Assembly (NCBI GenBank): GCA_021776235.1
Contig: JAJFGG010000090.1
Coordinates: 1-64,000 of the forward strand
Length of the DNA: 64,000 nt
Source of the DNA: Alphaproteobacteria bacterium
GTDB lineage: Bacteria > Pseudomonadota > Alphaproteobacteria > GCA-2731375
Direction of reading: 5' to 3'
Shown here: positions 1-64,000 of the stretch, one piece after another
How the letters are laid out: each line of letters begins with the position of its first letter
Position numbering within the stretch: position 1 is the stretch's first letter
Position numbers and translations under genes: made by a program
The notes under the pieces: model-generated
Seen by the model: the letters and a program-made list of their open reading frames with translations, nothing else
What the model was told of the DNA's origin: nothing
Databases searched by the model: none

Positions 1-84
1 GGCAGAGAAATCCTTGGATTCACCCTAACCGGCATAGAAACGTTGCGCGAAATCATCGCCGACCAGATCACCAGAGACCGCTGA
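1..84 (+). CDS. possible C-terminal end of an unknown protein (partial)
   Basis: Frame 1 is open from the window edge for 27 codons to a TGA at 82-84, ending in residues LREIIADQITRDR. The charged, helix-like composition would fit a protein tail, but the piece is too short to assign. It points toward the sulfatase remnant on the other strand, and the sulfatase similarity ends about 50 bases further on. It may be a neighbour brought in by the rearrangement that truncated the sulfatase. Confidence 0.3.
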   Translation, partial: GREILGFTLTGIETLREIIADQITRDR

Positions 85-126
85 CCCGAACCAACATAAC
101 CGATGGAAAGCTACAGCCTGCGGCCT

Positions 127-1009
127 TCATCGGATGCTTACGTCGCAGGTGTAGATAATGCGGGTGGACGCATTTAGGCCAAGAGATCCCAGTTCCCGAA
201 TGACTTGGCCGATCTGTTCGTCCGTGTGGGTAATGAGGCCGCAGTATCCAGCGATGGTGCGCTGTACGAAGTCCTCGCTGAACTCGTCCTCGATGCTGTT
301 CATCCAGGCGAGATACCGGTCGGCCGGATGCGAGGGACGCTCGTTCCTGCGCCATTGTACCGGCATGGGCACGTCAGCCAACGGATACATGGCCCAGAAA
401 CGAGCGGGCACTTTGAATGGCGGATGGGGGCTTGCGTAGGAGACCAGCAGCACCCAGGGTTCTTCCTGATCGCCATGGGCACGGAGCCATTCGGTGGCGC
501 GGCCGGTGACACGGCGGTCATAGACCTGGTAATCCGCTTCCCCGGGCACCGAGTCTTCATAGATGGCCCGGTGCGATTCACGTCGAGGCACCCCATCCTG
601 GGTGGCGCGCAACAGCGAAATCAGCGCCCCCTTTGCCTCGACAATGTGCATGACGTCGATTTCTTCGGTGAACCCGTTGTCGTCGTCGGACGAGCGGAAA
701 TGCAGCTTGCCGATGGCAGCTATTTCATGGCCTTGGTCGCGAATCCGATGATGCCAGGTCGGTACGCGGCCATCGTAGGCCAACGCGTTGTCCCAGTATC
801 CGGTCTGATGTGGATAACGACCGGTGGCAATGGCGGCTCGGGACGGGCAGCAAAGCGGACTGGCGCAATAGGCATTGGCGAACCGCACGCCTCGGCGGGC
901 GATGCCGTCCAGGTTGGGCGTCTTGACCGTCGGGTGACCAGCAGCACCAAGCAATCGCCGGCTGTGATTGTCCGTAAAAAAAGACGATGAGATTCGTAGG
1001 TTGCATCAT
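127..1009 (-). pseudogene. sulfatase remnant, frameshifted and C-terminally truncated
   Basis: Type I sulfatases hydrolyse sulfate esters and use a formylglycine made from the Cys of CxPxR. That motif is visible (CCPSR, followed by AAIATGRYPHQTG), as is the N-terminal metal-binding block, but the two lie in different frames. From the ATG at 1009 the frame reads NLIVFF and then breaks at a run of seven A (976-982). With six A it would continue FTDNHSRRLLGAAGHP into the main frame. The other end stops after RIIYT, where family members have a metal-binding SDHG block, so the C-terminal half is missing: about 290 residues against the usual 450-550. It lies 31 nt downstream of the enolase-superfamily gene on the same strand. 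The truncation is certain. The homopolymer shift could be a sequencing error. Confidence 0.8.
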
Positions 1010-1040
1010 GTTCCCCGCTCGTCGATGTCGACAGTGTGGG

Positions 1041-2168
1041 CTAATCGAGCACTGTTTGATCGATGCGCCAGTGTTCCATGCTGGATATGTCCGGTTGCAG
1101 ACCAATGCCGTCATCTAACGGCAGATCCACATAACCATCACCGACCGACAATGCACCGGCAAGGACAAGTTCCCGCAATGGGTTCTGGTTGACATCCATT
1201 TCAAGCAGGCCGTCGCCACCGGCGGCCGCTAGCAGTTGCGAGGAATGCATGAGACCAACGCCGCCGCCCAACCAATGCGGGCAATAGGTTTTGCCCGCGG
1301 ACAGCGCCATTTGCGCGATGGCGAAACAGTCCGTCACGCCGCCCCATTTGCCGACGTCCGGCTGAACATAATCCAACCAGTGTAGTGCTGTTTCGACATT
1401 GTCCAAACCTCGCAGATTTTCGGCACCCGCGAGCGGAATGCGTGCGGCCGCTTTCAGTTCCTGCCACTGATCCGCAGGTGCATCCGCCAGCATCGGTTCC
1501 TCGAACCAACCGGCCCCCGCTTCGGCGAGCCAGTCGGCGGCAAATTTTGCTTGTTCCAGGTTCCATCGTTGATTGGCGTCGACGAAGAACCGTTCACCGG
1601 GAGACATGCCATCCACGATTTGCCGGACATTGCCCTTGTCTATGGCCTCTTCAAATCCGATCTTCAGCTTGAAATTCCGATGGCCGTGGGCGCGTTGGGC
1701 AATAACGGTTTCCGGTCCGTCTCCCGGGTTCAAGCCGCTTGCATAGGCCGGGATGCGGTCGACCGCGTTCGGATTAAGCATTTTGCGTAAGGGTAGGCCG
1801 GCCCTGCGGGCAGCCAGATCCCAAAGAGCCTGGTCCACTGCTGCCAATACGGAGGCGACGGGCCCCGGCTCGTCCGACTGCACGGTCAGCACATGTAAGC
1901 TGTCAACCAAACCATGGTAAAAGCTCGGCACGTCATCAACCGTCTTACCCAGCAGCAAATCGGGGAGGAGGAACGCCGCCAACTTGGCGCGGTATTCCGT
2001 CGTGACAGTCGGAAAGTTGCCCCAGATTTCGCCCCAACCGACAACGCCCTCGTTGTCTTCGAGCCGTAGCATAGCCGCGCCTCGACTGGGAATGCTGCCG
2101 AATGAGGTGACCACGGGCTTCTCGATGGGAGCCCGGAAGACATCAATGTAAATACGTCCGATTTTCAT
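1041..2168 (-). CDS. mandelate racemase/muconate lactonizing enzyme family protein
   Basis: This 375-residue enolase-superfamily enzyme is expected to abstract an alpha proton from a carboxylate substrate, as a racemase, cycloisomerase or sugar-acid dehydratase. Visible landmarks are a KxK motif (FKLKIGF) with the catalytic lysine, then metal ligands in FVDANQRW, WFEEPM and GAENL, and a YVQPDVGKWGG strand typical of the barrel. I chose the ATG at 2168 (MKIGRIYIDVF) because GAGGG lies just upstream and the family begins here. The frame is open further back, but that extension is not protein-like. It precedes the sulfatase remnant on the same strand, probably in one transcript. Together with the nearby GMC enzyme and TRAP transporter this suggests catabolism of an organic or sugar acid. 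The substrate cannot be told. Confidence 0.88.
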   Translation of the reverse strand: MKIGRIYIDVFRAPIEKPVVTSFGSIPSRGAAMLRLEDNEGVVGWGEIWGNFPTVTTEYRAKLAAFLLPDLLLGKTVDDVPSFYHGLVDSLHVLTVQSDEPGPVASVLAAVDQALWDLAARRAGLPLRKMLNPNAVDRIPAYASGLNPGDGPETVIAQRAHGHRNFKLKIGFEEAIDKGNVRQIVDGMSPGERFFVDANQRWNLEQAKFAADWLAEAGAGWFEEPMLADAPADQWQELKAAARIPLAGAENLRGLDNVETALHWLDYVQPDVGKWGGVTDCFAIAQMALSAGKTYCPHWLGGGVGLMHSSQLLAAAGGDGLLEMDVNQNPLRELVLAGALSVGDGYVDLPLDDGIGLQPDISSMEHWRIDQTVLD

Positions 2169-2631
2169 GGCATTACCCTCATACGACCCGACCGGTGCAC
2201 TGACTGATGACGGTTGGACTTCCGGCGGTTGCACCGGCAACGATAAAACGGCGATCCAAAATTGCGTTAGTGTAACCCATAGGCCATCCGCCGATTTACC
2301 TGACCGAAGACCCGTTCATCACATCACCGCGCCACAGCACACGAACCGAGTCATCCATGATGCAATTCGTTACCAGTGTCAGAGAAACGTTTAGTCCAGC
2401 ATAATGTTCCATGCTCACTTTCCTTCCGGGTCTAATGAGGCTGATCAATCTCAGACCGCGAAACTTAAACCCGGCGCGTGGCCACCGTAGAGCAAATACA
2501 CCGTGTCACCATTATGAAAACCTGTAACCTTGATCCGATGTTCTGCTTTTTTTCAAAGATGCCGCATGGAATAGCCCGGATATGTTCTAACATGACGGCA
2601 ATGACCGTCCGCAGGGAGTGAATGGGATAAG
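2169..2631. other. intergenic region between divergent genes
   Basis: This 463-base gap separates the enolase-superfamily gene (leftward) from the GMC oxidoreductase (rightward), so it must hold both promoters. I see no strong -35/-10 pair, no clear palindrome and no convincing small gene. A 20-codon frame on the minus strand around 2297-2359 has no recognisable similarity. Confidence 0.5.
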
Positions 2632-4239
2632 ATGGCTGACAGCCCGCAAGCGCAATACGACTATATCATCGTTGGAGCCGGCTCGGCCGGCGCCGCCCTG
2701 GCCTATCGCCTGAGCGAAAACGCCGCCAACAAGGTGTTGTTGCTGGAGGCCGGCAAGGCCAGCCATCCTTATTCTCGGCTGCCGGTAAGCTTCGGTCTGT
2801 TGATCGACCATCCGGGCGCCAATTGGCGTTTTACCTCCGAGCCGGAGGACGGTACCGCCAACCGCGCGATCCCGGTGCCGCGGGGCAAGCTGCTGGGCGG
2901 TTCATCCGCCATCAACGGTCTGGTCTACGTGCGCGGCCAGACTCTCGATTATGACACCTGGGCGCAGCTGGGCAACCGAGGCTGGAGCTGGCAGGACGTC
3001 GAGCCGCTGTTCCTGCGCATGGAGAATTATGAAAAGGGCGGCGATGGCGTGCGCGGCAAGGGCGGGCCCTTGAGCGTCTCTGAAGTGCCGGATCAGAATC
3101 CCCTGTATGACGCGTTGTTCGATGCGGCCGAGGCGGCCGGCTACCGCCGCAACAGCGACTATAACGGCCCTGATCAGGAAGGTATCGTCAAGACCCAGGC
3201 GACCATCCAGGGCGGCCGGCGCATGAGCACCGCGCACTGTTATCTGCGGCCGGCGATGGCGCGGAACAACCTGCATGTGGTTACCGAAGCCCTGACCCAT
3301 CACCTTGTTCTCGAGGGTAAGCGCTGCGTCGGTGTCGCCTATGCCCAGGGCGGCCAGGTCATCGAGGCGCGGGCCGGCGCCGAGGTTATCCTGTCCGCCG
3401 GCGCCATCGGCTCGCCGCAGATCCTGGAGCTGTCCGGTATCGGCAAGCCTGACGTGCTGCAGGCCCATGGTATCGCCGTGCAGCACGAACTGCCGGCGGT
3501 GGGCGAGAATTTCCGCGACCACATCAATGCCCGTATTCAATGGAAAGTGACCGCCTCGGGTGTCTCCTATAACGAGCGGGCCCGCGGCATCAATCTGCTC
3601 GGGCAGGTGGCCAAGTACCTGACCACGGGCGGTGGCTTCATCAGCCTGCCGTCGGCGCCGCTGCTGGCCTTCCTGAGGACCCGGCCCGAACTGGAAACGC
3701 CAGATGTGCAAATGCACCTGGTGCCTTATGCGGTGAAGGATCCGAAGCGGCGCAAGCTGCATCCGTTCCCCGGCATGACCGTGTCCTGTTACCAGTTGCG
3801 GCCCGAAAGCCTGGGCTCGATCCATATCCGCTCGGCCGATCCCGCCTCACAGCCTGCCATCCGCTTCAATTTCCTGGGCGACCAGATCGATCGCGAGACC
3901 ATGGTCGAAGGTTTCAAAATGATGCGGCGGATCGTCGAGGCGGCGCCGATGGATCCGTTCCGTGGCGAGGAATATTCGCCGGGCAGCGAAGTTGACGCCG
4001 ACGACGCCATCGAGCAATGGATCAGGCAGAACTCAGAGACCGCTTACCATCCGATCGGCACCTGCCGCATGGGCCCGGGCCCGAACGCGGTGGTGGACCA
4101 ACGGCTGAAGGTCTATGGCCTGGAGGGCCTGCGGGTCGCCGATGCCTCGATCTTCCCGACCATGCCGTCCGGCAACACCAATGCACCCAGCATCATGGTC
4201 GGCGAAAAGTGCGCCGACCTGATCATGGCGTCTGCCTGA
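2632..4239 (+). CDS. GMC family FAD-dependent oxidoreductase (choline dehydrogenase-like)
   Basis: This 535-residue flavoprotein should oxidise an alcohol to an aldehyde using FAD. The N-terminal Rossmann motif (VGAGSAGAALAYRLSE, about residues 15-30) is followed by LLLEAG. GMC signature 1 is seen as GGSSAINGLVYVRG (about 90-105) and signature 2 as GAIGSPQILELSGIG (about 260). The active-site region HPIGTCRMG is followed by VADASIFPTMPSGN and TNAPSIMVGEK, which carries the second catalytic residue. Length and architecture match the BetA/AlkJ branch, but nearby betaine genes are absent, so choline is only one possible substrate. There is no signal peptide, so it is cytoplasmic or membrane-associated. 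It stands alone, followed by the IS66 remnant on the opposite strand. Confidence 0.9.
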   Translation: MADSPQAQYDYIIVGAGSAGAALAYRLSENAANKVLLLEAGKASHPYSRLPVSFGLLIDHPGANWRFTSEPEDGTANRAIPVPRGKLLGGSSAINGLVYVRGQTLDYDTWAQLGNRGWSWQDVEPLFLRMENYEKGGDGVRGKGGPLSVSEVPDQNPLYDALFDAAEAAGYRRNSDYNGPDQEGIVKTQATIQGGRRMSTAHCYLRPAMARNNLHVVTEALTHHLVLEGKRCVGVAYAQGGQVIEARAGAEVILSAGAIGSPQILELSGIGKPDVLQAHGIAVQHELPAVGENFRDHINARIQWKVTASGVSYNERARGINLLGQVAKYLTTGGGFISLPSAPLLAFLRTRPELETPDVQMHLVPYAVKDPKRRKLHPFPGMTVSCYQLRPESLGSIHIRSADPASQPAIRFNFLGDQIDRETMVEGFKMMRRIVEAAPMDPFRGEEYSPGSEVDADDAIEQWIRQNSETAYHPIGTCRMGPGPNAVVDQRLKVYGLEGLRVADASIFPTMPSGNTNAPSIMVGEKCADLIMASA

Positions 4240-4267
4240 AAGATCGAAGAACGCCGGACAAGCACGC

Positions 4268-4435
4268 TCAGGTATCTTGCCCGCCGCGACGCCGGTCCAG
4301 AATGTAAGGGGCCGCATCAGGCCGCTGCCCGAGCCCGGTATCGGCGACCGCCAGGCCGCTCAGGATCATGTCGACCGGTCCGTCCTGTTCGCCCAAGGGC
4401 ATCAGCAGGGCCCCGGATGCCGGAATCGGGATCAT
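4268..4435 (-). pseudogene. IS66 family tnpB remnant
   Basis: A 55-residue frame begins MIPIPASGALLM and contains GLAVADTGLGQRPDAAPYI followed by DRRRGG. This resembles the opening of IS66 TnpB proteins, which start MIPVP and carry a GLAL...LGRDP...RGRRG block. It is about half the usual 115 residues, and the conserved middle is degraded. It begins just after the tnpA remnant, the normal tnpA-tnpB order. Confidence 0.55.
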
Positions 4436-4810
4436 CAACCCAACCCCGCACAAGACGGCATAGCGCGTCGGGATCATATGCGCCGCTTAGGTTGATGCGG
4501 TGGCCGGACGGCAACGTAATCTCGACCCTCGATCCCAACGCCTTCGATTCAATAACCGGCGTGGTGATGACAGGCGGATCAGCGACAAGCGGAGAGGCGA
4601 CTACCTCCACTGGAAGAAATGATCCGTTGAGACCTTCCGCCGGCGGCGGATTGAAACGCGGATCACGCGGCCATTTGAAAACTAAATTCGCATTCACGTC
4701 ATAGCGACAGGCAACCTGCGAAACCGAACACCCGGAACCCGGCTCTGGGCAACAATCCGGATCTTCTCTCCGTCTTCCCACCGCCGGCGAATTCGGCGCT
4801 TCTTCAACAT
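4436..4810 (-). pseudogene. IS66 family tnpA remnant (frameshifted)
   Basis: From the ATG at 4810 the frame reads MLKKRRIRRRWEDGEK then IRIVAQSRVPG, the typical start of IS66 TnpA with its helix-turn-helix. The continuation SVSQVACRYDVNANLVFKW lies in another frame, so at least one frameshift separates them near 4735. The C-terminal block (FLPVEVV, later VEITLPSGHRINLSG and ALCRLVRGW) is the family tail. The element has no intact tnpA, only a partial tnpB, and no tnpC transposase in view, so it is a dead fragment. Neither terminal repeats nor a target duplication could be found. Confidence 0.75.
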
Positions 4811-4825
4811 CCCTAAATCCACTTA

Positions 4826-4849
4826 GTGTCCACCAACGATAGTGGACAC
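4826..4849. repeat. short perfect inverted repeat beside the IS66 remnant
   Basis: GTGTCCAC (4826-4833) and GTGGACAC (4842-4849) form an 8-bp stem with an 8-base loop, 16 bases beyond the tnpA start. It could be part of an insertion-sequence end or a hairpin ending leftward transcription. No T-run accompanies it. Confidence 0.4.
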
Positions 4850-4954
4850 CTGCGTCCACCATCAGGCGCAAACCCTCACAGATATCGTCGCCTTCAAATA
4901 GGGCAGGGACACCGGACGATTACGATGAACGTCAACTTCGATGTATTTGCGCGG

Positions 4955-6262
4955 CTAACCTCGGAACGTAATCGTATCTGGCAGGAACATGACGATCCCG
5001 GGGAAGCCTGCGATCAGCAATGCCATCGCGCACATAATGAGGAAGAAGGGAATGGTCGCCTTGGCAATCCGCCCAATGCTTTCACCAGTCAGGCCTTGAA
5101 TGACAAACAGGTTGAAGCCAACCGGCGGCGTGATTTGCGCCATCTCTACCACGATCACCACGAAGATGCCGAACCAGATCTTGTCAAACCCGGCCGCCAC
5201 CACCAGAGGCAATGTGATCGGCAGGGTCATAACGATGCTGGACAACCCGTCTAGGACACAGCCCAGCACGGCGTAAAATACCAGCAACAGCAAGATCAGC
5301 ATCATTGGCGAGAGCTGCATGGCGGCGATTTCACTGGCGATGGTGCGCGGCACGCCGAGAAATCCCATGGACACGGACAGGAACACCGCGCCGGTGACGA
5401 TCAAGGCAATCATCGACGTCGTCCGCACCGCGCCCAGGCACGATTTGCGTATTGTCTCGGGGCTTAAAGTCTTCTGCCCGGCGGCAACGATGAGGGCGCC
5501 CAGCACGCCGACGGCCGCGGCCTCGGAGGGGCTGGCGAAGCCTCCGTACATTGAGCCCATGACGAGCAATATCAGGAACACCACGGGACCCAGATCGACC
5601 AGGCCCACCATGCGGTCGCGCCAGGTCGGTTTGCTGTCGTCCTGCGGCACCATATTAGGTGCAATCGTTGCGCGAAGGCCCAGATAACCCATATAGCAAA
5701 GCGCCAACAGCAGGCCCGGAACAATGCCGGCGATAAACAGTTTCAGGATCGAAGTTTCCGAAAGCACGCCATAAATAATCAAAATTAGAGATGGCGGAAT
5801 TAGGAAGCCCAAGGTGCCGGCGCCGGCCAATGACCCCATCACCAGGTCCTTGTCGTAACCGCGTTTGAACAGTTCCGACAGGGTGATCCGGCCAACTGTC
5901 GCGGCGGTCGCGGCGGAGGAGCCAGAAATCGCCGCAAACAGCGTACAGGCGAGAACATTGACATGCAGCATGCGGCCGGGCAGACGGGTGGTCCAGGGCG
6001 ACAGGCCATTGAATAATGAGGTCGATAGCCTGGTATGGAACAAAATTTCCGCCATCAAAATAAACATTGGCAGGGCGACCAGCTCCGGCGTCGTTACGGT
6101 ATTAAATGTCAGCTGAGCCAGCAATTTATCCACCGGCATGCTGCGGAACAGCGCCAAGGATATGATCGCTACCGAATACAGCCCTAGGCCAACCCAAACG
6201 CCGGCGCCAAGGGATAGAACCATGATCCCCAATACGGTAATCAGAATGACGGTGGCGTCCAT
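4955..6262 (-). CDS. dctM: TRAP transporter large permease subunit (DctM type)
   Basis: This 435-residue protein is the large membrane subunit of a tripartite ATP-independent periplasmic transporter, carrying substrate with sodium symport. It begins MDATVILITVLGIMVL and is a string of about 12 hydrophobic segments. Family blocks include GSSAATAATVGRITLSEL, LGFLIPPSLILIIYGVLSE and the late ITPPVGFNLFVIQGLTGE. I chose the ATG at 6262 because it overlaps the small-subunit stop (TAATG), a coupled start. The frame is open further upstream, but there it runs antiparallel to nothing and overlaps dctQ. The order dctP-dctQ-dctM on the minus strand is a complete transporter, probably for a carboxylic or sugar acid. 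Confidence 0.93.
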   Translation of the reverse strand: MDATVILITVLGIMVLSLGAGVWVGLGLYSVAIISLALFRSMPVDKLLAQLTFNTVTTPELVALPMFILMAEILFHTRLSTSLFNGLSPWTTRLPGRMLHVNVLACTLFAAISGSSAATAATVGRITLSELFKRGYDKDLVMGSLAGAGTLGFLIPPSLILIIYGVLSETSILKLFIAGIVPGLLLALCYMGYLGLRATIAPNMVPQDDSKPTWRDRMVGLVDLGPVVFLILLVMGSMYGGFASPSEAAAVGVLGALIVAAGQKTLSPETIRKSCLGAVRTTSMIALIVTGAVFLSVSMGFLGVPRTIASEIAAMQLSPMMLILLLLVFYAVLGCVLDGLSSIVMTLPITLPLVVAAGFDKIWFGIFVVIVVEMAQITPPVGFNLFVIQGLTGESIGRIAKATIPFFLIMCAMALLIAGFPGIVMFLPDTITFRG

Positions 6263-6780
6263 TATTCGACCTGAAACCCTTCGGACATGTCTTCCGTCGG
6301 CAGGCCGGTAAAGAGGCGACACAATCGTGCCAACAATTGAATGGAGAGCAGCAGGCCGCCAAAGGCGATGGCGGCTTGGGGGATGAACAGCGGCGTTTCC
6401 GATATGGTCGCCGATACACTGCCAGAGAGATAAGAGCGCCAGGCCAACTGTGCTACGGCCGAGGCGATGAAGGCGGCGATCCCAAGGCCGAAAATGGTGC
6501 AAAGCACATCAACCCAATGCGCCGCCCGGGGCGGCATACTTGCCGCCAACAGGGATACCCGAATATGCCCGCCGGTGCGCAGGGTATAGGCCAACCCGAA
6601 AAACATCGACACGCCCATGGCAAAGGCGCTGTATTCCCAGGCAAAGCTCAGGCTGTAATTGAACAGCGACCTGGCGGCGATCTCGCCTAAAATCATCACG
6701 GCGATAGAGGCCATCAACACGGCGGCCGCCACTGCAAACCATTTCGAAATGGCGTCGATGAAGTCGAGAATTTTACGCAT
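6262..6780 (-). CDS. dctQ: TRAP transporter small permease subunit (DctQ type)
   Basis: This 172-residue membrane protein has four hydrophobic segments, matching DctQ. Key blocks are EIAARSLFNYSLSFAWEYSA and GGHIRVSLLA. DctQ links the periplasmic binding protein to the large permease. Its stop overlaps the dctM start by one base, so translation is likely coupled. It follows dctP after a 64-base gap with a strong hairpin. Confidence 0.92.
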   Translation of the reverse strand: MRKILDFIDAISKWFAVAAAVLMASIAVMILGEIAARSLFNYSLSFAWEYSAFAMGVSMFFGLAYTLRTGGHIRVSLLAASMPPRAAHWVDVLCTIFGLGIAAFIASAVAQLAWRSYLSGSVSATISETPLFIPQAAIAFGGLLLSIQLLARLCRLFTGLPTEDMSEGFQVE

Positions 6781-6803
6781 GGGTTTTTGAACTCATCAAT
6801 ACC

Positions 6804-6832
6804 GCTCCCCCAACCCACGTGGCCGGGGGAGC
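6804..6832 (-). terminator. hairpin between dctP and dctQ
   Basis: GCTCCCCC (6804-6811) pairs with GGGGGAGC (6825-6832) around a 13-base loop. On the minus strand no T-run follows, so it is more likely an mRNA-protecting or partial-termination stem that keeps the binding protein at higher levels than the membrane subunits. The second TRAP operon has a similar hairpin at the same place. Confidence 0.6.
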
Positions 6833-6844
6833 GCCATTGTTAAC

Positions 6845-7855
6845 TCAGCCGCCCGACTCGCGGAAAGCGTTGATCACGTTGCTCGCGGACGAGCCCGTGC
6901 CTTTTATATAATCTTCGAGGATGGATTTGGTCCGCATGCGCATATCAGCCATCATCGTATCCGAGACCATACCCATGGCGACGCCATTGTCATTCAGGGT
7001 TTTCGACTTGGTGGCGTCTTCCTCGCTGCTGACGCCCCAGAACACTGGCTCCAGCCGTTTGGCTGTTGCTTCAATTGCCGCCCGCTGCGCATCGGTCAGC
7101 CCATTCCATGCGTCGAGATTGACGGCAACGATGTTGGAGCCCCAAACATGGCTGGTCGGGTACATATATTTCAGAAATTCCCAAAATTTTCCATCCACAC
7201 CGGAGCTCGATGACGTTGTCACCGCATCGATCGTGCCGGCCGCCAATGACGGCACCACTTCACCCCAGGGCATTTGCACAGAGGTCATGCCGATCTTGTT
7301 AAACAACGCCGTAGTCGATTTGCTGTAAGTGCGGATTTTGATGCCCTTCAGATCGCCTACATCGCTAATGGGCACCTTGGTGTAAACGTATTGCCGCGGC
7401 CAGGGCACATGATACAGGATCTTCATGTTGTAACGTTTGGCCGCCTTGGCGAGTTCCGGCTTCCAGTATTTGTAGAGTTTTTTCAAACCCTCAAAACCGT
7501 TCACCAGATAGGGCTGCCCTTCCAGGCCCATGATCGGCACCTCGCCAACCTGCTGACCGAGATAGAAGTCGCCGATCGGCACCAGGCCGTCACGCAGCAC
7601 GCTCATCATTTCGGGACCTTTAAATCCGAGGGAACCGCCAGGATGAATGTTGATGTTGATTTCGCCATTGGTCGCCTTTTTCACTTCGGCAGCGAAAACT
7701 TTGGCGTTCTTGACATGAAAATTGCCGTCAGGCCAAGCCAAGGGCAGGTCCCAATCCTTGGCCGATACCGATGCCGCCCCCATGGCGCCAATGGCCAAGG
7801 CTGTGGCCGCTGCCAGGCCGGTGGCCTTGAGCCATCTGATGTGCCGCATTGTCAT
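6845..7855 (-). CDS. dctP: TRAP transporter substrate-binding protein (DctP type)
   Basis: This 336-residue periplasmic protein captures the ligand for the TRAP permease encoded downstream. A signal peptide is clear (residues about 1-32, a hydrophobic core ending VSAKDW after a run of Ala). Family landmarks are HPGGSLGFKGPEMMSVLRDG, the DLKGIKIRT block with the ligand-contacting arginine, and MPWGEVVPSLAAGTIDAV. It is the first gene of the leftward TRAP operon, with its promoter in the 216-base gap shared with the divergent DUF6282-like gene. The ligand is not readable, though the neighbourhood suggests an organic acid. Confidence 0.93.
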   Translation of the reverse strand: MTMRHIRWLKATGLAAATALAIGAMGAASVSAKDWDLPLAWPDGNFHVKNAKVFAAEVKKATNGEININIHPGGSLGFKGPEMMSVLRDGLVPIGDFYLGQQVGEVPIMGLEGQPYLVNGFEGLKKLYKYWKPELAKAAKRYNMKILYHVPWPRQYVYTKVPISDVGDLKGIKIRTYSKSTTALFNKIGMTSVQMPWGEVVPSLAAGTIDAVTTSSSSGVDGKFWEFLKYMYPTSHVWGSNIVAVNLDAWNGLTDAQRAAIEATAKRLEPVFWGVSSEEDATKSKTLNDNGVAMGMVSDTMMADMRMRTKSILEDYIKGTGSSASNVINAFRESGG

Positions 7856-7927
7856 AGTGCTTTTCCTCCCGTTTCAGTGCGAGATACAGTACCATCCCGC
7901 AAGTTTGAAGCAGACTTAAGCTTGTCT

Positions 7928-7942
7928 GAATTTTCGAAATTC
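7928..7942. promoter_or_regulatory. palindrome in the dctP/DUF6282 divergent region
   Basis: GAATTTTCGAAATTC is a 6-bp inverted repeat around TCG, 73 bases upstream of dctP in an AT-richer stretch. It is a plausible operator controlling the TRAP operon or both divergent genes. No regulator gene is adjacent. Confidence 0.4.
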
Positions 7943-8071
7943 ATAAAGATGCTATCTAACTCGTTCCGCCAGGGAAAGGCGTTATCTTGCCACATCGCCA
8001 ACAGCTGGGGGTCACAGGATTGGAACTGGACGAAAATCCCGTGCGACCAGTCTTTAGTGGAGGATCCAGAA

Positions 8072-9026
8072 GTGAGCGAGCATAAACCGCTTCCCAGAGT
8101 TGACGATCAGGGCGTGATCGATATGCATGTCCATGTTGGGCCTGGAATTTATCCGCCGGCGGTATGACCCCTTCACATTGGCCGAGGAAGCCCGGCGGGA
8201 AGGCATTGGTGTGGTCATGAAGAATCATTTTCAACCCACCACCGCCTGGGCCTCCATGGCGGCGCAAGAAGGCGATTCGGTGCCGCTTGTGGGAGCAGTG
8301 GCGCTTAATCTTGGCTGTGGGGGGATCGATGCGCACGGTATCCGGTCAGCAATGTCGGGATGGAAAACGGATACTACAGCATCAGAGCCGCGAACCGACC
8401 GATTTGTTGTCTGGATGCCCACGGTCTGTGCGGAGGCCCACCTGGATCAGTTCGGCCGAAGAGATATGGATTTGAACTGGGGCGTTGATGAAAAGCACAC
8501 GACCTTTATCGAAAAGGGCGAAGGCCTTCAACTGCACGACCCTTCGGGTCAGATCGTTGACGGCCTGGCGCGCGCGTTGGAGACCATTGCCGAGCATGAC
8601 TTGGTCCTCGCCAGCGGTCATCTTGACGGTTCCGACACCCAGGATTTGGTGAAAACGGCGCACGATGCGGGCATACGGCGGATGATCCTGACCCACCCTC
8701 TGTGGCACGCCATCGAACTGTCTCCGGAAGAGGTCCGCAACCTGTATCAGGAATGCAATGTCTATTCGGAATTATGTTATTCGAACCTGGAAATGCATGG
8801 CATCGACGATTTGACCATCAAGGACTATCTTGAAGTGATCCATGCCGTGGGGCCGGAGGGGGTGATATTGTCGTCCGATTGCGGTCAGACATTCACTCCG
8901 ACAATAGCGGAATCGCTGCGTGAATTTTTCACCTTGCTACGGCAGGCAGGTATCAGCGATGACGATATAACGCAAATGTCCGTAATCAATCCGAACAAAT
9001 TGCTGTTTGGCTCATTCGAGGGTTAG
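8072..9026 (+). pseudogene. DUF6282-like amidohydrolase with one frameshift
   Basis: The natural start is the GTG at 8072, 8 bases after GGAGG. It reads SEHKPLPRVDDQGVIDMHVH, containing the metal-binding HxH of amidohydrolase-fold proteins, and then stops at 8164-8166. The remaining family sequence (EFIRRRYDPFTLAEEARREG, later VLASGHLDG, ILTHPLWHA and LSSDCGQT) is in the next frame. Removing one G around 8143-8145 joins the two into about 317 residues. A second product starting at an internal ATG would lack the HxH ligands. Either the gene is dead or there is a one-base sequencing error. It runs divergently from the TRAP operon and may act on its substrate. Confidence 0.75.
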
Positions 9027-9281
9027 CCCGTCCGCCAGGTCCGCTGCTTTCTGTTCCGGTGCGCGGTTCCCGGTCGCGCCAAAGCCACCACCACCCGGTA
9101 ATTCCAGGACGATGACATCGCCTTGGTTCAGCTGAAACGACTTACCGGCCTCAACCTCCTCACCTTTAGCCAGAATACGCTCCAGACTGCCGTTTTCACC
9201 TTCCCGAGGGCCAAGGGGCCGTCCACATATTTCACCTTTATGCGAGGCGCCACCATGGAAATGCCAAAGATGACGAACCAT
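9012..9281 (-). pseudogene. C-terminal fragment of a hydantoinase B / N-methylhydantoinase-like subunit
   Basis: About 89 codons read GPLGPREGENGSLERILAKG, then DVIVLELPGGGGFG and a helical tail. The GD..(V/L)E.PGGGG(Y/F)G end is the hallmark C-terminus of HyuB-type proteins, which normally exceed 500 residues. Everything upstream is missing and the neighbour begins 20 bases away, so it is a leftover. It converges with the DUF6282-like pseudogene, overlapping it by 15 bases. Confidence 0.65.
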
Positions 9282-9301
9282 TTGTGCTTGACCTCACGCG
9301 A

Positions 9302-10042
9302 CTAGAACGCATTTCTGTAGATTAGGTTGAAGCCCAGGATTGCCAGGAAAACATAGACAATCTTGCGGAAAAGCTCTTGCGACAGCCGATCACGAATCCA
9401 TTGTCCCAATGCCATTCCGGCCAATGTTGGGATCAACGCCATGGTCGAAGTTAGAAGCACCTGAAGGTTGAAAGCGCCTTGTTGAACTAAGGACGCAGCC
9501 CAGGCGATCGTTCCAATCAGAAGGGAAAGGCCGGCCGCCTGGACAAATCTATCCTTTTCAAGACCCAGTGCTTGAAGATAGACCATCAGCGGCAGCAACA
9601 GGGAGCCCGTCGTACCCGTCAGCAAACCCGCGCCCAGTCCGACGATTGGCGTGAGAATTGCTTCGCGGTGCCTGGGTACCTTCGGCGCATATTCGAGCAG
9701 CCCGATCAGGCAATAAGTGACGATGACAAGTCCAAGCAACGCCGACAGTACGGTGGCGTCTATTCGAAACAGAATTAAAGTGCCGAGCCATACGCCACAA
9801 CAGGCGATGGCGTTTAACAGCCAAAACCGCCGCAGCAGTAACAATAGTTCGCCGCCACGCATGATCTGCCAAATATTTGCGACAAGGGATGGCACGATCA
9901 AGATCGGTATGGCCTCGCGAAGCCCCAGTCCAGTGCCCAAAATAGCAATCGCCGTGGTTGGTAGCCCAACGCCAATTGCACCCTTTATTGTGCCGGCGGC
10001 GGTAAACGCAAAGGCTATAATCGCGACTAATGTGAAATCCAT
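9302..10042 (-). CDS. TauE/SafE family membrane permease
   Basis: This 246-residue protein has about eight hydrophobic segments. It matches the TauE/SafE (DUF81) family of anion exporters linked to sulfite, sulfoacetate and similar organosulfur metabolism. The paired family motifs are visible: GTIKGAIGVGLPTTAIAIL in the first half and GLGAGLLTGTTGSLLLPLMV in the second. It starts MDFTLVAIIAF. It lies directly upstream of the HyuB fragment on the same strand and may have been in its operon. A sulfatase remnant a few kb away makes an organosulfur or sulfite role attractive, but that is inference. Confidence 0.85.
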   Translation of the reverse strand: MDFTLVAIIAFAFTAAGTIKGAIGVGLPTTAIAILGTGLGLREAIPILIVPSLVANIWQIMRGGELLLLLRRFWLLNAIACCGVWLGTLILFRIDATVLSALLGLVIVTYCLIGLLEYAPKVPRHREAILTPIVGLGAGLLTGTTGSLLLPLMVYLQALGLEKDRFVQAAGLSLLIGTIAWAASLVQQGAFNLQVLLTSTMALIPTLAGMALGQWIRDRLSQELFRKIVYVFLAILGFNLIYRNAF

Positions 10043-10309
10043 CAGGCACTATACCCGACATGCTCTAGCCACTGGCTTCAATACGAACTCTCCCATAGGG
10101 TAACTACGGCCAATTGGGACCCACAAGAGTTTAGCGTTGACGCAATTGCGGCCGTTGGCTTTGCTTGTAAAATTCTGATCTACTTGAACATGGACCGGAG
10201 CCATAATGCGTTCAAGGTGACTGAACGCGCCTTAAAAATGATCGTCGAGAATCAATTTGAAAGCCGTTCGGGTCCCTGGTGCTTAGGTTTCACCGCCCGG
10301 CCTGGTGCC

Positions 10310-10747
10310 TCACAGGGCCTCAGTAAGTGCCCTGGTCATTCGAACCAGCTCTTTTTGCTCAGATACGCTTAGGGCTTCGAGGCCGGTTTCGAGTTTCTTC
10401 GGATCGAGGGACGTGTGTTCGGTCAACGCCACCTGACCGGCGTCGGCAAGCTCCAGGCGAACCACCCTTTCGTCCTGTTCCGAGCGCCGGCGAATAAGCA
10501 AACCTTTGCTTTGCAAACGTTTCACCAACTCTGACGCGGTGCTGGCGGCGCAGCCTAAATGGCGGGCAACATCATCAATTCGCGGTGCCTGATCAGCAAA
10601 CGCCACAAGCTGCAGAACTCTTATGGCGCGATGGGACAAGTCGATGGAATAATCTCTCCGCGCGACAAAGTAGAGCGTCGCCAGCGCGGCCTCCAACTGG
10701 ATCGCACGCTTTTCCCGTCTTGAATTTGATTGCTCCCGCTTGGCCAT
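10310..10747 (-). CDS. MarR family transcriptional regulator
   Basis: This 145-residue protein is a winged-helix DNA-binding repressor of MarR size. The recognition region reads LGCAASTASELVKRLQSKGL, followed by the wing LIRRRSEQDERVVRLELAD with the conserved D-R pair. The N-terminus is rich in Lys and Arg. It is transcribed away from the threonine-aldolase-like gene. A 7-bp perfect inverted repeat sits in the 105-base gap, overlapping the putative start of the divergent transcript. It is therefore likely to repress that gene, and perhaps itself, until a small ligand binds. Confidence 0.9.
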   Translation of the reverse strand: MAKREQSNSRREKRAIQLEAALATLYFVARRDYSIDLSHRAIRVLQLVAFADQAPRIDDVARHLGCAASTASELVKRLQSKGLLIRRRSEQDERVVRLELADAGQVALTEHTSLDPKKLETGLEALSVSEQKELVRMTRALTEAL

Positions 10748-10783
10748 GGGTCATGCCTTTCGAAACCCTGATCAAAGCATTCG

Positions 10784-10813
10784 TTGACAGGCTTGCCGTC
10801 CGTCAATTATATA
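10784..10813 (+). promoter_or_regulatory. candidate promoter of the threonine-aldolase-like gene
   Basis: TTGACA (10784-10789) lies 18 bases before TATATA (10808-10813) in an AT-rich stretch, a near-consensus sigma-70 pair. Transcription would start around 10820, inside the inverted repeat assigned to the MarR regulator. Confidence 0.5.
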
Positions 10814-10831
10814 TTTCGTATAACACGAAAT
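10813..10831. promoter_or_regulatory. MarR-type operator palindrome
   Basis: ATTTCGT (10813-10819) and ACGAAAT (10825-10831) are perfect inverted arms separated by five bases. Size and symmetry fit a MarR dimer site, and the placement over the -10 to +10 region of the rightward promoter fits repression by the adjacent gene's product. Confidence 0.6.
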
Positions 10832-10852
10832 TAATGGAAAGACGAATTAAAA

Positions 10853-11941
10853 ATGGCTGGCAGCATTACAGGCAATCAGTGGACGCCGACGCCCTCCAGC
10901 GCTGACGGAATTTTGGCGGATTTCCACAGCGATACATTGGCGAAACCAACGGCCAAGATGCTTCAGGCCTTGCTTGCAGCCAGTGTTGGAGACGAGCAGA
11001 AGGGCGAAGACCAGACGACCAATGAACTCTGCCGCCGCGTTGCCGAAATTCTGGGCAAGGAGGCAGCCGTTCTTCTTCCCACGGGCAGCATGTGCAACGA
11101 GATTGCGATCGCCGTCCATTGCAGGCCAGGCGAAGAGGTCATCTGCGAACGGTCATGCCATATCGTGAACTTCGAGGCAGGGGGCCCAGCTGCGCTCGCC
11201 GGGGTAATGATCGCAGGCATTGACGGTCAACATGGCCGTTTTAGCGCCGATCAGCTATGCGATGCCATTCGGCCCGTATCGCGTTATGCGCCGGAAAGCC
11301 GGCTTGTCGCGGTCGAGCAGACAACGAACTTTGGCGGCGGTGGGGTCTGGCCCCTGAAGGCTCTACGAGAGGTTGCCGCAGAAGCGAAGAACAATGGTCT
11401 CAAGACGCATATGGACGGTGCCCGCCTGTTCAATGCCTGTGTCAAAAGCGGTACACCGGCGGCCGAATTCGCCGAATTGTTCGACTCCGTCTGGATCGAT
11501 CTGACAAAAGGACTTGGCGGATTTGCCGGTGCCGTGCTGGCGGGCTCCAAAGAGTTCATCAACGACGCGTGGCGCCTAAAACAACGCTGGGGCGGCGCGA
11601 TGCGGCAGTCAGGCTACATCGCCGCGACCGGGCTTTATGCCCTGGATAATCATATCCAGCGCCTGGCCGAGGACCACCAATTGGCGGCCTTCATCGCATC
11701 TCGGTTGCAGGCTATGCCCTTGATTGCACAAATCATGCCTGTGGAAACCAACATCGTCATCTTCGACATCATCGAATCAGGCCCCACGGCAGCGGACGTC
11801 GTTCAACAATTGTTGCAGCAAGGCGTTCGGGTCGGGGCCTTTGGCGAACGCAGGATCCGTGCCGTAACTCATATGGATGTGGGTCAGGATAGCGCTAATC
11901 TCCTCTGCGAAGGTCTACGGAATCTTCAAATTCAGAACTGA
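10853..11941 (+). CDS. threonine aldolase-like PLP-dependent lyase (beta-eliminating lyase family)
   Basis: This 362-residue fold-type I PLP enzyme most resembles low-specificity L-threonine aldolases, which split threonine or allo-threonine to glycine and acetaldehyde. Landmarks are FHSDTLAKPT near the N-terminus, GDEQKGEDQTTNELCRRVAE, HMDGARLFNA with the cofactor-binding Asp and Arg, and SVWIDLTKGLGGF with the Schiff-base lysine. Length is typical for the family. The GxGxG-like VLLPTGSMCNEIA segment holds the phosphate. It is driven from the divergent region with a MarR palindrome, so it is probably inducible. Another beta-hydroxy amino acid could be the true substrate. Confidence 0.85.
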   Translation: MAGSITGNQWTPTPSSADGILADFHSDTLAKPTAKMLQALLAASVGDEQKGEDQTTNELCRRVAEILGKEAAVLLPTGSMCNEIAIAVHCRPGEEVICERSCHIVNFEAGGPAALAGVMIAGIDGQHGRFSADQLCDAIRPVSRYAPESRLVAVEQTTNFGGGGVWPLKALREVAAEAKNNGLKTHMDGARLFNACVKSGTPAAEFAELFDSVWIDLTKGLGGFAGAVLAGSKEFINDAWRLKQRWGGAMRQSGYIAATGLYALDNHIQRLAEDHQLAAFIASRLQAMPLIAQIMPVETNIVIFDIIESGPTAADVVQQLLQQGVRVGAFGERRIRAVTHMDVGQDSANLLCEGLRNLQIQN

Positions 11942-12094
11942 CCCGCCTGCGGCTCAAGCGACTGCGAAGGATGACATCCAATTAGTTCGGGATTTGCCCA
12001 TTCGCCGCTCCACACCACGACCGTCGAAGCATGCCGGACCCGGCATTGATCGAACTTATGATAGACTGGACTTTGATGCAGGAGATCGAGTTCC

Positions 12095-13084
12095 ATGGTT
12101 CGGCTGGATGATGAACTGGCGAGATTGGCAAAGCAGTATGAGAGTTTTGCCATGCGACAAGCCGAGCCAACGTCTCCGCGCTATAAGGAACTCTGCCTGC
12201 ACGTCGCGCAGTCCAGAATGCTTCTTCGATTTATTGCCGGCCTGCCAATGGAACGGCAGCAACCGAATTTATTTCTTGCCGCGGTCCGCACGGTGGGCGG
12301 CGTGCCGAACGGTGCCGAAGCCCTCGACGAAGTAATAGGTCAGCATGGCGGCATGGTACGGGAGGTTATGCTAACCCGCACCACGCAAACGAATGAGCCT
12401 GCCAGATGCGCGGTTTTCCTGCCTGTTCTGGCGAGTTTGCCGCAACCGCTTGCCTTGTTGGAAGTTGGTGCCGCTGCGGGGCTTTGCCTTCTGCCGGACA
12501 AATACGCCTACGACTATGAAGGCATCAAAATTGGTCCGTCAAAACCGGGACCAGTCTCTGCGCCCGTTTTTCCCTGCAGCGTCAATCAGGCAGCACCTGT
12601 CCCACGGCATAATGTCGATGTCGTTTGGCGGACCGGGCTGGACCTCAATCCACTTGATATACAGTGCGCCGGAGATATGGCCTGGTTGCGGACACTCGTG
12701 TGGCCGGAGCATCGCGACCGGGCAGACCGCCTGGAGGCGGCGCTCAATGTGGCGCGGGCCGACCCACCCAGATTGATCACGGGCGATTTACTGACGGACC
12801 TGGTCTCGGTCGCGGCAACAGCGCCAAAAGCGGCAACCCTGGTTATTTTTCACACTGCGGTGCTGAACTATGTGGCGGCGGCGGCGGAGCGGGAAAAATT
12901 CGCGGCCATTGTCCGAGGCCTGGATGCGGTGTGGATCAGTAACGAAGCGCCGGGCGTCTTCCCGGAACTAGCAAAACAGGCGCCGCGGCAGCCGTCGCCT
13001 GAATTGTTCTTCCTGTTGGCAATCGATGGCAAACCTGTCGGCTGGACCGGCCCGCACGGCCAATCCATACACTGGTTTGCATAA
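12095..13084 (+). CDS. DUF2332 family protein
   Basis: This 329-residue protein matches DUF2332, a family of unknown function. Typical blocks are SPRYKELCLHVAQSRMLL, LLEVGAAAGLCLLPDKYAY (a methyltransferase-like glycine-rich loop), WRTGLDLNPLDIQ and VIFHTAVLNYVAA. The nucleotide-binding-like loop suggests a Rossmann-type fold, though no activity is established. The ATG at 12095 has GGAG about 10 bases upstream. It follows the threonine-aldolase-like gene by 153 bases with no clear terminator between, so co-transcription is possible. Confidence 0.85.
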   Translation: MVRLDDELARLAKQYESFAMRQAEPTSPRYKELCLHVAQSRMLLRFIAGLPMERQQPNLFLAAVRTVGGVPNGAEALDEVIGQHGGMVREVMLTRTTQTNEPARCAVFLPVLASLPQPLALLEVGAAAGLCLLPDKYAYDYEGIKIGPSKPGPVSAPVFPCSVNQAAPVPRHNVDVVWRTGLDLNPLDIQCAGDMAWLRTLVWPEHRDRADRLEAALNVARADPPRLITGDLLTDLVSVAATAPKAATLVIFHTAVLNYVAAAAEREKFAAIVRGLDAVWISNEAPGVFPELAKQAPRQPSPELFFLLAIDGKPVGWTGPHGQSIHWFA

Positions 13085-13222
13085 CAAAGGCGCCAGCAAA
13101 ATAGCGGATCGAACCGCCCGGGTCTTGCCGCACCGGTTGCGCGCGGCGGCGATGATGTCTCGCGGGCGTTGCTGCCGGCAACTGTCTGGCGGGACCAGTT
13201 TTGATTCCTACTCCCATATGCT

Positions 13223-14095
13223 TCAGGTAACTTTCGATACTTCGAAAATCAGATAGGAGTGATCGGAATACTCCTTTATCCATTTGTCCTGTTTGGCGAT
13301 GCTTGCCTGATCAACCCAGCCCCGAACATCAACCTCCGATTTCCCAGGCGGGCAATCGGATGGATCTTCATTCACCGGCATCTTGTTGTTCCAGAATTTG
13401 AATGCCATGTGATCCGAGACCACCACATGATCAAGATTCGACGGTGTGTAGCTGCTGGTCGAGCCGTTTGACCAGGTATTGGGGGTGGTTTTACCCAGCC
13501 GCCGCATTTTGACTGAATTCCTTTTCATGTCCTTGTCGAGTTTGTCCAGTTCGACACTGGCGGGAATGTCGTGCTTTCTCCCGCGGTAGTTCATGCCCAT
13601 GGTATTCAGATCACCCAGGGCAATCAGGTTTGCGCGTTTATTTGCCGGCAGGTTTTTGTCGAGTTTTTTCTTCAGCTTGAAAATACGCTCAAACTGATCA
13701 TCGCGAAGCCCGAGCCCAACGGGCTTGGTCAGGCTTTTCAAATGCAAGAACAGCAGGGTGTAATCCTTGCTATCAAGCTTGATGCTCAACATGGCGCCGG
13801 GCCGCAGCCGGTCGTTGCCCGATTTGAACTGCACGCGCTGGCTAAAGAACGCGGTGAATTTACCTTTGACGCCAACCAGAATCTCCTGGGTCTGCGGGCC
13901 TTCGGTTATGTGAAAGCTATAGCCCTGCATTCGGGAGGAAATGTCTTGATAGATATCCTTGCCTTCAATTTCATACAGGGCAAAAACGTCGGGATTTTCT
14001 GCCTTAAGTGCGGTTACAACCCGCTTGACGCGTCCAGCGGTTTTGCCTGACAAATGTTCAATGTTCCATGAGAGTACAGAAAATGCCTTGGCCAT
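13223..14095 (-). CDS. endonuclease/exonuclease/phosphatase family protein
   Basis: This 290-residue protein carries the metal-dependent phosphodiesterase fold shared by exonuclease III, DNase I and inositol phosphatases. Motifs appear in order: LSWNIEHLSGK, ALYEIEG (metal-binding Glu), FLHLKS, ALGDLNTMG, SNLDHVVVSDH and the late YSDHSYLIFEV with the catalytic Asp-His. There is no signal peptide, so it is probably cytoplasmic. It is Lys-rich and somewhat less GC-rich than its neighbours, which may point to transfer. It runs divergently from the cold-shock gene across a 332-base gap. The substrate (DNA, RNA or a phospholipid headgroup) cannot be chosen. Confidence 0.82.
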   Translation of the reverse strand: MAKAFSVLSWNIEHLSGKTAGRVKRVVTALKAENPDVFALYEIEGKDIYQDISSRMQGYSFHITEGPQTQEILVGVKGKFTAFFSQRVQFKSGNDRLRPGAMLSIKLDSKDYTLLFLHLKSLTKPVGLGLRDDQFERIFKLKKKLDKNLPANKRANLIALGDLNTMGMNYRGRKHDIPASVELDKLDKDMKRNSVKMRRLGKTTPNTWSNGSTSSYTPSNLDHVVVSDHMAFKFWNNKMPVNEDPSDCPPGKSEVDVRGWVDQASIAKQDKWIKEYSDHSYLIFEVSKVT

Positions 14096-14184
14096 GTGAT
14101 CTCTCCCCGGTCAGATGATGTCGCAAAATGACGGCAGTTTTATGCAGTTTAGGTTAGGCGTAACCACAACCATATGGCAAGGAT

Positions 14185-14286
14185 GTATCCCTGGGCTCGC
14201 CGAGGGATACGGGCCCAATGTAAGTCGTAGATAGCGTCAGAATGGCTTTCATCGCCTTTCGCTTCAGGGCGCGTTGGGCCCGTATC
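14185..14286. repeat. nested, mutually exclusive inverted repeats upstream of csp
   Basis: GTATCCCT (14185-14192) pairs perfectly with AGGGATAC (14203-14210). The last five bases of that arm also begin GATACGGGCCCAA (14206-14218), which pairs perfectly over 13 bp with TTGGGCCCGTATC (14274-14286). An RNA or cruciform could therefore adopt one hairpin or the other, not both. It lies upstream of the best csp promoter candidate. Confidence 0.55.
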
Positions 14287-14320
14287 GGCGCAATGCCTGT
14301 GGGCCGACGAGATTACCCTA

Positions 14321-14350
14321 TTGACGCTGCCGCGAATTCAGATCAATAAT
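14321..14350 (+). promoter_or_regulatory. candidate promoter of the cold-shock gene
   Basis: TTGACG (14321-14326) and AATAAT (14345-14350) are each one base off the sigma-70 consensus, with 18-base spacing. This would give a leader of about 70 bases before the csp ATG at 14428. Confidence 0.45.
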
Positions 14351-14427
14351 TTCCACCCGGCATTTGTGATATACGCCGCGCCGTGGCAGAATGACGGTGA
14401 AATCATTGCCGAGAAGGGAAAAAATTC

Positions 14428-14637
14428 ATGGCGACTGGTACAGTAAAGTGGTTCAACGCGACCAAGGGCTTTGGCTTCATCGAGCCGGACGGGGGTGGCC
14501 CTGATGCCTTCGTACACATCTCCGCGGTAGAAAGAGCCGGCCTGTCCGGTCTGACCGAAGGTCAGAAAATTCAGTATGATGTGGAACCGGGACGCGATGG
14601 CAAGAGTGCGGCCGGGAATTTGGTCGCCCTCGATTAG
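14428..14637 (+). CDS. cold-shock family RNA-binding protein
   Basis: This 69-residue single cold-shock domain binds single-stranded RNA or DNA and acts as an RNA chaperone or transcription antiterminator. The RNP1 motif reads KGFGFIEPD and RNP2 reads DAFVHIS. It starts [17 protein letters not shown] after GAGAAGGGA, a good ribosome site. It stands alone, with its own promoter candidate. Whether it is cold-induced or constitutive cannot be told. Confidence 0.95.
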
Positions 14638-14715
14638 TCCGCTGCTGCGACCGCCACGCCGGTAGGCCGCGTGCGGGTTTGAGCGAACCGTCGGCGGGCC
14701 CGTCCCCACAGAGTT

Positions 14716-14759
14716 CCGGCGTTCGGAGGACCGGTGTTCGGGGATCGGCGTTTGGGAGC
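14716..14759. repeat. three degenerate 14-15 base tandem repeats
   Basis: CCGGCGTTCGGAGGA, CCGGTGTTCGGGGA and TCGGCGTTTGGGAGC follow one another in the 220-base gap after csp. The rest of that gap shows no gene. They may be slippage-derived or a protein-binding array. Confidence 0.4.
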
Positions 14760-14857
14760 TTCCAAGGCTGGCGCCATGGCGTTCTCGTGGCATGGTGGGG
14801 GACTGGGGCAGGTTGGTCGCCCTGCGATGCACACCGCTTGATGGCGGTGAAAGTCGG

Positions 14858-15718
14858 TTATTGTTGCGTTGTCCCTGCGTTGGGAATGAAAAGCGCCTCG
14901 CCGCCGACTGTGACAGCGGCAATGGCTGCTTGCCCGGGAGGCGAGATCAGCCAATCCATGAAACGCCGTGCTGCGGCGGCCTTGACATGAGGGTGCCGCT
15001 CCGGATTAACCAGCATGACGCTGTACTGGTTGCGCAGACCCAGGTCGGGGCGGTCGAAGATGGCGACCAGGTCTCCCTTATCGCGGTAACTCAACCAGGT
15101 GCCGCGATCAGTCAGGCAATAAGCATTCATGGCCGCCGCCATGCGCAAGGTGGCGCCCATGCCGGAACCGGTCTCCATATACCAGAGGCCCGAGCCCGGC
15201 GCGGGATCGACCTTGGCATCGCGCCACAGACCCAGCTCTTTCATATGCGTGCCGCTGTTATCGGCACGGGAGACGAACGCTGCCCGTACGGCGGCGATGC
15301 GGCGCAACGCCTGCAGCGCATCGGCGCTGTGCGCGGCGCCGGCAGGGTCGGCCTTGGGACCGACAATCAGAAATTGATTGTACATGACCGCCCGCCTGTC
15401 GATGCCAAAGCCGTCGGCGATAAATTTCCGTTCCGAGGGCGGATGGTGCACCAGCAAGGCATCCGCATCGCCGTTGCGGGACAGGCGCAGCGCCTGGCCG
15501 GTCCCGACCGCGATGACATGCACCGTAATCCCCGACGATTGGGAAAAGATAGGCAGGATGGCGTCGTACAACCCCGAAGCAACGGTCGAGGTGGTCGAAG
15601 CAAGGGTGATGAAGCGGTCCGCCGCAGCCACGTCATGATAAAGAAAACCGGTGGTGGCAAACGCCAACAAAGCGATTAGCAGGCGCTGCACCCTTGATTT
15701 TTCTTGGTTCTTGGTCAT
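14858..15718 (-). CDS. tungstate/molybdate ABC transporter substrate-binding protein (TupA-like)
   Basis: This 286-residue periplasmic protein has a signal peptide (hydrophobic LLIALLAFATTGFLYH, ending AAADR). The mature N-terminus FITLASTTSTVASGLYDAIL and the following IAVGTGQALRLSRNGDADAL, LLVHHPPSE are diagnostic of TupA-type oxyanion binders. SRADNSGTHMKELGLW is a further family block. TupA proteins bind tungstate, some molybdate, for a TupBC permease. No permease or ATPase gene is adjacent, so it is an orphan here. It lies divergently next to the formate dehydrogenase accessory genes. Because that enzyme needs Mo or W, a supply role for it is a reasonable inference. Confidence 0.85.
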   Translation of the reverse strand: MTKNQEKSRVQRLLIALLAFATTGFLYHDVAAADRFITLASTTSTVASGLYDAILPIFSQSSGITVHVIAVGTGQALRLSRNGDADALLVHHPPSERKFIADGFGIDRRAVMYNQFLIVGPKADPAGAAHSADALQALRRIAAVRAAFVSRADNSGTHMKELGLWRDAKVDPAPGSGLWYMETGSGMGATLRMAAAMNAYCLTDRGTWLSYRDKGDLVAIFDRPDLGLRNQYSVMLVNPERHPHVKAAAARRFMDWLISPPGQAAIAAVTVGGEALFIPNAGTTQQ

Positions 15719-15812
15719 GCCGGTAGAGTGCCAGAGCGGTGGCGGCTGGGCAACAATGGGTAGGTCTGATACTCTTCCGCCGCGACGCCAATTGAAACCG
15801 GGCCGACTTGCG

Positions 15813-16526
15813 ATGCGTTCAAATCCCCAGTTGCCGCCGATGTTCGATCTGTACTCATTGGCTGACGCCGCCCAGGTGAGGGCCGAGGCCCGCCGTTATG
15901 CGCAAGACGGCGGCGAAGCGGGCACCTTTATATGGGCGCCCGATGAAGCGAATTTCAGCGCCTGTCTGGTTCTGGCGCCGGATGAACCCCTGCACACCGC
16001 TGTCCTGTCCGTCTATCTGGGTATGTTGGCCCTTGGCGATGCAGTGGGCGCCTTGATCCCGCCCGGCATTGATCTGACTTTTTCATGGCCCAATCAACTC
16101 AACCTCAATGCGGCCCGCGTTGGCGCCGTCGATCTGGAACTACCGCCGGATAGTTCGGCGGCAGCGGTGCCGGAATGGCTGCTGCTTTCGTTTGGCCTGG
16201 CACTCAACGCAACCGGCGCCGACCTGAGCTTGCACACGACCACTCTGGAAGACGAAGGCTGTCTGGATGTGGAAAGCGCCGAGATTCTGGAAACGCTGGC
16301 GCGCCATGCCCTGGTCTGGTCGAACCGCTGGCAGGATGACGGCTTTGCGCCGGTGCGGACCGCCTGGGCTGCCCGGGTGGCGGCAGAGACCGAATTGTTG
16401 AATCTCGAAACCGGACCAGGGCGCTTTCTTGATCTGGATGCTGCGGGTGACCTTGTTGTCGAGACCACGGGCGGGCCGCTGACGTTGCCCCTGTTGGGAA
16501 CGTTGGAGGCAGGGTCGCTGGCATGA
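15813..16526 (+). CDS. biotin/lipoate protein ligase-like protein (DUF4444 type)
   Basis: This protein of about 237 residues resembles the biotin/lipoate A/B ligase-like family with a C-terminal DUF4444 tail (LDLDAAGDLVVETTGGPLTL). The N-terminal part reads PPMFDLYSLADAAQVRAEAR and GTFIWAPDEANFSACLVLAP, a degenerate version of the ligase fold. The lysine-rich active motif of true biotin or lipoate ligases is not evident. The ATG at 15813 is a provisional start, and the frame is open upstream to 15651. It overlaps the next gene by 4 bases (ATGA) and heads the formate dehydrogenase accessory operon. A role in maturing that enzyme is inferred from position only. Confidence 0.7.
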   Translation: MRSNPQLPPMFDLYSLADAAQVRAEARRYAQDGGEAGTFIWAPDEANFSACLVLAPDEPLHTAVLSVYLGMLALGDAVGALIPPGIDLTFSWPNQLNLNAARVGAVDLELPPDSSAAAVPEWLLLSFGLALNATGADLSLHTTTLEDEGCLDVESAEILETLARHALVWSNRWQDDGFAPVRTAWAARVAAETELLNLETGPGRFLDLDAAGDLVVETTGGPLTLPLLGTLEAGSLA

Positions 16527-17023
16527 AATTCCCGCAGACCATACAGCTTGACGCTTCCGACCAGTATATCTTTGACAACGCGGCCCGGCCCGGTGAATGG
16601 GCTGTTTCGGGGGCCTTTGCCTTCGCCGGCGAAGCCATTGATCCGGCCGCCCTGGACGGCGGGGACGAGATTGCCTTTGCCACCGCCTTCATGGGCACCA
16701 GGAGCTTTGGCTGGTCCACCTTCGTTGTCGTCAAGGACATCAGCCCAGAGGCGTTTGACGCCGTGGTCGCTGCCTTGGCGGATCATTTCCTGAGCCATTA
16801 CAGCGCCCCGGACCGTGCGGCCGCCATGGCCGCGGCCCGGGAGGAAGCGGAATTCGCCGCCTCTTTGTGCGACCATCCGGTCAATACCCTGTTGGGGCTG
16901 GAGCGCTCCCTTGGCGATGACGGCATCACGGAGCAGTTCCGCACCATTGTCGGGCAGGACGAAAGCGCCCATGGCCCGGCCTGGGAACTGGTCGAGGATG
17001 ATGGTAACACCAATGGCCCATGA
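16523..17023 (+). CDS. DUF6505 family protein
   Basis: This 166-residue protein fits DUF6505, found beside formate dehydrogenase genes in alphaproteobacteria. Features are MKFPQTIQLDASDQYIFDNA, GEWAVSGAFAFAG, SFGWSTFV and EFAASLCDHPVNTL. It has no signal peptide or membrane segment. It starts inside the stop of the ligase-like gene (ATGA), so the two are translationally coupled. The function is unknown. Conserved co-location suggests a cytoplasmic assembly or quality-control role for formate dehydrogenase. Confidence 0.72.
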   Translation: MKFPQTIQLDASDQYIFDNAARPGEWAVSGAFAFAGEAIDPAALDGGDEIAFATAFMGTRSFGWSTFVVVKDISPEAFDAVVAALADHFLSHYSAPDRAAAMAAAREEAEFAASLCDHPVNTLLGLERSLGDDGITEQFRTIVGQDESAHGPAWELVEDDGNTNGP

Positions 17024-17058
17024 AACAGGTTAATATCAATGACCATTGGTGTTAGGCC

Positions 17059-18102
17059 ATGAGCCAGGCGAAGCCGAACCCGGATTTCTGGTTATCCTCG
17101 GGTTTTCAATACCTCTCCCGGGATCAGGACGGCTATCTGGCGGTCACCGACGAATTTCTTGGCGCTTATTTCCAGCGGCCTGAAATTCGCCCGGTGGAAG
17201 AGTCCTGCGCCGCTGAACGGGCCCTGCACCGGCGCCTCAGCAAGGAGCCCCGGTCCGCGGTATCGGACGCGGACCTTGTAGCCCTGCAGGATCCGGACGC
17301 GGTTGAGAATTACCGTATCGTGCTGGATTTCCGCGACCGTCTGATTGGCGCCGGTACCCTGGAAGGCTGTTACCTCTCCCTGTTTGCGGATCAGCGTGTG
17401 CCGGTGCCGCCCCTGTTCGTGGCTCAACTGACCCACGTGATACTGCGTAATATCCTGGACGATTGTACGGATCCTATGCGCCTGCGGGCCGGCGAGATCC
17501 TGTTTCGGCCGCAAAAGGTGACTGTCCGCGAGGGCGCCATTTTGCTGGCCGATAACGAAACCGTCGAGATGCAGGCCACCGCCGGCGCCCAGGCGCCCGC
17601 CGATCTGCTGAATATGGCCGGCGCCGGTGGTCAAGGGGCCGGCCTGCGGCAGATCGAACTGGATGTCCTGCGCCGCGACAACAAGGATCTGTATTGGCCG
17701 CGCAGCGATCAATTCGACACGGTGCTGGACATCACCTCCCATCGCCCCGGCCTGGATGCCCTGTGCCGGGTTCTGGAAGGCTGGGTTCGCCATTTCACGA
17801 AAATTGACGCCTCGATCCAATCCGCGCAGAGCGTGACTGACGACAACTGGGTCTGGCACATCGGCCTGGACGCCGAGGCCAGCGGCATTTTAAACGATCT
17901 TTACAACGACAAGCCGGTCGCGCCCGCGCGCCGGGACCGCATCCTGGCCCTGTTCAGAATGACGGTAAAAGACGAGGCGCCCTTCCTGCCGACAGTCGCC
18001 GGAAGGCCGATCTATCTGGGTCTTGCCATGGCGGCCAACAATGTTGTGACCGTCAAGCCGCAAAACCTACTGGTTAACCTGCCCCTGTTGCCCACCGCCT
18101 AG
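17059..18102 (+). CDS. DUF6352 family protein
   Basis: This 347-residue soluble protein matches DUF6352. Characteristic blocks are NPDFWLSSGFQYLSRDQDGY, VTDEFLGAYFQRPEI, PVEESCAAERALHRRLS and YLSLFADQRVPVPPLFVAQL. It has no known activity. It is the third gene of the accessory operon, 35 bases after DUF6505. The TAG stop at 18100-18102 lies inside a dispersed palindromic repeat that also supplies the stop of the convergent Fe-S gene. Confidence 0.75.
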   Translation: MSQAKPNPDFWLSSGFQYLSRDQDGYLAVTDEFLGAYFQRPEIRPVEESCAAERALHRRLSKEPRSAVSDADLVALQDPDAVENYRIVLDFRDRLIGAGTLEGCYLSLFADQRVPVPPLFVAQLTHVILRNILDDCTDPMRLRAGEILFRPQKVTVREGAILLADNETVEMQATAGAQAPADLLNMAGAGGQGAGLRQIELDVLRRDNKDLYWPRSDQFDTVLDITSHRPGLDALCRVLEGWVRHFTKIDASIQSAQSVTDDNWVWHIGLDAEASGILNDLYNDKPVAPARRDRILALFRMTVKDEAPFLPTVAGRPIYLGLAMAANNVVTVKPQNLLVNLPLLPTA

Positions 18103-18154
18103 AGCAAAGAGTTAGAGCAACTTGTCTGCGTTCGAATGAAGGCAGGTTGCCCTA
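18100..18154. repeat. palindromic TAGAGCAA repeat between convergent genes (likely bidirectional terminator)
   Basis: TAGAGCAA occurs at 18100-18107 and again at 18113-18120. The second copy pairs with TTGCCCTA (18147-18154) around TTGTCTGCGTTCGAATGAA. The first copy contains the stop of the DUF6352 gene, and the far arm contains the stop of the opposing Fe-S gene. A related element follows purA at 53345-53386. Confidence 0.65.
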
Positions 18155-20248
18155 ATTGTCGTCGTCCCTGTTGGCTTCATGGTCCCGCTTCAATTGTGCT
18201 CTTTGCCGCTGGATTTCCCGTTCGCGCAAATCATCCTCGGTGGTGCGCGGCAGGGGTCTTTGCGGCCCGGCATTGAAAGCGCCGTCCTCCATTTGCGCCA
18301 CGACGCGGCAATTGTCGCACATTTTGATCCGGTCGATGGCGGCGCCGCTTTGGAACATGGAATGCTTGCCGGCCAGTTTTTCGATGACCGCCTCGACCGA
18401 GCTTTTGACGCCAAAGGGTTCGCCGCAGCGAATGCAGGCGAACGGTTCCTCTTCTTTCAGGGTGATGGCCTGGCGGGCGCTGTTGGTGAAATTATAGCGT
18501 GGCTGCAACTGAATAACTTTTTCCGGGCAGGTATTGCGGCACAACCCACATTGTACACAGGCCGCTTCCATGAAACTCAATTTCGGCGACGCCGGATTGT
18601 CCATGATCGCCCCGGTTGGACAGGCGCTGACACAGGACAGGCACAGGGTGCAGTTTTCCGTATCCACCTGAATGGCGCCATAGGGCGCGCCCTGGGGCAG
18701 CGCGACGGCTTCGACGCTTTCAGGCGCCGCGCCGTGCAGTTGTTGCAAGGCCAGGGCCGTTACGGTGCGCCTGCCCCCAGAGGCCAAAAAGCTGCCGAGA
18801 GCCAGGCTGTCTGCCCTGGCATGGGCATACAACGCCGCTTCAATGGCGCTGGGATCGGCCTGATCCAGGATCATGATCCGACTGTCGCCAAAGCCGAGGC
18901 CGGCCACCAGGGCGTCGGCATAGCTGATCTGCTGCGCCAGCGCCGCATAGTCTTCGGCCCTGCCCGGCGGGCACAAAATAAACACCTGTCCCGCCCCATA
19001 GCCCAAGGCCGCAAGCAGCAGGTCCAGACTGATCTGGCTGACTTCGTTAAGAGGGAAGGGCAGCACATTGACCGGCAGGCCCCGGCCATGGCGCGCCAGC
19101 ACCGAGATCAGTTCATCGCCGTAGCGGGGATCGTGCAGCAACAGGGCCGGCTGGCTGCCGCCGGCCTTGAAATACGCCAGTAGCAGGGTCCGCAGGCGCT
19201 CGGCCACGGTTTCCACTGCGGGCAGGGCATAGCTGGCCGCACCCGTGGGACATACACTGCTGCAGTGGCCGCAGCCGCCGCAGACAAAAGGATCGATCTT
19301 GACGTGGTCGCCGTCGGGCTGGATGGCCGAGGTGGGGCAATTATCCAGACAGCGGGTACAGCCGACGATCCGGCTGCGCGAATGGACGCATAATTCGGCG
19401 TCGTAGGTAACGTAAATGGGCTTGTCGAACGCGCCGACCATACCGGACAGTTCGTACAGGGCTTTTTGCACCGCGGCCGGATTGCCCCGGTCGGGGCGCA
19501 GATAGCCATCCCGCCGCTCGCCCCCTGGAAACAACGCTGTATTGCCGCTCAAATCCAGAATCAGATCGCATTGCAGGCTGGTTTCCCTCGCGGCGCCGTC
19601 AAATGCCAGGTGGTCGCGGGAGGAGACGCTGGCCGTGGCCTGCTTTCGGATCGCCAGATCGAAGGCGCCCAGATGGCCCGTAGCCTGCACAATGTCGCCA
19701 CTGAGCAGAGGAAACCGGGTCACGCGCGGCGGCGATGCCTCTGCGCCGCTGTGCAGCAGTACCATGACCTCCAGCCGGTCCGCCAGCTGCGCCGCCGCGT
19801 CCAAGGCCGCGTCATCGCAGCCATAGACAAGGCACCGGCCTTCCGATTGCAGGCTGATGCTGGGCGTGGCTGCAATATCCAGGGTGGCCTCGGCCAACAG
19901 CGCGGCGATTTTCGCCGTGCCGTCGCTCTGGTCCGCGTCTTGCGACCAGCCGGCCCGTTCGCGGATATTGGTGAAGCCCAAAGCAAAGTTAGGCGCGGCA
20001 GCGGGCGCCGACTCGGCCATCACTTCGGCCGCAACCTCGGAAAACAAAGGGGCTTCCTGGGTGCAGGCCACCATGACCGTTCCGCCGGTCTTTACGGCGG
20101 CCTTGAAGGTTTCCAATTGGGCTCGACAAAGATGGTTGTTGACAGGCAATGCCCCGTCCGCGCCGCAGGCCCTGCCCAACGCCGCGCCATTCAGGTTCAT
20201 GGTCCCCTCGCAATTGCACAAAAGGACCGTCTTGCCATTCAAATTCAT
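18152..20248 (-). CDS. large 4Fe-4S ferredoxin-type protein linked to formate dehydrogenase
   Basis: This 698-residue cytoplasmic iron-sulfur protein opens MNLNGKTVLLCNCEGTM. It then has a cluster motif CTRCLDNCPTSAI preceded by other Cys, CGGCGHCSSVCPTGA (middle), CTLCLSCVSACPTGA and CVQCGLCRNTCPEKVI (C-terminal half). A late CIRCGEP...CDNC pair may bind zinc. The region between the paired clusters resembles a flavodoxin-like or hydrogenase-delta-like electron-transfer domain. I start at the ATG at 20248, since upstream codons are not protein-like. It runs against the flanking genes but lies inside their cluster and diverges from DUF3305. The likely job is electron supply during cofactor insertion or transfer from formate oxidation, which is inference. 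Confidence 0.8.
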   Translation of the reverse strand: MNLNGKTVLLCNCEGTMNLNGAALGRACGADGALPVNNHLCRAQLETFKAAVKTGGTVMVACTQEAPLFSEVAAEVMAESAPAAAPNFALGFTNIRERAGWSQDADQSDGTAKIAALLAEATLDIAATPSISLQSEGRCLVYGCDDAALDAAAQLADRLEVMVLLHSGAEASPPRVTRFPLLSGDIVQATGHLGAFDLAIRKQATASVSSRDHLAFDGAARETSLQCDLILDLSGNTALFPGGERRDGYLRPDRGNPAAVQKALYELSGMVGAFDKPIYVTYDAELCVHSRSRIVGCTRCLDNCPTSAIQPDGDHVKIDPFVCGGCGHCSSVCPTGAASYALPAVETVAERLRTLLLAYFKAGGSQPALLLHDPRYGDELISVLARHGRGLPVNVLPFPLNEVSQISLDLLLAALGYGAGQVFILCPPGRAEDYAALAQQISYADALVAGLGFGDSRIMILDQADPSAIEAALYAHARADSLALGSFLASGGRRTVTALALQQLHGAAPESVEAVALPQGAPYGAIQVDTENCTLCLSCVSACPTGAIMDNPASPKLSFMEAACVQCGLCRNTCPEKVIQLQPRYNFTNSARQAITLKEEEPFACIRCGEPFGVKSSVEAVIEKLAGKHSMFQSGAAIDRIKMCDNCRVVAQMEDGAFNAGPQRPLPRTTEDDLREREIQRQRAQLKRDHEANRDDDN

Positions 20249-20361
20249 GCCGCCAACCCCCGTGCCCGCACAATCCTGGCCCGGATCATATACCCACAAT
20301 GGTTTGAACAGGAACCGTTGGATCCGCTATCATGGCGACGGAGCCATAAAAAGGGGTGCAG

Positions 20362-20895
20362 ATGCAACCGCTTGAAAGCATGCCCATGGGCGTCGTGCTG
20401 GAGCGCCGGGAGATCGATAATCCGTGGCAGGATCATGTCTGGCGCGCGGTGGCGGTGCTGCCCGGCGCCGCAGCGATCGCCGGCTGGCGCGATTTGGGTA
20501 GTGGCGACGGCTGGGCCCGCTTCCATGCCGCGACGCTGCCGCTGGAATTACATCGTTCGGATACGGAAGCCTATCGGGTCAACCTCTCGGACGATCCGCC
20601 CCGTATCTATGTGGTGCTGCGGGACGATGACGAAGACGATGGCGGCTATGGCGTTGCGCCCTTTCTCGTCACCGTCTCGGCCTTCGAGGCGCAGGATTAT
20701 CTGGACAGCGGCGAGGAGGAGGTTGAAGGCGTCCAGATGCCCGATGCGGTCATCGCCTGGGTGCAGGCTTTCATCGACAAGCACCACGTGGACGAGCCGT
20801 TCAGGAAACGCAAACGGGACCGTCTGGACCCGGACAAGTTGGGCTTTGGCCGGCCCCAGGTCACCAGGGGCGGCAAGCGCCTGCAGGATGAATGA
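20362..20895 (+). CDS. DUF3305 family protein
   Basis: This 177-residue soluble protein matches DUF3305. It starts MQPLESMPMGVVLERREIDN and then PWQDHVWRAVAVLPGA. The core LELHRSDTEAYRVNLSDDPP and YVVLRDDDEDD is family-typical, as is the basic tail. DUF3305 and DUF3306 genes occur together next to formate dehydrogenase in many proteobacteria, and their role is not established. Its stop overlaps the next gene by 4 bases. Confidence 0.8.
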   Translation: MQPLESMPMGVVLERREIDNPWQDHVWRAVAVLPGAAAIAGWRDLGSGDGWARFHAATLPLELHRSDTEAYRVNLSDDPPRIYVVLRDDDEDDGGYGVAPFLVTVSAFEAQDYLDSGEEEVEGVQMPDAVIAWVQAFIDKHHVDEPFRKRKRDRLDPDKLGFGRPQVTRGGKRLQDE

Positions 20896-21434
20896 CCGCC
20901 ATGTCGGATGATAGGGAAAGTCCACTAGGCCGTTGGTCCCGCCGCAAGACCGAGGTCCGCGCCGGCGCGAAATCCCAAGACCCAGGCCCGCCCTCGGCAC
21001 CGGATGCCGCGGCGCCGGTGCCCCAGACGGAGGATGCCGAGGCAGACATCGTTGCGCAGCTTCCCGATATTGATGACATGGATGGGGACTCCGATTTTTC
21101 GGTTTTCATGCAGGACGGTGTCCCTGAAGATTTGCAGCGTCTGGCATTGCGCAAGCTTTGGTTGTCCGACCCGGTCTTGGCCAATGTGGATGGCCTGGTA
21201 GACTATGGTGAGAATTTCTCCGTCGCCGAAACCCTGGGCGGTGCCGTCAAAACCATCTATCAGGTTGGCAAAGGCATGATCGACGAGGCGGCGGAAGAAG
21301 CGGCGCCAGGGGACGGCGCCGATCAGATTGCCGGGGACGGCGCGGCCGAAATTGCCGGGCAAAACGCCGATGGTGAGAGCCCGCCGGCGAGCCAGGGGCG
21401 ACCAGAGGACGGCGATCCGCCCGATCAAGCTTAG
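20892..21434 (+). CDS. DUF3306 family protein
   Basis: This 180-residue acidic, soluble protein matches DUF3306. It has the conserved opening ESPLGRWSRRKTEVR and the core FMQDGVPEDLQRLALRKLW followed by LSDPVLANVDGLVDYGENF. The C-terminal 60 residues are low-complexity Ala/Glu/Asp. It is translationally coupled to DUF3305 (ATGA overlap) and precedes the TorD-like chaperone. A role in formate dehydrogenase maturation is inferred from constant co-location. Confidence 0.82.
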   Translation: MTAMSDDRESPLGRWSRRKTEVRAGAKSQDPGPPSAPDAAAPVPQTEDAEADIVAQLPDIDDMDGDSDFSVFMQDGVPEDLQRLALRKLWLSDPVLANVDGLVDYGENFSVAETLGGAVKTIYQVGKGMIDEAAEEAAPGDGADQIAGDGAAEIAGQNADGESPPASQGRPEDGDPPDQA

Positions 21435-21589
21435 GTGAAGATGGCCTCGGTTCGCCCGGCAGTCGATATTGCCCTTCCATCCAGGCAATTTCTCGCCTAG
21501 ACTGAAATTGTAGAATACAAAAAAACCATCCTGCCTGGCTGGTCCAATTGGTAATCTGACGGTGTCTGCGATGAACCATACGGCAGGAG

Positions 21590-22240
21590 GTGTGGAGGTG
21601 CCTTTTGGGGAGGCAAACCCAGCCGGGTGATGGCCAAAGCTATCAACTCGTGCGTGAAGAAGACCAACTGCGTGGCGAATGCTACGCCTTGTTGGCAAGT
21701 TTGTTATGCGCACCGCCGGACGAAGGGCTGTTGGCCCTGACTGCCGAAATTGACGGCGACGAAACGCCCATGGGCCGCGCTTTGACCGCGCTGCAGCAGA
21801 CGGCGGCGGATACCAGTGCCGATATCCTGACACAGGAATTTCAGGATCTGTTCATCGGCGTCGGCGGCGGCAACCTAAAACCCTATGGCTCCTACTATCA
21901 GACTGGATTTCTGTACGAGAAGCCGCTGGCGAAGTTACGTCACGACATGGAGCAGATGGGCATTGCCAGGCTGGAAGAAGTGAAAGAGCCGGAAGATCAC
22001 ATTGCCTCGTTATGCGAAATGATGGCCGGCCTGATCAGCGGTGAATTTGGCGGCGAGGCGGGTGGGCCGACCGACCTGCAAACCCAGCAATGGTTTTTTC
22101 AACGGCATTTAGCGCCCTGGGCAGGCCTGTTCTTTACAGATCTGGAGACGGCGGCCTCGGCGCAGTTCTATGTGCCGGTGGGGACCATCGGCCGGCTGTT
22201 CATGGAAATTGAGGCCACCGCTTTTGAAATGGCGGCCTAG
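21590..22240 (+). CDS. TorD/DmsD family molybdoenzyme chaperone
   Basis: This protein of up to 216 residues is an all-helical TorD-type chaperone that binds the Tat signal and apo-form of a molybdoenzyme until the cofactor is inserted. Visible blocks are LRGECYALLASLLCAPPDE, EFQDLFIGVGGGNLKPYGSYY (the family's E-x-LF-G...P..S motif) and KEPEDHIASLCEMMAGLI with the conserved EPEDH. The start is uncertain: GTG at 21590, or TTG at 21605 with GGAGG six bases upstream. It immediately precedes the Tat-tagged small protein and the alpha subunit, its probable client. Confidence 0.88.
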   Translation: MWRCLLGRQTQPGDGQSYQLVREEDQLRGECYALLASLLCAPPDEGLLALTAEIDGDETPMGRALTALQQTAADTSADILTQEFQDLFIGVGGGNLKPYGSYYQTGFLYEKPLAKLRHDMEQMGIARLEEVKEPEDHIASLCEMMAGLISGEFGGEAGGPTDLQTQQWFFQRHLAPWAGLFFTDLETAASAQFYVPVGTIGRLFMEIEATAFEMAA

Positions 22241-22299
22241 TGAGAAACGACCAGATACGAACGATCTGAATTCGAACGACCAACAAAAGGGATGAGGCC

Positions 22300-22524
22300 A
22301 TGAAACACAAGGATGACGCCCGAAAGACGGTCGGCAACAAGGCCGAGGATCAAGGCGTAGAACGGCGTGGGTTTTTCAAATTGCTTGGGTTGGGCTCCAT
22401 GGCCGGTGCCGCGGCGGTTGCCGCACCGGGCGCCGTAAGCGCGGCCGAGGCCGAAGAAACCAAAGGCGCCGGCTATCGGGAAACGGCGCACGTGAAGACC
22501 TACTACAAGCTAGCCAAATTCTGA
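22300..22524 (+). CDS. small Tat-signal protein of the formate dehydrogenase region
   Basis: This 74-residue protein is the short twin-arginine peptide seen before formate dehydrogenase genes. The signal reads ERRGFFKLLGLGSMAGAAA, and the conserved tail reads GYRETAHVKTYYKLAKF. It has no catalytic domain. Such proteins are thought to help export or assemble the membrane complex. It lies 36 bases before the alpha subunit in the same operon. Confidence 0.88.
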   Translation: MKHKDDARKTVGNKAEDQGVERRGFFKLLGLGSMAGAAAVAAPGAVSAAEAEETKGAGYRETAHVKTYYKLAKF

Positions 22525-22560
22525 AATCAACTTCGAGAACGGTGAATTGGAGAGCGGCCA

Positions 22561-25434
22561 ATGTTGACAAAACGGACAAACGGAGTGGCGAATGGCCCCC
22601 GGCTATCAAAGGCCCTTACCGGATTGACGGGTGGTGCTGTTGACCGCCGCACATTTTTGAAACGTTCCGGCCTGGCGGCGGGCGGCATTGCCGCGGTGGC
22701 CGGCGCCGGCGGCGGCATGGTCCGGAAGGCGAAGGCTCAGGCCGCGGCGGGCGCGGCAAAGCTGGATCGCGTTCGTAGTGTCTGTACCCATTGTGCGGTT
22801 GGCTGCACGGTCGAGGCGGAAGTGCAAAATGGCGTCTGGGTTGGCCAGGAACCGGGCTTCGATAGTCCCATAAACCTTGGCGCCCATTGTGCCAAGGGCG
22901 CCGCGGTGCGGGAACACGCCCATGGCGAGCGCCGCTTGCGCTATCCCATGAAAATGGTCGACGGCAAATGGCAAAAGATCGGCTGGGAACAGGCCGTCAA
23001 TGAAATCGGCGACAAGATGCTGGAGATCCGGAAATCGTCCGGCCCGGATTCCGTCTATTGGCTGGGTTCCGCCAAATATAGCAATGAACAGGCCTATCTG
23101 TTCCGAAAATTCTACGCTTTCTGGGGATCCAACAACGGCGATCATCAGGCGCGGATCTGTCATTCAACCACGGTCGCGGGTGTGGCGAACACCTGGGGCT
23201 ATGGCGCCATGACGAACTCCATGAACGATATCCATAACAGCCGCGCCATCTTCCTGATTGGCGGCAACCCGGCGGAAGCCCATCCGGTGTCGTTGCTGCA
23301 CATCCTGAAGGCCAAGGAGCAGAACAACGCTTCCCTGATCGTCTGCGATCCCAGGTTCACGCGCACGGCGGCGCATGCGGATGAATTTGTCCGCATGCGC
23401 TCAGGCAGCGATGTGGCGCTGATCTGGGGTATTCTGTGGCATGTCTTCCGCAATGGCTGGGAGGACAAGGAATTCATCCGCCAGCGGGTCTATGGCATGG
23501 AAGAGATAAAGACCGAGGTCGCAAAATGGACCCCGGAAGAAACCGAGCGGGTAACCGGTGTGCCCGGGTCGCAATTGAAGCGGGTTGCCAGAACCCTGGC
23601 CAACAGCCGGCCGGCGACGGTGATTTGGTGCATGGGCGGAACCCAGCATACCAACGGCAACAACAACACACGGGCCTATTGCATCCTGCAACTGGCGCTG
23701 GGCAATATGGGCGTGACGGGCGGCGGCACCAACATCTTCCGCGGCCACGACAACGTCCAGGGCGCCACCGATATGTGCGTCCTGTCCCATTCCTTGCCGG
23801 GTTACTATGGTCTGAAGACCGGTTCCTGGAAGCACTGGGCCCGGGTCTGGGATGTCGACTACGAATATCTTAAGGGCCGCTTTGCCACCCAGAAATTGAT
23901 GGAGAGCAAGGGTATACCGGTCTCCCGCTGGATCGATGGGGTGTTGGAGAACAAGGACAACATTGATCAGCCCGATAACCTGCGGGCCATGGTTTTCTGG
24001 GGTCATGCGCCGAATTCACAGACCCGCGGCGTCGAAATGAAAAAGGCCATGGAGAAGTTGGACCTTCTGGTGGTGATCGACCCGTATCCGACTGTGTCCG
24101 CGGTGATGCATGACCGCAAGGACGGCACCTATCTGTTGCCGGCGACCACCCAGTTCGAGACCTATGGTTCGGTCACGGCGTCCAACCGCTCGTTCCAATG
24201 GCGGGAAAAAGTCGTGGAGCCGGTCTGGGATTCCAAGCCCGACCACGAAATCATGTACCTCTTTGCCAAGAAATTCGGCTTGGACAAGGAGATGTTCAAG
24301 CATATCAAGGTCAACGGCAACGAGCCCTTGATCGAAGACATCACCCGCGAATTCAACAAGGGCATGTGGACCATCGGCTATACCGGCCAGTCACCGGAGC
24401 GGATGCGGTTGCACATGGCGAACCAGCACACCTTTGACCGCACCACCATGCAGGCGGTCGGCGGCCCCGCGGACGGCGAGTATTACGGTTTGCCCTGGCC
24501 CTGCTGGGGCACGCCGGAAATGAAGCATCCCGGTACCCCTCTGTTGTACGACACCTCCAAGCCGGTGGCGGAAGGCGGTTTGACCTTCCGGGCCCGTTAC
24601 GGGGTGGAACGGAATGGCGTCAATCTGCTGGCCGAGGGATCCTATTCCGTCGGCTCCGAGATCAAGGACGGCTATCCGGAATTCACCATGGCCATGTTGA
24701 AAAAACTGGGTTGGGATTCAGATTTGACCGCTGCGGAACGGGCGGCGATCGAAAAAGTCGCCGGCGACAAAACCAATTGGAAGACCGACCTGTCGGGCGG
24801 CATCCAGCGGGTGGCGATCAAACATGGCTGCGCCCCGTTCGGCAACGCCAAGGCACGCGCCGTGGTCTGGACTTTCCCAGATCCGGTGCCCCTGCATCGG
24901 GAACCATTGTATACGGCACGGCGTGATCTGGTGGCGGACTATCCTACCTACAGCGACCGCCAGTCCTATCGACTGCCAACGCTGTATGCCAGCATCCAGA
25001 AGAAGGATTTCTCCAAGGATTTCCCCATTGTGCTGACGAGCGGCCGCCTGGTGGAATACGAGGGCGGCGGCGACGAGTCACGCTCCAATCCCTGGCTGGC
25101 GGAATTGCAGCAGGATATGTTCGTCGAGATCAATAAATACAATGCCAATAACACGGGCATTCGGGATGGCAGCTGGGTCTGGGTTCATACGCCGGAAGGC
25201 GCGAAGATCAGGGTCAAGGCCATGGTTACGGAACGGGTGGGCCGCGATGTGGCCTTCCTGCCGTTCCATTTCGGCGGCGTCTTCCAAGGCAAGGATCTTC
25301 GGGACAAGTACCCACAGGGCGCTGATCCTTATGTCCTCGGCGAAGCGGCCAATACGGCCATGACCTATGGATACGATGTGGTAACGCAGATGCAGGAATC
25401 CAAAACCACTCTTTGCAGAATTGAAAAGGCATAA
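22561..25434 (+). CDS. fdhA: formate dehydrogenase alpha (catalytic) subunit, Mo/W-bis-MGD
   Basis: This 957-residue periplasm-facing enzyme oxidises formate to carbon dioxide. A Tat signal carries RR at residues 29-30 (DRRTFLKRSG). A 4Fe-4S cluster is set by Cys75, Cys78, Cys82 and Cys110, with Lys112 as electron relay. The active site reads ARICHS at about 199-202, so the metal ligand is Cys200, not selenocysteine, followed by the essential His201 and TWGYGAMTNS. Two molybdopterin-binding regions follow, and the C-terminal block LTSGRLVEYEGGGDESRSNP is typical. It starts at an ATG after GGAGAG. The operon continues into the beta and gamma subunits. Length and context fit the FdhABC membrane type rather than the NAD-linked soluble enzyme. 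Confidence 0.95.
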   Translation: MLTKRTNGVANGPRLSKALTGLTGGAVDRRTFLKRSGLAAGGIAAVAGAGGGMVRKAKAQAAAGAAKLDRVRSVCTHCAVGCTVEAEVQNGVWVGQEPGFDSPINLGAHCAKGAAVREHAHGERRLRYPMKMVDGKWQKIGWEQAVNEIGDKMLEIRKSSGPDSVYWLGSAKYSNEQAYLFRKFYAFWGSNNGDHQARICHSTTVAGVANTWGYGAMTNSMNDIHNSRAIFLIGGNPAEAHPVSLLHILKAKEQNNASLIVCDPRFTRTAAHADEFVRMRSGSDVALIWGILWHVFRNGWEDKEFIRQRVYGMEEIKTEVAKWTPEETERVTGVPGSQLKRVARTLANSRPATVIWCMGGTQHTNGNNNTRAYCILQLALGNMGVTGGGTNIFRGHDNVQGATDMCVLSHSLPGYYGLKTGSWKHWARVWDVDYEYLKGRFATQKLMESKGIPVSRWIDGVLENKDNIDQPDNLRAMVFWGHAPNSQTRGVEMKKAMEKLDLLVVIDPYPTVSAVMHDRKDGTYLLPATTQFETYGSVTASNRSFQWREKVVEPVWDSKPDHEIMYLFAKKFGLDKEMFKHIKVNGNEPLIEDITREFNKGMWTIGYTGQSPERMRLHMANQHTFDRTTMQAVGGPADGEYYGLPWPCWGTPEMKHPGTPLLYDTSKPVAEGGLTFRARYGVERNGVNLLAEGSYSVGSEIKDGYPEFTMAMLKKLGWDSDLTAAERAAIEKVAGDKTNWKTDLSGGIQRVAIKHGCAPFGNAKARAVVWTFPDPVPLHREPLYTARRDLVADYPTYSDRQSYRLPTLYASIQKKDFSKDFPIVLTSGRLVEYEGGGDESRSNPWLAELQQDMFVEINKYNANNTGIRDGSWVWVHTPEGAKIRVKAMVTERVGRDVAFLPFHFGGVFQGKDLRDKYPQGADPYVLGEAANTAMTYGYDVVTQMQESKTTLCRIEKA

Positions 25435-25446
25435 GGAGAATAAGTC

Positions 25447-26043
25447 ATGGCAAGAATGAGATTTCTCTGCGACGCCGAGCGCTGCATCGAATGCAATGCC
25501 TGCGTGACGGCCTGCAAAAACGAACATGAAGTCGCCTGGGGGATCAACCGCCGCCGGGTGGTGACCATCAACGACGGCAAGCCGGGGGAACGCTCCATAT
25601 CGGTCGCCTGCATGCATTGTTCGGACGCACCCTGCATGGCGGTCTGTCCTGTCGATGTCTTTTACCAGACCGAAGAAGGCGTGGTATTGCATTCCAAGGA
25701 TCTGTGCATCGGTTGCGGCTATTGCTTCTATGCCTGTCCTTTCGGTGCGCCGCAATATCCCCAGGCCGGGAACTTCGGCACCCGCGGCAAGATGGATAAA
25801 TGCACCTTCTGCGCCGGTGGTCCCGAAGATGACAACAGTTCCGCGGAGTTTCTGAAATATGGCCGCAATCGCCTGGCCGAAGGCAAATTGCCCCTGTGTG
25901 CCGAAATGTGTGCGACCAAGGCCCTGTTGGCCGGTGACGGCGATGTGGTCTCGAATATCTACCGCGAACGCGTCGTGGCCCGCGGTTTCGGCGCCGGCGC
26001 CTGGGGTTGGGGAACGGCCTACAAGAGAAAGTCGGGTTCCTGA
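25447..26043 (+). CDS. fdhB: formate dehydrogenase beta subunit (four 4Fe-4S clusters)
   Basis: This 198-residue ferredoxin-type subunit passes electrons from alpha to the cytochrome b subunit. Cys motifs are CIECNACVTACKNEHE, CMHCSDAPCMAVCPVD, CIGCGYCFYACPFGAP and the fourth set including CTFCAGG and CAEMCATKALL. No C-terminal membrane anchor is present, unlike the longer enterobacterial FdnH/FdoH, so it must attach through the gamma subunit. It starts 12 bases after alpha, following AAGGAG. Confidence 0.93.
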   Translation: MARMRFLCDAERCIECNACVTACKNEHEVAWGINRRRVVTINDGKPGERSISVACMHCSDAPCMAVCPVDVFYQTEEGVVLHSKDLCIGCGYCFYACPFGAPQYPQAGNFGTRGKMDKCTFCAGGPEDDNSSAEFLKYGRNRLAEGKLPLCAEMCATKALLAGDGDVVSNIYRERVVARGFGAGAWGWGTAYKRKSGS

Positions 26044-26084
26044 GCCGCGTTCCCATAGGACGATTACTTGTTGCAGTCTGATCC

Positions 26085-26114
26085 GGGGCGGCACATCGCG
26101 GTGCCGCCCCTTTT
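26085..26114 (+). terminator. terminator-like hairpin between beta and gamma subunit genes
   Basis: GGGGCGGCAC (26085-26094) and GTGCCGCCCC (26101-26110) form a perfect 10-bp GC-rich stem with a six-base loop followed by TTTT. It sits 16 bases before the gamma start codon at 26131. It would terminate part of the transcripts, lowering gamma relative to alpha and beta, or protect the upstream mRNA. Confidence 0.65.
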
Positions 26115-26130
26115 CCTTGGAGGCGGAGCG

Positions 26131-27282
26131 ATGATCCTGCGGCGCATGGGGCTGGCGATAATGCTGGGGCTGAATCTGGCGATAAATCTGTTGGCGGTCT
26201 TGGCGGTCCTGGCCACGCTCGGTTTCGCGAACCTGGCATCAGCCGACGAAATCCCGGTCTCGAATGTGCGTCCGCCAGAGGGCCGGGACGAACAGAAATG
26301 GGGCGGACCGGCTAAATTGCCGGCAACGGTTCTGCCGCAACGAAGCGATCCCAAAATATGGCGGGACATTCGCCATGGTGTTTTTGGCACGGTCTCCATT
26401 CCTGACAAGAAGGCTGCACAGCTTGTGCAATCCGCCGGCACCGACTGGCAGACATTTCGCAACGGCCCCGTCTCCACCTGGGGCGGTTGGGGCCTGGCGG
26501 GTATCGTGGTCCTGCTGGCCTTGTTCTTAACCACCCGCGGCCGTATCGCCATAGATGCCGGTCCAAGCGGCCAGACCATTGAACGTTTCAATGCTCTGGA
26601 ACGCTTTGCCCATTGGCTGTCCGCCGGCAGCTTCGTGGTTCTGGCCCTGACCGGGCTGAACCTGTTGTACGGCCGGCAAATCCTGCTGCCGCTATTGGGC
26701 CCGGAGGCCTTTTCGGCGCTGAGTGTGGCCGGGAAATATGGCCACAACTACCTGGCCTTCGCCTTCATGGCCGGGGTCGTCCTGATGCTGGTGCTGTGGC
26801 TGGGGCAAAACATTCCCAACAAGGATGACCTGATCTGGCTGGCCAAGGGCGGCGGCATGTTCGCCAAAGGCGTCCATCCTCCGGCCCGCAAGTTCAACGC
26901 CGGGCAAAAAATATTCTTTTGGATCGTCATTCTAGGCGGCGTTTCGGTCAGCCTGTCGGGCCTGGCCTTGCTGTTCCCGTTCAAGCTGCCGTTGTTCGCC
27001 GTCTCATTCGAGGTCATGAATATATTTGGCTTCAATCTGCCGACCAACCTGACCGGGTTGGAGGAGGTCCAGCTGTCCCAGCTCTGGCACGCGGTTGTGG
27101 GCCTTGTACTGATCATCGTGATCGTTGCACATATCTATATCGGTACGGTCGGCATGGTCGGTGCCTTCGATGCCATGGGGACGGGCCGGGTGGACCGGAA
27201 TTGGGCCCGGGAACACCACAGCCTTTGGGCCGCGGAGGCCTTGGACGAAGGCAAGGCGTCGTCCGGGGCAGATGCTGATTAG
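26131..27282 (+). CDS. fdhC: formate dehydrogenase gamma subunit (cytochrome b556)
   Basis: This 383-residue membrane subunit carries haem b and delivers electrons to quinone. An N-terminal signal or anchor (hydrophobic to about residue 33) is followed by a periplasmic loop, another segment (LAGIVVLLALFLTTRG) and a four-helix cytochrome b core. The candidate haem-ligand histidines are in RFAHWLSAGSFVVL, KYGHNYLAFAFMAG and QLWHAVVGLVLIIVIVAHIY. The closing GTGRVDRNWAREHHSLWA is family-typical. I chose the ATG at 26131 after GGAGGCGGAG. The frame is open back to 26068, but that stretch is the hairpin. It directly precedes the WD40-cytochrome gene. Confidence 0.92.
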   Translation: MILRRMGLAIMLGLNLAINLLAVLAVLATLGFANLASADEIPVSNVRPPEGRDEQKWGGPAKLPATVLPQRSDPKIWRDIRHGVFGTVSIPDKKAAQLVQSAGTDWQTFRNGPVSTWGGWGLAGIVVLLALFLTTRGRIAIDAGPSGQTIERFNALERFAHWLSAGSFVVLALTGLNLLYGRQILLPLLGPEAFSALSVAGKYGHNYLAFAFMAGVVLMLVLWLGQNIPNKDDLIWLAKGGGMFAKGVHPPARKFNAGQKIFFWIVILGGVSVSLSGLALLFPFKLPLFAVSFEVMNIFGFNLPTNLTGLEEVQLSQLWHAVVGLVLIIVIVAHIYIGTVGMVGAFDAMGTGRVDRNWAREHHSLWAAEALDEGKASSGADAD

Positions 27283-27296
27283 GGGATGCCCACGGC

Positions 27297-28613
27297 ATGT
27301 TTTTTCGGCTCGTGTGCATAACCTTTTTGGCGGCCGCGCTGGCTTTTGTCTATCCCTGTCAGCGCGCCAGAGCGGAACTTGTCGGCCATGGCGGTATCGT
27401 CCACGCCATTGCAATCTCTCCCAATGGCCGCTTTGCCCTCTCGGCCAGCTTTGATTACAGCCTGATCCTTTGGGATCTGGCCGGGCAAACCAAAATACGG
27501 CGCTTTGTTGAACACAACGGAGCGGTCAACGATGTGGCCTTCCTGCCGGATGGCCGGCGGGCAGTATCGGCCAGCGACGACGGCACCGTGCGCCTTTGGG
27601 ATTTGACGGCTGGTACGCTGCAACACACATTCCAGGGCCACGTCGGCCGGGTCGCCAGCATAGCGGTGTCGTCTGATGGGCGCTTTGCCGCCTCGGGTGG
27701 TTGGGATAACACCATCCGGCTTTGGGATTTACAGAACCTTAGCCTGGCGCGGACCTTGCGTGGGCACGACAACAACGTCAACGCCGTGGCCTTTGCCGCG
27801 AACGGCGCAGCGCTGCTGTCTGGCGGCTATGACGGCAGCCTGCGCCACTGGAACCTGGCCGACGGCAAGGTCTTGCGGATAATCCAGGGCAACGGATTTG
27901 CCATCAACAGCGTGCTCTTTGCCCGAGACAGCCGACGCATCATCTCTGCCGGCGTGGACGAAACGATTCGGATCTGGGATATCCAAAAGGGCATCGAACT
28001 GAAGCGTTTGGAAGGCCACGAAGGCGCCATCATGGACCTGGACCTGTCGCCCGATGGACGCTGGGTCGCCTCCGTCGGGGTCGACCAGTTGATCCAGCTT
28101 TGGGACATCGGGACCGGTGGACGGGTTGCCTATCTGCGCAGTGACAGCAGCCCCCTGTGGTCCGTCGCCTTTCATCCCGACGGCAATCGCCTCCTGACCG
28201 GTGGCATGGACGAGACCGTGCGCCTGTGGAATATCCGTGCCGGCGGCGAGATCACGCCGGCGCATGGCCCGGCGGCTGCGGCCGGGGTGGCGGCGGAGAA
28301 CAGCGGCGAACGTGGCGCCAGGCTGTTTCGGGCCTGCCGTGCCTGCCATACCTTGATGTCCGATGGCGGCAACAAGGCCGGCCCCACCCTGCATGGCCTG
28401 TTTGGGCGCAGGATCGGGTCCATGCCGGGCTATTCCTATTCCGACGTCATGAAACGGTCTGCTATCATATGGGACGAGGCGAGCATCGATGCGCTGTTCG
28501 ACCAGGGCCCGGATAAATTTGTTCCAGGTTCCAAAATGCCGCTGCAGCGCATGCCCAACGCAAAGGACCGGGCGGATCTGATCGACTATTTGAAACGTGT
28601 CACGGCCAAATAA
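27297..28613 (+). CDS. seven-blade WD40 propeller fused to a class I cytochrome c
   Basis: This 438-residue exported protein has a signal peptide (residues about 1-26, ending CQRARAELVG). Seven WD40 repeats follow, each ending LWDL-like (ILWDL, VRLWDL, IRLWDL, LRHWNL, IRIWDI, IQLWDI, VRLWNI). After a short Ala-rich linker comes a cytochrome c domain with the haem motif CRACH (about 347-351) and probable axial Met414 in GSKMPLQRM. It lies 14 bases after the gamma subunit, evidently in the operon. It may be a periplasmic electron acceptor, or a scaffold that docks a partner to the formate dehydrogenase. The fusion is clear in one uninterrupted frame; the function is inference. Confidence 0.9.
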   Translation: MFFRLVCITFLAAALAFVYPCQRARAELVGHGGIVHAIAISPNGRFALSASFDYSLILWDLAGQTKIRRFVEHNGAVNDVAFLPDGRRAVSASDDGTVRLWDLTAGTLQHTFQGHVGRVASIAVSSDGRFAASGGWDNTIRLWDLQNLSLARTLRGHDNNVNAVAFAANGAALLSGGYDGSLRHWNLADGKVLRIIQGNGFAINSVLFARDSRRIISAGVDETIRIWDIQKGIELKRLEGHEGAIMDLDLSPDGRWVASVGVDQLIQLWDIGTGGRVAYLRSDSSPLWSVAFHPDGNRLLTGGMDETVRLWNIRAGGEITPAHGPAAAAGVAAENSGERGARLFRACRACHTLMSDGGNKAGPTLHGLFGRRIGSMPGYSYSDVMKRSAIIWDEASIDALFDQGPDKFVPGSKMPLQRMPNAKDRADLIDYLKRVTAK

Positions 28614-28646
28614 ACACCGGCGAAAAAATGGATAAGGATTGATTCA

Positions 28647-28775
28647 ATGAAGGCATTCCTGGCCGGCACGGCCGCCGCCATATTGATTGCAATTGCGGCT
28701 GCCGTTGTCCTGGACAATTTCGAGCAAAGCAGCGCCGCAGTCTACCAGTCGGACCAAGGGAACGTCCGGTTGTAA
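28647..28775 (+). CDS. 42-residue single-pass membrane peptide in the formate dehydrogenase operon
   Basis: The frame starts MKAFLAGTAAAILIAIAAAV and continues VLDNFEQSSAAVYQSDQGNV to a TAA at 28773-28775. It has one hydrophobic helix near the N-terminus and a polar tail. AAGG lies about 12 bases upstream. It comes 33 bases after the WD40-cytochrome gene, on the same strand. I recall similar short proteins next to cytochrome and oxidase genes but cannot name a family. It may be a small complex subunit. Confidence 0.65.
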   Translation: MKAFLAGTAAAILIAIAAAVVLDNFEQSSAAVYQSDQGNVRL

Positions 28776-28824
28776 TGCCGACCCCGCCGAAAAGTCACCA
28801 AAGGATTGACAATATTGGCCGGTC

Positions 28825-29244
28825 TCAGGGCCGCTTTTTGACCGGTAAGGACAGGATATAGCTCTCCAGATCGGCGATATCCTGGAGGCTGACGGGCCAT
28901 TGGAATTGCGGGTGGGGCCGGCGTTTCTGAAAGGTCGGTATGCGGTGGGCAAATATCTCCGGCCGCTTCGCCATCAGGGGAAACGACGGCGTACTGTCGA
29001 TGCCGCCCATGCGGTTGTAGTCACCGATGACATGGCAGCGGGCGCAAAGCCGCTTGGCCAGCGCTTCTCCATTGGCGCGGTTGCCATCCGCCAGCACCGG
29101 CAAGGCGGACCCCATAACCATGGCCTGAAACAGGGCAAACAAAATGATCGCTGCCCGCCGTGTGAATAACTCCGGCAAGATCTGGGTAACGTACCGAGGG
29201 CCGTGTTCTGCCCATTTTCGAAATTCGTCCAGTCGACAAGCCAC
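28825..29244 (-). CDS. small periplasmic cytochrome c
   Basis: This protein of about 139 residues has a single haem motif, CARCH, preceded by GNRANGEALAKRL, as in class I cytochromes. A signal-like segment (AAIILFALFQAMVMG, cleavage near VLADG) precedes it. The start is unclear. GTG at 29244 gives an unusually long leader, and a TTG around 29180 is possible. A final helix (DIADLESYILSL) fits the family. It converges with the formate dehydrogenase operon and may take its electrons or serve the neighbouring WD40 cytochrome. Confidence 0.75.
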   Translation of the reverse strand: MACRLDEFRKWAEHGPRYVTQILPELFTRRAAIILFALFQAMVMGSALPVLADGNRANGEALAKRLCARCHVIGDYNRMGGIDSTPSFPLMAKRPEIFAHRIPTFQKRRPHPQFQWPVSLQDIADLESYILSLPVKKRP

Positions 29245-29413
29245 TCGCTTCCCCGTCCGCGATCACAGCCTGAGCATTCATGGATGGTAGCCTGAGGAGG
29301 GCCCGAATTCAAACTGCTGCGGGCTGCGATACCCTATCATCACAAGGTGGTATAAGACCCGATGATCGCCATGGGCCGCGGAAGCCGAGAACCATAGGGT
29401 AGTTAGGGTGATA

Positions 29414-30589
29414 ATGATGGATGTTGACAAAATCCGTGACGAAACGCCGGGCGTAGGTCGGGTCGTGCATTTGAACAATTGCGGCGCCGGTCTGATGCCG
29501 CAACCGGTGCTGGACGCGGTGATCGATCATCTGCGTCTGGAGGCCGAAATCGGCGGCTACGAGGCCGAAGATGCCGCGGCGGGGGCCGTGGCCAATACCT
29601 ATGACGGCTTGTCCCGGCTGTTGAATTGCCAGCGCGACGAAATCGCCGTGGTCGAAAACGCCACCGTCGCCTGGGACATGGCCTTTTACGGTCTGCCTCT
29701 GGCCCAGGGCGACGTGGTGCTGACGGCCGTGTCGGAATATGCCTCCAACTATATCGCCTACTTGCAACGGGCCGCGCGGGACGGTATTCAGGTCCGGGTG
29801 GTGCCCAACGATAACCATGGCCAGACCGACGTGGCCGCCCTGGCGGAAATGATTGATGACCGGGTCAAGCTGATCTCCATCACCCACGCGCCGACCAACG
29901 GCGGCCTGATCAACCCGGCTGCGGCTATCGGCCGGGTGGCCCGCGCGGCCGGCGTCCCCTATCTGCTGGATGCCTGCCAGTCCGCCGGCCAGATGCCCCT
30001 GGATGTGGAGGCCATCGGTTGCGACATGCTGTCCGCCACGGGGCGCAAGTACCTGCGCGGCCCCCGGGGCACCGGTTTCCTCTATGTTCGGGCGGCCATG
30101 CTGGAACGGTTGGACCCGCCGTTCCTGGATTTGCACGCCGCGGTCTGGCAGTCGCCGGAACACTACGAAATGCTGCCCAACGCGCGGCGCTTCGAGAACT
30201 GGGAGAACTATGTGGCCGGCAAGATCGGCCTTGGCGTCGCCGTGGATTATGCCCTGGAGATCGGCCTGGACGCCATTGCGGCGCGGGTGCAGGGCCTGGC
30301 CAACGATTTGCGCGACCGCATGGCGGCCGTGCCGGGGGTGATCGTGCGGGATCTGGGCCAAAACAAATCCGGCATCATCAGCTTTTCCGTCGGCGATGTG
30401 GCGCCCGAACTGGTGAAGGAAAGCATGGCTGCGGCGGGCATCAATATCTCCACCTCCAGCGCACGCTCGACCATGCAGGACATGTATCGCCGCGGCATCA
30501 CGATGATGAACCGATTGGGCCTGCACTATTACAATACGGACGCGGAGCTGGACCGTTTCATGACCTGCCTGCGCGGCCTCCGTGCCTGA
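29414..30589 (+). CDS. class V aminotransferase-fold PLP-dependent enzyme
   Basis: This 391-residue fold-type I PLP enzyme is of the class V (cysteine desulfurase/isomerase-like) group. Landmarks are VVHLNNCGAGLMPQPVLDAV near the N-terminus, VVENATVAWDMAFYGL, SITHAPTNGGLINPAA, YLLDACQSAGQMPLDV with the cofactor Asp, and SATGRKYLRGPRGTGFLYV with the PLP lysine. I chose the ATG at 29414 over a GTG two codons upstream, with GGG five bases before it. A second, diverged class V enzyme lies at 46597-47745. The substrate is unknown; related proteins include desulfurases, kynureninases and EgtE-like lyases. Confidence 0.85.
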   Translation: MMDVDKIRDETPGVGRVVHLNNCGAGLMPQPVLDAVIDHLRLEAEIGGYEAEDAAAGAVANTYDGLSRLLNCQRDEIAVVENATVAWDMAFYGLPLAQGDVVLTAVSEYASNYIAYLQRAARDGIQVRVVPNDNHGQTDVAALAEMIDDRVKLISITHAPTNGGLINPAAAIGRVARAAGVPYLLDACQSAGQMPLDVEAIGCDMLSATGRKYLRGPRGTGFLYVRAAMLERLDPPFLDLHAAVWQSPEHYEMLPNARRFENWENYVAGKIGLGVAVDYALEIGLDAIAARVQGLANDLRDRMAAVPGVIVRDLGQNKSGIISFSVGDVAPELVKESMAAAGINISTSSARSTMQDMYRRGITMMNRLGLHYYNTDAELDRFMTCLRGLRA

Positions 30590-30619
30590 GAGGTCCCATG
30601 TTCCCTGGTATGAGGGCGC

Positions 30620-31237
30620 TTAGAATATTGGCAGCAGGGGATAGGCGACCGTGGCCGTGATGAATTGATTTCGGTCTTGAAAGCGCGCCATGGATTCCGC
30701 GGCCGCGGCCACCGGTTTGTTCCACCAGCGCGAGGCCTCCCAAACCGACAAATCGGCGTATCGCGTCAGCAGCAGCGTCCTGCTGTCCGGCGCATCGGTA
30801 TCGCGGCTGCGCCAGAAGCCGCAGATGTTTACGTCGAACACGTCCTCCATATTCGGCCAGGCGGCGCCGGACAGGTCGCAGAAGGTCTGCCATTCGGCCG
30901 AGGGCACATCGAACCAGCGAAAAACATAGACGCCATCGTGGGTTGGTGGTTCGTCATTGGTCGGTCGCACGGTTGCTTCCAGGATATGCTGTTCCGACCC
31001 GGTTGCCGGGCCGCTGGGCGGCGGTACGGCGCGGGCCGTGGCTTCGTCGGGCCATGCCGTCAGCGCGATACCTTCATCGCGGGCCAGACCCAACCCGACT
31101 AAACTGCGCCAACACCCGAACAGCTTGCCGCCGTTCTCCAATGCCCGTTGTGCGAATGCGTCCTTCGCCGCCAACGGGTTGCTTTGCAATAGGCGCGGGG
31201 CCGTATGATAGCGGCAGTACTCGAATATCTGGAACAT
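30620..31237 (-). CDS. conserved hypothetical protein, possibly a NIPSNAP/EthD-like dimeric barrel
   Basis: This 205-residue soluble protein starts MFQIFEYCRYHTAPRLLQ six bases after GGAGA. It has two similar halves: YCRYHTAP...GCWRSLVG, then VYVFRWFDVPSAEWQTFC...GFWRSRD. The pattern of aromatic-rich strands with a late GFW recalls NIPSNAP-type ferredoxin-fold duplications, but I cannot assign it firmly. No signal peptide or motif for catalysis is visible. It lies 76 bases after the small coupled gene on the same strand. Confidence 0.65.
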   Translation of the reverse strand: MFQIFEYCRYHTAPRLLQSNPLAAKDAFAQRALENGGKLFGCWRSLVGLGLARDEGIALTAWPDEATARAVPPPSGPATGSEQHILEATVRPTNDEPPTHDGVYVFRWFDVPSAEWQTFCDLSGAAWPNMEDVFDVNICGFWRSRDTDAPDSRTLLLTRYADLSVWEASRWWNKPVAAAAESMARFQDRNQFITATVAYPLLPIF

Positions 31238-31312
31238 TGTGTCTCCATTGAACGCGGCCATGAACGAGGGGCGGTTTGGCCGGCGGCCAGTCTGAAGCGC
31301 TTCGAATTGACG

Positions 31313-31648
31313 CTAATCCCGCGACAACGTCGCCACGACGTCGCTGTAACTTTCCGCCGTCTCGCCCGCCGCGTCCTCGTCAAGCCCGGCGCGAACAATC
31401 CATAAGACACGGTCGAGGAAAGCCTCGCGCCAACGTTCGCGGTCCGCCAGCGCCGCCTCGTCCGGTTCGTAGGCTTCGATGGCGGCCAGATCCAGCGCGC
31501 CGGCGCCGTGCAGCAAGCGTTCCAGCGTATCCTGCCGCTCGCGGAGCACGGCAACCTCGCCGGCCAACGCCGTCACCATGGCCACCAAACGGTCGACCTG
31601 CGGATCCTCGGCGAAGCCGGGCCGCTTGCCCTTGGCTTTCGCGCTCAT
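31313..31648 (-). CDS. small hypothetical protein coupled to the methyltransferase gene
   Basis: This 111-residue protein starts MSAKAKGKRPGFAEDPQV. It has a helical, heptad-like region (VDRLVAMVTALAGEVAVLRE) followed by ERLLHGAGALDLAAIEAYEP, suggesting a coiled coil or oligomerising protein. Its ATG overlaps the stop of the methyltransferase gene (ATGA), so the products are probably made in step. I recognise no family. Confidence 0.7.
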   Translation of the reverse strand: MSAKAKGKRPGFAEDPQVDRLVAMVTALAGEVAVLRERQDTLERLLHGAGALDLAAIEAYEPDEAALADRERWREAFLDRVLWIVRAGLDEDAAGETAESYSDVVATLSRD

Positions 31649-32805
31649 GCCCCGATTTCCGATTTCACCGCGCCGATGCATTGCCAGTTGTTGCGGCCGC
31701 CGGAATCCCGCGCGTTGGAAAACACATGCGCCGCCTTGCCAGCGCGCGAGACATAGGCGGAGATCACGTCGTCGCGGGCGAAGCCCGCGCCGGTCATCAG
31801 GCTCACCGGATCCATTTCCCGGAACGCTGTCCAGAAGGGCTCATTATTGTGCCGCGTGTCCCAATCCAGCATAAAGGCATCGAACGGATCCATGCCCTCG
31901 TACAGCGACAGATCCACATGTAGCGTCACGCCATTGGGTTTCAGAACGCGGTGGCATTCCGCCAGCACCCTGCCTATGGCCTTGTTCGAGGTTTCATGCA
32001 GCAGGATGTGTGATACCACCAGATCGAAGCTCGCATCCTCGTAAGGCAGGGCTTCCGCGTCGGCTTGTCGAAAATGCACCGGCACGCCCATGGCTTCGGC
32101 GCGGGCATGGCCATAGCGCAGCACCGGTGCCGCGACGTCGATGGCGTGCACTTCCGCCTGCGGGTAGGCCTGCGCCCATGGCAGGGTCGAGTGTCCGACA
32201 GTGCAGCCAAGATCGAGAATTCGGACGGGGGACCGGTTCGGGAACAATTGTTGAAAGACCTCGATCATGGTCCGGCCCATGGCGCCGTTATCCGTGCCCC
32301 AACCACCCATGGCATAGATATAGCCGCCGCGGTCATAAAGGGCGCCCGCGCTGACGTCATCGGCGATGCGCTCGGCGGCGTAGCCGCCGGGCATGCAATG
32401 GATATCGAGGGCGGATAGATAGGGCGGTTGCGCAATACCTGGATCCAGGGTCAGCGAACCCATCGCGTCCACCCGCGGCCGGGCCCGTTCGGCCAGATCC
32501 GGCAGCTGACGCTCGATGCTCTCCAGCACCGAATTCCAGCAGATCTCCTGGCTCGTGCGCTGCAGGGCGCCCCACAGCTGGTAGTAGGGTTCTCTGTCCA
32601 TGCCCTGCGCCACCTCACGCCGGTCTCGCGGCGGGCGGCCTTCCCGGCGTTCGAAATCCGGGCGGACGCGGCGTTCATAGACTTCGCGGTTGCCCTGAAC
32701 AATTTTGGTGGCCAGGTGCAGTTTCAGGCTTTGCGCAAAGGCCTGGCGGGCGCGTTCATCATGACTCGGCTTGGGCAGGACGTCGTGCGGTTGCTGTATT
32801 TGCAT
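31645..32805 (-). CDS. class I SAM-dependent methyltransferase
   Basis: This 386-residue protein has a long N-terminal region and a Rossmann methyltransferase domain. The SAM-binding loop reads VRILDLGCTVGHSTLPWAQA, then VHAIDVAAPVLRYGHARAEA (acidic ribose ligand), FRQADAEALPYEDASFDLVV and the post-motif ECHRVLKPNGVTLHVDL. About 180 residues before the domain carry no motif I know and may recognise the substrate. I chose the ATG at 32805 after GGAGGG, since the longer frame is not protein-like. It diverges from the deformylase gene and heads a three-gene leftward operon. The substrate is unknown. Confidence 0.83.
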   Translation of the reverse strand: MQIQQPHDVLPKPSHDERARQAFAQSLKLHLATKIVQGNREVYERRVRPDFERREGRPPRDRREVAQGMDREPYYQLWGALQRTSQEICWNSVLESIERQLPDLAERARPRVDAMGSLTLDPGIAQPPYLSALDIHCMPGGYAAERIADDVSAGALYDRGGYIYAMGGWGTDNGAMGRTMIEVFQQLFPNRSPVRILDLGCTVGHSTLPWAQAYPQAEVHAIDVAAPVLRYGHARAEAMGVPVHFRQADAEALPYEDASFDLVVSHILLHETSNKAIGRVLAECHRVLKPNGVTLHVDLSLYEGMDPFDAFMLDWDTRHNNEPFWTAFREMDPVSLMTGAGFARDDVISAYVSRAGKAAHVFSNARDSGGRNNWQCIGAVKSEIGA

Positions 32806-32978
32806 AGGTTGATCCCTCCACGGCCAACCAGAATAGCCCGGTAGTGCTCGGGACCGCAAATTCGTGAGGCGACGACCGCATTGATCCGGCTGCAAGCCGT
32901 GCTCGGGCATAGCCACTGTCCGACCGGAGCTTGCCGGCAATGCTTTACCGCCGCGCCATCAGAGGTCATATTGTGGCC

Positions 32979-33605
32979 ATGGCTATTCTGAAAATCGCCC
33001 GTATGGGCCATCCTATTCTCCGTCGACGGGCCGAAGACGTGGCCGACCCCTCGGCGCCGGAAATACGCGCCCTGGCCGATGACATGCTGGAGACTATGCT
33101 GGATGCGCCGGGCACCGGGCTGGCGGCGACACAGGTGCACGTGCCCTTGCGTCTGGTGATCTTTCGCGTGCCCCTGACCGAGGCCGAGGACATGGCCGGT
33201 GACGAGCCCCCCCTGACCGTGTTGATCAATCCCGTATTGGAACCGTTGGATGACGGGATGGAGGAGGCCTGGGAGGGTTGTTTGTCCCTGCCCGGACTGC
33301 GCGGCCTGGTGCCTCGTCATAGCCATCTGCGCTATCGCGGGGTGGATCTGGCCGGCGCCCCCATCGACCGCACGGTTGAGGGCTTTCACGCCCGCGTGGT
33401 CCAGCATGAATGCGACCATCTCGACGGTATCCTCTATCCCCAGCGGATGACGGATTTGACCGGCCTGATCTTCGAAAGCGAAATGCGTCACCGCATCGCC
33501 GACGCCCGCGCCGCGGAACAGGCCTTGGTGGACCGGGCCTTGGTGGAACAGGCCATGAAGGAGCTGGCGGCTGAAGCGGCGGCTGAAAAGGCGGCTGGGG
33601 CATGA
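32979..33605 (+). CDS. def: peptide deformylase
   Basis: This 208-residue metalloenzyme removes the formyl group from nascent proteins. The three family motifs are present: GTGLAATQV (motif 1), EGCLSLPG (motif 2, metal Cys) and QHECDHLDG (motif 3, two metal His and catalytic Glu). Motif 1 has Thr where Ile/Val and Pro are usual, so this may be an accessory paralogue rather than the housekeeping enzyme. A charged Ala/Glu-rich C-terminal helix of about 35 residues follows the core. Its stop overlaps the COQ9-type gene by 4 bases. Confidence 0.9.
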
Positions 33606-34273
33606 GCGCGCCCCGCGATCTCGCCCGGCAGGCGATCCTGAAGGCGGCTCTTCCAGCAGTGCCCTTCGACGGCTGGTCCGCGCCCATGCTGGCCGCGGCG
33701 GTTGCGGGGGCCATCGCCGCCGGTATCGAACCGGTCCAGGCGCAACAGGCCTTTCCCGGCGGACCCAGACAATTGCTGGCCTACTTCATGGCCGAGACCG
33801 ACCGCGGGATGCTGGCCCAGGCCGCCGCCCAGGGCCTCTCGGAGGGGCCGGTGCGGGCCCGCATCGGCGGCATTATCCGGCTGCGCCTGGAAATCCTGGC
33901 GCCGCACCGGGAAGCCATTCGCCGGGCCCTGGCGCTGCAATTGCTGCCAGGCCACGGATCCGGCACATTGCAGGGATTATACCGCACCGTCGATGCCATC
34001 TGGCGCGCCGCCGGTGATGAGAGCACGGATTTCAGCTTCTACAGCAAACGAGCTCTGCTGGCGGCGGTCTACAGCACCACTTTGTTGCGTTGGCTGGACG
34101 ATCAATCGGAGGACAGCGCCGAGACCTGGGCCTTTCTGGAGCGCCGCATCGCCGGCGCCCTGCGCCTGGGCAAGGCGCGGCGCCGGGCCGAAAAACTGTT
34201 GCGTCGCCTGCCATCCCCCCTGCCGGCCCTGACCCGCCTGCGCTATGGCCGGGCCCCCGGTCCCGTGGCGTAG
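33602..34273 (+). CDS. COQ9 family ubiquinone biosynthesis protein
   Basis: This 223-residue protein matches COQ9, a TetR-like helical lipid-binding protein that presents ubiquinone intermediates to the hydroxylase Coq7. The diagnostic C-terminal block is clear: [20 protein letters not shown], then [20 protein letters not shown] and [20 protein letters not shown]. The N-terminal half shows the helix-turn-helix-like [23 protein letters not shown]9 is restricted to alphaproteobacteria and mitochondria, which supports the taxonomic call. It is coupled to the deformylase gene (ATGA). The basic C-terminal helix may contact the membrane. Confidence 0.9.
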
Positions 34274-34441
34274 TTCCCGCGTGCGCCAACCGCAGCAGAA
34301 AACGCCAGCAAAGAGGGATGGACAGGGTTGGACGAGCCTGTCATGGATAAAACCGGCATTTCCCCCTGGGCCGGCGTCGGGGATGTTGGCGCGGCCCGCG
34401 GTCCATTATCAATCGCGAACAGAAAGACGGAATGAAACACC

Positions 34442-35632
34442 ATGAACGAACACAGAGGCAAAATTGACAAGATCGCCGGCTGGCAGTCGGAATTGACCGA
34501 AATCCGGCGCGATATACACGCCCATCCGGAGCTGGGTTTCGAGGAGAACCGGACCTCGGACATCGTGGCGGAAAAACTGGCTTCCTATGGCTGTGAAGTG
34601 CACCGAGGCCTGGGCAAGACCGGCGTGGTGGGCACCCTGCGGGTTGGCAACTCCACGCGCTCGGTCGGTCTGCGGGCCGACATGGACGCCCTGCCCATAT
34701 TGGAAGCCAACAGCTTTGCCCACCGCTCCACCCATGACGGCAAGATGCATGCCTGTGGTCACGACGGCCACACCACCATGTTGCTGGGCGCGGCCCGGTA
34801 CCTGGCGGAAACCATGAATTTCGACGGCCAGGTGCATCTGATATTCCAACCAGCCGAGGAAGGCATCGGCGGCGCCTCGGCCATGATCAAGGATGGCCTG
34901 TTCGAGCAGTTCCCCTGCGATGTCATTTACGGCATGCACAACCGCCCCAGCCTGGAGGTTGGCAAGTTCGCGGTGCGCCCGGGCCCGATGATGGCGGGCG
35001 GCGGATTTTTCGATATTCATATTGAAGGGGTCGGGGCCCATGGCGCCCGCCCGGAAAGCGGCGTCGATCCGGTGATCGTGGCCGCCCACATGGTTACCGC
35101 CCTGCAGACCATTGTCTCGCGAAACCTCTCGCCGCTGCAATCGGCGGTGCTTTCGATCACGCAAATTCATGCCGGCGATGCCTACAATGTGATCCCGCAA
35201 AAGGCCCGCATCGCCGGCACGGTCCGCAGTTTCACCGACGCGGCGATGGACATGGTCGAAGCGAACATGCGCCGCATCGCCGAAGGGGTCGCCGCCAGTT
35301 TCGGGGCGCAGATCGAGGTTGATTTCCGGCTGCTGTTCGCCCCCACCGTCAACACACCCAGCGAAGCCGACTTCGTCGCGGACATCGCGGCGGAACTGGT
35401 GGGTGAGGAAAATGTCGACCGCAACGGCCCCCTGATCATGGCCTCGGAGGACTTCTCGTACATGCTGCGCGAGGTGCCCGGCGCTTATTTCAATATCGGC
35501 AATGGCGGCACCGGGGAACCGGGCGGCTGCGAAGTGCACAACCCCGGCTATGACTTCAACGATGAAGCCCTGACCCTGGGTGCCACGGCCTTTGTCAAAT
35601 TGGTGGAGGCCCGCCTGGCCAAGGATAGCTGA
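34442..35632 (+). CDS. M20 family amidohydrolase (hippurate hydrolase/IAA-amino acid hydrolase type)
   Basis: This 396-residue metal-dependent hydrolase cleaves N-acyl amino acids. Visible residues are IHAHPELGFEE, GLRADMDALPI with the first metal ligands, HACGHDGHTTMLLGAAR with the Cys/His metal pair, FQPAEEGIGGA with the catalytic Glu pair, and ASEDFSYMLREVPGAYFNIG late in the chain. The dimerisation insert spans about 180-300. It starts MNEHRGKIDKIAG, and no strong ribosome site precedes it. It stands alone between COQ9 and phoR. Confidence 0.9.
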   Translation: MNEHRGKIDKIAGWQSELTEIRRDIHAHPELGFEENRTSDIVAEKLASYGCEVHRGLGKTGVVGTLRVGNSTRSVGLRADMDALPILEANSFAHRSTHDGKMHACGHDGHTTMLLGAARYLAETMNFDGQVHLIFQPAEEGIGGASAMIKDGLFEQFPCDVIYGMHNRPSLEVGKFAVRPGPMMAGGGFFDIHIEGVGAHGARPESGVDPVIVAAHMVTALQTIVSRNLSPLQSAVLSITQIHAGDAYNVIPQKARIAGTVRSFTDAAMDMVEANMRRIAEGVAASFGAQIEVDFRLLFAPTVNTPSEADFVADIAAELVGEENVDRNGPLIMASEDFSYMLREVPGAYFNIGNGGTGEPGGCEVHNPGYDFNDEALTLGATAFVKLVEARLAKDS

Positions 35633-35693
35633 CACGGCCCCGGCCGCCCCAGGGGCGTGGCAACGGCCGTTGTTCTGAACGGAGCCGGTGATT

Positions 35694-36740
35694 ATGGATG
35701 CGAACACCAGCGCCTTGTTGGACGCTCTGACAGATCCGGCTATCCTAGTTGATAGCGAACGCCGAACGGTGGCCGCGAACAAAGCAGCCCGCGAGTTGTT
35801 CGGTACGTTTGTACCCGGCAGCGATTTATCGATGATGTTGCGTCATCCGGCGGCACTCGACGCCGTAGATGCGGTGCTGGCCGGTGCGCCCTTTTCCGAT
35901 GCAACCATTACCCAGGCCTCGCCTATCCAACTGGTCTTTGAATTACATGTCGCTGTCTTGCCGTCGATTAACGGTGACGGCGCGCGGGTCTTCTGCCTTT
36001 TGCGTGACGTGACGGTGGCGCGGGAAGCCGAGCGTATGCGCGCCGACTTCGTCGCCAATGTTAGCCACGAGCTGCGCTCGCCACTATCCTCGCTGATGGG
36101 ATTTATCGAGACCTTGCAAGGGCCGGCCCGTGAAGATGCCGAGGCGCGGGAGCGGTTCCTGGGCATCATGGCCGGGGAGGCAAAACGTATGGCCCGCCTT
36201 GTCAATGATCTGTTGTCTCTCTCCCGTGTGGAGTCCGGTGAACATATTCCGCCCACAGGCTCCGTCGACCTTTCCAAGTTGTTGGCTGAGATACTAAGAA
36301 CCGTAGCTGCGCGGGCGGAGACGAAGGCCATGACCGTCAATTTTGACCTCTCCCCCGATCTGCCCCGGGTAATTGGTGATGAGGACGAGCTGACGGAGGT
36401 CTTCCATAATCTCATCGATAATGCGGTCAAGTATGGGCAGGCGGGCTCCCAGCTCGAAATTAAAGCCATGCGCCAGGCCCGCATACCTGATGTCGGCGAT
36501 CCTGGTGTTGCCGTGGCAATCACTAATCTGGGTGAAGTTATTGCACCGGAGCATCTGCCTAGATTGACCGAACGGTTCTACCGTATCGACAAGGGCCGCT
36601 CCCGCGATATGGGCGGGACGGGCCTTGGCCTTGCCATCGTCAAGCATATCGTCAATCACCATCGCGGCCGGCTGACCATCGGCAGCGATGCGGAAGAGGG
36701 CAATACCTTCACCGTATTTCTGCCCTCGCGACTGTCATAA
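35694..36740 (+). CDS. phoR: phosphate regulon sensor histidine kinase PhoR, lacking membrane segments
   Basis: This 348-residue kinase should phosphorylate PhoB when phosphate is scarce. It has an N-terminal PAS-like domain (LTDPAILVDSERRTVAANKA), the HisKA box FVANVSHELRSPLSSLMGFI with the phospho-acceptor His, then an HATPase with FHNLIDNAVKYG (N box) and MGGTGLGLAIVKHIVNHHRG (G2 box). Unlike typical PhoR, no transmembrane helix precedes the PAS, so it must sense from the cytoplasm through a partner such as PstSCAB-PhoU. I chose the ATG at 35694, with GGAG nine bases upstream, over a GTG two codons earlier. The Pho box overlaps its stop codon. Confidence 0.9.
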   Translation: MDANTSALLDALTDPAILVDSERRTVAANKAARELFGTFVPGSDLSMMLRHPAALDAVDAVLAGAPFSDATITQASPIQLVFELHVAVLPSINGDGARVFCLLRDVTVAREAERMRADFVANVSHELRSPLSSLMGFIETLQGPAREDAEARERFLGIMAGEAKRMARLVNDLLSLSRVESGEHIPPTGSVDLSKLLAEILRTVAARAETKAMTVNFDLSPDLPRVIGDEDELTEVFHNLIDNAVKYGQAGSQLEIKAMRQARIPDVGDPGVAVAITNLGEVIAPEHLPRLTERFYRIDKGRSRDMGGTGLGLAIVKHIVNHHRGRLTIGSDAEEGNTFTVFLPSRLS

Positions 36741-36771
36741 AACTGCAATACAAGTGTCATAAAAGGGCAGC
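36732..36771 (+). promoter_or_regulatory. Pho box (PhoB binding site) upstream of pstS
   Basis: Four 7-base direct repeats spaced by four bases read CTGTCAT-AAAA-CTGCAAT-ACAA-GTGTCAT-AAAA-GGGCAGC. The first three match the PhoB consensus CTGTCAT closely, and the fourth is weak. The first repeat includes the phoR stop codon. PhoB bound here would activate pstSCAB-phoU-phoB under phosphate limitation, replacing a normal -35 element. Confidence 0.85.
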
Positions 36772-36843
36772 GTTCACAGGCTAGCTTCAGGACCATGGTG
36801 GATCATCCACCAAGGGTATTTGGAGCACAGGAGAACGCATTTC

Positions 36844-37881
36844 ATGCTCAAGACAACGTTGACGATGGCTACCTTGATAACGGTTGCTATGACATGTACT
36901 GCAAATACGGCGATGGCCCGGGAGCAGCTTCGCATTGTCGGTTCCAGCACGGTCTTTCCCTTCGCCACGGCCGTTGCGGAACGGTTTGGCAAGACCACCG
37001 GTTTCAAGACACCGGTGGTGGAGAGCACCGGTTCCGGCGGCGGCCTGAAGCTTTTCTGCGCCGGCATCGGCACCGGCCACCCGGATATTGCCAACGCCTC
37101 GCGCCGCATCAAGGCTTCCGAAGTCAGCCGTTGCGCCGGGAACGGCGTCGAAAATATTGTCGAGGTCAAGATTGGCTTCGACGGTATCGTCCTGGCCAGT
37201 TCCCGAAAAACGCACCAGATGCCGCTCACCCTGAAACAGCTGTTCCTGGCATTGGCCAGGGATGTGCCTGTTGACGGCAAGCTGGTAGCGAACCCGTTTA
37301 AAGCCTGGAATGAGATCGATCCTTCCCTGCCGGCCAAAAAGATCGAGGTGCTGGGACCGCCGCCGACTTCAGGCACCCGTGATGCTTTCGTCGAGTTGGC
37401 CATGGAAGGTGGGGCGAAGAGTATCCCCATGCTCAAGGCGATGCGGAAGGCCGATAAAAAGCGGTTCAAGGCCGTGGCCCATACCTTGCGCGAGGACGGC
37501 GCCTTTGTTGAGGCCGGTGAGAACGACAATCTGATTGTGCAGAAGCTCGAGGCCAACCCGGACGCTTTCGGCATTTTTGGCTTTAGCTTCCTGGATCAGA
37601 ACGGCGACAAGCTACAGGGCAGCCCGATCGGCAATGTCATGCCCGAGTTTGAGTTGATCGCGGCGGGCAGCTACCCGATCTCACGAACCTTGTATTTCTA
37701 CGTCAAGAAAGCCCACGTGGGCACGGTTCCCGGCTTGCAGGATTATGTCGCCGCGTTCACCGCTGATCAGGCCTGGGGCCCGGACGGATATCTGGCGGAC
37801 AAAGGCTTGATCCCCCTACCGGCGGCAGAGCGCGCCAAGGTGCGCAAGCAGGCTGCCGCGTTGGCGAACCTTTCCATGTGA
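36844..37881 (+). CDS. pstS: phosphate ABC transporter substrate-binding protein PstS
   Basis: This 345-residue periplasmic protein has a signal peptide (MLKTTLTMATLITVAM, cleavage near NTAMA). The mature part begins QLRIVGSSTVFPFATAVAER, the phosphate-binding opening, followed by VVESTGSGGGLKLFCAGIG and HPDIANASRRIKASE. GPPPTSGTRDAFVELA is the second phosphate-contact loop. Length is normal. The ATG at 36844 follows AGGAG by about 10 bases. It is the first gene under the Pho box and should be strongly induced on starvation. Confidence 0.93.
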   Translation: MLKTTLTMATLITVAMTCTANTAMAREQLRIVGSSTVFPFATAVAERFGKTTGFKTPVVESTGSGGGLKLFCAGIGTGHPDIANASRRIKASEVSRCAGNGVENIVEVKIGFDGIVLASSRKTHQMPLTLKQLFLALARDVPVDGKLVANPFKAWNEIDPSLPAKKIEVLGPPPTSGTRDAFVELAMEGGAKSIPMLKAMRKADKKRFKAVAHTLREDGAFVEAGENDNLIVQKLEANPDAFGIFGFSFLDQNGDKLQGSPIGNVMPEFELIAAGSYPISRTLYFYVKKAHVGTVPGLQDYVAAFTADQAWGPDGYLADKGLIPLPAAERAKVRKQAAALANLSM

Positions 37882-37908
37882 TCCGAAGTGGCGTTTTGAG
37901 TCCGGCTG

Positions 37909-39291
37909 ATGTCCCATCTTTTCATCATTATCGCGATCCTGGCCCTGGCCTTGGTTGGCTTTCGCATGGGACGCGGCCGGGCCCTGGCGCTTGTCGGCGG
38001 GCAAGCCCGCCGCCTGAGTTCACTACCGGTATACCATGGCGGCTATATGTTACTTTGTTGTGGTTTGCCGGCGTTGGCGATGGTGATCATCTGGCTGGCA
38101 TTGGAACCGGCGGCGGTCCGCTGGCTGGTGCTTTCCGATCTGCCGGACCTCACGAAGCCTCTGTCCAGCGACCGCCAGGATCTGCTCTATGACAAGATCC
38201 GCGCCTTGGCTTCGCGCGGGACTGGCACAGCCGGGGCCGATAGCTTTCTTGCCGCCGGGGCCAGCCACTTCCAAAGCCTGAAGCAGACGAGTCTTGTCGC
38301 CTTGGCCGTGGCGAGCCTTATGGCCGCCACCGCCGGATTTTGGTTCGCCTGGAGGCGGATTGTGCCCGCATTTCCCGCCCGCGGTGCGGTCGAGTCATGC
38401 ATCCGCATCATACTCATCGCCAGCTCTGCCCTGGCCATATTCACCACTATTGGGATCGTGCTGTCATTACTGTTTGAGACCATCCGGTTCTTTGACAAGG
38501 TACCCATGGCAGATTTCCTGTTCGGGCTGAAATGGAGCCCCCAGACAGCCCTCCGGGCCGACCAGGTGGGTTCCTCCAGTGCCTTTGGCGCGGTGCCGAT
38601 TTTTGCGGGTACCCTGCTGATCAGCCTTATCGCCATGATCGTGGCCGTACCCATTGGCCTGATGTCGGCAATTTTTCTCTCTGAGTACGCAAGCCGGAAT
38701 GCCCGTGCCATCCTCAAACCCATGCTGGAAATTCTGGCGGGCGTGCCAACCGTGGTCTACGGCTTTTTCGCCGCGCTGACCGTGGCACCCCTGGTGCGAG
38801 AAATGGGCGGCCGTATGGGCCTTGATGTCGCCTCAGAGAGCGCTCTGGCGGCCGGCGTGGTGATGGGTATCATGATCATACCTTTCGTCTCATCCCTGTC
38901 CGACGATGTCATCACCGCTGTGCCTGTCACTTTGCGCGAAGGTTCCTATGGTCTGGGCGCCATGAAGTCGGAGACAATCCTGCGCGTTGTCCTGCCGGCG
39001 GCCTTGCCAGGTATTGTTGGCAGCATCCTTTTGGCCATGAGCCGCGCCATCGGCGAAACCATGATCGTGGTTATGGCGGCCGGCCTGGCCGCGAACCTTA
39101 CCGCCAATCCCTTTGCGGCGGTGACGACGGTGACCGTGCAGATCGTAACTTTGCTGGTTGGCGATCAGGAATTCGATAGCGCAAAGACCCTGGCCGCCTT
39201 TGCCTTGGGCCTTGTTCTTTTCGCCATCACCCTGGTGCTCAATATCGTGGCTCTGATGACCGTGCGGAAGTATCGGGAAAAATATGACTGA
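37909..39291 (+). CDS. pstC: phosphate ABC transporter permease PstC (long form)
   Basis: This 460-residue inner-membrane permease has a C-terminal ABC permease domain with six helices. The EAA-like loop reads LREGSYGLGAMKSETILRVV, LPAALPGIVGSILLAMSRAI. About 150 residues precede that domain, with extra hydrophobic segments and a polar loop, longer than the enterobacterial protein (about 320). Long PstC forms are known in alphaproteobacteria. It overlaps pstA by 8 bases. Confidence 0.93.
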   Translation: MSHLFIIIAILALALVGFRMGRGRALALVGGQARRLSSLPVYHGGYMLLCCGLPALAMVIIWLALEPAAVRWLVLSDLPDLTKPLSSDRQDLLYDKIRALASRGTGTAGADSFLAAGASHFQSLKQTSLVALAVASLMAATAGFWFAWRRIVPAFPARGAVESCIRIILIASSALAIFTTIGIVLSLLFETIRFFDKVPMADFLFGLKWSPQTALRADQVGSSSAFGAVPIFAGTLLISLIAMIVAVPIGLMSAIFLSEYASRNARAILKPMLEILAGVPTVVYGFFAALTVAPLVREMGGRMGLDVASESALAAGVVMGIMIIPFVSSLSDDVITAVPVTLREGSYGLGAMKSETILRVVLPAALPGIVGSILLAMSRAIGETMIVVMAAGLAANLTANPFAAVTTVTVQIVTLLVGDQEFDSAKTLAAFALGLVLFAITLVLNIVALMTVRKYREKYD

Positions 39292-40585
39292 TAGTTCCAA
39301 ACCGGACACCGGCATTGGCCATGACAAATTCACCTCGCAACGGCTAAGGCGGCGCCATCGTGCGGAGCGCCGTTTCAGGCTGTATGGCGTCATGGCGGTG
39401 GCGCTGTCGCTATGCTGTCTAACTGCGCTGTTTTCGTCCGTTTTTTCAAAGGCCTACACAATCTTTGGCCAGACGGAAATCGCCCTTGATATTCAGTTCG
39501 ACCAAGCCGTGATCGATCCCAGTGGCAAACGGCAGCGAAAAGCCCTCATCGGCGCCGACTATGGCGCCCTGATCAAGGCCGGCCTGGGCGCCTCCTTTCC
39601 GCAGGTGAGCGGCCGGCGCGATAAGCGGGCTCTACGCCAGCTGGTCAGTTCAGGCGCCGTCTATGAGTTACAGGAACTGGTTTTGCAGGATCCAAACCTG
39701 GTCGACCGGCACAAGCGGGTTTGGCTGGCGGCGGCGGACGATGTTGATATGTACCGCAAAGGCCTGATCGCTGGCGGGGCCCAAGGCAATGGCCGGATCA
39801 GCGCCAAACAGGCCGCCTGGTTGGACGATCTGGCGCGGCGCGGCCAGTTGGAGAGGCATTTCAACTGGCGCTTTTTCACCTCCGGCGATAGCCGCGAGCC
39901 GGAGCAGGCGGGCATTCTTGGCGCCGCCGTCGGCTCTCTTTTGACCCTTCTGATCTGTCTGGCCCTGGCTTTCCCGCTTGGCGTGATGTCCGCGGTCTAT
40001 CTGGAGGAGTTCGCGCCCAGGAACCGCTGGACCGATCTGATCGAGGTCAACATCAACAATCTGGCGGCGGTACCTTCGATTGTTTTCGGACTCTTGGGGC
40101 TATCCGTTCTGCTGGGGACCTTGGCGCTGCCACGGTCCGCCCCCTTGGTTGGCGGTATCGTGCTGGCCCTTATGACCCTGCCCACGGTGATCATCGCTGC
40201 CAGGGCGGCATTACAAGCCGTGCCGCCTTCTATCAGGGAGGCCGCCCTTGGTGTCGGCGCTTCGACCCAACAGGTGGTTTGGCATCATGTCCTGCCGCTG
40301 GCCATGCCAGGTATTTTGACGGGCACGATCATTGGCATGGCCCGTGCTTTGGGTGAAACGGCACCTTTGCTGATGATTGGCATGGTCGCCTTCATTGTCG
40401 ATATTCCAACCGGACCGACCGATCCTGCGACGGTATTGCCGGTGCAGATCTTTCTTTGGGCCGATGCCCCTGAACGCGCCTTTGCCGAACGCGCGGCGGC
40501 GGCAATCATTGTGCTGTTGGCATTCTTGATCACCATGAATCTGGGCGCCGTTCTATTGCGACGCCGTTTCGAACAACGTTGGTAA
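39284..40585 (+). CDS. pstA: phosphate ABC transporter permease PstA (with N-terminal DUF3333-like extension)
   Basis: This 433-residue permease has one hydrophobic segment near residues 35-58 and a large periplasmic region of about 150 residues that fits the DUF3333 extension. The permease core follows, with [40 protein letters not shown] as the ATPase-contact loop. It overlaps pstC and is followed by pstB after 11 bases. The extra domain may contact PstS or sense the periplasm. Confidence 0.92.
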
Positions 40586-40596
40586 GGAAGAACAGT

Positions 40597-41412
40597 ATGA
40601 GCCTGAACGCTCTCAATATGCGGACTGATACAGACCCGATGGCCACTGCAAACATTGCCGCGAAAATCCGGGCTGTTGGCGTCGATGTCCATTACCATGA
40701 CAAGCAGGCTCTGTTTCAGGTCGACCTCACCATTCCGGCAAACACCGTCACCGCCCTGATCGGGCCATCCGGTTGCGGCAAGAGCACATTTCTCCGTTGC
40801 CTCAACCGCATGAACGATATTATCGACGGTTGCCGCATCTCCGGCGCCCTCACCCTTGACGGCAGGGATCTTTATGCCCCTGACATCGATGTGGTGGCGC
40901 TCCGCGCCAGGGTCGGAATGGTCTTTCAAAAACCTAATCCGTTTCCCAAATCGATTTATGAGAATGTCGCCTTCGGGCCGCACATTCATGGCCTGGCCGA
41001 TGACCGGGCGGCGCTGGATCATATCGTCGAAACCAGCCTGCGGCGGGCCGGCTTGTTTGACGAAGTCAGCGACCGCCTGCATGATACGGCCACCTCGTTA
41101 TCGGGCGGCCAGCAGCAACGCCTTTGTATCGCCCGCGCCATCGCCGTGGAGCCGGAAGTGATCTTGATGGACGAACCCTGTTCGGCCCTCGACCCCATCG
41201 CCACCGCCAAGGTGGAGGAATTGATCGACGAGCTGCGGCAGCGCTATACCATCGTCATCGTGACCCATTCCATGCAACAGGCGGCGCGGGTCTCGCAAAG
41301 GACGGCATTTTTTCATTTGGGAGAAGTGGTGGAAGACGGGGAAACGGCGCAAATCTTTACCGATCCCCGTGACGAACGGACCCAGGCCTATATAACCGGC
41401 CGTATCGGTTGA
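40597..41412 (+). CDS. pstB: phosphate ABC transporter ATP-binding protein PstB
   Basis: This 271-residue ATPase has Walker [10 protein letters not shown], the Q loop [19 protein letters not shown], signature [16 protein letters not shown], Walker [14 protein letters not shown] and the switch His in [15 protein letters not shown]. All are intact. The start is the ATG at 40597 ([10 protein letters not shown]) after AAGGAAG. It powers PstCA and also takes part in signalling phosphate status to PhoR with PhoU. Confidence 0.96.
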
Positions 41413-41429
41413 CGGGAAAGAGAAGAGAC

Positions 41430-42161
41430 ATGGAAACCGAACATATTGTTAAATCCTTCGACGAGGAATTGCAGAAGCTCGATAACATGGTGGTGGAAAT
41501 GGGCGGCCTGGCCGAAGCCCAGTTGGCCGACGCCATAGCCGCCCTGGTGCGCCGGGATGTGGCGTTGGCCGCCCGCGTGGTCGAGCAGGACCGGCGTATC
41601 GACGCCATCGAGGCAGAGATCCACGGCTTTGTCTTGCGTCTGTTGGCGACACGCCAGCCCGTCGCGGTGGACCTGCGCATCATCCTTGCCTCGCTAAAGA
41701 TATCGTCCAGCCTGGAACGGATCGGTGATTACGCCAAGAACATCGCGAAACGGACCACGACCATCGCCAAGGTTCCGGCCATGGGCGGCACGGCCCAATC
41801 CATCGCCCGCATGACCGGCGTGGTGCAGGGCATGATCAAGAATGTGCTGGATGCCTACATCGGGCGTGACGTGGACATGGCGGCGGATGTCCGCGCCCGT
41901 GACGAGGAAGTGGACCAGATGCACAGCGGTCTCTTTCGCGAGTTGTTGACATATATGATGGAAGACCCCCGCAACATCACACCGGCGACCCATCTGTTAT
42001 TCACCGCCAAGAATGCGGAACGGATCGGCGATCATGTGACCGGGATTGCCGAACAGGTTCATTTCATGGTCGCGGGAGAGCTGCCGGGGGACCTGCGCCG
42101 CAAAGGCGATACGACCAGCTTCGCGGTTGTCGAAGCCGGCGAACTGCGGGATGACGGGTAA
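41430..42161 (+). CDS. phoU: phosphate signalling regulator PhoU
   Basis: This 243-residue protein is two three-helix bundles with metal-binding acidic motifs. Typical sequence is HIVKSFDEELQKLDNMVVEM, MGGLAEAQLADAIAAL, then RIGDYAKNIAKRT in the first half and AERIGDHVTGIAEQVHFM in the second. PhoU links PstB activity to PhoR and keeps the regulon off in phosphate excess. With a soluble PhoR here, direct PhoU contact is particularly likely. It starts after GAGAAGAGAC. Confidence 0.95.
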   Translation: METEHIVKSFDEELQKLDNMVVEMGGLAEAQLADAIAALVRRDVALAARVVEQDRRIDAIEAEIHGFVLRLLATRQPVAVDLRIILASLKISSSLERIGDYAKNIAKRTTTIAKVPAMGGTAQSIARMTGVVQGMIKNVLDAYIGRDVDMAADVRARDEEVDQMHSGLFRELLTYMMEDPRNITPATHLLFTAKNAERIGDHVTGIAEQVHFMVAGELPGDLRRKGDTTSFAVVEAGELRDDG

Positions 42162-42166
42162 AAATT

Positions 42167-42859
42167 GTGAGCCGGGCGCTGATTTATATTGTCGAGGACG
42201 AACCGGCCCAGGTGGAAATGCTATCGTACAATCTGGAAACGGAAGGTTTTCGGACCGTGATCGCCGAAAATGGCGAGCGCGCCTTGCTATTGGTTGAAGA
42301 AACCGTACCGGATCTGATCATCCTGGACTGGATGCTGCCGGATCTCTCCGGTATCGAGGTTTGCCGGCGCCTGAGAGCCACGGCCGAAACCAAGCGCCTT
42401 CCCATTATCATGCTAACCGCCCGTGGCGAAGAGGCCGACCGGGTCAGGGGCCTGGAAACCGGGGCCGACGACTATGTCGTCAAACCCTATTCCCCGGCCG
42501 AGATGGTGGCGCGGGTTCGCGCCCTGTTGCGCCGGAGCAGCCCGGCGTTGGGCGATGATATCATGGAATATGCGGGCATCGCCGTGGATCCAGCGCAACA
42601 CAAGGTCACGCGGCTGGGACAGGCCATACATCTGGGACCGACGGAGTACCGCCTTCTGTTGACCTTGATGGAACGTCCAGGCCGGGTGCTTTCCCGAGGG
42701 CAGCTTTTGGACCTGGTCTGGGGTCAGGAGGTTTACGTCGAAGACCGGACCGTGGACGTCCATATCCGTCGTTTAAGAAAAGCCCTGGATCTGGCCGGAA
42801 CAAAAGACCCGATCCGCACCATCCGTGGCACCGGCTATGCCCTCAACACCGACGATTGA
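42167..42859 (+). CDS. phoB: phosphate response regulator PhoB
   Basis: This 230-residue OmpR-type regulator has a receiver domain with acidic pair EDE, phospho-acceptor Asp in LIILDWMLPDLSG, conserved Thr in IIMLTARGE and Lys in YVVKPYSP. A winged-helix domain follows (LGPTEYRLLLTLMERPGRVL, VDVHIRRLRKALD, IRTIRGTGYAL). It starts at a GTG five bases after phoU's stop. It binds the Pho box upstream of pstS, so it is autoregulated as the last gene of that operon. Confidence 0.96.
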   Translation: MSRALIYIVEDEPAQVEMLSYNLETEGFRTVIAENGERALLLVEETVPDLIILDWMLPDLSGIEVCRRLRATAETKRLPIIMLTARGEEADRVRGLETGADDYVVKPYSPAEMVARVRALLRRSSPALGDDIMEYAGIAVDPAQHKVTRLGQAIHLGPTEYRLLLTLMERPGRVLSRGQLLDLVWGQEVYVEDRTVDVHIRRLRKALDLAGTKDPIRTIRGTGYALNTDD

Positions 42860-43168
42860 GCGTCTCAAGAACCCTGCGCCGCTGTTCTGCTTCGCCGTCT
42901 GCAATCGCTTTTGCCTGATGCCCGAATGATGGATTGATAGGTCGCCAGGCGCGGTGCCAGCCCTATTTCATTCCACCTTGCCGGTTGTCTTTCAAATACG
43001 ATTCCGGCGCTGCTATGGATTATGGCAAACTGGACAAGACATGAATGATCGGCCATGCTTTCTCGCGAGGCGTGTTACATCACCAATTTGGCGGCCAGTT
43101 TGTTCGAGCTTCAGAACTGTTGCCGAGAGACGCATAGCCACGTCTCCAATAAATTTGGGAGGTCAATG
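42860..43168. other. intergenic region before the second TRAP operon
   Basis: About 309 bases between phoB and the dctP-type gene. The frame of the TRAP gene is open back to 43055, but that part is not signal-peptide-like. GGGAGG at 43157-43162 marks the true start. I see no hairpin with a T-run after phoB and no other clear site. Confidence 0.5.
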
Positions 43169-44197
43169 ATGCACTATTCAATCCGAAGTTTGTTACAGAG
43201 TTCCATCCTTGTCATTTTGTCTTTCTGCATCAGCTCCGTTGCCTGGGGCGAAGCGGAGTTCAAGCTGAGATGGGGCCATTATTTGGGTAAGGGCCCGTTC
43301 CTTGAAGTGGAGCAGGATTTCGCGAAAAAAATCGAGCAACGCACCAACGGCCGGGTAAAAATCGACATCACCTATGCCGGTGGGCTTGGCAAGGGCAACG
43401 AGGTCATGACCCTGGCCGGCCGGGGCGCCATCGATATAGCAGCGGCCCCGCCCAGCTATTACGCGGAACAACTGCTGTACTGGAAAGTCTTCCAGATGCC
43501 GTTCATTTTCTCTTCGCCGGAACAGGCCATGGATGTGCTGGCCAAGTCCATGGAGGAGTTTCCCGTTTACAGGGAAGAGATGGACAAGATGAATGTCATC
43601 TGGTTGTTCCAGCAGCCCCTTGGCGTTTATTTTCTGACCGGTCCAGGCGCCAATTGCGACACCATTGCCGGTCTGAAGGGCAAGAAACTCCGTAGTTTCG
43701 GAAGCTCCGTGCCGAAGGCCCATGCAGCCATTGGTGCCGTGCCGGTATCGGTCCGCCCGGTCGAGGTCTATGAGGCTCTGCAGCGGGGAACTATCGACTA
43801 TTCGTTCCTCAACGCCGGCAATATCCAACAATACAAACTGTTCGAGCCGGGCAAGTACAGTTGCGGCCCGATCATGGCGATCACCGGCCACAACATCGTG
43901 ATCGGCAAAAAAGCATGGAACAGGTTGCCCAAGGATATTCAGGAAATCTTCATCGATCAGGGCAAAAAGTCCCATGCGCAATACCTTGCCTGGCTATCCG
44001 CCTTTGAAAGCAACGCCGTGGACAGCATTACCCAGGCCGGCGGCGTGGTGAAGGATTTCCCGAGTTCGGAACTGAACAAGTGGAAAGCGGCGGCACCCGA
44101 TGTCCTGGCCGTATGGGTCAAGGATATGGAAGCACGCGGCAAGGGCGCCATGGCGGCCAAGGTCGCCAAGCGTTGGAAAGAACTGACCGGAAAATAG
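43169..44197 (+). CDS. dctP: TRAP transporter substrate-binding protein (second system)
   Basis: This 342-residue periplasmic binding protein has a signal peptide (LLQSSILVILSFCISSVAWG, cleavage before EAEFKLRWGH). Family blocks include YAGGLGKGNEVMTLAGRGAI and the ligand-site arginine region LKGKKLRSFGSSVPKAHAAI, then VEVYEALQRGTIDYSFLNAG. GGGAGG lies six bases before the ATG at 43169; another ATG directly precedes it. It differs clearly from the binding protein at 6845-7855, so the two transporters take different ligands. Confidence 0.92.
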   Translation: MHYSIRSLLQSSILVILSFCISSVAWGEAEFKLRWGHYLGKGPFLEVEQDFAKKIEQRTNGRVKIDITYAGGLGKGNEVMTLAGRGAIDIAAAPPSYYAEQLLYWKVFQMPFIFSSPEQAMDVLAKSMEEFPVYREEMDKMNVIWLFQQPLGVYFLTGPGANCDTIAGLKGKKLRSFGSSVPKAHAAIGAVPVSVRPVEVYEALQRGTIDYSFLNAGNIQQYKLFEPGKYSCGPIMAITGHNIVIGKKAWNRLPKDIQEIFIDQGKKSHAQYLAWLSAFESNAVDSITQAGGVVKDFPSSELNKWKAAAPDVLAVWVKDMEARGKGAMAAKVAKRWKELTGK

Positions 44198-44215
44198 AGC
44201 GGTTGGTTTCGCTAC

Positions 44216-44270
44216 GGCCCGTCCCGCCCTGCCGGTGTGCTCCACAACCGCGCGGGGCGGGGGGCCTTTT
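44216..44270 (+). terminator. hairpin with T-run between dctP and dctQ (second TRAP operon)
   Basis: GGCCC (44216-44220) pairs with GGGCC (44262-44266), and CCGCCC (44224-44229) with GGGCGG (44255-44260), around a 25-base loop. TTTTC follows. This resembles a leaky terminator that lets the binding protein be made in excess over the permease. The next start codon is at 44296. Confidence 0.6.
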
Positions 44271-44295
44271 CTTCGTTATGCGGAGTTAGTGTCGC

Positions 44296-44853
44296 ATGCA
44301 GAAATTCAGCGCTCTGGTCGAGCGGTTTGCCCTGGCGGTGTTACTGGTTGGCGGTGTCGGCATGCTGACCGCGATGTTGCTTGGCGCTGGAGACGTCGTC
44401 GGCACGCAGTTTTTTGGCTGGCCCATTCCGGGGGTGCTGGAGATCACCGAAAGCACCATGACCCTGATCGTCTTTGGCGCCCTGGCCTATGCCCAGATCC
44501 GGCGCAATCACATCCGGGTCGAGCTAATTTACTCTCATATGGGCCCCCGTGTCAGGGCGGCGATGGATGTTATTGCCGATCTGGCGGCTATTGTGTTTTT
44601 TGGTTTTTTGCTATCGGAGGCCATTGCCGAAGGGCTGACGAGCTGGCGCATCCGCGAAACCGCCGATGGGCTGATACAATTCCCACTTTACCCCGCCAGA
44701 TGGATCCTGATCTGCGGGACGGTGATGCTGTTACTGCAATTGGTGCTGCATTTGATCCTCGATTTCCGACGAATCTCCAGCGGTGAAGAGCTCGAGTTGC
44801 GCGACGACCTGCCGCCAATTCCCGGTATCACCGGCGCCGATGGCACAACATGA
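44296..44853 (+). CDS. dctQ: TRAP transporter small permease subunit (second system)
   Basis: This 185-residue protein has four hydrophobic segments with the DctQ blocks PGVLEITESTMTLIVFGALA and RRNHIRVELIYSHMGPRVRA. The polar tail LELRDDLPPIPG is cytoplasmic. It starts MQKFSALVERFALAV. It is followed by the large subunit 18 bases on. Confidence 0.9.
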   Translation: MQKFSALVERFALAVLLVGGVGMLTAMLLGAGDVVGTQFFGWPIPGVLEITESTMTLIVFGALAYAQIRRNHIRVELIYSHMGPRVRAAMDVIADLAAIVFFGFLLSEAIAEGLTSWRIRETADGLIQFPLYPARWILICGTVMLLLQLVLHLILDFRRISSGEELELRDDLPPIPGITGADGTT

Positions 44854-44871
44854 GCAGGCAAGGTATCCCCT

Positions 44872-46182
44872 GTGCTTGATCCCGCGGTAACCGGCGTCCT
44901 GGTAACCACGCTGCTATTCCTGGCTCTCGCCGTGGGCGTCCACATCGGCGTGGCTTTGGGATTGTCGGGCATTTTGGGGATGTATCTGGCGATTGGACCA
45001 GACGCGGCCCTGGGGCAATTGGCCACGATACCATTTTCAACCACCAATTCCTTCACCTTGGCGGTCATCCCATTGTTTATTCTCATGGGGTCGCTCGCCA
45101 CCCAGGCATCCCTGACCACCGATCTTTACCGCGCCGCCTATTACTGGCTGGGACGCCTGCCGGGTGGTCTGGCCATGGCCACCACCCTGGCCTCCGCCGC
45201 GTTCGGTGCGGCCTGTGGCTCCTCCGTGGTCAACGCCGCCGTGTTCACCCGCATGGCTCTGCCCGAAATGACCAAGTTCGGTTATTCCAAGCGTCTGAGC
45301 GCGGGTTGCATCGCGGCCTCGGGCACCTTGGCCTCGCTCATCCCACCCTCCATCCTCATGGTGGTCTACGCCATCATCACGGAACAATCGGTCGGCGTGC
45401 TGTTGATCGCGGGCCTGGTGCCCGGCATTCTGTCCGCCACGATCTACATGCTGGGTATCTATATACGGGCCAAGCGGAACCCGGAAATGGCGCCGATCCC
45501 CGACATTACGATCTCCTGGAACGAACGTTTTCGTTCTCTCTATGGCGTTTGGGGCGTGGTGTTCCTGTTCTTGCTTGTCATCGGCGGCATTTATGCGGGA
45601 TTTTTCACCCCGACCTACGCCGGCGCTGTTGGCGCCTTCGGCGCCTTTATCATCGTCATCGGCAAGCGCCGCCTGAACCGCGGCATGCTGGTCGATACCT
45701 TCAAGGATGCCGGCATTACCACCTCGGTAATCTTTATCATTGTCATCGGTGGCATCATTTTCGCCCGATTTTTGACTTATACGGGGCTGGTCGCCTCCGT
45801 TTCCGACATCCTGCTGGGCCTGCAACTGCACCCCTATCTTTACTTGCTCAGCTTTGCCGTGATTTACCTGGTGCTGGGCATGTTGATCGACCCGATCGCG
45901 ATCATGGTCATGACCCTGCCGGTCATGTTCCCGATCCTGACCGGGGCCGGTTTCGATCCCATCTGGCTTGGTGTTATCGCCATCAAACTGGCGGAGATTT
46001 CCTTGATTACGCCGCCCGTCGGACTCAATGTCTATGTGGTGCGCAGTGCCTCGCCAATCCCCCTTAGCCTTGAGGATGTATTCGCCGGCATCATGCCCTT
46101 CCTGTTCCTCGATATCCTGACCCTGGGCCTTCTGATCGCCTTTCCGCAGATCGTTCTGTTCCTGCCCAATCTGATGTTTTGA
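44872..46182 (+). CDS. dctM: TRAP transporter large permease subunit (second system)
   Basis: This 436-residue protein begins at a GTG (LDPAVTGVLVTTLLFLALAV) and has about 12 membrane segments. Family signatures are FGAACGSSVVNAAVFTRMAL, SGTLASLIPPSILMVVYAII and the late ISLITPPVGLNVYVVRSAS. It completes the dctPQM operon. A long inverted repeat that may end transcription follows 24 bases later. Confidence 0.93.
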   Translation: MLDPAVTGVLVTTLLFLALAVGVHIGVALGLSGILGMYLAIGPDAALGQLATIPFSTTNSFTLAVIPLFILMGSLATQASLTTDLYRAAYYWLGRLPGGLAMATTLASAAFGAACGSSVVNAAVFTRMALPEMTKFGYSKRLSAGCIAASGTLASLIPPSILMVVYAIITEQSVGVLLIAGLVPGILSATIYMLGIYIRAKRNPEMAPIPDITISWNERFRSLYGVWGVVFLFLLVIGGIYAGFFTPTYAGAVGAFGAFIIVIGKRRLNRGMLVDTFKDAGITTSVIFIIVIGGIIFARFLTYTGLVASVSDILLGLQLHPYLYLLSFAVIYLVLGMLIDPIAIMVMTLPVMFPILTGAGFDPIWLGVIAIKLAEISLITPPVGLNVYVVRSASPIPLSLEDVFAGIMPFLFLDILTLGLLIAFPQIVLFLPNLMF

Positions 46183-46206
46183 GGTTGCCATCAAACGGGT
46201 CTATGT

Positions 46207-46274
46207 TCTGTAAACGTGGTCTAGGGTATCCGGGGTCGCCGTATGTGAAAGGGGTATCCTGTTTACAGATTTTT
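46207..46274. terminator. long-loop inverted repeat with T-run between convergent dctM and CDGSH genes
   Basis: TCTGTAAAC (46207-46215) pairs with GTTTACAGA (46261-46269), followed by TTTTT. The loop is 45 bases and holds two direct copies of GGTATCC (46225-46231 and 46253-46259). It overlaps the stop of the CDGSH gene on the other strand and probably ends dctM transcription. Confidence 0.5.
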
Positions 46275-46502
46275 GTGCGCGCCGTTGCAGAACGGCTTGC
46301 CGTCGTTGTTTTTGCAGCCGCACAGGGCATAAGCCTTGGCCGCATCGACCTGAAACTTGACCGGTGTGAATTCAGAGCCCTTGTGACTGCCGTCGCAGAG
46401 TGGCTGTTTGCTGCTTTTGCCGCAGCTGCACCAGAAATAGTCCCGGCCCACCGCCAATTCGGTCATATAGGGGGATTTTTGGGCGATTATCGCGTCCGAC
46501 AT
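46263..46502 (-). CDS. CDGSH iron-sulfur domain protein
   Basis: This 79-residue protein has two tandem CDGSH-type motifs: CSCGKSSKQPLCDGSH and CGCKNNDGKPFCNGAH. Each is expected to bind a 2Fe-2S cluster with three Cys and one His, as in mitoNEET-like proteins. The second motif has NGAH in place of DGSH but keeps the ligands. The ATG at 46502 follows AGGAGA. It is a monocistronic gene, and redox or iron-sulfur handling is the likely role. Confidence 0.9.
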   Translation of the reverse strand: MSDAIIAQKSPYMTELAVGRDYFWCSCGKSSKQPLCDGSHKGSEFTPVKFQVDAAKAYALCGCKNNDGKPFCNGAHKNL

Positions 46503-46596
46503 GAATGTATCTCCTGATAATGATGGTGTGGTTGGCGGCACGTTAGATTGTCCGCGGTGTAATAACAATCCGACGGGGCTGAACAATATTGTTTCT

Positions 46597-47745
46597 TCAT
46601 GGGGATAATGGAGGCAACACGTTGCTGAGCGTATCGATCAGGTGGTCGATATCGCCATCGTTGTTAAAAAGGTGCGGCGTCACCCGCATGGACTGGCCGC
46701 GCACCGAGACATGGACGCCTTCCCGGCCCAGCCGGTCGGTTAAACCGTCGGGAACGTCGCCGGGAAAGCCCAGGCCCAGGAAATGCCCGGCCCGCAGGCT
46801 TGGGTCCGAGGCCCGGAGACCCAGGGGCGCGGCCCGCCCGGCAATTTTGGCGGTCATCGCCGAGAGGGTTTCCTGGATCTCCGCGACACCCCAGTCCAAT
46901 AGTTGTTCCAACGCGGTGACGGCCATGGGCAGGGTGATAAAATTCGCCCCTTCGCCCATATCGAAGCGCCTGGCGCCCGGCTGAAAGTCGAATTTGTAAT
47001 CGACCAGGCCGGCGAAATCCTCGCTGCCCTGGCGGGCGATCCAATTGTGCTCGAGGGGCCTGCCGTCCCGGTGTTGCGGCGCGACATACAGAAAGCCCAG
47101 GGTATAGGGCCCCAACATCCATTTATAGCCGGCCGCCACCGCGAAATCCGGCTGCACAGCCGCGACGTCAAAGGGCAGGGCGCCGATCGACTGGGTCAGA
47201 TCGACCACCAGGCCGGCGCCAACCTCGCGGCAGCGCCGGCCCACGGCTTCCAGGTCAATCAGGCTGCCATCGGTCCAATGGCAATGGGGCAGGGCGACGA
47301 CGGCGGTATTCGCGTCAATGGCTGCCACGATGCGCGGCGTCCAGCCGTCGTTGCCGCCGCGGGGAATGGTGACGACCTCTGCCGCGCGCTCCGCCGCCAG
47401 CTCGCGCCAGGGATAGACGTTGGAAGGGAATTGATCCTGCAACACCACCAGGGTCTGCCCCTTGGCCACGGGCAGGTTTCGGGCGGCGACGGCGGTGCCG
47501 TAACTGCAGGCCGGCACCATGGCGATGCCGTCGGCCTGGGCGTTGATCAAACGGGCAAACAGCGCACGGGCCCGTTCGGGCGTCGAAAAGAAATCCGGCG
47601 GGCTGATCCGCCAGGGCTGCGCCTTGAGGGTCACGGCCTGTTGCCCCGCCGCCACCACCTTGTGCATCAGGGGCGACATATAGGCGCAGTTGAAATAGGC
47701 GATGTCATCGGGAATATCGAACAGGTGACGTTGGCAGGGAATCAT
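46597..47745 (-). CDS. class V aminotransferase-fold PLP-dependent enzyme
   Basis: This 382-residue PLP enzyme starts MIPCQRHLFDIPDDIAYFNC six bases after GGAAG. Landmarks are MVPACSYGTAVAARNLPV, VALPHCHWTDGSLIDLEAVG, GAGLVVDLTQSIGALPFDVA with the cofactor Asp, and VAAGYKWMLGPYTLGFLYVA with the Schiff-base Lys. It is related to the enzyme at 29414-30589 but well diverged. Kynureninase- or desulfurase-like chemistry is possible. It runs divergently from serC, with 195 bases between the starts. Confidence 0.85.
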   Translation of the reverse strand: MIPCQRHLFDIPDDIAYFNCAYMSPLMHKVVAAGQQAVTLKAQPWRISPPDFFSTPERARALFARLINAQADGIAMVPACSYGTAVAARNLPVAKGQTLVVLQDQFPSNVYPWRELAAERAAEVVTIPRGGNDGWTPRIVAAIDANTAVVALPHCHWTDGSLIDLEAVGRRCREVGAGLVVDLTQSIGALPFDVAAVQPDFAVAAGYKWMLGPYTLGFLYVAPQHRDGRPLEHNWIARQGSEDFAGLVDYKFDFQPGARRFDMGEGANFITLPMAVTALEQLLDWGVAEIQETLSAMTAKIAGRAAPLGLRASDPSLRAGHFLGLGFPGDVPDGLTDRLGREGVHVSVRGQSMRVTPHLFNNDGDIDHLIDTLSNVLPPLSP

Positions 47746-47884
47746 CAGGAACTTCCGCTTGTTGATTACAGGCGACGGCATGTGAAACCGGCGACCTGTG
47801 GAAGTCAAATGCGGCCTTATGTTGCAGTGCGGCAAAACACGGTTGACAGGGCTGGGCGCGTACGCAAGAAAGCCTGTTCCCGTG

Positions 47885-47940
47885 CCGCGCCGACGTCATT
47901 TTCCGCTCCGTTCGCGCCCATTGTATAAGGACCTGGCGCC
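47885..47940 (+). ncRNA. candidate serC leader RNA element
   Basis: The leader immediately before serC contains GCGCC (47913-47917), which can pair with GGCGC (47934-47938), enclosing the ribosome site AAGGA (47926-47930) and ending two bases before the ATG. Another GC-rich segment (GTGCCGCGCCG at 47881-47891) lies upstream. A structured 'serC' motif is known upstream of serC in alphaproteobacteria. Position and RBS-masking fit it, but I could not run a covariance search. Confidence 0.4.
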
Positions 47941-49116
47941 ATGCAGCCAAACCGCAAGCCTGCCATGCCTAATTTTTCCTCTGGTCCCTGCGCCAAGCGG
48001 CCCGGCTGGTCGCCGGCGGTTCTGGCCGGGGCGTCCCTGGGCCGCTCGCACCGCTCCAGCGAAGGCAAGGCGCGGCTGTTGGCGGCCATCGAAGGCACCC
48101 GAGAAGTTTTGCAGGTACCCGACGACTACCGCATTGCCATCGTGCCAGCCTCGGATACCGGCGCGGTGGAGATGGCCTTGTGGTCGCTGTTGGGCGCCCG
48201 CGGCGTCGATGTGCTGGCCTGGGAAAGCTTCGGCGCCGGTTGGGCCACCGATATCAAGAAACAGTTGAAATTGCCTGACAGCCGCCTGTTGGAGGCGGAT
48301 TACGGCCTGTTGCCTGATCTGTCCCAGGTGGATTTCGGGCGCGACGTTGTGTTCTGCTGGAATGGCACCACTTCCGGGGTGCGTCTGCCCCACGGCGAAT
48401 GGATCCCCGATGACCGCGCCGGATTGACCATCTGTGATGCCACCTCGGCCGCATTCGCCATGGAGCTGCCCTGGGACAAGCTGGATGTGGTGACTTTCAG
48501 TTGGCAAAAGGTTCTCGGCGGCGAGGCGGCCCACGGCATGCTGGTATTGGGCCCGCGCGCCGTGGCACGGCTGGAAAGCCACACGCCGTCCTGGCCGCTG
48601 CCAAAAATTTTCCGCCTGACCAAGGGCGGCAAACTGTCCGAAGGGCCCTTCAAGGGCGAAACCATAAACACCCCGTCCATGCTCTGTGTCGAGGATTACC
48701 TGGATACCCTCTCGTGGGCCCGTTCGGTCGGCGGCCTGCCCGGCCTGATCAAGCGGGTGAACGGCAATGCCGCCGTGCTGGCCGATTGGGTGGCGGCAAC
48801 GCCTTGGATCGACTTTGTCGCCAGGGACGCGGCCAACCGTTCAACCACGTCCGTCTGCCTGTCCATTGCCGATGCCTGGTTTACCAACCTGCCGGCGGCC
48901 GAGGGCGACGCCGTGGCGAAACAGATCGTGGCGCTATTGGAGGCCGAAGGGGCGGCCTATGACCTTGGCGGTCACCGGGATGCTCCAACGGGGTTGCGTA
49001 TCTGGTGCGGCGCGACGGTGGAACAGGAGAATCTGGAGGCATTGTTGCCGTGGCTGGATTGGGCTTACGGCGAGGTAAAGGCCAGGTTTTCCCCGACTTC
49101 CAAGGCCGGCGATTGA
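47941..49116 (+). CDS. serC: phosphoserine aminotransferase
   Basis: This 391-residue PLP enzyme makes 3-phosphoserine from 3-phosphohydroxypyruvate and glutamate. It has [20 protein letters not shown] at the N-terminus, [40 protein letters not shown] with the cofactor Asp, and [20 protein letters not shown] with the PLP lysine. This long form is typical of alphaproteobacteria. AAGGA lies 10 bases before the ATG. serA follows after 76 bases, giving two consecutive steps of serine synthesis in one operon. Confidence 0.95.
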
Positions 49117-49192
49117 TTTGCCGCCAAATAGCGGCGACTGATTTGGCCATGTGATGGCCAAAAATGAACAGCGGTAAGGATATCATCGAAAC

Positions 49193-50773
49193 ATGGTCAA
49201 GGTATTGATTTCCGACAAGATGAGCCCGCGTGCGGCGGAAGTGTTTCGTAGCCGCGGTCTGCAGGTGGATGAAAAGCCCGGCCTGACGGCCGAAGGTCTG
49301 GCCGATATCATCGATCAGTATGATGGTCTGGCAATCCGTTCCGCGACCAAGGTGACGGCGGAAATCCTGGACGCGGCGAAAGGCCGCCTGAAGGTGATCG
49401 GCCGGGCCGGTATTGGCGTCGACAACATCGATCAAGAGGCGGCGACGGCCCTGGGGGTCTGTGTCATGAACACGCCTTTCGGCAACTCTATCACCACTGC
49501 CGAACATACCATTTCCATGATGATGGCCTTGGCCCGGCAGATTCCCGCTGCTGACCGCTCCACCCACGACGGCAAGTGGGAAAAGAACCGCTTTATGGGC
49601 GTGGAACTATACGGCAAGGTTCTGGGAGTGATCGGCTGCGGCAATATAGGCGCAATCGTTTGCGACCGGGCCATCGGCCTGAAAATGCGCGTCGTCGCCT
49701 ACGATCCCTATTTGTCCGAGGAACGGGCCCGCGACCTGGGCGTGGAGCGGGTGGACCTGGATACCTTGTTGGCCAGGGCCGACTTCATCACCATGCACAC
49801 ACCTCTGAACGATGCCACACGCGGCATTATAAGCGCCGATACGATCGCCAAGATGAAACCCGGCGTACGTATCATCAATTGCGCCCGTGGCGGTTTGCTG
49901 GTGGAAGAAGATGTGCGCGCCGCGATCGAAAGCGGCCAGGTGGCCGGCGCGGCTGTGGATGTATTCTCCTCCGAACCGGCCAACGAGAATCCGCTATTCG
50001 GCCTGGAAAGGGTGGTCGCAACGCCCCACCTGGGTGCCTCGACGACCGAGGCGCAGGTCAATGTGGCGGTGCAAGTGGCCGAACAGATGTCCGACTTTCT
50101 ATTGACCGGCGCTATCAGCAATGCCTTGAACATGGCGCCCGTTTCGGCCGAGGAAGCCCCCCGTCTGCGCCCCTATTTCACCTTGGCGCGGGAACTGGGC
50201 AGCTTTGCCGGTCAATTGACCACGAGTGCCCTGCAAGCGGTGCATATTGAATACCAGGGCCATGTGGCCGGCCTGAACACGCGGCCCCTGACCGCCATCG
50301 TGCTGGAAGGACTGCTGCGCCCCCTGATCGCCAACGTCAACATGATCAACGCGCCGGTCATTGCCAAGCAGCGCGGCATTGAAGTGCGGGAAACCCGCGA
50401 TGAAGGCACCGGCGACTACCAGACGATGATCCGCGTCTCCGTCACCACGGAAAAGCAAAGCCGCGATGTCGCCGGTACCCTGTTCGCGGATAGCCAGCCC
50501 CGCATTGTTCAGGTCAAGGGCATCAAGCTGGAGGCTGAGCTGGCCAAGCATATGCTATATCTCACCAACGAGGACAAACCGGGCCTGATCGGCGCACTGG
50601 GTTCGCTGCTGGGAAACAACGGTGTCAATGTCGCGACCTTCCATCTTGGTCGCGCCGCGGCAGGTGGTGACGCGATTGCGCTGATCGGCGTGGACCAGCC
50701 CCTTGACGAAACGGTATTGACGGCAGTCCGTGCCTTGCCCCATGTAGGGCAGGCACAGGCCCTGAATTTCTGA
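49193..50773 (+). CDS. serA: D-3-phosphoglycerate dehydrogenase
   Basis: This 526-residue long-form enzyme performs the first step of serine biosynthesis with NAD. It has the Rossmann motif LGVIGCGNIGAIVCDRAIGL, catalytic Arg in INCARGGLLVEEDV, and Glu/His in the HLGASTTEAQ region. An intervening ASB domain (about 320-445) is followed by a C-terminal ACT domain (YLTNEDKPGLIGALGSLLGN) that would bind serine for feedback control. It lies downstream of serC. Confidence 0.96.
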   Translation: MVKVLISDKMSPRAAEVFRSRGLQVDEKPGLTAEGLADIIDQYDGLAIRSATKVTAEILDAAKGRLKVIGRAGIGVDNIDQEAATALGVCVMNTPFGNSITTAEHTISMMMALARQIPAADRSTHDGKWEKNRFMGVELYGKVLGVIGCGNIGAIVCDRAIGLKMRVVAYDPYLSEERARDLGVERVDLDTLLARADFITMHTPLNDATRGIISADTIAKMKPGVRIINCARGGLLVEEDVRAAIESGQVAGAAVDVFSSEPANENPLFGLERVVATPHLGASTTEAQVNVAVQVAEQMSDFLLTGAISNALNMAPVSAEEAPRLRPYFTLARELGSFAGQLTTSALQAVHIEYQGHVAGLNTRPLTAIVLEGLLRPLIANVNMINAPVIAKQRGIEVRETRDEGTGDYQTMIRVSVTTEKQSRDVAGTLFADSQPRIVQVKGIKLEAELAKHMLYLTNEDKPGLIGALGSLLGNNGVNVATFHLGRAAAGGDAIALIGVDQPLDETVLTAVRALPHVGQAQALNF

Positions 50774-50846
50774 GGGTCTTATCTTTAACGGACCTGATCT
50801 CTTAAGATGGTTCCCGTCCCGACCATGGGTTTAGACGTTTGCGATC

Positions 50847-51986
50847 ATGACGGATTACGCTGAACTGGCTCTGCTGCCCGAAGGTTTGCATGATGACCTG
50901 CCGCCCTTTGCCGGGCACGAGGCGCGTTCCATAGAACGCCTTGTGACCCAGTTCGAGGCGCATGGCTATGATCGGGTGAAGCCGCCCCTGATCGAGTTCG
51001 AGGAAAGCCTGTTGGCCGGGCCCGGCGCCGGCGTTGCGCGGCACATGTTCCGTCTGATGGACCCGATTTCCCAGCGCATGATGGGCCTGCGCGCGGATAT
51101 GACGACGCAGGTTGCCCGTATTGCCGCAACCCGTCTGAAGGACGCGCCCCGGCCCATGCGTCTGTGCTATGCCGGTCAGGTCTTGCGGGTGCGCGGCAGC
51201 CAGTTGCGGCCCGAACGGCAATTTGCCCAGGCCGGCTTGGAACTGATTGGCGTCAAGGGCGTGGCAGGCGATACCGAGGTGGTGTCGCTGGCGGCGGAGG
51301 CGCTGCAGGCCCTTGGCATTCAGGGACTGTCAGTTGATCTGACCGTGCCGTCGTTGGTGCCGTTGCTGACCCAGGTGCTGGGCCTGGAAAAGGCCGAGGG
51401 CGAGGCCGCGCGGCAGGCCCTGGATGCCCGTGACGGCGCTGCAATCGAAGCCCTGGCGCCGGCGGTGCGGCAACAATTAGGCAATCTGATGCGCGCCGCC
51501 GGCCCGGCCGAGAGCGCCCTCGAACGCCTGACCGGTCTGGAGCTTCCGGCCCCGGCCCGCGCCTTGTGCAATCACCTGGGGGCTCTGGTCAAGGGCCTGG
51601 AGCAAGCGAATGGTGGTTTGACCCTGACCATTGACCCGGGTGAAAGCCGCGGCTTTGAATATCAGACAGGGGTCAGTTTCAGTCTGTACGCGGACGGCGT
51701 GCGCGGCGAATTAGGCCGGGGTGGCCGCTATACCCTGGCCAGTGGCGAATCCGCGATTGGGTTTACCCTGTATCTCGATAGCCTGATGCGGGCCGTTCCC
51801 GACCGGGCGACGCCGGCGCGCCTGTACCTGCCCTATGGCACCAGCGGCGAGCAGGCGCGGCGACTGCGGGCCGAGGGCTGGTGCACGGTACAGGGCCTGG
51901 AAAGCGGCGCGGATCCCGAACAGGAGGCCCGGCACCTGGCCTGCGACCATATTCTGCGCGGTGATCTGGCGCAGGCATTGTCCTAA
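50847..51986 (+). CDS. hisZ: ATP phosphoribosyltransferase regulatory subunit
   Basis: This 379-residue HisS-like protein lacks tRNA-synthetase function and is the regulatory partner of short-form HisG, first enzyme of histidine synthesis. It has class II core blocks LLPEGLHDDLPPFAGHEARS, FRLMDPISQRMMGLRADMTT and RPMRLCYAGQVLRVRG, RPERQFAQAGLELIG. The C-terminal anticodon domain of HisS is not seen. It implies a short HisG elsewhere. It lies 73 bases after serA and 68 before purA. Confidence 0.93.
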   Translation: MTDYAELALLPEGLHDDLPPFAGHEARSIERLVTQFEAHGYDRVKPPLIEFEESLLAGPGAGVARHMFRLMDPISQRMMGLRADMTTQVARIAATRLKDAPRPMRLCYAGQVLRVRGSQLRPERQFAQAGLELIGVKGVAGDTEVVSLAAEALQALGIQGLSVDLTVPSLVPLLTQVLGLEKAEGEAARQALDARDGAAIEALAPAVRQQLGNLMRAAGPAESALERLTGLELPAPARALCNHLGALVKGLEQANGGLTLTIDPGESRGFEYQTGVSFSLYADGVRGELGRGGRYTLASGESAIGFTLYLDSLMRAVPDRATPARLYLPYGTSGEQARRLRAEGWCTVQGLESGADPEQEARHLACDHILRGDLAQALS

Positions 51987-52024
51987 TTGCGCCGCTGTGG
52001 CGCTGAAATCAGCGGTTTCTAGTT

Positions 52025-53344
<1,320 letters not shown>

Positions 53345-53347
<3 letters not shown>

Positions 53348-53386
53348 AGCAAATTGTCCGCGTATAAATGAACGCCAGTTGCTCTA
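53345..53386. repeat. palindromic TAGAGCAA repeat after purA (likely terminator)
   Basis: TAGAGCAA (53345-53352, including the purA stop) pairs with TTGCTCTA (53379-53386). GCGT and ACGC can pair inside, giving an interrupted hairpin. The interior TTGTCCGCGTATAAATGAACG closely resembles the element at 18113-18154, so it is a dispersed repeat. Confidence 0.65.
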
Positions 53387-53421
53387 GCGGCGACGACAGG
53401 TGATAGCAAGAACCATTGGTA

Positions 53422-55830
53422 TTATCGGCCATCCAGGATTTCCCGCACCCGCCGGGCCAGTGCCGGGGTCTGATACGGTTTGTTCATGAGCGCCACGCCG
53501 GGTTCGAGCTTGCCGCGGCGGTTGAGAATTTCCCTGGTATAGCCCGATGAATACAGGACACCGGCGGCCGGATAACGTTCGAGGAACGCGATGGCGACAT
53601 CGCGCCCGCTCATACCCCGGGGCAGAATCACGTCGGTCAACAGCAGGTCAATTCCGTTTGCAGCCGCGATGACTTCCAGCGCCGCCGGTCCGTCCTCCGC
53701 CTCCAGTATGGTATAGCCGAGCCGTCCGAGTACGGTCACGAGATACTCCCGGACGGCGTTGTCGTCCTCGACCACCAGGATCGTTTCGTCGCCGGTCGGC
53801 CGGTCATCTTGGCTTTGCTCGCTGGTACTGGCGGCATCCGCCGTCTGCTCCGCCCTGGGCAGGTAGATACGGACCATGGTGCCAGCGCCAGCCGCGCTGG
53901 CAATCGAGACATGGCCGCCCGACTGCTTGGCGAAGCCGAAGACCATGCTTAAACCCAGGCCGCTGCCCTCACCAACCGCCTTGGTGGTGAAAAAAGGCTC
54001 GAACACGCGCTCCCGCACTTCCGCCGGCATGCCGGTCCCGGTGTCGCTGACGGCGATTATCACGTAATCGCCCGGCGTCAGGTCTCCGTGCCGCGCAGTA
54101 TCGTCTTGTTCGAGCACCTTGTTGGCGGTTTCAACGGTCAACTGTCCGCCATCGGGCATGGCGTCACGGGCGTTGATGGCAAGGTTCAAAAGAGCGCTTT
54201 CGAGCTGTCCAGCATCGACCATGGTCGACCATAGATCGGCGGCAAGTTTCATCTCAACGGTGACGTCCTCGCCGATTGTGCGCTGGGCCAGTTGACCGAA
54301 CTGCGGCAGCATCTGATTGATCTCGGTCACCTTGGCATCCAATTCCTGCTGCCGTGCGAAGGCCAGCAGGTGATGGGTCAGCTCCGCGCCTCTAAGCGCC
54401 GCGCGAAGGGCGGTGGCGATGCCTTTTCTGTCGAACTCGTCCGCTATGGCCTCACTATCCTGGAGCAAATCCAGATGGCCAATAATGGCAGCCAGGATGT
54501 TATTGAAATCATGGGCGATGCCGCCGGTCAGCTGGCCCACCGCCTCGAGCCGCTGTGACTGACGCAATTGGTCCGTACTTTCCCGGAGCACAGTCTCCAG
54601 CCGCTTACGCTCGGACACGTCTTGCGTGACGCCGAAAAACCCCGAAATCTCGCCGGCCTCGTCGAATAATGGTGTTGTCCTTCCCTCGACATATCCGGTT
54701 TCGCCGTTCGGTCTCAAGATGCGATAGGCAAAGTCATAGCCGCATTTCTCTGCAATCGCCGCCTCGCGGTTGCTCATTGCCAAGGCTTTGTCGTCCGCAT
54801 GGATGGCATCGGTAATCGAATCGAGTGACATTAGGGCATCTGGCTCAAGCCTGTAGATGCGACGAAGTTCTTCGGAACTCTCGAACGTGTTGTCCGCGAA
54901 CATCCAGGTCCAGTGCCCAAGGAGACCGATGTCTTGGGCCTGGGAGAGCTGGGCTTCGCGTTCCCGGAGCGCTGTGTGCGTCGCCTCATGCTCGGTGATT
55001 TCGTGACGAAGTTCGCTGGTTCGTTGCAAGACGCGGATTTCCAGCTCATCGTGTGACTTTTGCAGTGCCGTCTCGGCGCTGTTGCGCTCGGCAATTTGAA
55101 ACTCGAGCTCGACGTTCTTCGATTTGATATCTTCTTCACTGCGCTTGAGCTCGGCGTATTGCCGCTTAAGCACACGATCCGCATGCCAGACGATCAAGGC
55201 CAGGAAAGCATAGAGAGAACCGAAGACGAACAACGAGATTGCCACAAGGCCCAGGGTAATACGATCGATCTTGCTCACTAAAGATGACACATCCGTGTAA
55301 AGCTCGAAGACGCCGGCAATTGTACCATCGGCACCCCGGATCGGGAGGTAGCTCTCGACAAGGTCCCGATCATAAACTTCACCCGAAAATGCACTGAAGA
55401 CGTTACGATAGGATAGTTTGCTTGCCGGCTTTCCGTGTCTTGCCGCGGTCAGAAACCCCAAATTATCGCTCTTGTCGCCGCCAATTTGTCCGCGCTCCGA
55501 GGAATAAATCGTGATCCCGTCAAGGTTGTAAATCTTGACCTTGAGGACGGGAACGCCAACCGAAATTGCCATGAACGCTGCATGGATTTCCTGGGTCTCG
55601 GGATTTCCCCGCAATAGATCTCCATCTCTCTCCGATACCGAGGTTATGTAAGAGGAGAAATTTGGCCAAAGGATATTGGAGAACGTCCGGGCCAGTACGA
55701 CATTATCGCTTTCTGCTTCCTCTACCAGTTCCTCGATGGCGTGCTGCCGATAGAAAACCACCAGTATGACGGTAACGACAATGATGGCGACGGCACTCGC
55801 GATGGAAAAATATCGGAATAACTTAAACAT
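53422..55830 (-). CDS. hybrid sensor histidine kinase with PAS and receiver domains
   Basis: This 802-residue membrane sensor starts with a TM helix (about residues 8-27), then an extracytoplasmic sensor loop of about 160 residues and a second TM helix near 190-215. A coiled coil (about 220-290) leads to a PAS domain ([13 protein letters not shown], closing [16 protein letters not shown]). The HisKA box is [20 protein letters not shown] and the HATPase shows [20 protein letters not shown] and [20 protein letters not shown]-terminal receiver ([14 protein letters not shown], phospho-Asp in LLLTDVILP) follows. The architecture matches stand-alone hybrid kinases with an internal receiver. No regulator is next door, and the signal is unknown. 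Confidence 0.93.
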
Positions 55831-56439
55831 TGGGGCACCGCACCAATAGAGTCTGCGAACGTAGCCTCGTCATCAAACTGTTGATCAGACCCACACTGGA
55901 TATTGCCGGATTATCCGGCTTCCTGCGGGACGTCCCGAATGTAAACCTGCAATGGTTGATGACACGGTAACGCAAGGCGTAGGCGTGCGCGCACCCTGAT
56001 CTGAAAATTTTCCCCATCATCGCCACGTCCCCGGCACTATTTGGCCGCCTATTTCAGCATGCTCATGGGCCAACCAGCCGTACAATTGATGCCCCCAATG
56101 ATCATCGCATGAACCTACGTTTTTGAGTAGAGTTCGTCATTCCGAGGAGACGGACGTGAAGCGTAACGCATTGGCCGGTTTTGATGGTGGCGTGGACCGG
56201 ACCATCTAAACAGAAACATTAGGTAGCCCTAATGCGTCATAATGGGGATAAAATCACCGGCTTCAAAGGTGACTGGCTGGATTCGGCGGAAGAACGCGGC
56301 GACGCCTCCAAGGCTCGTCAAATCTTGGGTCTGTGCCGCGATATAATCGAATGCGCCTGAAGGGCATCCCTCGGATTCCGGTCAGAATTGCTTGGTATGA
56401 GTTCAGGGAACGTTTTTTTACAATAAGGTCTACCCCACG
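55831..56439. other. 609-base intergenic region with two palindromes
   Basis: The region separates the hybrid kinase from the PAS protein. It holds GCCGGATTATCCGGC (55905-55919), a 7-bp inverted repeat about 75 bases before the kinase start, and CATTAGG-TAGC-CCTAATG (56217-56234). A 17-codon frame from a GTG at 56157 (KRNALAGFDGGVDRTI) behind GGAGACGGAC may be a remnant. No larger gene is visible. Confidence 0.55.
55905..55919. promoter_or_regulatory. palindrome upstream of the hybrid kinase gene
   Basis: GCCGGATTATCCGGC has perfect dyad symmetry with one central base. Its distance from the kinase start suggests an operator for that gene. Confidence 0.35.
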
Positions 56440-56874
56440 ATGGACATCCAGCATCCAAAATTGTTCGCCTTGTACGCACATTGGAAATCCAGGGTGCGGG
56501 ACGGCCTCTTTCCAAGTCGGAAAGATTTTAGTCCTTTCGATCTGAAGCCATTTCTCGGACATCTACTCATTCTTGAACTGGCGGATGAATTGAAGGCAAG
56601 CCACTACCGCCTGTTCGGCTCGAAGCTAGCCGAATATTTCGACGCTGACCTGACGGGGCTGTGTCTAAGAGAAATTCCGGCCGATGAACCCGACAAAATC
56701 CTGTCGGAATATCGCAACCTACTCCTGGCCAATGCACCCCTGATCGCTTGCAACCAGGCCCTCGTCGGCAGCAGCGTCTCGTACTACGAAAAGTTGATGC
56801 TGCCGCTGTCATCGGACGAAAAACCCATCGCCATGGTGTTGGCTGCCATCTATCCAGTGGCTGCCCCTGCCTGA
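56440..56874 (+). CDS. PAS-domain protein (PAS_5 type)
   Basis: This 144-residue soluble protein resembles the PAS_5 family, common in alphaproteobacteria as a stand-alone domain. Typical pieces are DIQHPKLFALYAHWKSRVRD, GLFPSRKDFSPFDLKPFLGH, ADELKASHYRLFGSKLAEYF and DLTGLCLREIP. No output domain is attached. It might modulate another sensor; ligand and partner are unknown. Confidence 0.78.
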   Translation: MDIQHPKLFALYAHWKSRVRDGLFPSRKDFSPFDLKPFLGHLLILELADELKASHYRLFGSKLAEYFDADLTGLCLREIPADEPDKILSEYRNLLLANAPLIACNQALVGSSVSYYEKLMLPLSSDEKPIAMVLAAIYPVAAPA

Positions 56875-57044
56875 TGCTCGATTTTTTACGATTTTATACC
56901 GCGAGTGCGGCGACTGAGCCCAACATGCGTGGCTGGAGATCTATGATGGGCGGCGTCGACCAACTCCCGATCCCCGACGGCCGCCGCTTCTTGCCGCGTG
57001 GTGGATTTCAGCTACACTAAATACCAAGCTAGGGAAGGGTCGTG

Positions 57045-57104
57045 ATGCCAGAGGTTCCGGTTATTGATCTGTCGCCGTGTCGCGCCGGCTGCGAGGCGGA
57101 ATAG
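57045..57104 (+). pseudogene. possible N-terminal stub of an isopenicillin N synthase-like oxygenase
   Basis: After GGAAGGG, an ATG begins MPEVPVIDLSPCRAGCEAE and stops at TAG. The pattern (I/V)PVIDL.P...G resembles the first residues of 2-oxoglutarate/Fe(II) oxygenases of that group. Nothing further of such an enzyme follows. It may be a relic or a chance match. Confidence 0.25.
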
Positions 57105-57110
57105 ACAGCC

Positions 57111-57299
57111 ATGACCGATGGCGAAAAACCAGCCTACCGTTTGCTGACAGGGGTCGATGACCATGCCTTCTGTCTGCGGGTTTCCGAAGCCTTGACCGAT
57201 GGCTATATCCTCTACGGCTCACCCAGCTGCACTTACGATCCAGTGCAAGACCGCATGCTGGTAGCCCAGGCCGTGATCCGCCCTCACGTCCAGCCCTAG
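57111..57299 (+). CDS. DUF1737 family small protein
   Basis: This 62-residue protein starts MTDGEKPAYRLLTGVDDHAF, then CLRVSEALTDGYILYGSPSC and MLVAQAVIRP. These are the core features of DUF1737, a small soluble family of unknown function. It stands alone, convergent with priA (27 bases between ends). Confidence 0.8.
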   Translation: MTDGEKPAYRLLTGVDDHAFCLRVSEALTDGYILYGSPSCTYDPVQDRMLVAQAVIRPHVQP

Positions 57300-57325
57300 G
57301 GCGTGTCGGGGCTATTCTAAGCAGT

Positions 57326-59560
57326 CTACAAAAAGCTATAGGGGTCCACGTCGATTGCCACCCGGACCTGCTGGGGATGTTCGACTTGTGCGACCCAGGC
57401 TCTGGCCAGGGCGGAGGCATTGGCGCCGCGCCGGGTTTTCAGCAACAGGCGTTGGCGGAAGCGGCCGCGCAACAGGCTCAAAGGTGCCGGGGCGGGGCCC
57501 AGGACCTCCACATCCCCGTGCCGCGGCGCGGAGCGGCCCAGATCGCGGGCGGTCTGTATCACCTGGCCCTCGTCCCGGCCGGAAACGATCAAGGCCACCA
57601 GACGGCCGAAGGGCGGCAGGCCCTGGAATCGCCGGGCCTCCTTTTCCTGGGCCATGAAACGGTCCCGCTGGCCAGAAATTAAGGCCTGCATCACCGGGTG
57701 TTCGGGCATATAGGTCTGCAACAGGGCCCGGCCCGGACGCTGCACCCGTCCCGAGCGGCCCGCCACCTGATGCAGTATCTGATAGGTCCGCTCCGCGGCC
57801 CGCAGGTCGCCACCCTGCAAGCCAAGATCGGCGTCGATCACACCGACCAGGGTCAGCAGGGGGAAATGATGACCCTTGGCGACGATCTGGGTGCCGATGA
57901 TCAGAGAAACCTCGCCCTCGGCAATGCGTTGGATGGCCTCGGCTGCCGCGTCCGGGCCACGCACGGTGTCCGAGGCAATCAACATGCGGGGGACGTCGGG
58001 AAACAGTTCGTCCACCTCTTCTCCCAGTCTTTCGACGCCGGGGCCACAGGCCACCAGGCTGTCTTCGGCGGCGCATTCCGGGCAAGCTTCGGGTTGCCGC
58101 AGATTGAACCCGCAATGGTGACATTGCAGGCGGCCATGAAAGCGGTGTTCCACCAGCCAGGCGGTGCAATTTGGGCATTGCAGGCGGTGGCCGCAGGCCC
58201 GGCACAGGGTCAACGGGGCATAGCCGCGCCGGTTCAGGAACAACAGAACCTGTTCGCCCGCAGCCAAGGTCTCTTGCATTGCCGTGACCAGCGCCGGCGA
58301 CAGCCATTGCGGCCCCGACGGGGCCTCGCCCCGCATATCGATGGCTTCGATCTGCGGCAGCTCGGCGCTGCCGATGCGGTTTGGCAGATGCAGGGCGCCA
58401 TAGCGGCCCGTCTCCACATTGACCTGGCTTTCCAGACTGGGTGTGGCGGACACCAGGACGATGGGTATCTCTCCCAGCGAGGCCCGCAGCACGGCCATGT
58501 CCCGGGCGTGATAAATCACCCCGTCTTCCTGCTTAAAGGCGCTGTCGTGCTCTTCATCCACCACGATCAGGCCCAGATCCGTATAGGGTAAAAACAGCGC
58601 CGAGCGGGCGCCGACCACCACTCTGGCCCGGCCCTGGGCCACGGCCCGCCAGGTCAGCCGCCGCCGTGCGGTGCCCAGATCCGAATGCCAGGCCAGGGGC
58701 GCGGCCCCAAAGCGTTTCTCGAATCGCTCCAGCCATTGTGCGGTCAGGCCAATTTCGGGCACCAGAACCAGAACTTGGCGGCCCTGAGCCAGGGCGGCGG
58801 CGACGGCCTCCAGATAGACTTCCGTTTTGCCGGCGCCGGTCACCCCGTCCAGCAGCGTCGTGGAATACCCCCCCATATCGACCTTGCTACGCAGTGCCGA
58901 GGCGGCCTTCAGCTGATCGTCGTTCAAGATCTCGCCGGACTTTTGCCAATCTGGCTCCGGCACCGTCATTTCGCCGGGCAGTTGGACTTCCTGCAAGGTG
59001 CCTTGTTTCACCAGGCCTCTTACGACCCCTGAGCTGACCGCCGCCAGCTCCGCGATGGTTGGGCCAGGCAACGGGATACCGTCGGCCAGAACGTCCATGA
59101 CCCGTTGCCGCGCCCCGGTCATGCGGCTGGGGGCCGGGCCGGCCAGACAGTAGGCCAGGCGCGGGCGCGGCGGCTCCAATGCCGCCTGGACCGACATGGT
59201 CATCCGCAGCACGGCGCCAGGCGAGGCGCAGGTATAATCCGCCAGCCATTCGACGAAGCGGCGGGTCACTTCCGCCATGCCGGGTGTGGGCAGGCGATAG
59301 GCGATGGGGCGCAGACGGCTGTCGGCCACCGCCTGCCCGGGATCCGCCGGTCCTTCGCCCCAGACCACGCCAACCACGGCGCGCCGGCCCAGGGGGACGG
59401 CGACAAAATCACCGATCCGGATTTCCTCATCGCCCAGCTCGGCCGGCACGGCGTAGTCATAGGCGCTGTCCAGGGGCAACGGCAGCAAGACATGAACCCG
59501 ACGCGGCGGAGCCATATCATCGAATTTGGGTTCAGCTTCACTGGTATGGGGCGCGGCCAT
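57326..59560 (-). CDS. priA: primosomal protein N' (replication restart helicase PriA)
   Basis: This 744-residue superfamily 2 helicase reloads the replisome at stalled forks. The N-terminal DNA-binding domain begins VHVLLPLPLDSAYDYAVPAE. Walker A is GVTGAGKTEVY, the DEAH-like motif is VVDEEHDSAFKQEDG, and the zinc region is CRACGHRLQCPNC, CHHCGFNLRQPEACPEC. Helicase motifs V-VI appear as IIGTQIVAKGHHFPLLTLVG and HQVAGRSGRVQRPG. It is divergent from the transaldolase gene, an arrangement common in this group. Confidence 0.96.
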   Translation of the reverse strand: MAAPHTSEAEPKFDDMAPPRRVHVLLPLPLDSAYDYAVPAELGDEEIRIGDFVAVPLGRRAVVGVVWGEGPADPGQAVADSRLRPIAYRLPTPGMAEVTRRFVEWLADYTCASPGAVLRMTMSVQAALEPPRPRLAYCLAGPAPSRMTGARQRVMDVLADGIPLPGPTIAELAAVSSGVVRGLVKQGTLQEVQLPGEMTVPEPDWQKSGEILNDDQLKAASALRSKVDMGGYSTTLLDGVTGAGKTEVYLEAVAAALAQGRQVLVLVPEIGLTAQWLERFEKRFGAAPLAWHSDLGTARRRLTWRAVAQGRARVVVGARSALFLPYTDLGLIVVDEEHDSAFKQEDGVIYHARDMAVLRASLGEIPIVLVSATPSLESQVNVETGRYGALHLPNRIGSAELPQIEAIDMRGEAPSGPQWLSPALVTAMQETLAAGEQVLLFLNRRGYAPLTLCRACGHRLQCPNCTAWLVEHRFHGRLQCHHCGFNLRQPEACPECAAEDSLVACGPGVERLGEEVDELFPDVPRMLIASDTVRGPDAAAEAIQRIAEGEVSLIIGTQIVAKGHHFPLLTLVGVIDADLGLQGGDLRAAERTYQILHQVAGRSGRVQRPGRALLQTYMPEHPVMQALISGQRDRFMAQEKEARRFQGLPPFGRLVALIVSGRDEGQVIQTARDLGRSAPRHGDVEVLGPAPAPLSLLRGRFRQRLLLKTRRGANASALARAWVAQVEHPQQVRVAIDVDPYSFL

Positions 59561-59687
59561 CGGCTAGACTCTGCCTGTCCCCGCTGGTGCCGACAAGTAG
59601 CGATAAAAGCGGTGCCGTCTGAGGGTGGGGATTTGGGTTAACCGGAATGATCGAGCAGATGCATATGGTAGTTGGAATGAAGGCGCC

Positions 59688-60371
59688 ATGAAATTCTTCG
59701 TAGACACCGCCGACGTCGCCGAAATTCGCGATCTGGCGGCTACCGGGCTGCTGGACGGGGTGACCACAAATCCATCCCTGGTGGCAAAGACGGGGCGCGA
59801 TTTTTTTGATGTGGTGGCGGAAATTTGCGCCTTGGTTGATGGCCCGGTCAGCGCCGAAGTGGCGGCGACGGACGTAGAGGCAATGGTGGCGGAAGGCCGT
59901 ACCTTGGCCAGGATAGCCGACAATGTGGCGGTCAAGGTGCCTTTGACCTGGGATGGACTGAAAGCCTGCCGCAGCCTTAGCCAGGATGGCACCCAGGTCA
60001 ACGTCACTCTTTGTTTCTCGGCCAATCAGGCCCTACTGGCGGCCAAGGCCGGGGCCAGCTTCATTTCGCCTTTCGTAGGCCGGCTGGACGATATCGGCCA
60101 TGACGGCATGCAGTTGATCGCCGAGATCTTGGAGATCTATGGCAATTATGACAGCTTCCATACGGAAGTTCTGGTCGCCTCGATCCGTTCCCCGATGCAT
60201 GTCCTGCATGCCGCCCGCCTGGGCGCCGACGTCTGCACCATTCCCCCGGTCGTGATCCGGCAGTTGGCCAAGCATGTTCTGACCGACAAGGGGCTGGATG
60301 CGTTCCTGGCCGATTGGCAGAAAACCGGACAGTCCATTCTGGGCCGCGGCGATTCGGGCGACAAGGCATAG
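59688..60371 (+). CDS. transaldolase / fructose-6-phosphate aldolase family enzyme
   Basis: This 227-residue short transaldolase has a TIM barrel with the Schiff-base lysine in [13 protein letters not shown]. It opens [20 protein letters not shown], then [16 protein letters not shown] and [20 protein letters not shown], with [14 protein letters not shown]. Short forms act either as transaldolase in the pentose phosphate pathway or as fructose-6-phosphate aldolase; sequence reading alone cannot separate them. The ATG at 59688 fits the family start. Confidence 0.92.
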
Positions 60372-60373
60372 GC

Positions 60374-61102
60374 ATGGCTGGCAAGCGCACATCGTCCAGA
60401 CCGCACGGTGGGGAGGCTAACCGCACGCCCGAGGCGGAGGCGGTGCGCGAATACTTGCTGGCAAACCCCAGTTTCCTGACCGACAACCCGGATCTTTTGC
60501 CCCTGCTGCGTCCAGAAGCCCAGCATAGCGGCGAAAACGTTCTGGATATGGGCCAGATCGTGACGCGGCGCCTGGGCGATGAAGTGGCCCGATTAAAGGC
60601 CGAACATGAAGAATTGCTGGCCAATGGCCGGGCCAATCAGACAGCACAAAAACAGATCCACGCGGCTGCCCTGGCCATGCTGGAAGCGCGCAATTTTGAA
60701 CATCTGATCCATGTGGTCACCCGCGATCTGGCGGAAATTTTTGCCATCGACACGGTGACCCTGTGTGTCGAGACAGCGGATGACGGCCCGACACAGGCGC
60801 CGACGGGGGGTGTCTATGTGCTGCCCGCGGGCCAGGTTGACCGCCTGCTTGGTCCAGGGGCCGGCTCCCGGCTGGAAGGGGTGCGGTGTGGCGACCGTGC
60901 AATTTTTGGCCCCGCCGCGGAACTGGTGCGCAGCCAGGCGCTCGTGCGCTTGTCGCCCTCGCCCGGCTCGCCGCCCGGGCTGTTGGCCCTGGGCAGCCGG
61001 GACGGCGACAAGTTCCACCCCGGCCAGGGGACGGAATTGCTGCAATTTCTGAGTCGATTGATGGAGCGGTTGTTTCGGGCATGGCTGGATCTGTCCAACT
61101 AA
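60374..61102 (+). CDS. DUF484 family protein
   Basis: This 242-residue protein matches DUF484, a GAF-like family usually found just before xerC. It has AVREYLLANPSFLTDNPDLL, a coiled-coil DEVARLKAEHEELLANGRAN, a GAF-like centre with IDTVTLCVETADDG, and LALGSRDGDKFHPGQGTELL, LQFLSRLMERL at the end. The function is unknown. It begins two bases after the transaldolase stop and overlaps xerC by 22 bases, suggesting coupling to recombinase production. Confidence 0.88.
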   Translation: MAGKRTSSRPHGGEANRTPEAEAVREYLLANPSFLTDNPDLLPLLRPEAQHSGENVLDMGQIVTRRLGDEVARLKAEHEELLANGRANQTAQKQIHAAALAMLEARNFEHLIHVVTRDLAEIFAIDTVTLCVETADDGPTQAPTGGVYVLPAGQVDRLLGPGAGSRLEGVRCGDRAIFGPAAELVRSQALVRLSPSPGSPPGLLALGSRDGDKFHPGQGTELLQFLSRLMERLFRAWLDLSN

Positions 61103-62064
61103 GTCCCCAGCACGACATTGGGGTGGCCGACGCCGTGGCGCGCTGGCGGGGCTGGCTGCAATCCGAGCGCCGCTACTCGGAACATACCCTGACCGGCTAT
61201 GACCGGGATTTGAACGGCTTTCTTGATTTTATCGCACAGCATTTGGGACAGGCGCCCGGCCTGGAAGAACTAGGGGCCTTGCGCACCTTGGATTTCCGCG
61301 CCTACCTGGCACGGCGCGGTGGCGACGGCCTCGGCCCGGCCTCGCTGGCCCGGGCCCTCTCGGCGGTGCGGAGTTTTTTCCGCTTTTGCGAGCGCCAGGA
61401 CCTGTTTGCCAATGCTGCCATTCATGGCTTGCGAACACCCAAGCAGCCCCATGGCATACCCAAACCCTTGACGGTGAACGAAGCCGTGGCAGCGGTGGAA
61501 GATGTCGCCATTCTGTCTGATGAACCGTGGGTGCAGGCCCGCGACGTGGCCGTGTTGACCCTGTTGTATGGCTGCGGCCTGCGCATCGCCGAGGCCTTGG
61601 CCTTGAACCGCGGGCAGGCGCCCCTGGAAGAAAGTCTGATGGTCCGGGGCAAGGGCGGCAAGGATCGTCTGGTCCCGGTCCTGCCCGTGGTGGCGAAGGC
61701 GGTGGGTGCCTATCTTGCGCTGTGCCCTCATGATCTGCCCCTGGAGGGGCCGTTGTTCCTGGGCATTCGGGGTAAACGTTTGAACCAGCGCATCGTGCGC
61801 GCCCGGATGCAGCAATTGCGCATCAGCATGGGCCTGCCGGCTACGGCTACCCCGCACGCCCTGCGTCATTCCTTCGCTACCCATCTTTTGGCGGGGGGCG
61901 GCGATCTACGTACGATCCAGGAATTGTTGGGCCACGCCAGCCTGTCGACCACGCAACGCTATACCGAGGTCGATGCCGGGCATCTGCTGGACGTCTATCG
62001 TAAAGCCCAGGCCGTGGGGAAAAAGCGCCGGCAGGAAGATGGCAAAAAGAAAGGCGGCCGGTAG
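61081..62064 (+). CDS. xerC: tyrosine recombinase XerC
   Basis: This 327-residue recombinase resolves chromosome dimers at dif together with XerD. The N-terminal SAM-like domain (ARWRGWLQSERRYSEHTLTG) is followed by the catalytic domain with Arg168 (CGLRIAEAL), Lys194 (GKGGKDRLVP), His259 and Arg262 (HALRHSFATHLL), His285 (LGHASLSTTQRY) and nucleophile Tyr294. All are present. The Lys-rich tail (GKKRRQEDGKKKGGR) overlaps the stem of a terminator that serves the opposite strand. It overlaps DUF484 by 22 bases. Confidence 0.95.
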   Translation: MAGSVQLSPQHDIGVADAVARWRGWLQSERRYSEHTLTGYDRDLNGFLDFIAQHLGQAPGLEELGALRTLDFRAYLARRGGDGLGPASLARALSAVRSFFRFCERQDLFANAAIHGLRTPKQPHGIPKPLTVNEAVAAVEDVAILSDEPWVQARDVAVLTLLYGCGLRIAEALALNRGQAPLEESLMVRGKGGKDRLVPVLPVVAKAVGAYLALCPHDLPLEGPLFLGIRGKRLNQRIVRARMQQLRISMGLPATATPHALRHSFATHLLAGGGDLRTIQELLGHASLSTTQRYTEVDAGHLLDVYRKAQAVGKKRRQEDGKKKGGR

Positions 62065-62082
62065 AAAACCAAGCCGCCTTTC
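62044..62082 (-). terminator. intrinsic terminator for leftward transcription
   Basis: GAAAGGCGGC (62049-62058) and GCCGCCTTTC (62073-62082) form a perfect 10-bp stem with a 14-base loop. Read on the minus strand, the second arm is followed by TTTTT, the classic Rho-independent layout. It ends transcription from the small reading frame at 62126-62206 within the 3' end of xerC. On the plus strand no T-run follows, though the stem may protect xerC mRNA. Confidence 0.75.
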
Positions 62083-62125
62083 CGTGAATTGGGCCGTACG
62101 AACGTCCCGATCACTTGCGTGGGTA

Positions 62126-62206
62126 TCAGGTCAAGACAGAGAGGCTTTCCCTTTGTCCACCATAAATACCCCGGCCGATCGTTACGGCGCGCATTTCACT
62201 AGACAT
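62126..62206 (-). CDS. 26-residue peptide gene with a full-length Shine-Dalgarno
   Basis: The ATG at 62206 is preceded by GAAAGGAGGTGATCCA, the complement of the whole 3' tail of 16S rRNA, with AGGAGG seven bases from the ATG. The 26 codons read MSSEMRAVTIGRGIYGG, then QRESLSVLT, then TGA. The peptide has no membrane helix and recalls no family. A perfect intrinsic terminator follows 44 bases later, and a weak promoter candidate (TTGCGT and ATACTG, 17 bases apart) lies upstream near 62250. This is a complete, strongly translated-looking unit between xerC and a GNAT gene. It could be a leader, a signalling or modified peptide, or a toxin or antitoxin. Confidence 0.6.
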   Translation of the reverse strand: MSSEMRAVTIGRGIYGGQRESLSVLT

Positions 62207-62222
62207 TGGATCACCTCCTTTC
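62207..62222 (-). promoter_or_regulatory. extended Shine-Dalgarno matching the 16S rRNA 3' end
   Basis: On the plus strand TGGATCACCTCCTTTC equals the conserved last bases of 16S rRNA. Read leftward it is a 13-base or longer ribosome-binding site, far longer than the 4-6 bases used by other genes here. It serves the 26-codon frame. Confidence 0.75.
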
Positions 62223-62298
62223 GATTGTTGTTGCCAAGTGCGCAGTATGCCCCAAGTTATGGCTAACGCAACCTATCCTTTGCCCAGGGCGGTCAGGA

Positions 62299-62748
62299 TC
62301 AACACCGATTGGCGTCGGTGAGGCGCTTTGTGAACAGGATCTTTGCGTCATCGGGGCCGTTTCCCGGCTCATGACCGGATATGCGATAACCGTTTGAAAT
62401 CAACAGCTTCAGCATATTCTTGTGTTTATTCATTGATTTCACCTCGATCACGCTGAAGCCGCGTTCGGCAACGACGCGTTCCTGCTCGTCGATCAGTTTC
62501 TGCGCTATTCCTTTGCCTCTGTGCGCCGGAACAACGCCCCCGATCCAGCTATAGAATTTCGTTCGGCCCACCGCGTATCCGAGTTTGAAGGCAACCGGGG
62601 CGTCACGAACAGATGCGATCAGCGTCACCTTTGGCCGGCTGCCTATCCTATCCTGATAGGCCGCGATGCCTTTCGGCGCGGACAGTTCAGGGACCTGCAG
62701 ATGGACCGCAAGCACTTCAGAAAATCCGCCATTGCGTATTTCAAGCAT
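62299..62748 (-). CDS. GNAT family N-acetyltransferase
   Basis: This 149-residue acetyltransferase has the acetyl-CoA loop in VVPAHRGKGIAQKLIDEQER (the Q/R-x-x-G-x-G/A motif), strand FYSWIGG before it, and SVIEVKSMNKHKNMLKLLIS, NGYRISGHE after. The ATG at 62748 (MLEIRNGGFSEV) fits the family start; codons further upstream run through G-rich non-protein sequence. It is divergent from the flavin monooxygenase and upstream of the 26-codon frame on the same strand. The substrate is unknown. Confidence 0.85.
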   Translation of the reverse strand: MLEIRNGGFSEVLAVHLQVPELSAPKGIAAYQDRIGSRPKVTLIASVRDAPVAFKLGYAVGRTKFYSWIGGVVPAHRGKGIAQKLIDEQERVVAERGFSVIEVKSMNKHKNMLKLLISNGYRISGHEPGNGPDDAKILFTKRLTDANRC

Positions 62749-62843
62749 TCGGCCCCCCGGCCCTGATGACCTGCTGACGTCGGCGCAAATTTGACACGTG
62801 CGCGGAAAGGCGGAAAGCTGCTTTCCAGCAAGTGGAGGAAGCA

Positions 62844-64000
62844 ATGAAATTTACCTGGTTCAATCTCATGCCCTGGCCGCATTTGCCGGTTGATTTCCGC
62901 GAGCGGCACCGTTCCGTCTGGGTCGATATCCCGTCCAGCCTGTATGATCCGAAAAAAGGTCACGAGGTTTACAATACCTATCTGGATCAACTGGAATATG
63001 CGGAAAGCCTGGGCTTTGACGGTATCGGCGTCAACGAACATCACGCCAATGCCTATGGCCTGATGCCCTCTCCGAACATCATGGCCGCGACCCTGGCGCG
63101 GCGCACATCCAAGGCGGCACTGGTGGTGCTGGGCAATTCCATTGCGCTGTACAACCCGCCGATCCGGGTGGCCGAGGAATTCGCCATGCTGGATGTCATT
63201 TCCGGCGGCCGCCTTGTCGCGGGCTTTCCGGTCGGCACCTCCATGGACACCAACTATGCCTATGGACAGGTGCCGGCGCTGACCAGGGAAAAGTATACCG
63301 AGGCCCATGAATTGATTATGCGGGCCTGGAAGGAGGACGAGCCCTTTGCCTTCAACGGGCAATTTACCCAGTTGCGTTATGCCAATTGCTGGCCCAAGCC
63401 CATACAGGCCCCGCGCCCGCCGGTGATGATACCCGGCGGCGGTTCCATCGAGACCTATGATTTTTGCATCGAGAATGAATATTCATACAGCTATCTGAGC
63501 TTCACCGGCTACAAGCGGGCGCAGTTACTGATGGACGGCTTCTGGAACCGGGTGGAGGAAATGGGTGCCGACAAATCACCCTATCGGGCCGGCTTTGCCC
63601 AAACCATCTGCGTCGCCGAAACCGACGAGGAAGCCAAGGAACTGTATGCCGAGCATGTCAATTATTTCTTCAACAGGTGCCTGCACGTCTATCCCGGTTA
63701 CGCCGACGCGCCGGGCTACCGCACGGTCAAAACCATTAAGAAGGGCGCCTTGTCGCAGTTCACCCGCTCCAGCCTTGGCACGTTGGGCAAGCTGACCTGG
63801 GAAGAACTGGTGGCTGATGGTCATATCATCGCCGGCAGCCCGGAAACCGTGATCCGCCAGATGCAGGAGTTGATCACCGGCCTGAAGGTCGGCAACATTT
63901 TCTGTCTGCTGCACATCGGTAATATGCCAAATGAAAAGACCCGTCTGTCCACCCGCCTGTTCGCCGAGGAAGTGATGCCGAAATTGCGCAATATGTGGCC
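62844..64000 (+). CDS. LLM class flavin-dependent oxidoreductase (partial, cut by window end)
   Basis: This luciferase-like monooxygenase is open for 385 codons to the window end. It starts MKFTWFNLMPWPHLPVDFRE after GGAGGAA. Family landmarks are GFDGIGVNEHHANAYGLMPS, NIMAATLARRTSKAALVVLG, ISGGRLVAGFPVGTSMDTNY and PPVMIPGGGSIET, followed by the late AGSPETVIRQMQELI. It uses FMNH2 supplied by a reductase, often to oxidise an organic or organosulfur compound. The visible part already has nearly full length. It diverges from the GNAT gene. Confidence 0.92.
   Translation, partial: MKFTWFNLMPWPHLPVDFRERHRSVWVDIPSSLYDPKKGHEVYNTYLDQLEYAESLGFDGIGVNEHHANAYGLMPSPNIMAATLARRTSKAALVVLGNSIALYNPPIRVAEEFAMLDVISGGRLVAGFPVGTSMDTNYAYGQVPALTREKYTEAHELIMRAWKEDEPFAFNGQFTQLRYANCWPKPIQAPRPPVMIPGGGSIETYDFCIENEYSYSYLSFTGYKRAQLLMDGFWNRVEEMGADKSPYRAGFAQTICVAETDEEAKELYAEHVNYFFNRCLHVYPGYADAPGYRTVKTIKKGALSQFTRSSLGTLGKLTWEELVADGHIIAGSPETVIRQMQELITGLKVGNIFCLLHIGNMPNEKTRLSTRLFAEEVMPKLRNMW

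Follow-up and report, generated by a model that had tools for sequence, protein, structure and literature searches.

What do the genes that precede the structural genes of a Cys-type formate dehydrogenase contribute to that enzyme? In the window (the whole 64,000-nucleotide stretch of alphaproteobacterial DNA analyzed here), eight such genes stand ahead of fdhABC (Table 1), and a sequence-only reading had proposed that they may form a maturation or electron-supply module. The association with Cys-type FdhA stood up. Which of the two functions applies, and the role of each protein, we infer: with a probability of about 65%, the set acts in the cytoplasm to assemble one class of Tat-exported, Cys-type Mo/W FdhABC and to check it before export, and is dedicated to that enzyme; the polyferredoxin would play a NapF-like part. 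The question bears on how Tat-exported Mo/W enzymes acquire their clusters and how their readiness for export is judged, and the set lists what heterologous production of such enzymes may be missing.

Table 1. Helper genes and adjoining fdh genes, in window positions
Feature	Position	Strand	Evidence
TupA-like tungstate-binding protein	14858..15718	-	tung_bind_TupA (NCBIfam), PBP_like_2
Biotin/lipoate-ligase-like protein, ligase active site lost	15813..16526	+	PF16917 (BPL_LplA_LipB_2)
DUF6505 protein	16523..17023	+	PF20115, 172 bits
DUF6352 protein	17059..18102	+	PF19879, 282 bits
Polyferredoxin (Fe-S protein), apparent HdrA-MvhD-HycF mosaic	18152..20299	-	AF2 model, Cys alignment
DUF3305 protein	20356..20895	+	PF11749, 148 bits
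DUF3306 protein	20892..21434	+	PF11748, 76 bits
TorD/NarJ-family chaperone	21590..22240	+	PF02613 (Nitrate_red_del)
Small Tat-signal protein	22300..22524	+	TIGR02811, 54.8 bits
FdhA, Cys-type catalytic subunit with Tat signal	22561..25434	+	TIGR01591, Cys motif
FdhB, Fe-S subunit	25447..26043	+	Fer4 models
FdhC, cytochrome b subunit	26068..27282	+	PF01292, 85 bits

The gene set and its presumed client

The families that the sequence-only reading had named between 15813 and 22524 matched their Pfam or NCBIfam models, and the open reading frames of all eight genes were intact. Its picture of the layout needed some correction. The genes do precede the fdh structural genes, but they do not share one strand, the polyferredoxin gene (698 aa counted from the ATG at 20248) being divergent from the DUF3305 gene. 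Likewise, the ATGA overlaps thought to couple several genes are real but only two in number, joining the ligase-like gene to DUF6505 (16523-16526) and DUF3305 to DUF3306 (20892-20895); the remaining plus-strand junctions as far as fdhA are gaps of 35 to 155 bases.

Several Fer4 models (Pfam) matched the polyferredoxin. The chaperone scored above the gathering cut-off of its Pfam model (109.7 against 22.2 bits) and the small Tat peptide above the cut-off (48.45) of the NCBIfam model named "formate dehydrogenase region TAT target". FdhA reached 474 bits with its NCBIfam model, below the cut-off of 666; its assignment to the Cys type is upheld by the metal-ligand position, which is Cys in 46 of 46 aligned FdhA proteins (ARICHSTTVAG-type motif). 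We presume FdhABC to be the client of the helper set. Because FdhA has a Tat signal and is encoded beside a cytochrome b subunit, the enzyme is expected to work on the periplasmic side. Just beyond this interval, and counted in the same setting, lies the TupA-like gene, whose product scored 217 bits with tung_bind_TupA (cut-off 400) and 143 bits with PBP_like_2 (Pfam).

Co-occurrence with Cys-type FdhA

The sample comprised 219 genomes from the phylum to which the window belongs. DUF3305, DUF3306 and Cys-type FdhA were each found in the same 36 of them, under 13 family labels, and the polyferredoxin in these 36 plus one genome with a weak match (G186). DUF6505 (20 genomes), DUF6352 (14) and the high-scoring clade of the ligase-like protein (19) were accompanied by Cys-type FdhA in every case. 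Co-occurrence holds even where the genes are unlinked. In one genome (G016) the polyferredoxin gene, DUF6352 and DUF6505 lie approximately 33, 280 and 378 kb away from fdhA, and DUF6352 is far from fdhA in four of its 14 genomes. Four loci (L014-L017) carry the polyferredoxin gene and DUF3305, three of them (L014-L016) also DUF3306 and TorD, with no fdhA within the fetched stretch, which is incomplete for L017; their genomes encode FdhA elsewhere (72-73% identity).

The 36 genomes are related and so are not 36 independent events; the repeated finding of the core with conserved gene order, in 36 of 219 genomes, exceeds chance. At the 49 loci bearing DUF3305, TorD was present in 48, FdhB in 44 and FdhC in 43, and the Tat peptide and TorD were seen at nearly all loci. 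The sequence-only reading had offered co-occurrence as its check, and occurrence of these families independently of formate dehydrogenase as the result that would speak against it; no such independence was seen in the 219 genomes. Since the families were not seen without Cys-type FdhA, the module is supported as an association.

In a scan of 60 stretches, with one representative per neighbor cluster named with Pfam, common neighbors were FdhD (18 loci), a NUBPL/Mrp-type Fe-S carrier (13), MobA-like proteins (8) and TusA (4), with MoeA inside a mixed cluster of 14. A set for general tungsten or cofactor handling, merely parked beside fdh, would fit the FdhD, MobA-like and MoeA genes among these neighbors as well as the adjoining TupA-like gene, for which a strong match was present in 12 of the 49 DUF3305-bearing loci. 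We regard this as very improbable, however, as DUF3305, DUF3306, DUF6505 and DUF6352 were found in none of the 183 sampled genomes without Cys-type FdhA, 26 of which have another Mo/W enzyme, FDH-N, over the cut-off.

FdhE, an iron-binding CX2C protein, is described in excerpts of PMC10609526 as an accessory factor of exported formate dehydrogenases. In our sample it was present in 27 of the 27 genomes, out of 219, with FDH-N (a mostly selenocysteine type) over the cut-off. FdhD-type genes are frequent neighbors of the set, but 35 of the 36 genomes with Cys-type FdhA and the set lack FdhE, and the sole exception (G204) also carries FDH-N. FdhE (PF04216) had no match in the window genome and is not among the set's protein families. 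Two assembly regimes would divide the exported formate dehydrogenases of the sample: FDH-N goes with FdhE, and the Cys-type enzyme with DUF3305, DUF3306 and polyferredoxin. FDH-N with FdhE is itself an exported formate dehydrogenase made without this set, an observation that counts against the assembly reading.

The polyferredoxin

The predicted structure of the polyferredoxin (AF2 model, pLDDT 79.8; the other four of five models had mean pLDDT 65.6-71.9) looks like a stripped HdrA-like core joined to an MvhD-like domain and a HycF-like end. Residues 4-360 of the model aligned with 7bkb_A (Z 13.2, rmsd 6.0, 331 aligned), residues 131-276 with 7bke_A (Z 13.4, rmsd 2.3, 134 aligned) and residues 364-490 with 5odh_D (Z 11.5, rmsd 3.4, 127 aligned). 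Chain A of 5odc_A is named as HdrA; we take chain A of 7bkb and 7bke to be HdrA as well, and chain D of 5odh to be MvhD. The N-terminal, Rossmann-type and ferredoxin parts of the HdrA fold were all found on the predicted model, the Rossmann part being moderately specific (unrelated flavoproteins gave Z 10-11, against 13.4 for HdrA), and whole-chain TM-scores with HdrA were low (0.17-0.22). In methanogens, HdrA and MvhD belong to heterodisulfide reductase complexes, of which one includes a formate dehydrogenase. Of HdrA only about 330 aligned residues out of about 660 are kept here and, unlike in those complexes, both parts are carried in one chain.

The FAD site of HdrA carries a GxGxxG motif, and the Cys residues of MvhD/FlpD ligate a [2Fe-2S] cluster. 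The canonical motif GxGxx[GA] remains in 5 of 46 polyferredoxins (the window protein has G-C-D-D-A-A), which disfavors the HdrA-like part as a site of flavin-based electron bifurcation. No column of the MvhD-like region had Cys in more than six of the 46 aligned proteins. The [4Fe-4S] ligand sets are conserved across the 46, bar one Cys in 10.

The order of the metal sites is that of HycF: two [4Fe-4S] sets, then a four-Cys site, which reads CxxC-x35-CxxC in the window protein (Cys in 46 of 46, with varying spacing) and CxxC-x34-CPxC in HycF (PMC9474812, in part). Both CxxC pairs of the tail align with Escherichia coli HycF. The tail profile scored 15.4 bits with that protein and the best of 2000 shuffled tails 4.6, a difference owed in part to the cysteines alone since shuffling also breaks the CxxC pairs. 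A profile matched 7z0s_F over one 126-position stretch (E 5.7e-16), and Foldseek related the model to HycF at E 1.7e-6. In formate hydrogenlyase the HycF metal site faces FdhF, near Arg122 (PMC9474812, in part). At the corresponding position 33 of 46 polyferredoxins have Lys or Arg, but the window protein has Glu. The window proteins scanned (part of 1-37.6 kb) included none resembling hydrogenase or complex I.

With such parts, akin to HdrA and MvhD of the methanogen electron carriers (among them the FDH-HDR complex) and to HycF of formate hydrogenlyase, and with its [4Fe-4S] ligands kept, the polyferredoxin could instead be a lasting redox partner in the cytoplasm between FdhAB and cytoplasmic carriers. 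FdhAB would then act before export, or be partly retained inside, oxidizing formate or reducing CO2 in the cytoplasm. Beside the set at one locus (L049) lies the gene of a second molybdoenzyme, of the soluble type, which has 2Fe-2S and Nqo3-type ferredoxin domains, and L047 has a similar FdhA-like match. Such a role for the polyferredoxin is nevertheless unlikely in our judgment: the Tat signal of FdhA and its cytochrome b neighbor speak for the other side of the membrane, the flavin motif and the MvhD cysteines are mostly gone, and DUF3305, DUF3306 and TorD are left unexplained.

A role in assembly has a precedent in NapF. The polyferredoxin does not belong to the NapF family by TIGR00402 (38.4 bits, cut-off 102.2); it is about four times longer and, unlike NapF, has HdrA-, MvhD- and HycF-like parts. 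What it shares with NapF of the NapF/NapD system is that a protein with four [4Fe-4S] ligand sets goes with a single Mo enzyme exported by Tat. According to excerpts of PMC10609526, NapF is cytosolic with four [4Fe-4S] clusters, binds NapA and is required for reconstitution of the NapA cluster prior to Tat export, although E. coli and Wolinella are little affected by its loss. NapF is often missing beside its enzyme, whereas the polyferredoxin is constant with FdhA in our sample.

Assembly and export of FdhABC

In the assembly reading that we favor, the polyferredoxin would use its HycF-like end to dock, within the cytoplasm, on FdhA or on FdhAB. Docking is suggested by its parts, which have known homologues in formate or hydrogen complexes. 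Once docked, it would supply the still immature enzyme with Fe-S clusters or electrons, as NapF does for NapA. DUF3305 and DUF3306 may act at insertion of the guanylylated cofactor, and TorD would hold the FdhA signal peptide until assembly is complete.

A place for DUF3305 at the cofactor step is suggested by an NCBI model that fuses it to MobA. The window protein matched this model (NF011058, MobA, DUF3305 domain-containing) at positions 221-370 of 382, with 102 bits (E 3e-29), under its cut-off of 820. It is the NCBIfam model that carries the fusion, since four long DUF3305 frames (L060, L071, L047, L049) contain DUF3305 and no MobA domain. The DUF3305 model (pLDDT 82) had no Foldseek match in the PDB at E <= 0.001 (best VIA Z 2.0), which does not amount to a new fold, and its sequence matched no solved structure up to E 0.1. 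The best match of DUF3306, to yeast Pry1 (E 0.0046), was unconvincing and is taken as a composition effect. DUF3305 and DUF3306 were listed as putative membrane proteins by Bay et al. (2015; PMC4464133, in part), for which hydropathy gives no support: a 19-residue value above 1.6 was reached by one of 49 DUF3305 and one of 48 DUF3306 proteins.

A more elaborate possibility, which we hold to be quite doubtful, is a redox gate for export. Here the polyferredoxin would dock on folded FdhAB through the HycF-like metal site, with DUF3305 and DUF3306 as the cofactor-insertion pair, and draw or give electrons along the Fe-S chain of the new enzyme, so that TorD and the Tat system would receive only a conducting enzyme. 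If true, enzyme quality would be checked through electrical continuity, with a device assembled from dismantled parts of HdrA, MvhD and HycF.

The ligase-like protein, DUF6505 and DUF6352

The name lipoate-ligase-like holds for the fold family (PF16917, 159 bits) but not for the active site. Biotin and lipoate ligases are marked by a GRGRxGRxW loop and the Lys of KWPND; in an alignment read by eye, 22 of 22 cluster members lacked the loop and had the Lys replaced, both of which were retained in a BirA row (L086). Ligase activity is therefore rejected. A solved relative is 3BFM (E 4.6e-19), while DUF6352 and DUF6505 gave nothing convincing against solved structures by sequence (best E 0.086 and 0.016).

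A ligase fold without its active site would suit a ligand sensor. Of the 36 FdhA-bearing genomes, 16 lack DUF6505, 22 lack DUF6352 and 17 lack the ligase-like protein, as might be expected of a separate regulatory unit sensing formate or redox state. We consider such a unit rather improbable. No DNA-binding or signaling domain was found in the three proteins (Pfam), the ligase-like and DUF6505 genes overlap and occur together in 19 of 20 genomes, and a Tateyamaria plasmid places these two beside a Mrp/NBP35 Fe-S carrier gene. Within the assembly set, the pseudo-enzyme, DUF6505 and DUF6352 would be optional helpers, mostly of the window's own class.

Relation to earlier work

That DUF3305, DUF3306, a ferredoxin, a Tat peptide and TorD/DmsD are linked to fdh was already known by 2015, when Bay et al. 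described fdhGHI settings with DUF3305, DUF3306, fer4, a Tat peptide and a TorD/DmsD-type chaperone (PMC4464133, in part). According to the same excerpts, every TorDfdh species has fdhD/fdhE in trans, a rule that fails for FdhE in the present sample. The ligase-like protein, DUF6505, DUF6352 and the mosaic were not seen in those parts of that paper, which was the only relevant work on DUF3305 and DUF3306 found. Neither DUF6505 and DUF6352 nor the mosaic, the exact co-occurrence and the FdhE split were found in the literature searched, outside which many subscription papers lie; a look in the same papers for deletion, binding or activity results on the proteins of the set found none. Tungsten cofactor assembly in MeFDH1 (JBC 2026; PMC13197769, in part) concerns a different enzyme.

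In Shewanella, the genes for an Fe-S protein (SO_4506), FdhT (SO_4507) and FdhA (SO_4509) are consecutive and SO4719 is tungstate-binding (PMC5826389, in part). Expression of SO4503-SO4506, SO4509 and SO4719 is lower in a regulator mutant (PMC2535785, in part), but these data do not discriminate, because fdnG, fdnH and fdhE drop too. By their position, SO4504 and SO4505 are probably the DUF genes.

Association with the Cys-type enzyme

Each family was searched for in 219 Pseudomonadota genomes of completeness at least 90, the window genome included, with thresholds of E 1e-100 or better for FdhA and E 1e-30 or better for the polyferredoxin. DUF3305, DUF3306 and FdhA were each found in 36 genomes, and a scripted comparison of the genome lists showed that the three sets are identical. 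The polyferredoxin was found in 37, the additional genome (G186) owing its place to a weak match of 32% identity. DUF6505 (20 genomes), DUF6352 (14) and the ligase-like clade (19; at least 159 bits, the remaining PF16917 matches reaching 96 bits or less) all fall within the 36. The association of the accessory families with Cys-type FdhA, proposed in the sequence-only reading, is thus supported: DUF3305 and DUF3306 share its 36 genomes, with the optional members nested inside. Related genomes are not independent and Fisher values for this co-occurrence therefore overstate the case; the 36 genomes carry 13 family labels, and the window's own class contributes 17 of the 20 DUF6505 genomes and 11 of the 14 DUF6352 genomes.

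The strongest point for the association is that it persists after linkage is lost. In sampled genome G016 the polyferredoxin gene lies about 33 kb, DUF6352 about 280 kb and DUF6505 about 378 kb from fdhA, and DUF6352 is separated from fdhA by about 2.8 Mb, 176 kb and 740 kb in G019, G175 and G194, respectively. Four loci taken from another collection (L014-L017) contain the polyferredoxin gene and DUF3305, with DUF3306 and TorD too in L014-L016, and fdhA is absent from the stretches fetched, that of L017 being incomplete. A close FdhA (72-97% identical) is encoded in 12/12 genomes with matches in that collection.

Two genomes carry two FdhA copies (G174, contig C97; G200, contig C1). Beside the second copy of G200 (L091) Tat-FdhABC is present and a second set is absent from the fetched stretch, so that one set may serve two enzymes. 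The G186 polyferredoxin relative is shorter; its genome lacks DUF3305 and DUF3306, and its gene lies close to that of a distant molybdoenzyme. This relative may show the origin of the family.

FdhE (PF04216), the classical factor of exported formate dehydrogenases, was found in 29 of the 219 genomes. FDH-N, the other exported type, exceeded the TIGR01553 cut-off in 27, all with FdhE, and 26 of these have an in-frame TGA in an FDH-N copy, as expected for selenocysteine; two genomes (G079 and G161) have FdhE without FDH-N over the cut-off. Sixty-two genomes have one or both enzymes; FdhE is present in 26/26 of those with FDH-N only versus 1/36 with the Cys-type enzyme, and that single genome (G204) also has FDH-N. 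Avoidance between FdhE and the Cys-type enzyme is by itself weak over the 219 genomes (Fisher p 0.056); the point of these data is which enzyme FdhE accompanies, not avoidance as such. It was reported in PMC4464133 that all species with TorDfdh possess fdhD/fdhE in trans. For FdhE, the statement as worded there fails in these genomes.

Gene content, order and neighbors

Every gene listed in the sequence-only reading was found in the window as an open frame with its named family. The families upstream of fdh stand as described, except that the polyferredoxin gene is on the opposite strand from the rest, and the ATGA overlaps are found at two junctions, ligase-like/DUF6505 and DUF3305/DUF3306. 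The ligand motif of the window FdhA is ICHSTTVAG, and Cys occupies the ligand position in 46/46 aligned FdhA (the window plus 45 loci with profile score of at least 1300).

Features in the window and in fetched loci
Feature	Location	Coordinates	Remark
TupA-like gene	window	14858-15718	score below NCBI cut-off
Polyferredoxin gene	window	18152-20299	minus strand
FdhA, FdhB, cytochrome b FdhC	window	22561-27282	downstream of set
WD40-repeat protein	window	27297-28613	directly after fdhC
Polyferredoxin relative	G186 C1 (L090)	815090-816313	
DUF6494	L103	6226-6417	63 residues
Unnamed protein	L103	6475-7206	beside polyferredoxin
Polyferredoxin	L103	7212-9041	42% identical
Unnamed protein	L050	6662-7594	beside polyferredoxin
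Second molybdoenzyme	L049	13125-16040	adjoins set
Second molybdoenzyme	L047	12117-16184	adjoins set

Among 49 loci with DUF3305, some of them partial, the most frequent members are TorD (48), DUF3306 (47), FdhA (45), polyferredoxin (45), FdhB (44), Tat peptide (44) and FdhC (43); DUF6505 (22), the ligase-like protein (22), DUF6352 (12) and TupA (12) are less common. The commonest order, DUF3305-DUF3306-polyferredoxin-TorD-Tat-FdhABC, occurs in 13 loci; in most others the polyferredoxin gene is divergent, as in the window. Neighbors were clustered over 60 scanned stretches and one representative per cluster was named by Pfam. They include an ABC-transporter ATPase (26 loci), FdhD (18), an NUBPL/Mrp type protein (13), a MobA-like protein (8), TusA (4) and MoeA in a mixed cluster of 14; a further 12-locus cluster, whose representative has no Pfam match, resembles the permease of that transporter.

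Of 72,556 plasmid records, 88 contain DUF3305 and 96 contain FdhA at E 1e-150 or better; compared by genus, the two groups have near-equal counts. On a 60.5-kb Tateyamaria plasmid (L103) the set is accompanied by Mrp/NBP35 and DUF6494; the plasmid also encodes the polyferredoxin, which is missing from the record's incomplete gene table. DUF6494 adjoins Mrp/NBP35 within the set and is possibly one more optional member.

Features of the individual proteins

The ligase-like protein appears to be a dead ligase. All 22 of 22 aligned cluster members lack the GRGRxGRxW-bearing stretch and have another residue in place of the KWPND Lys; true BirA keeps both in the same alignment. A solved structure exists for one relative, 3BFM, which bears the title 'Biotin protein ligase-like protein of unknown function'.

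In 46/46 aligned polyferredoxins every Cys of cluster sets I, III and IV is kept, as are three Cys of set II, the fourth being kept in 36/46. Ten loci (L073-L082) have Val or Ala in place of the second Cys of set II, which suggests, from sequence, a [3Fe-4S] cluster there. Four tail Cys are kept in 46/46, their two pairs being x35 apart in the window and variably spaced elsewhere, and four further Cys near the N-terminus in 32/32 long forms. An AF2 model built from 11 sequences (best mean pLDDT 79.8, other four 65.6-71.9) matches HdrA of methanogen complexes, MvhD and HycF. Over the whole chain the model has low TM-scores to HdrA, and its Rossmann part gives Z 10-11 even with unrelated flavoproteins; the HdrA reading therefore rests on the alignment span and on the MvhD- and HycF-like parts after it. 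The FAD motif of the HdrA-like part is canonical in only 5/46 polyferredoxins, and the MvhD-like part has no Cys conserved across the 46; we read both parts as scaffolds that have lost the flavin and the [2Fe-2S] cluster. The tail alone scored 15.4 bits against E. coli HycF with both CxxC pairs aligned, compared with 4.6 for the best of 2000 shuffled tails, shuffling that also destroys the CxxC pairs. In formate hydrogenlyase the HycF four-Cys site lies close to the interface with FdhF, and Arg122 adjoins the site (PMC9474812); the position matching Arg122 is Lys/Arg in 33/46 polyferredoxins and Glu in the window protein.

The DUF3305 model is confident (pLDDT 82) and gave no convincing match in the PDB. 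The window protein matches the C-terminal part of NCBI family NF011058, a MobA with a DUF3305 domain. As the only hint of the step of DUF3305, this family match might point to the guanylylated cofactor; no MobA fusion was present in four long DUF3305 frames found in the fetched genomes. Sequence search gave no structural lead for DUF3306, DUF6505 or DUF6352.

Possible role of the set

The set would provide assembly and export control for the exported Cys-type formate dehydrogenase. We favor this role because of the association with one enzyme, the absence of FdhE, the adjacent TorD, the Fe-S and cofactor neighbors, and a polyferredoxin with a HycF-like end and, by eye, no signal peptide. The main rival is that the set supplies electrons instead. 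NapF is the working precedent for this role, itself with deletion results that differ among species (PMC10609526). A DUF3305/DUF3306/fer4/Tat/TorD neighborhood with fdh was already published in 2015. As far as literature searches reach, what is new is that the families co-occur exactly, also where unlinked, that FdhE goes with the other enzyme type, that the ligase-like protein is a dead ligase, and that the polyferredoxin is an HdrA-MvhD-HycF mosaic.

Additional observations

The unnamed protein beside the polyferredoxin has no Pfam match in L050 or L103, and similar proteins occur in L013, L053, L054, L069 and L071; a profile search, L103 lying outside it, gave weak TupA-like similarity (45-71 bits) in six loci. 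The second molybdoenzyme of L049, the one locus domain-scanned, resembles soluble formate dehydrogenases in its 2Fe-2S and Nqo3-type ferredoxin domains. The WD40-repeat protein, whose C-terminal stretch is cytochrome c-like (CxxCH, by eye), may be a periplasmic electron acceptor or an FdhC partner, and its relatives occur in 19 of the 60 scanned stretches.

Follow-up and report, generated by a model that had tools for sequence, protein, structure and literature searches.

What would a bacterial RNA do with a ribosome-binding site that matches the whole 3' tail of 16S rRNA, followed by a reading frame of only 26 codons? Such a locus lies on the minus strand of the window, the 64,000-nt stretch of alphaproteobacterial DNA analysed here (assembly GCA_021776235.1, contig JAJFGG010000090.1, positions 1 to 64,000). 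A sequence-only reading had pointed out the Shine-Dalgarno (SD) sequence, the ATG, the 26-codon frame and the perfect 10-bp hairpin with its T5 run, all of which are present in the sequence.

Results

The locus comprises the following features.

62266..62271, minus strand: putative -35 box TTGCGT (TTGCRT in relatives), in an upstream block conserved in 10 same-genus loci
62244..62249, minus strand: putative -10 box CATACT, 16 nt from the -35 box, identical in 10/10 same-genus loci
62207..62222 (62222-62207), minus strand: SD sequence GAAAGGAGGTGATCCA, complementary to the known 16S 3' tail and conserved class-wide
62126..62206, minus strand: 26-codon ORF from ATG (62206-62204) to TGA, start and stop kept within lineages, amino acids not
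62176..62199, minus strand: 5' arm of a long-range helix, inside ORF codons 3-11 (from fold and alignment)
62084..62104, minus strand: 3' arm of this helix, between stop codon and terminator (from fold, alignment and a cross-lineage duplex test)
62049..62082, minus strand: intrinsic terminator hairpin, 10 bp, perfect, with the stem fully paired in 13/13 relatives
62044..62237, minus strand: predicted transcript of ~190 nt, its start placed from the -10 box and its end from the T-run

The ORF translates as MSSEMRAVTIGRGIYGGQRESLSVLT* (last position 62126, minus strand), and the terminator arms GAAAGGCGGC and GCCGCCTTTC (62082-62073 with 62058-62049, minus strand) are followed by TTTTT at 62048-62044 on the same strand. 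As had been proposed, the SD, the start and stop codons and the terminator form one minus-strand unit, and they are conserved in relatives. The claimed match of the SD to the entire 16S tail holds against GGAUCACCUCCUUUCU, the well-known conserved 16S 3' tail of Alphaproteobacteria; this reference was used because no 16S gene was found in any genome searched, including the assembly of the window, these genes being perhaps masked. At up to one mismatch, the 16-mer GAAAGGAGGTGATCCA has a single site in the 6.36-Mb assembly, against a chance expectation of ~0.003 exact sites.

The distribution of the element was determined with a strict pattern (20 nt around SD, start and codon 2), a looser pattern, and a reversed pattern as control. 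The strict pattern matched 35 of 385 alphaproteobacterial genomes and the looser one 95 of 387, about a quarter, nearly always with one copy each; the control yielded 0 matches. The recurring element consists of an SD complementary to the 16S tail, a start, 14-32 codons, a stop and a terminator. Carriers among the matches listed include Sphingomonas, Novosphingobium, Erythrobacter relatives, Paracoccus, Ruegeria, Roseovarius, Methylobacterium, Bosea, Bradyrhizobium, Mesorhizobium, Ancylobacter, Roseococcus, Inquilinus and Caulobacterales. The peptide was found behind the same SD block in nine of the ten other same-genus genomes, among which its identity drops fast, from 96 to 54%. Because SD block and peptide recur in these genomes, the initial concern that start, frame and SD might be unconserved does not hold.

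Three genomes (G026, G423, G430) carry the SD/start pattern twice. Viral contigs of IMG/VR (L214, L215, L217, L218, L220, L224) also contain typical starts of the sRNA, most of them like those of Bradyrhizobium; several lie near a contig end, and the sRNA gene may belong to the host flank or serve as an integration site for a prophage.

A stray 16S gene fragment was considered and rejected: the plus-strand sequence upstream of the tail is unrelated, no 16S helix adjoins it, and cmscan reported no rRNA. Short ORFs are common, which would favour a chance SD before a chance ORF, or such a fragment; recurrence once per genome, the zero control matches and the missing 16S helix, together with the family match and the covarying helix described below, make this explanation exceedingly improbable.

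The element is almost certainly homologous to CC2171, which was reportedly described as a Caulobacter sRNA by Landt et al. in 2008. In a cmscan search, window positions 62051-62230 aligned with the entire RF01867 (CC2171) model (model positions 1-159; 41.3 bits, E 1.4e-7). The two share this full-length alignment, the long-range closing pairs and the 3' terminator hairpin, an intergenic position and single occurrence, and the 5' block CAACAAUCGAAAGGAGGUGAUCCA(G/A)UGUCU of the family is present in the window copy. The score lies below the curated gathering score of 75 bits, and we therefore call the window copy a divergent homologue and not a curated member. Other loci of the class form a near-continuous series from ~27 to 91 bits, and eight loci retrieved solely with the SD pattern pass the RF01867 cut-off in cmscan. 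Matches to RF01867 were present in 85 of the 385 genomes of the class; Caulobacter was the only one of 14 control genomes to give a match. The layout of SD, start and short ORF was found in 28 of 30 covariance-model loci; the two exceptions are a duplicate of a pattern-found locus and a locus in which the same SD precedes GTG and then AAA. The model itself starts with CAACAAUCGAAAGGAGGUGAUCCAGUGUCU, and its consensus GAAAGGAGGUGAUCCAGUGUCUCAU reads as SD, GUG, Ser and His; Rfam models the family as non-coding.

The earlier impression that the peptide resembles nothing known stands for the protein (no NCBIfam match, and one Pfam match, for a relative, far under the cut-off) and falls for the RNA. 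In the literature searched, CC2171 is named only by Rfam 15 and by a list of predicted sRNAs of Mesorhizobium, where 19 Rfam-annotated sRNAs were detected by RNA-seq (PMC5596092). We found no function for CC2171 there; the peptide strings led to no paper and the SD string mostly to 16S primers. The family is known by name, and we found no description in this literature of its start, stop and 16S-tail match, its class-wide spread, the absence of peptide selection or the covarying rod.

Among 10 same-genus loci, the 50 nt upstream of the element have a consensus frequency of 0.82-0.97 vs 0.43-0.61 further up; a generic sigma-70 scan did not call the putative -35 and -10 boxes. By our own criteria, a terminator follows the ORF in 153 of 179 loci. 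We infer that the window encodes a single-copy, independently transcribed CC2171-type RNA of ~190 nt. Its neighbours are a convergent XerC-type recombinase gene and an unassigned minus-strand ORF, and the flanking genes of the sRNA differ between lineages, with no fixed same-strand gene downstream. A cis leader role is unlikely because of these varying neighbours, and a leader peptide of a neighbouring gene was rejected, the convergent xerC-type gene following in the window.

Several neighbouring genes deserve mention. ORFs for transaldolase, DUF484 and the XerC-type recombinase lie in a row on the plus strand of the window (59625-62064), with PriA on the opposite strand. In most Rhodobacteraceae-type loci (L146, L102, L111, L174 and ~18 others), arfB, which encodes a ribosome-rescue peptidyl-tRNA hydrolase, follows the sRNA in the same orientation at ~250-390 nt (in a few at >1.1 kb); in one Hyphomonadaceae locus and in another family (L159; L032/L054) the two genes are adjacent and divergent. 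This adjacency may reflect shared ancestry or a link to ribosome rescue. Hand-picked neighbours related to trans-translation are a tmRNA ~1.2 kb away at L045 and an RNase R-like ORF 195 nt downstream at L118.

The boundaries of the ORF are kept and its content is not. Start codons interchange (GTG 100, ATG 73, TTG 6), as do the stops TGA, TAA and TAG, and the SD-start spacing is constant at 7 nt. The stop falls at codon 19 in 29 of 30 loci of one lineage and in 23 of 24 of another; in the former, the codons ahead of the stop vary freely, and the stop triplet begins with T in 29/29, while both of its following positions vary between A and G without ever forming TGG. The proposed comparison of synonymous with non-synonymous change gave a pN/pS of 0.93 in the genus group of the window, which speaks against protein-level selection, and 0.83, 1.30, 3.48, 0.91 and 0.99 in five further lineages; none of the six (range 0.83-3.48) shows a sign of purifying selection on amino acids. 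A GG pair in mid-peptide had been taken as a hint of a leader-type precursor; this idea fails because the pair is not kept in relatives (GRGIYGG, GLGMRSG, GQGMHVG).

If the locus were a small-protein mRNA, with a very strong SD and a 14-32-aa peptide as its functional product, this would account for the conserved start, stop and SD and for the N-terminal residues that recur within lineages (MSHCH, MSHGS, VSRVILERGVGT). The recurrent Met-Ser is partly an ascertainment effect because the search pattern fixed codon 2 in most loci, and conservation of the N-terminal codons, synonymous sites included, needs no peptide since these codons form the arm of an RNA helix. With pN/pS near or above 1, peptides that cannot be aligned between lineages and no protein-family match above cut-off, we regard a small-protein mRNA as very improbable and are rather confident that the peptide is not the product. 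Two loci (L037 and L187) have the same SD block before an ORF of 56-59 codons with a shared signal-peptide-like N-terminus (MSHGA.PV.A.LFG..ALLTAG.A.A), perhaps a different gene that uses the same start signal.

The helix joins ~25 nt at the 5' end of the ORF to the stretch directly before the terminator (62199-62176 with 62104-62084 in the window). The predicted fold of the window RNA is 3.6 sd more stable than those of shuffled sequences. For covariation, the window was aligned with 12 relatives; helix and terminator together have 10 pairs with two-sided change vs 2.2 in shuffles (0/500 shuffles reach 10), and 90.5% of the cells are paired vs 32-47% when slid. In a duplex test between the 33 nt after the start codon and the 36 nt that surround and precede the terminator base, own arms had a mean of -25.7 kcal/mol vs -16.9 for arms swapped across lineages (z = -22.6), and every lineage showed this direction. 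Alifold gave a z of only -1.7 for lineage sph, a weak result that we attribute to a poor alignment. With high confidence, the RNA helix is conserved by compensatory change across lineages. Its edge lies at about +6.5 to +10 (lineage medians), which leaves SD and start codon largely exposed. An internal anti-SD that closes the SD is a weak possibility: UCACCUC in Bradyrhizobium and CACCUCC in Rhodobacteraceae are suggestive, and the excess over shuffles is small (0.8-3.9 kcal/mol).

Three loci with the same SD, start and short ORF (L104, L130, L212) are apparently from outside the Alphaproteobacteria. L104 and L130 are titled Gemmatimonadota MAG contigs, and the neighbours of L212 match those of L130; two of the three have glycine-cleavage-like neighbours. 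Their own-arm helices have values of -23.6 to -30.1 vs -17 to -20 when shuffled.

Discussion

Ribosome binding or translation probably matters more than the product because dock, start, stop and fold are kept and the peptide is not. The only open functional segment of the RNA would be the 5' tail with the full-length SD and the start codon, and beyond about +7 to +10 the RNA would be closed, as a rod by the long-range helix and then by the terminator hairpin. The exposed SD of 15-16 nt could capture free 30S subunits, translation of the 14-32 codons would force the rod open, and ribosomes would be released at the conserved stop ahead of the terminator. The RNA would thereby read out ribosome availability by toggling between its folded form and one opened by ribosomes; its output could be a change in RNA stability, an exposed 3' arm or simple sequestration of 30S, and the peptide is probably a by-product. 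The analysis shows the architecture and its conservation; we infer that the RNA is transcribed in the organism of the window, captures 30S, is translated and switches, as well as any target downstream of it. To us the balance is even for a structured sRNA whose exposed SD and start recruit 30S and in which translation acts as a structural switch and not as a source of peptide. The wider reading, a class-wide ribosome-sensing RNA in which the act of translating, not the peptide, sets the fold and thus the fate or activity of the RNA as a readout of free 30S, is proposed tentatively. Conservation of start and stop could also mainly keep ribosomes off the terminator, with no switching.

The ribosome-titrating RNA suggested by the sequence-only reading is kept as one of the live alternatives. 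The full-length SD would hold 30S subunits, the rod from +8 would hinder entry into the mRNA channel, and translation would be rare, with the ORF as a fail-safe. Complementarity continues through UGAUCCA up to the start codon, beyond normal SD needs, and its calculated energy with 16S (-32.9 kcal/mol vs -11.4 for a plain AGGAGG site) is ~20 kcal/mol stronger; the edge of the helix falls within the footprint that a 30S subunit usually covers, and each genome has one copy with its own promoter-like box and terminator. The conserved position of the stop, however, implies that ribosomes travel through the ORF, and a single copy would need very strong transcription to titrate ribosomes. We consider such a decoy rather unlikely.

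A trans-acting sRNA that pairs with mRNAs through other segments, with SD and ORF regulating its stability or giving it a dual function, would agree with the cataloguing of CC2171 as an sRNA, with the sRNA-like structure and terminator, and with the dual-function sRNA rnTrpL of the same class (PMC7298713, PMC10117765). Outside the SD block, however, we saw no conserved unpaired seed across lineages, the SD being the most conserved single-stranded stretch, and we judge this improbable. The translation-switch reading remains the one that we prefer.

In its outline of action, the RNA resembles RNAIII of Staphylococcus aureus, a structured RNA with a 26-codon ORF (hld) and 5'-3' pairing; RNAIII is unrelated and much longer, its peptide is conserved and active, and it has proven mRNA targets. 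The Bacillus type I toxin mRNAs txpA and bsrG likewise combine an extended SD, a short ORF, a strong fold and a terminator of their own. Type I toxins are conserved hydrophobic membrane peptides, whereas the peptides of the window family are short, mostly polar and divergent, without protein-level selection. The rnTrpL/peTrpL system of Sinorhizobium is also a small alphaproteobacterial RNA with a very short translated ORF (PMC7298713, PMC10117765), translation of the window RNA being presumed; rnTrpL is a leaderless attenuator before trpE, whereas the window RNA stands alone, has a full-length SD and belongs to a family whose neighbours vary. SmelA075/SmelA099 and BbsR14 are built on the SD:anti-SD interaction as well (PMC3927594, PMC7717549), but their anti-SD loops mimic 16S, whereas the window RNA carries the SD and mimics an mRNA.

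A family filed as one Caulobacter sRNA is spread over alphaproteobacterial orders with a fixed, ribosome-directed architecture. Most Caulobacter genes start without an SD (PMC4117421), and a maximal SD on one widespread sRNA stands out for this reason. The kept start and stop around an unconserved peptide in a covarying helix lead to a testable prediction, namely that translation itself is the signal. If this is true, a ribosome-sensing RNA would provide alphaproteobacteria with a direct readout of free 30S subunits.
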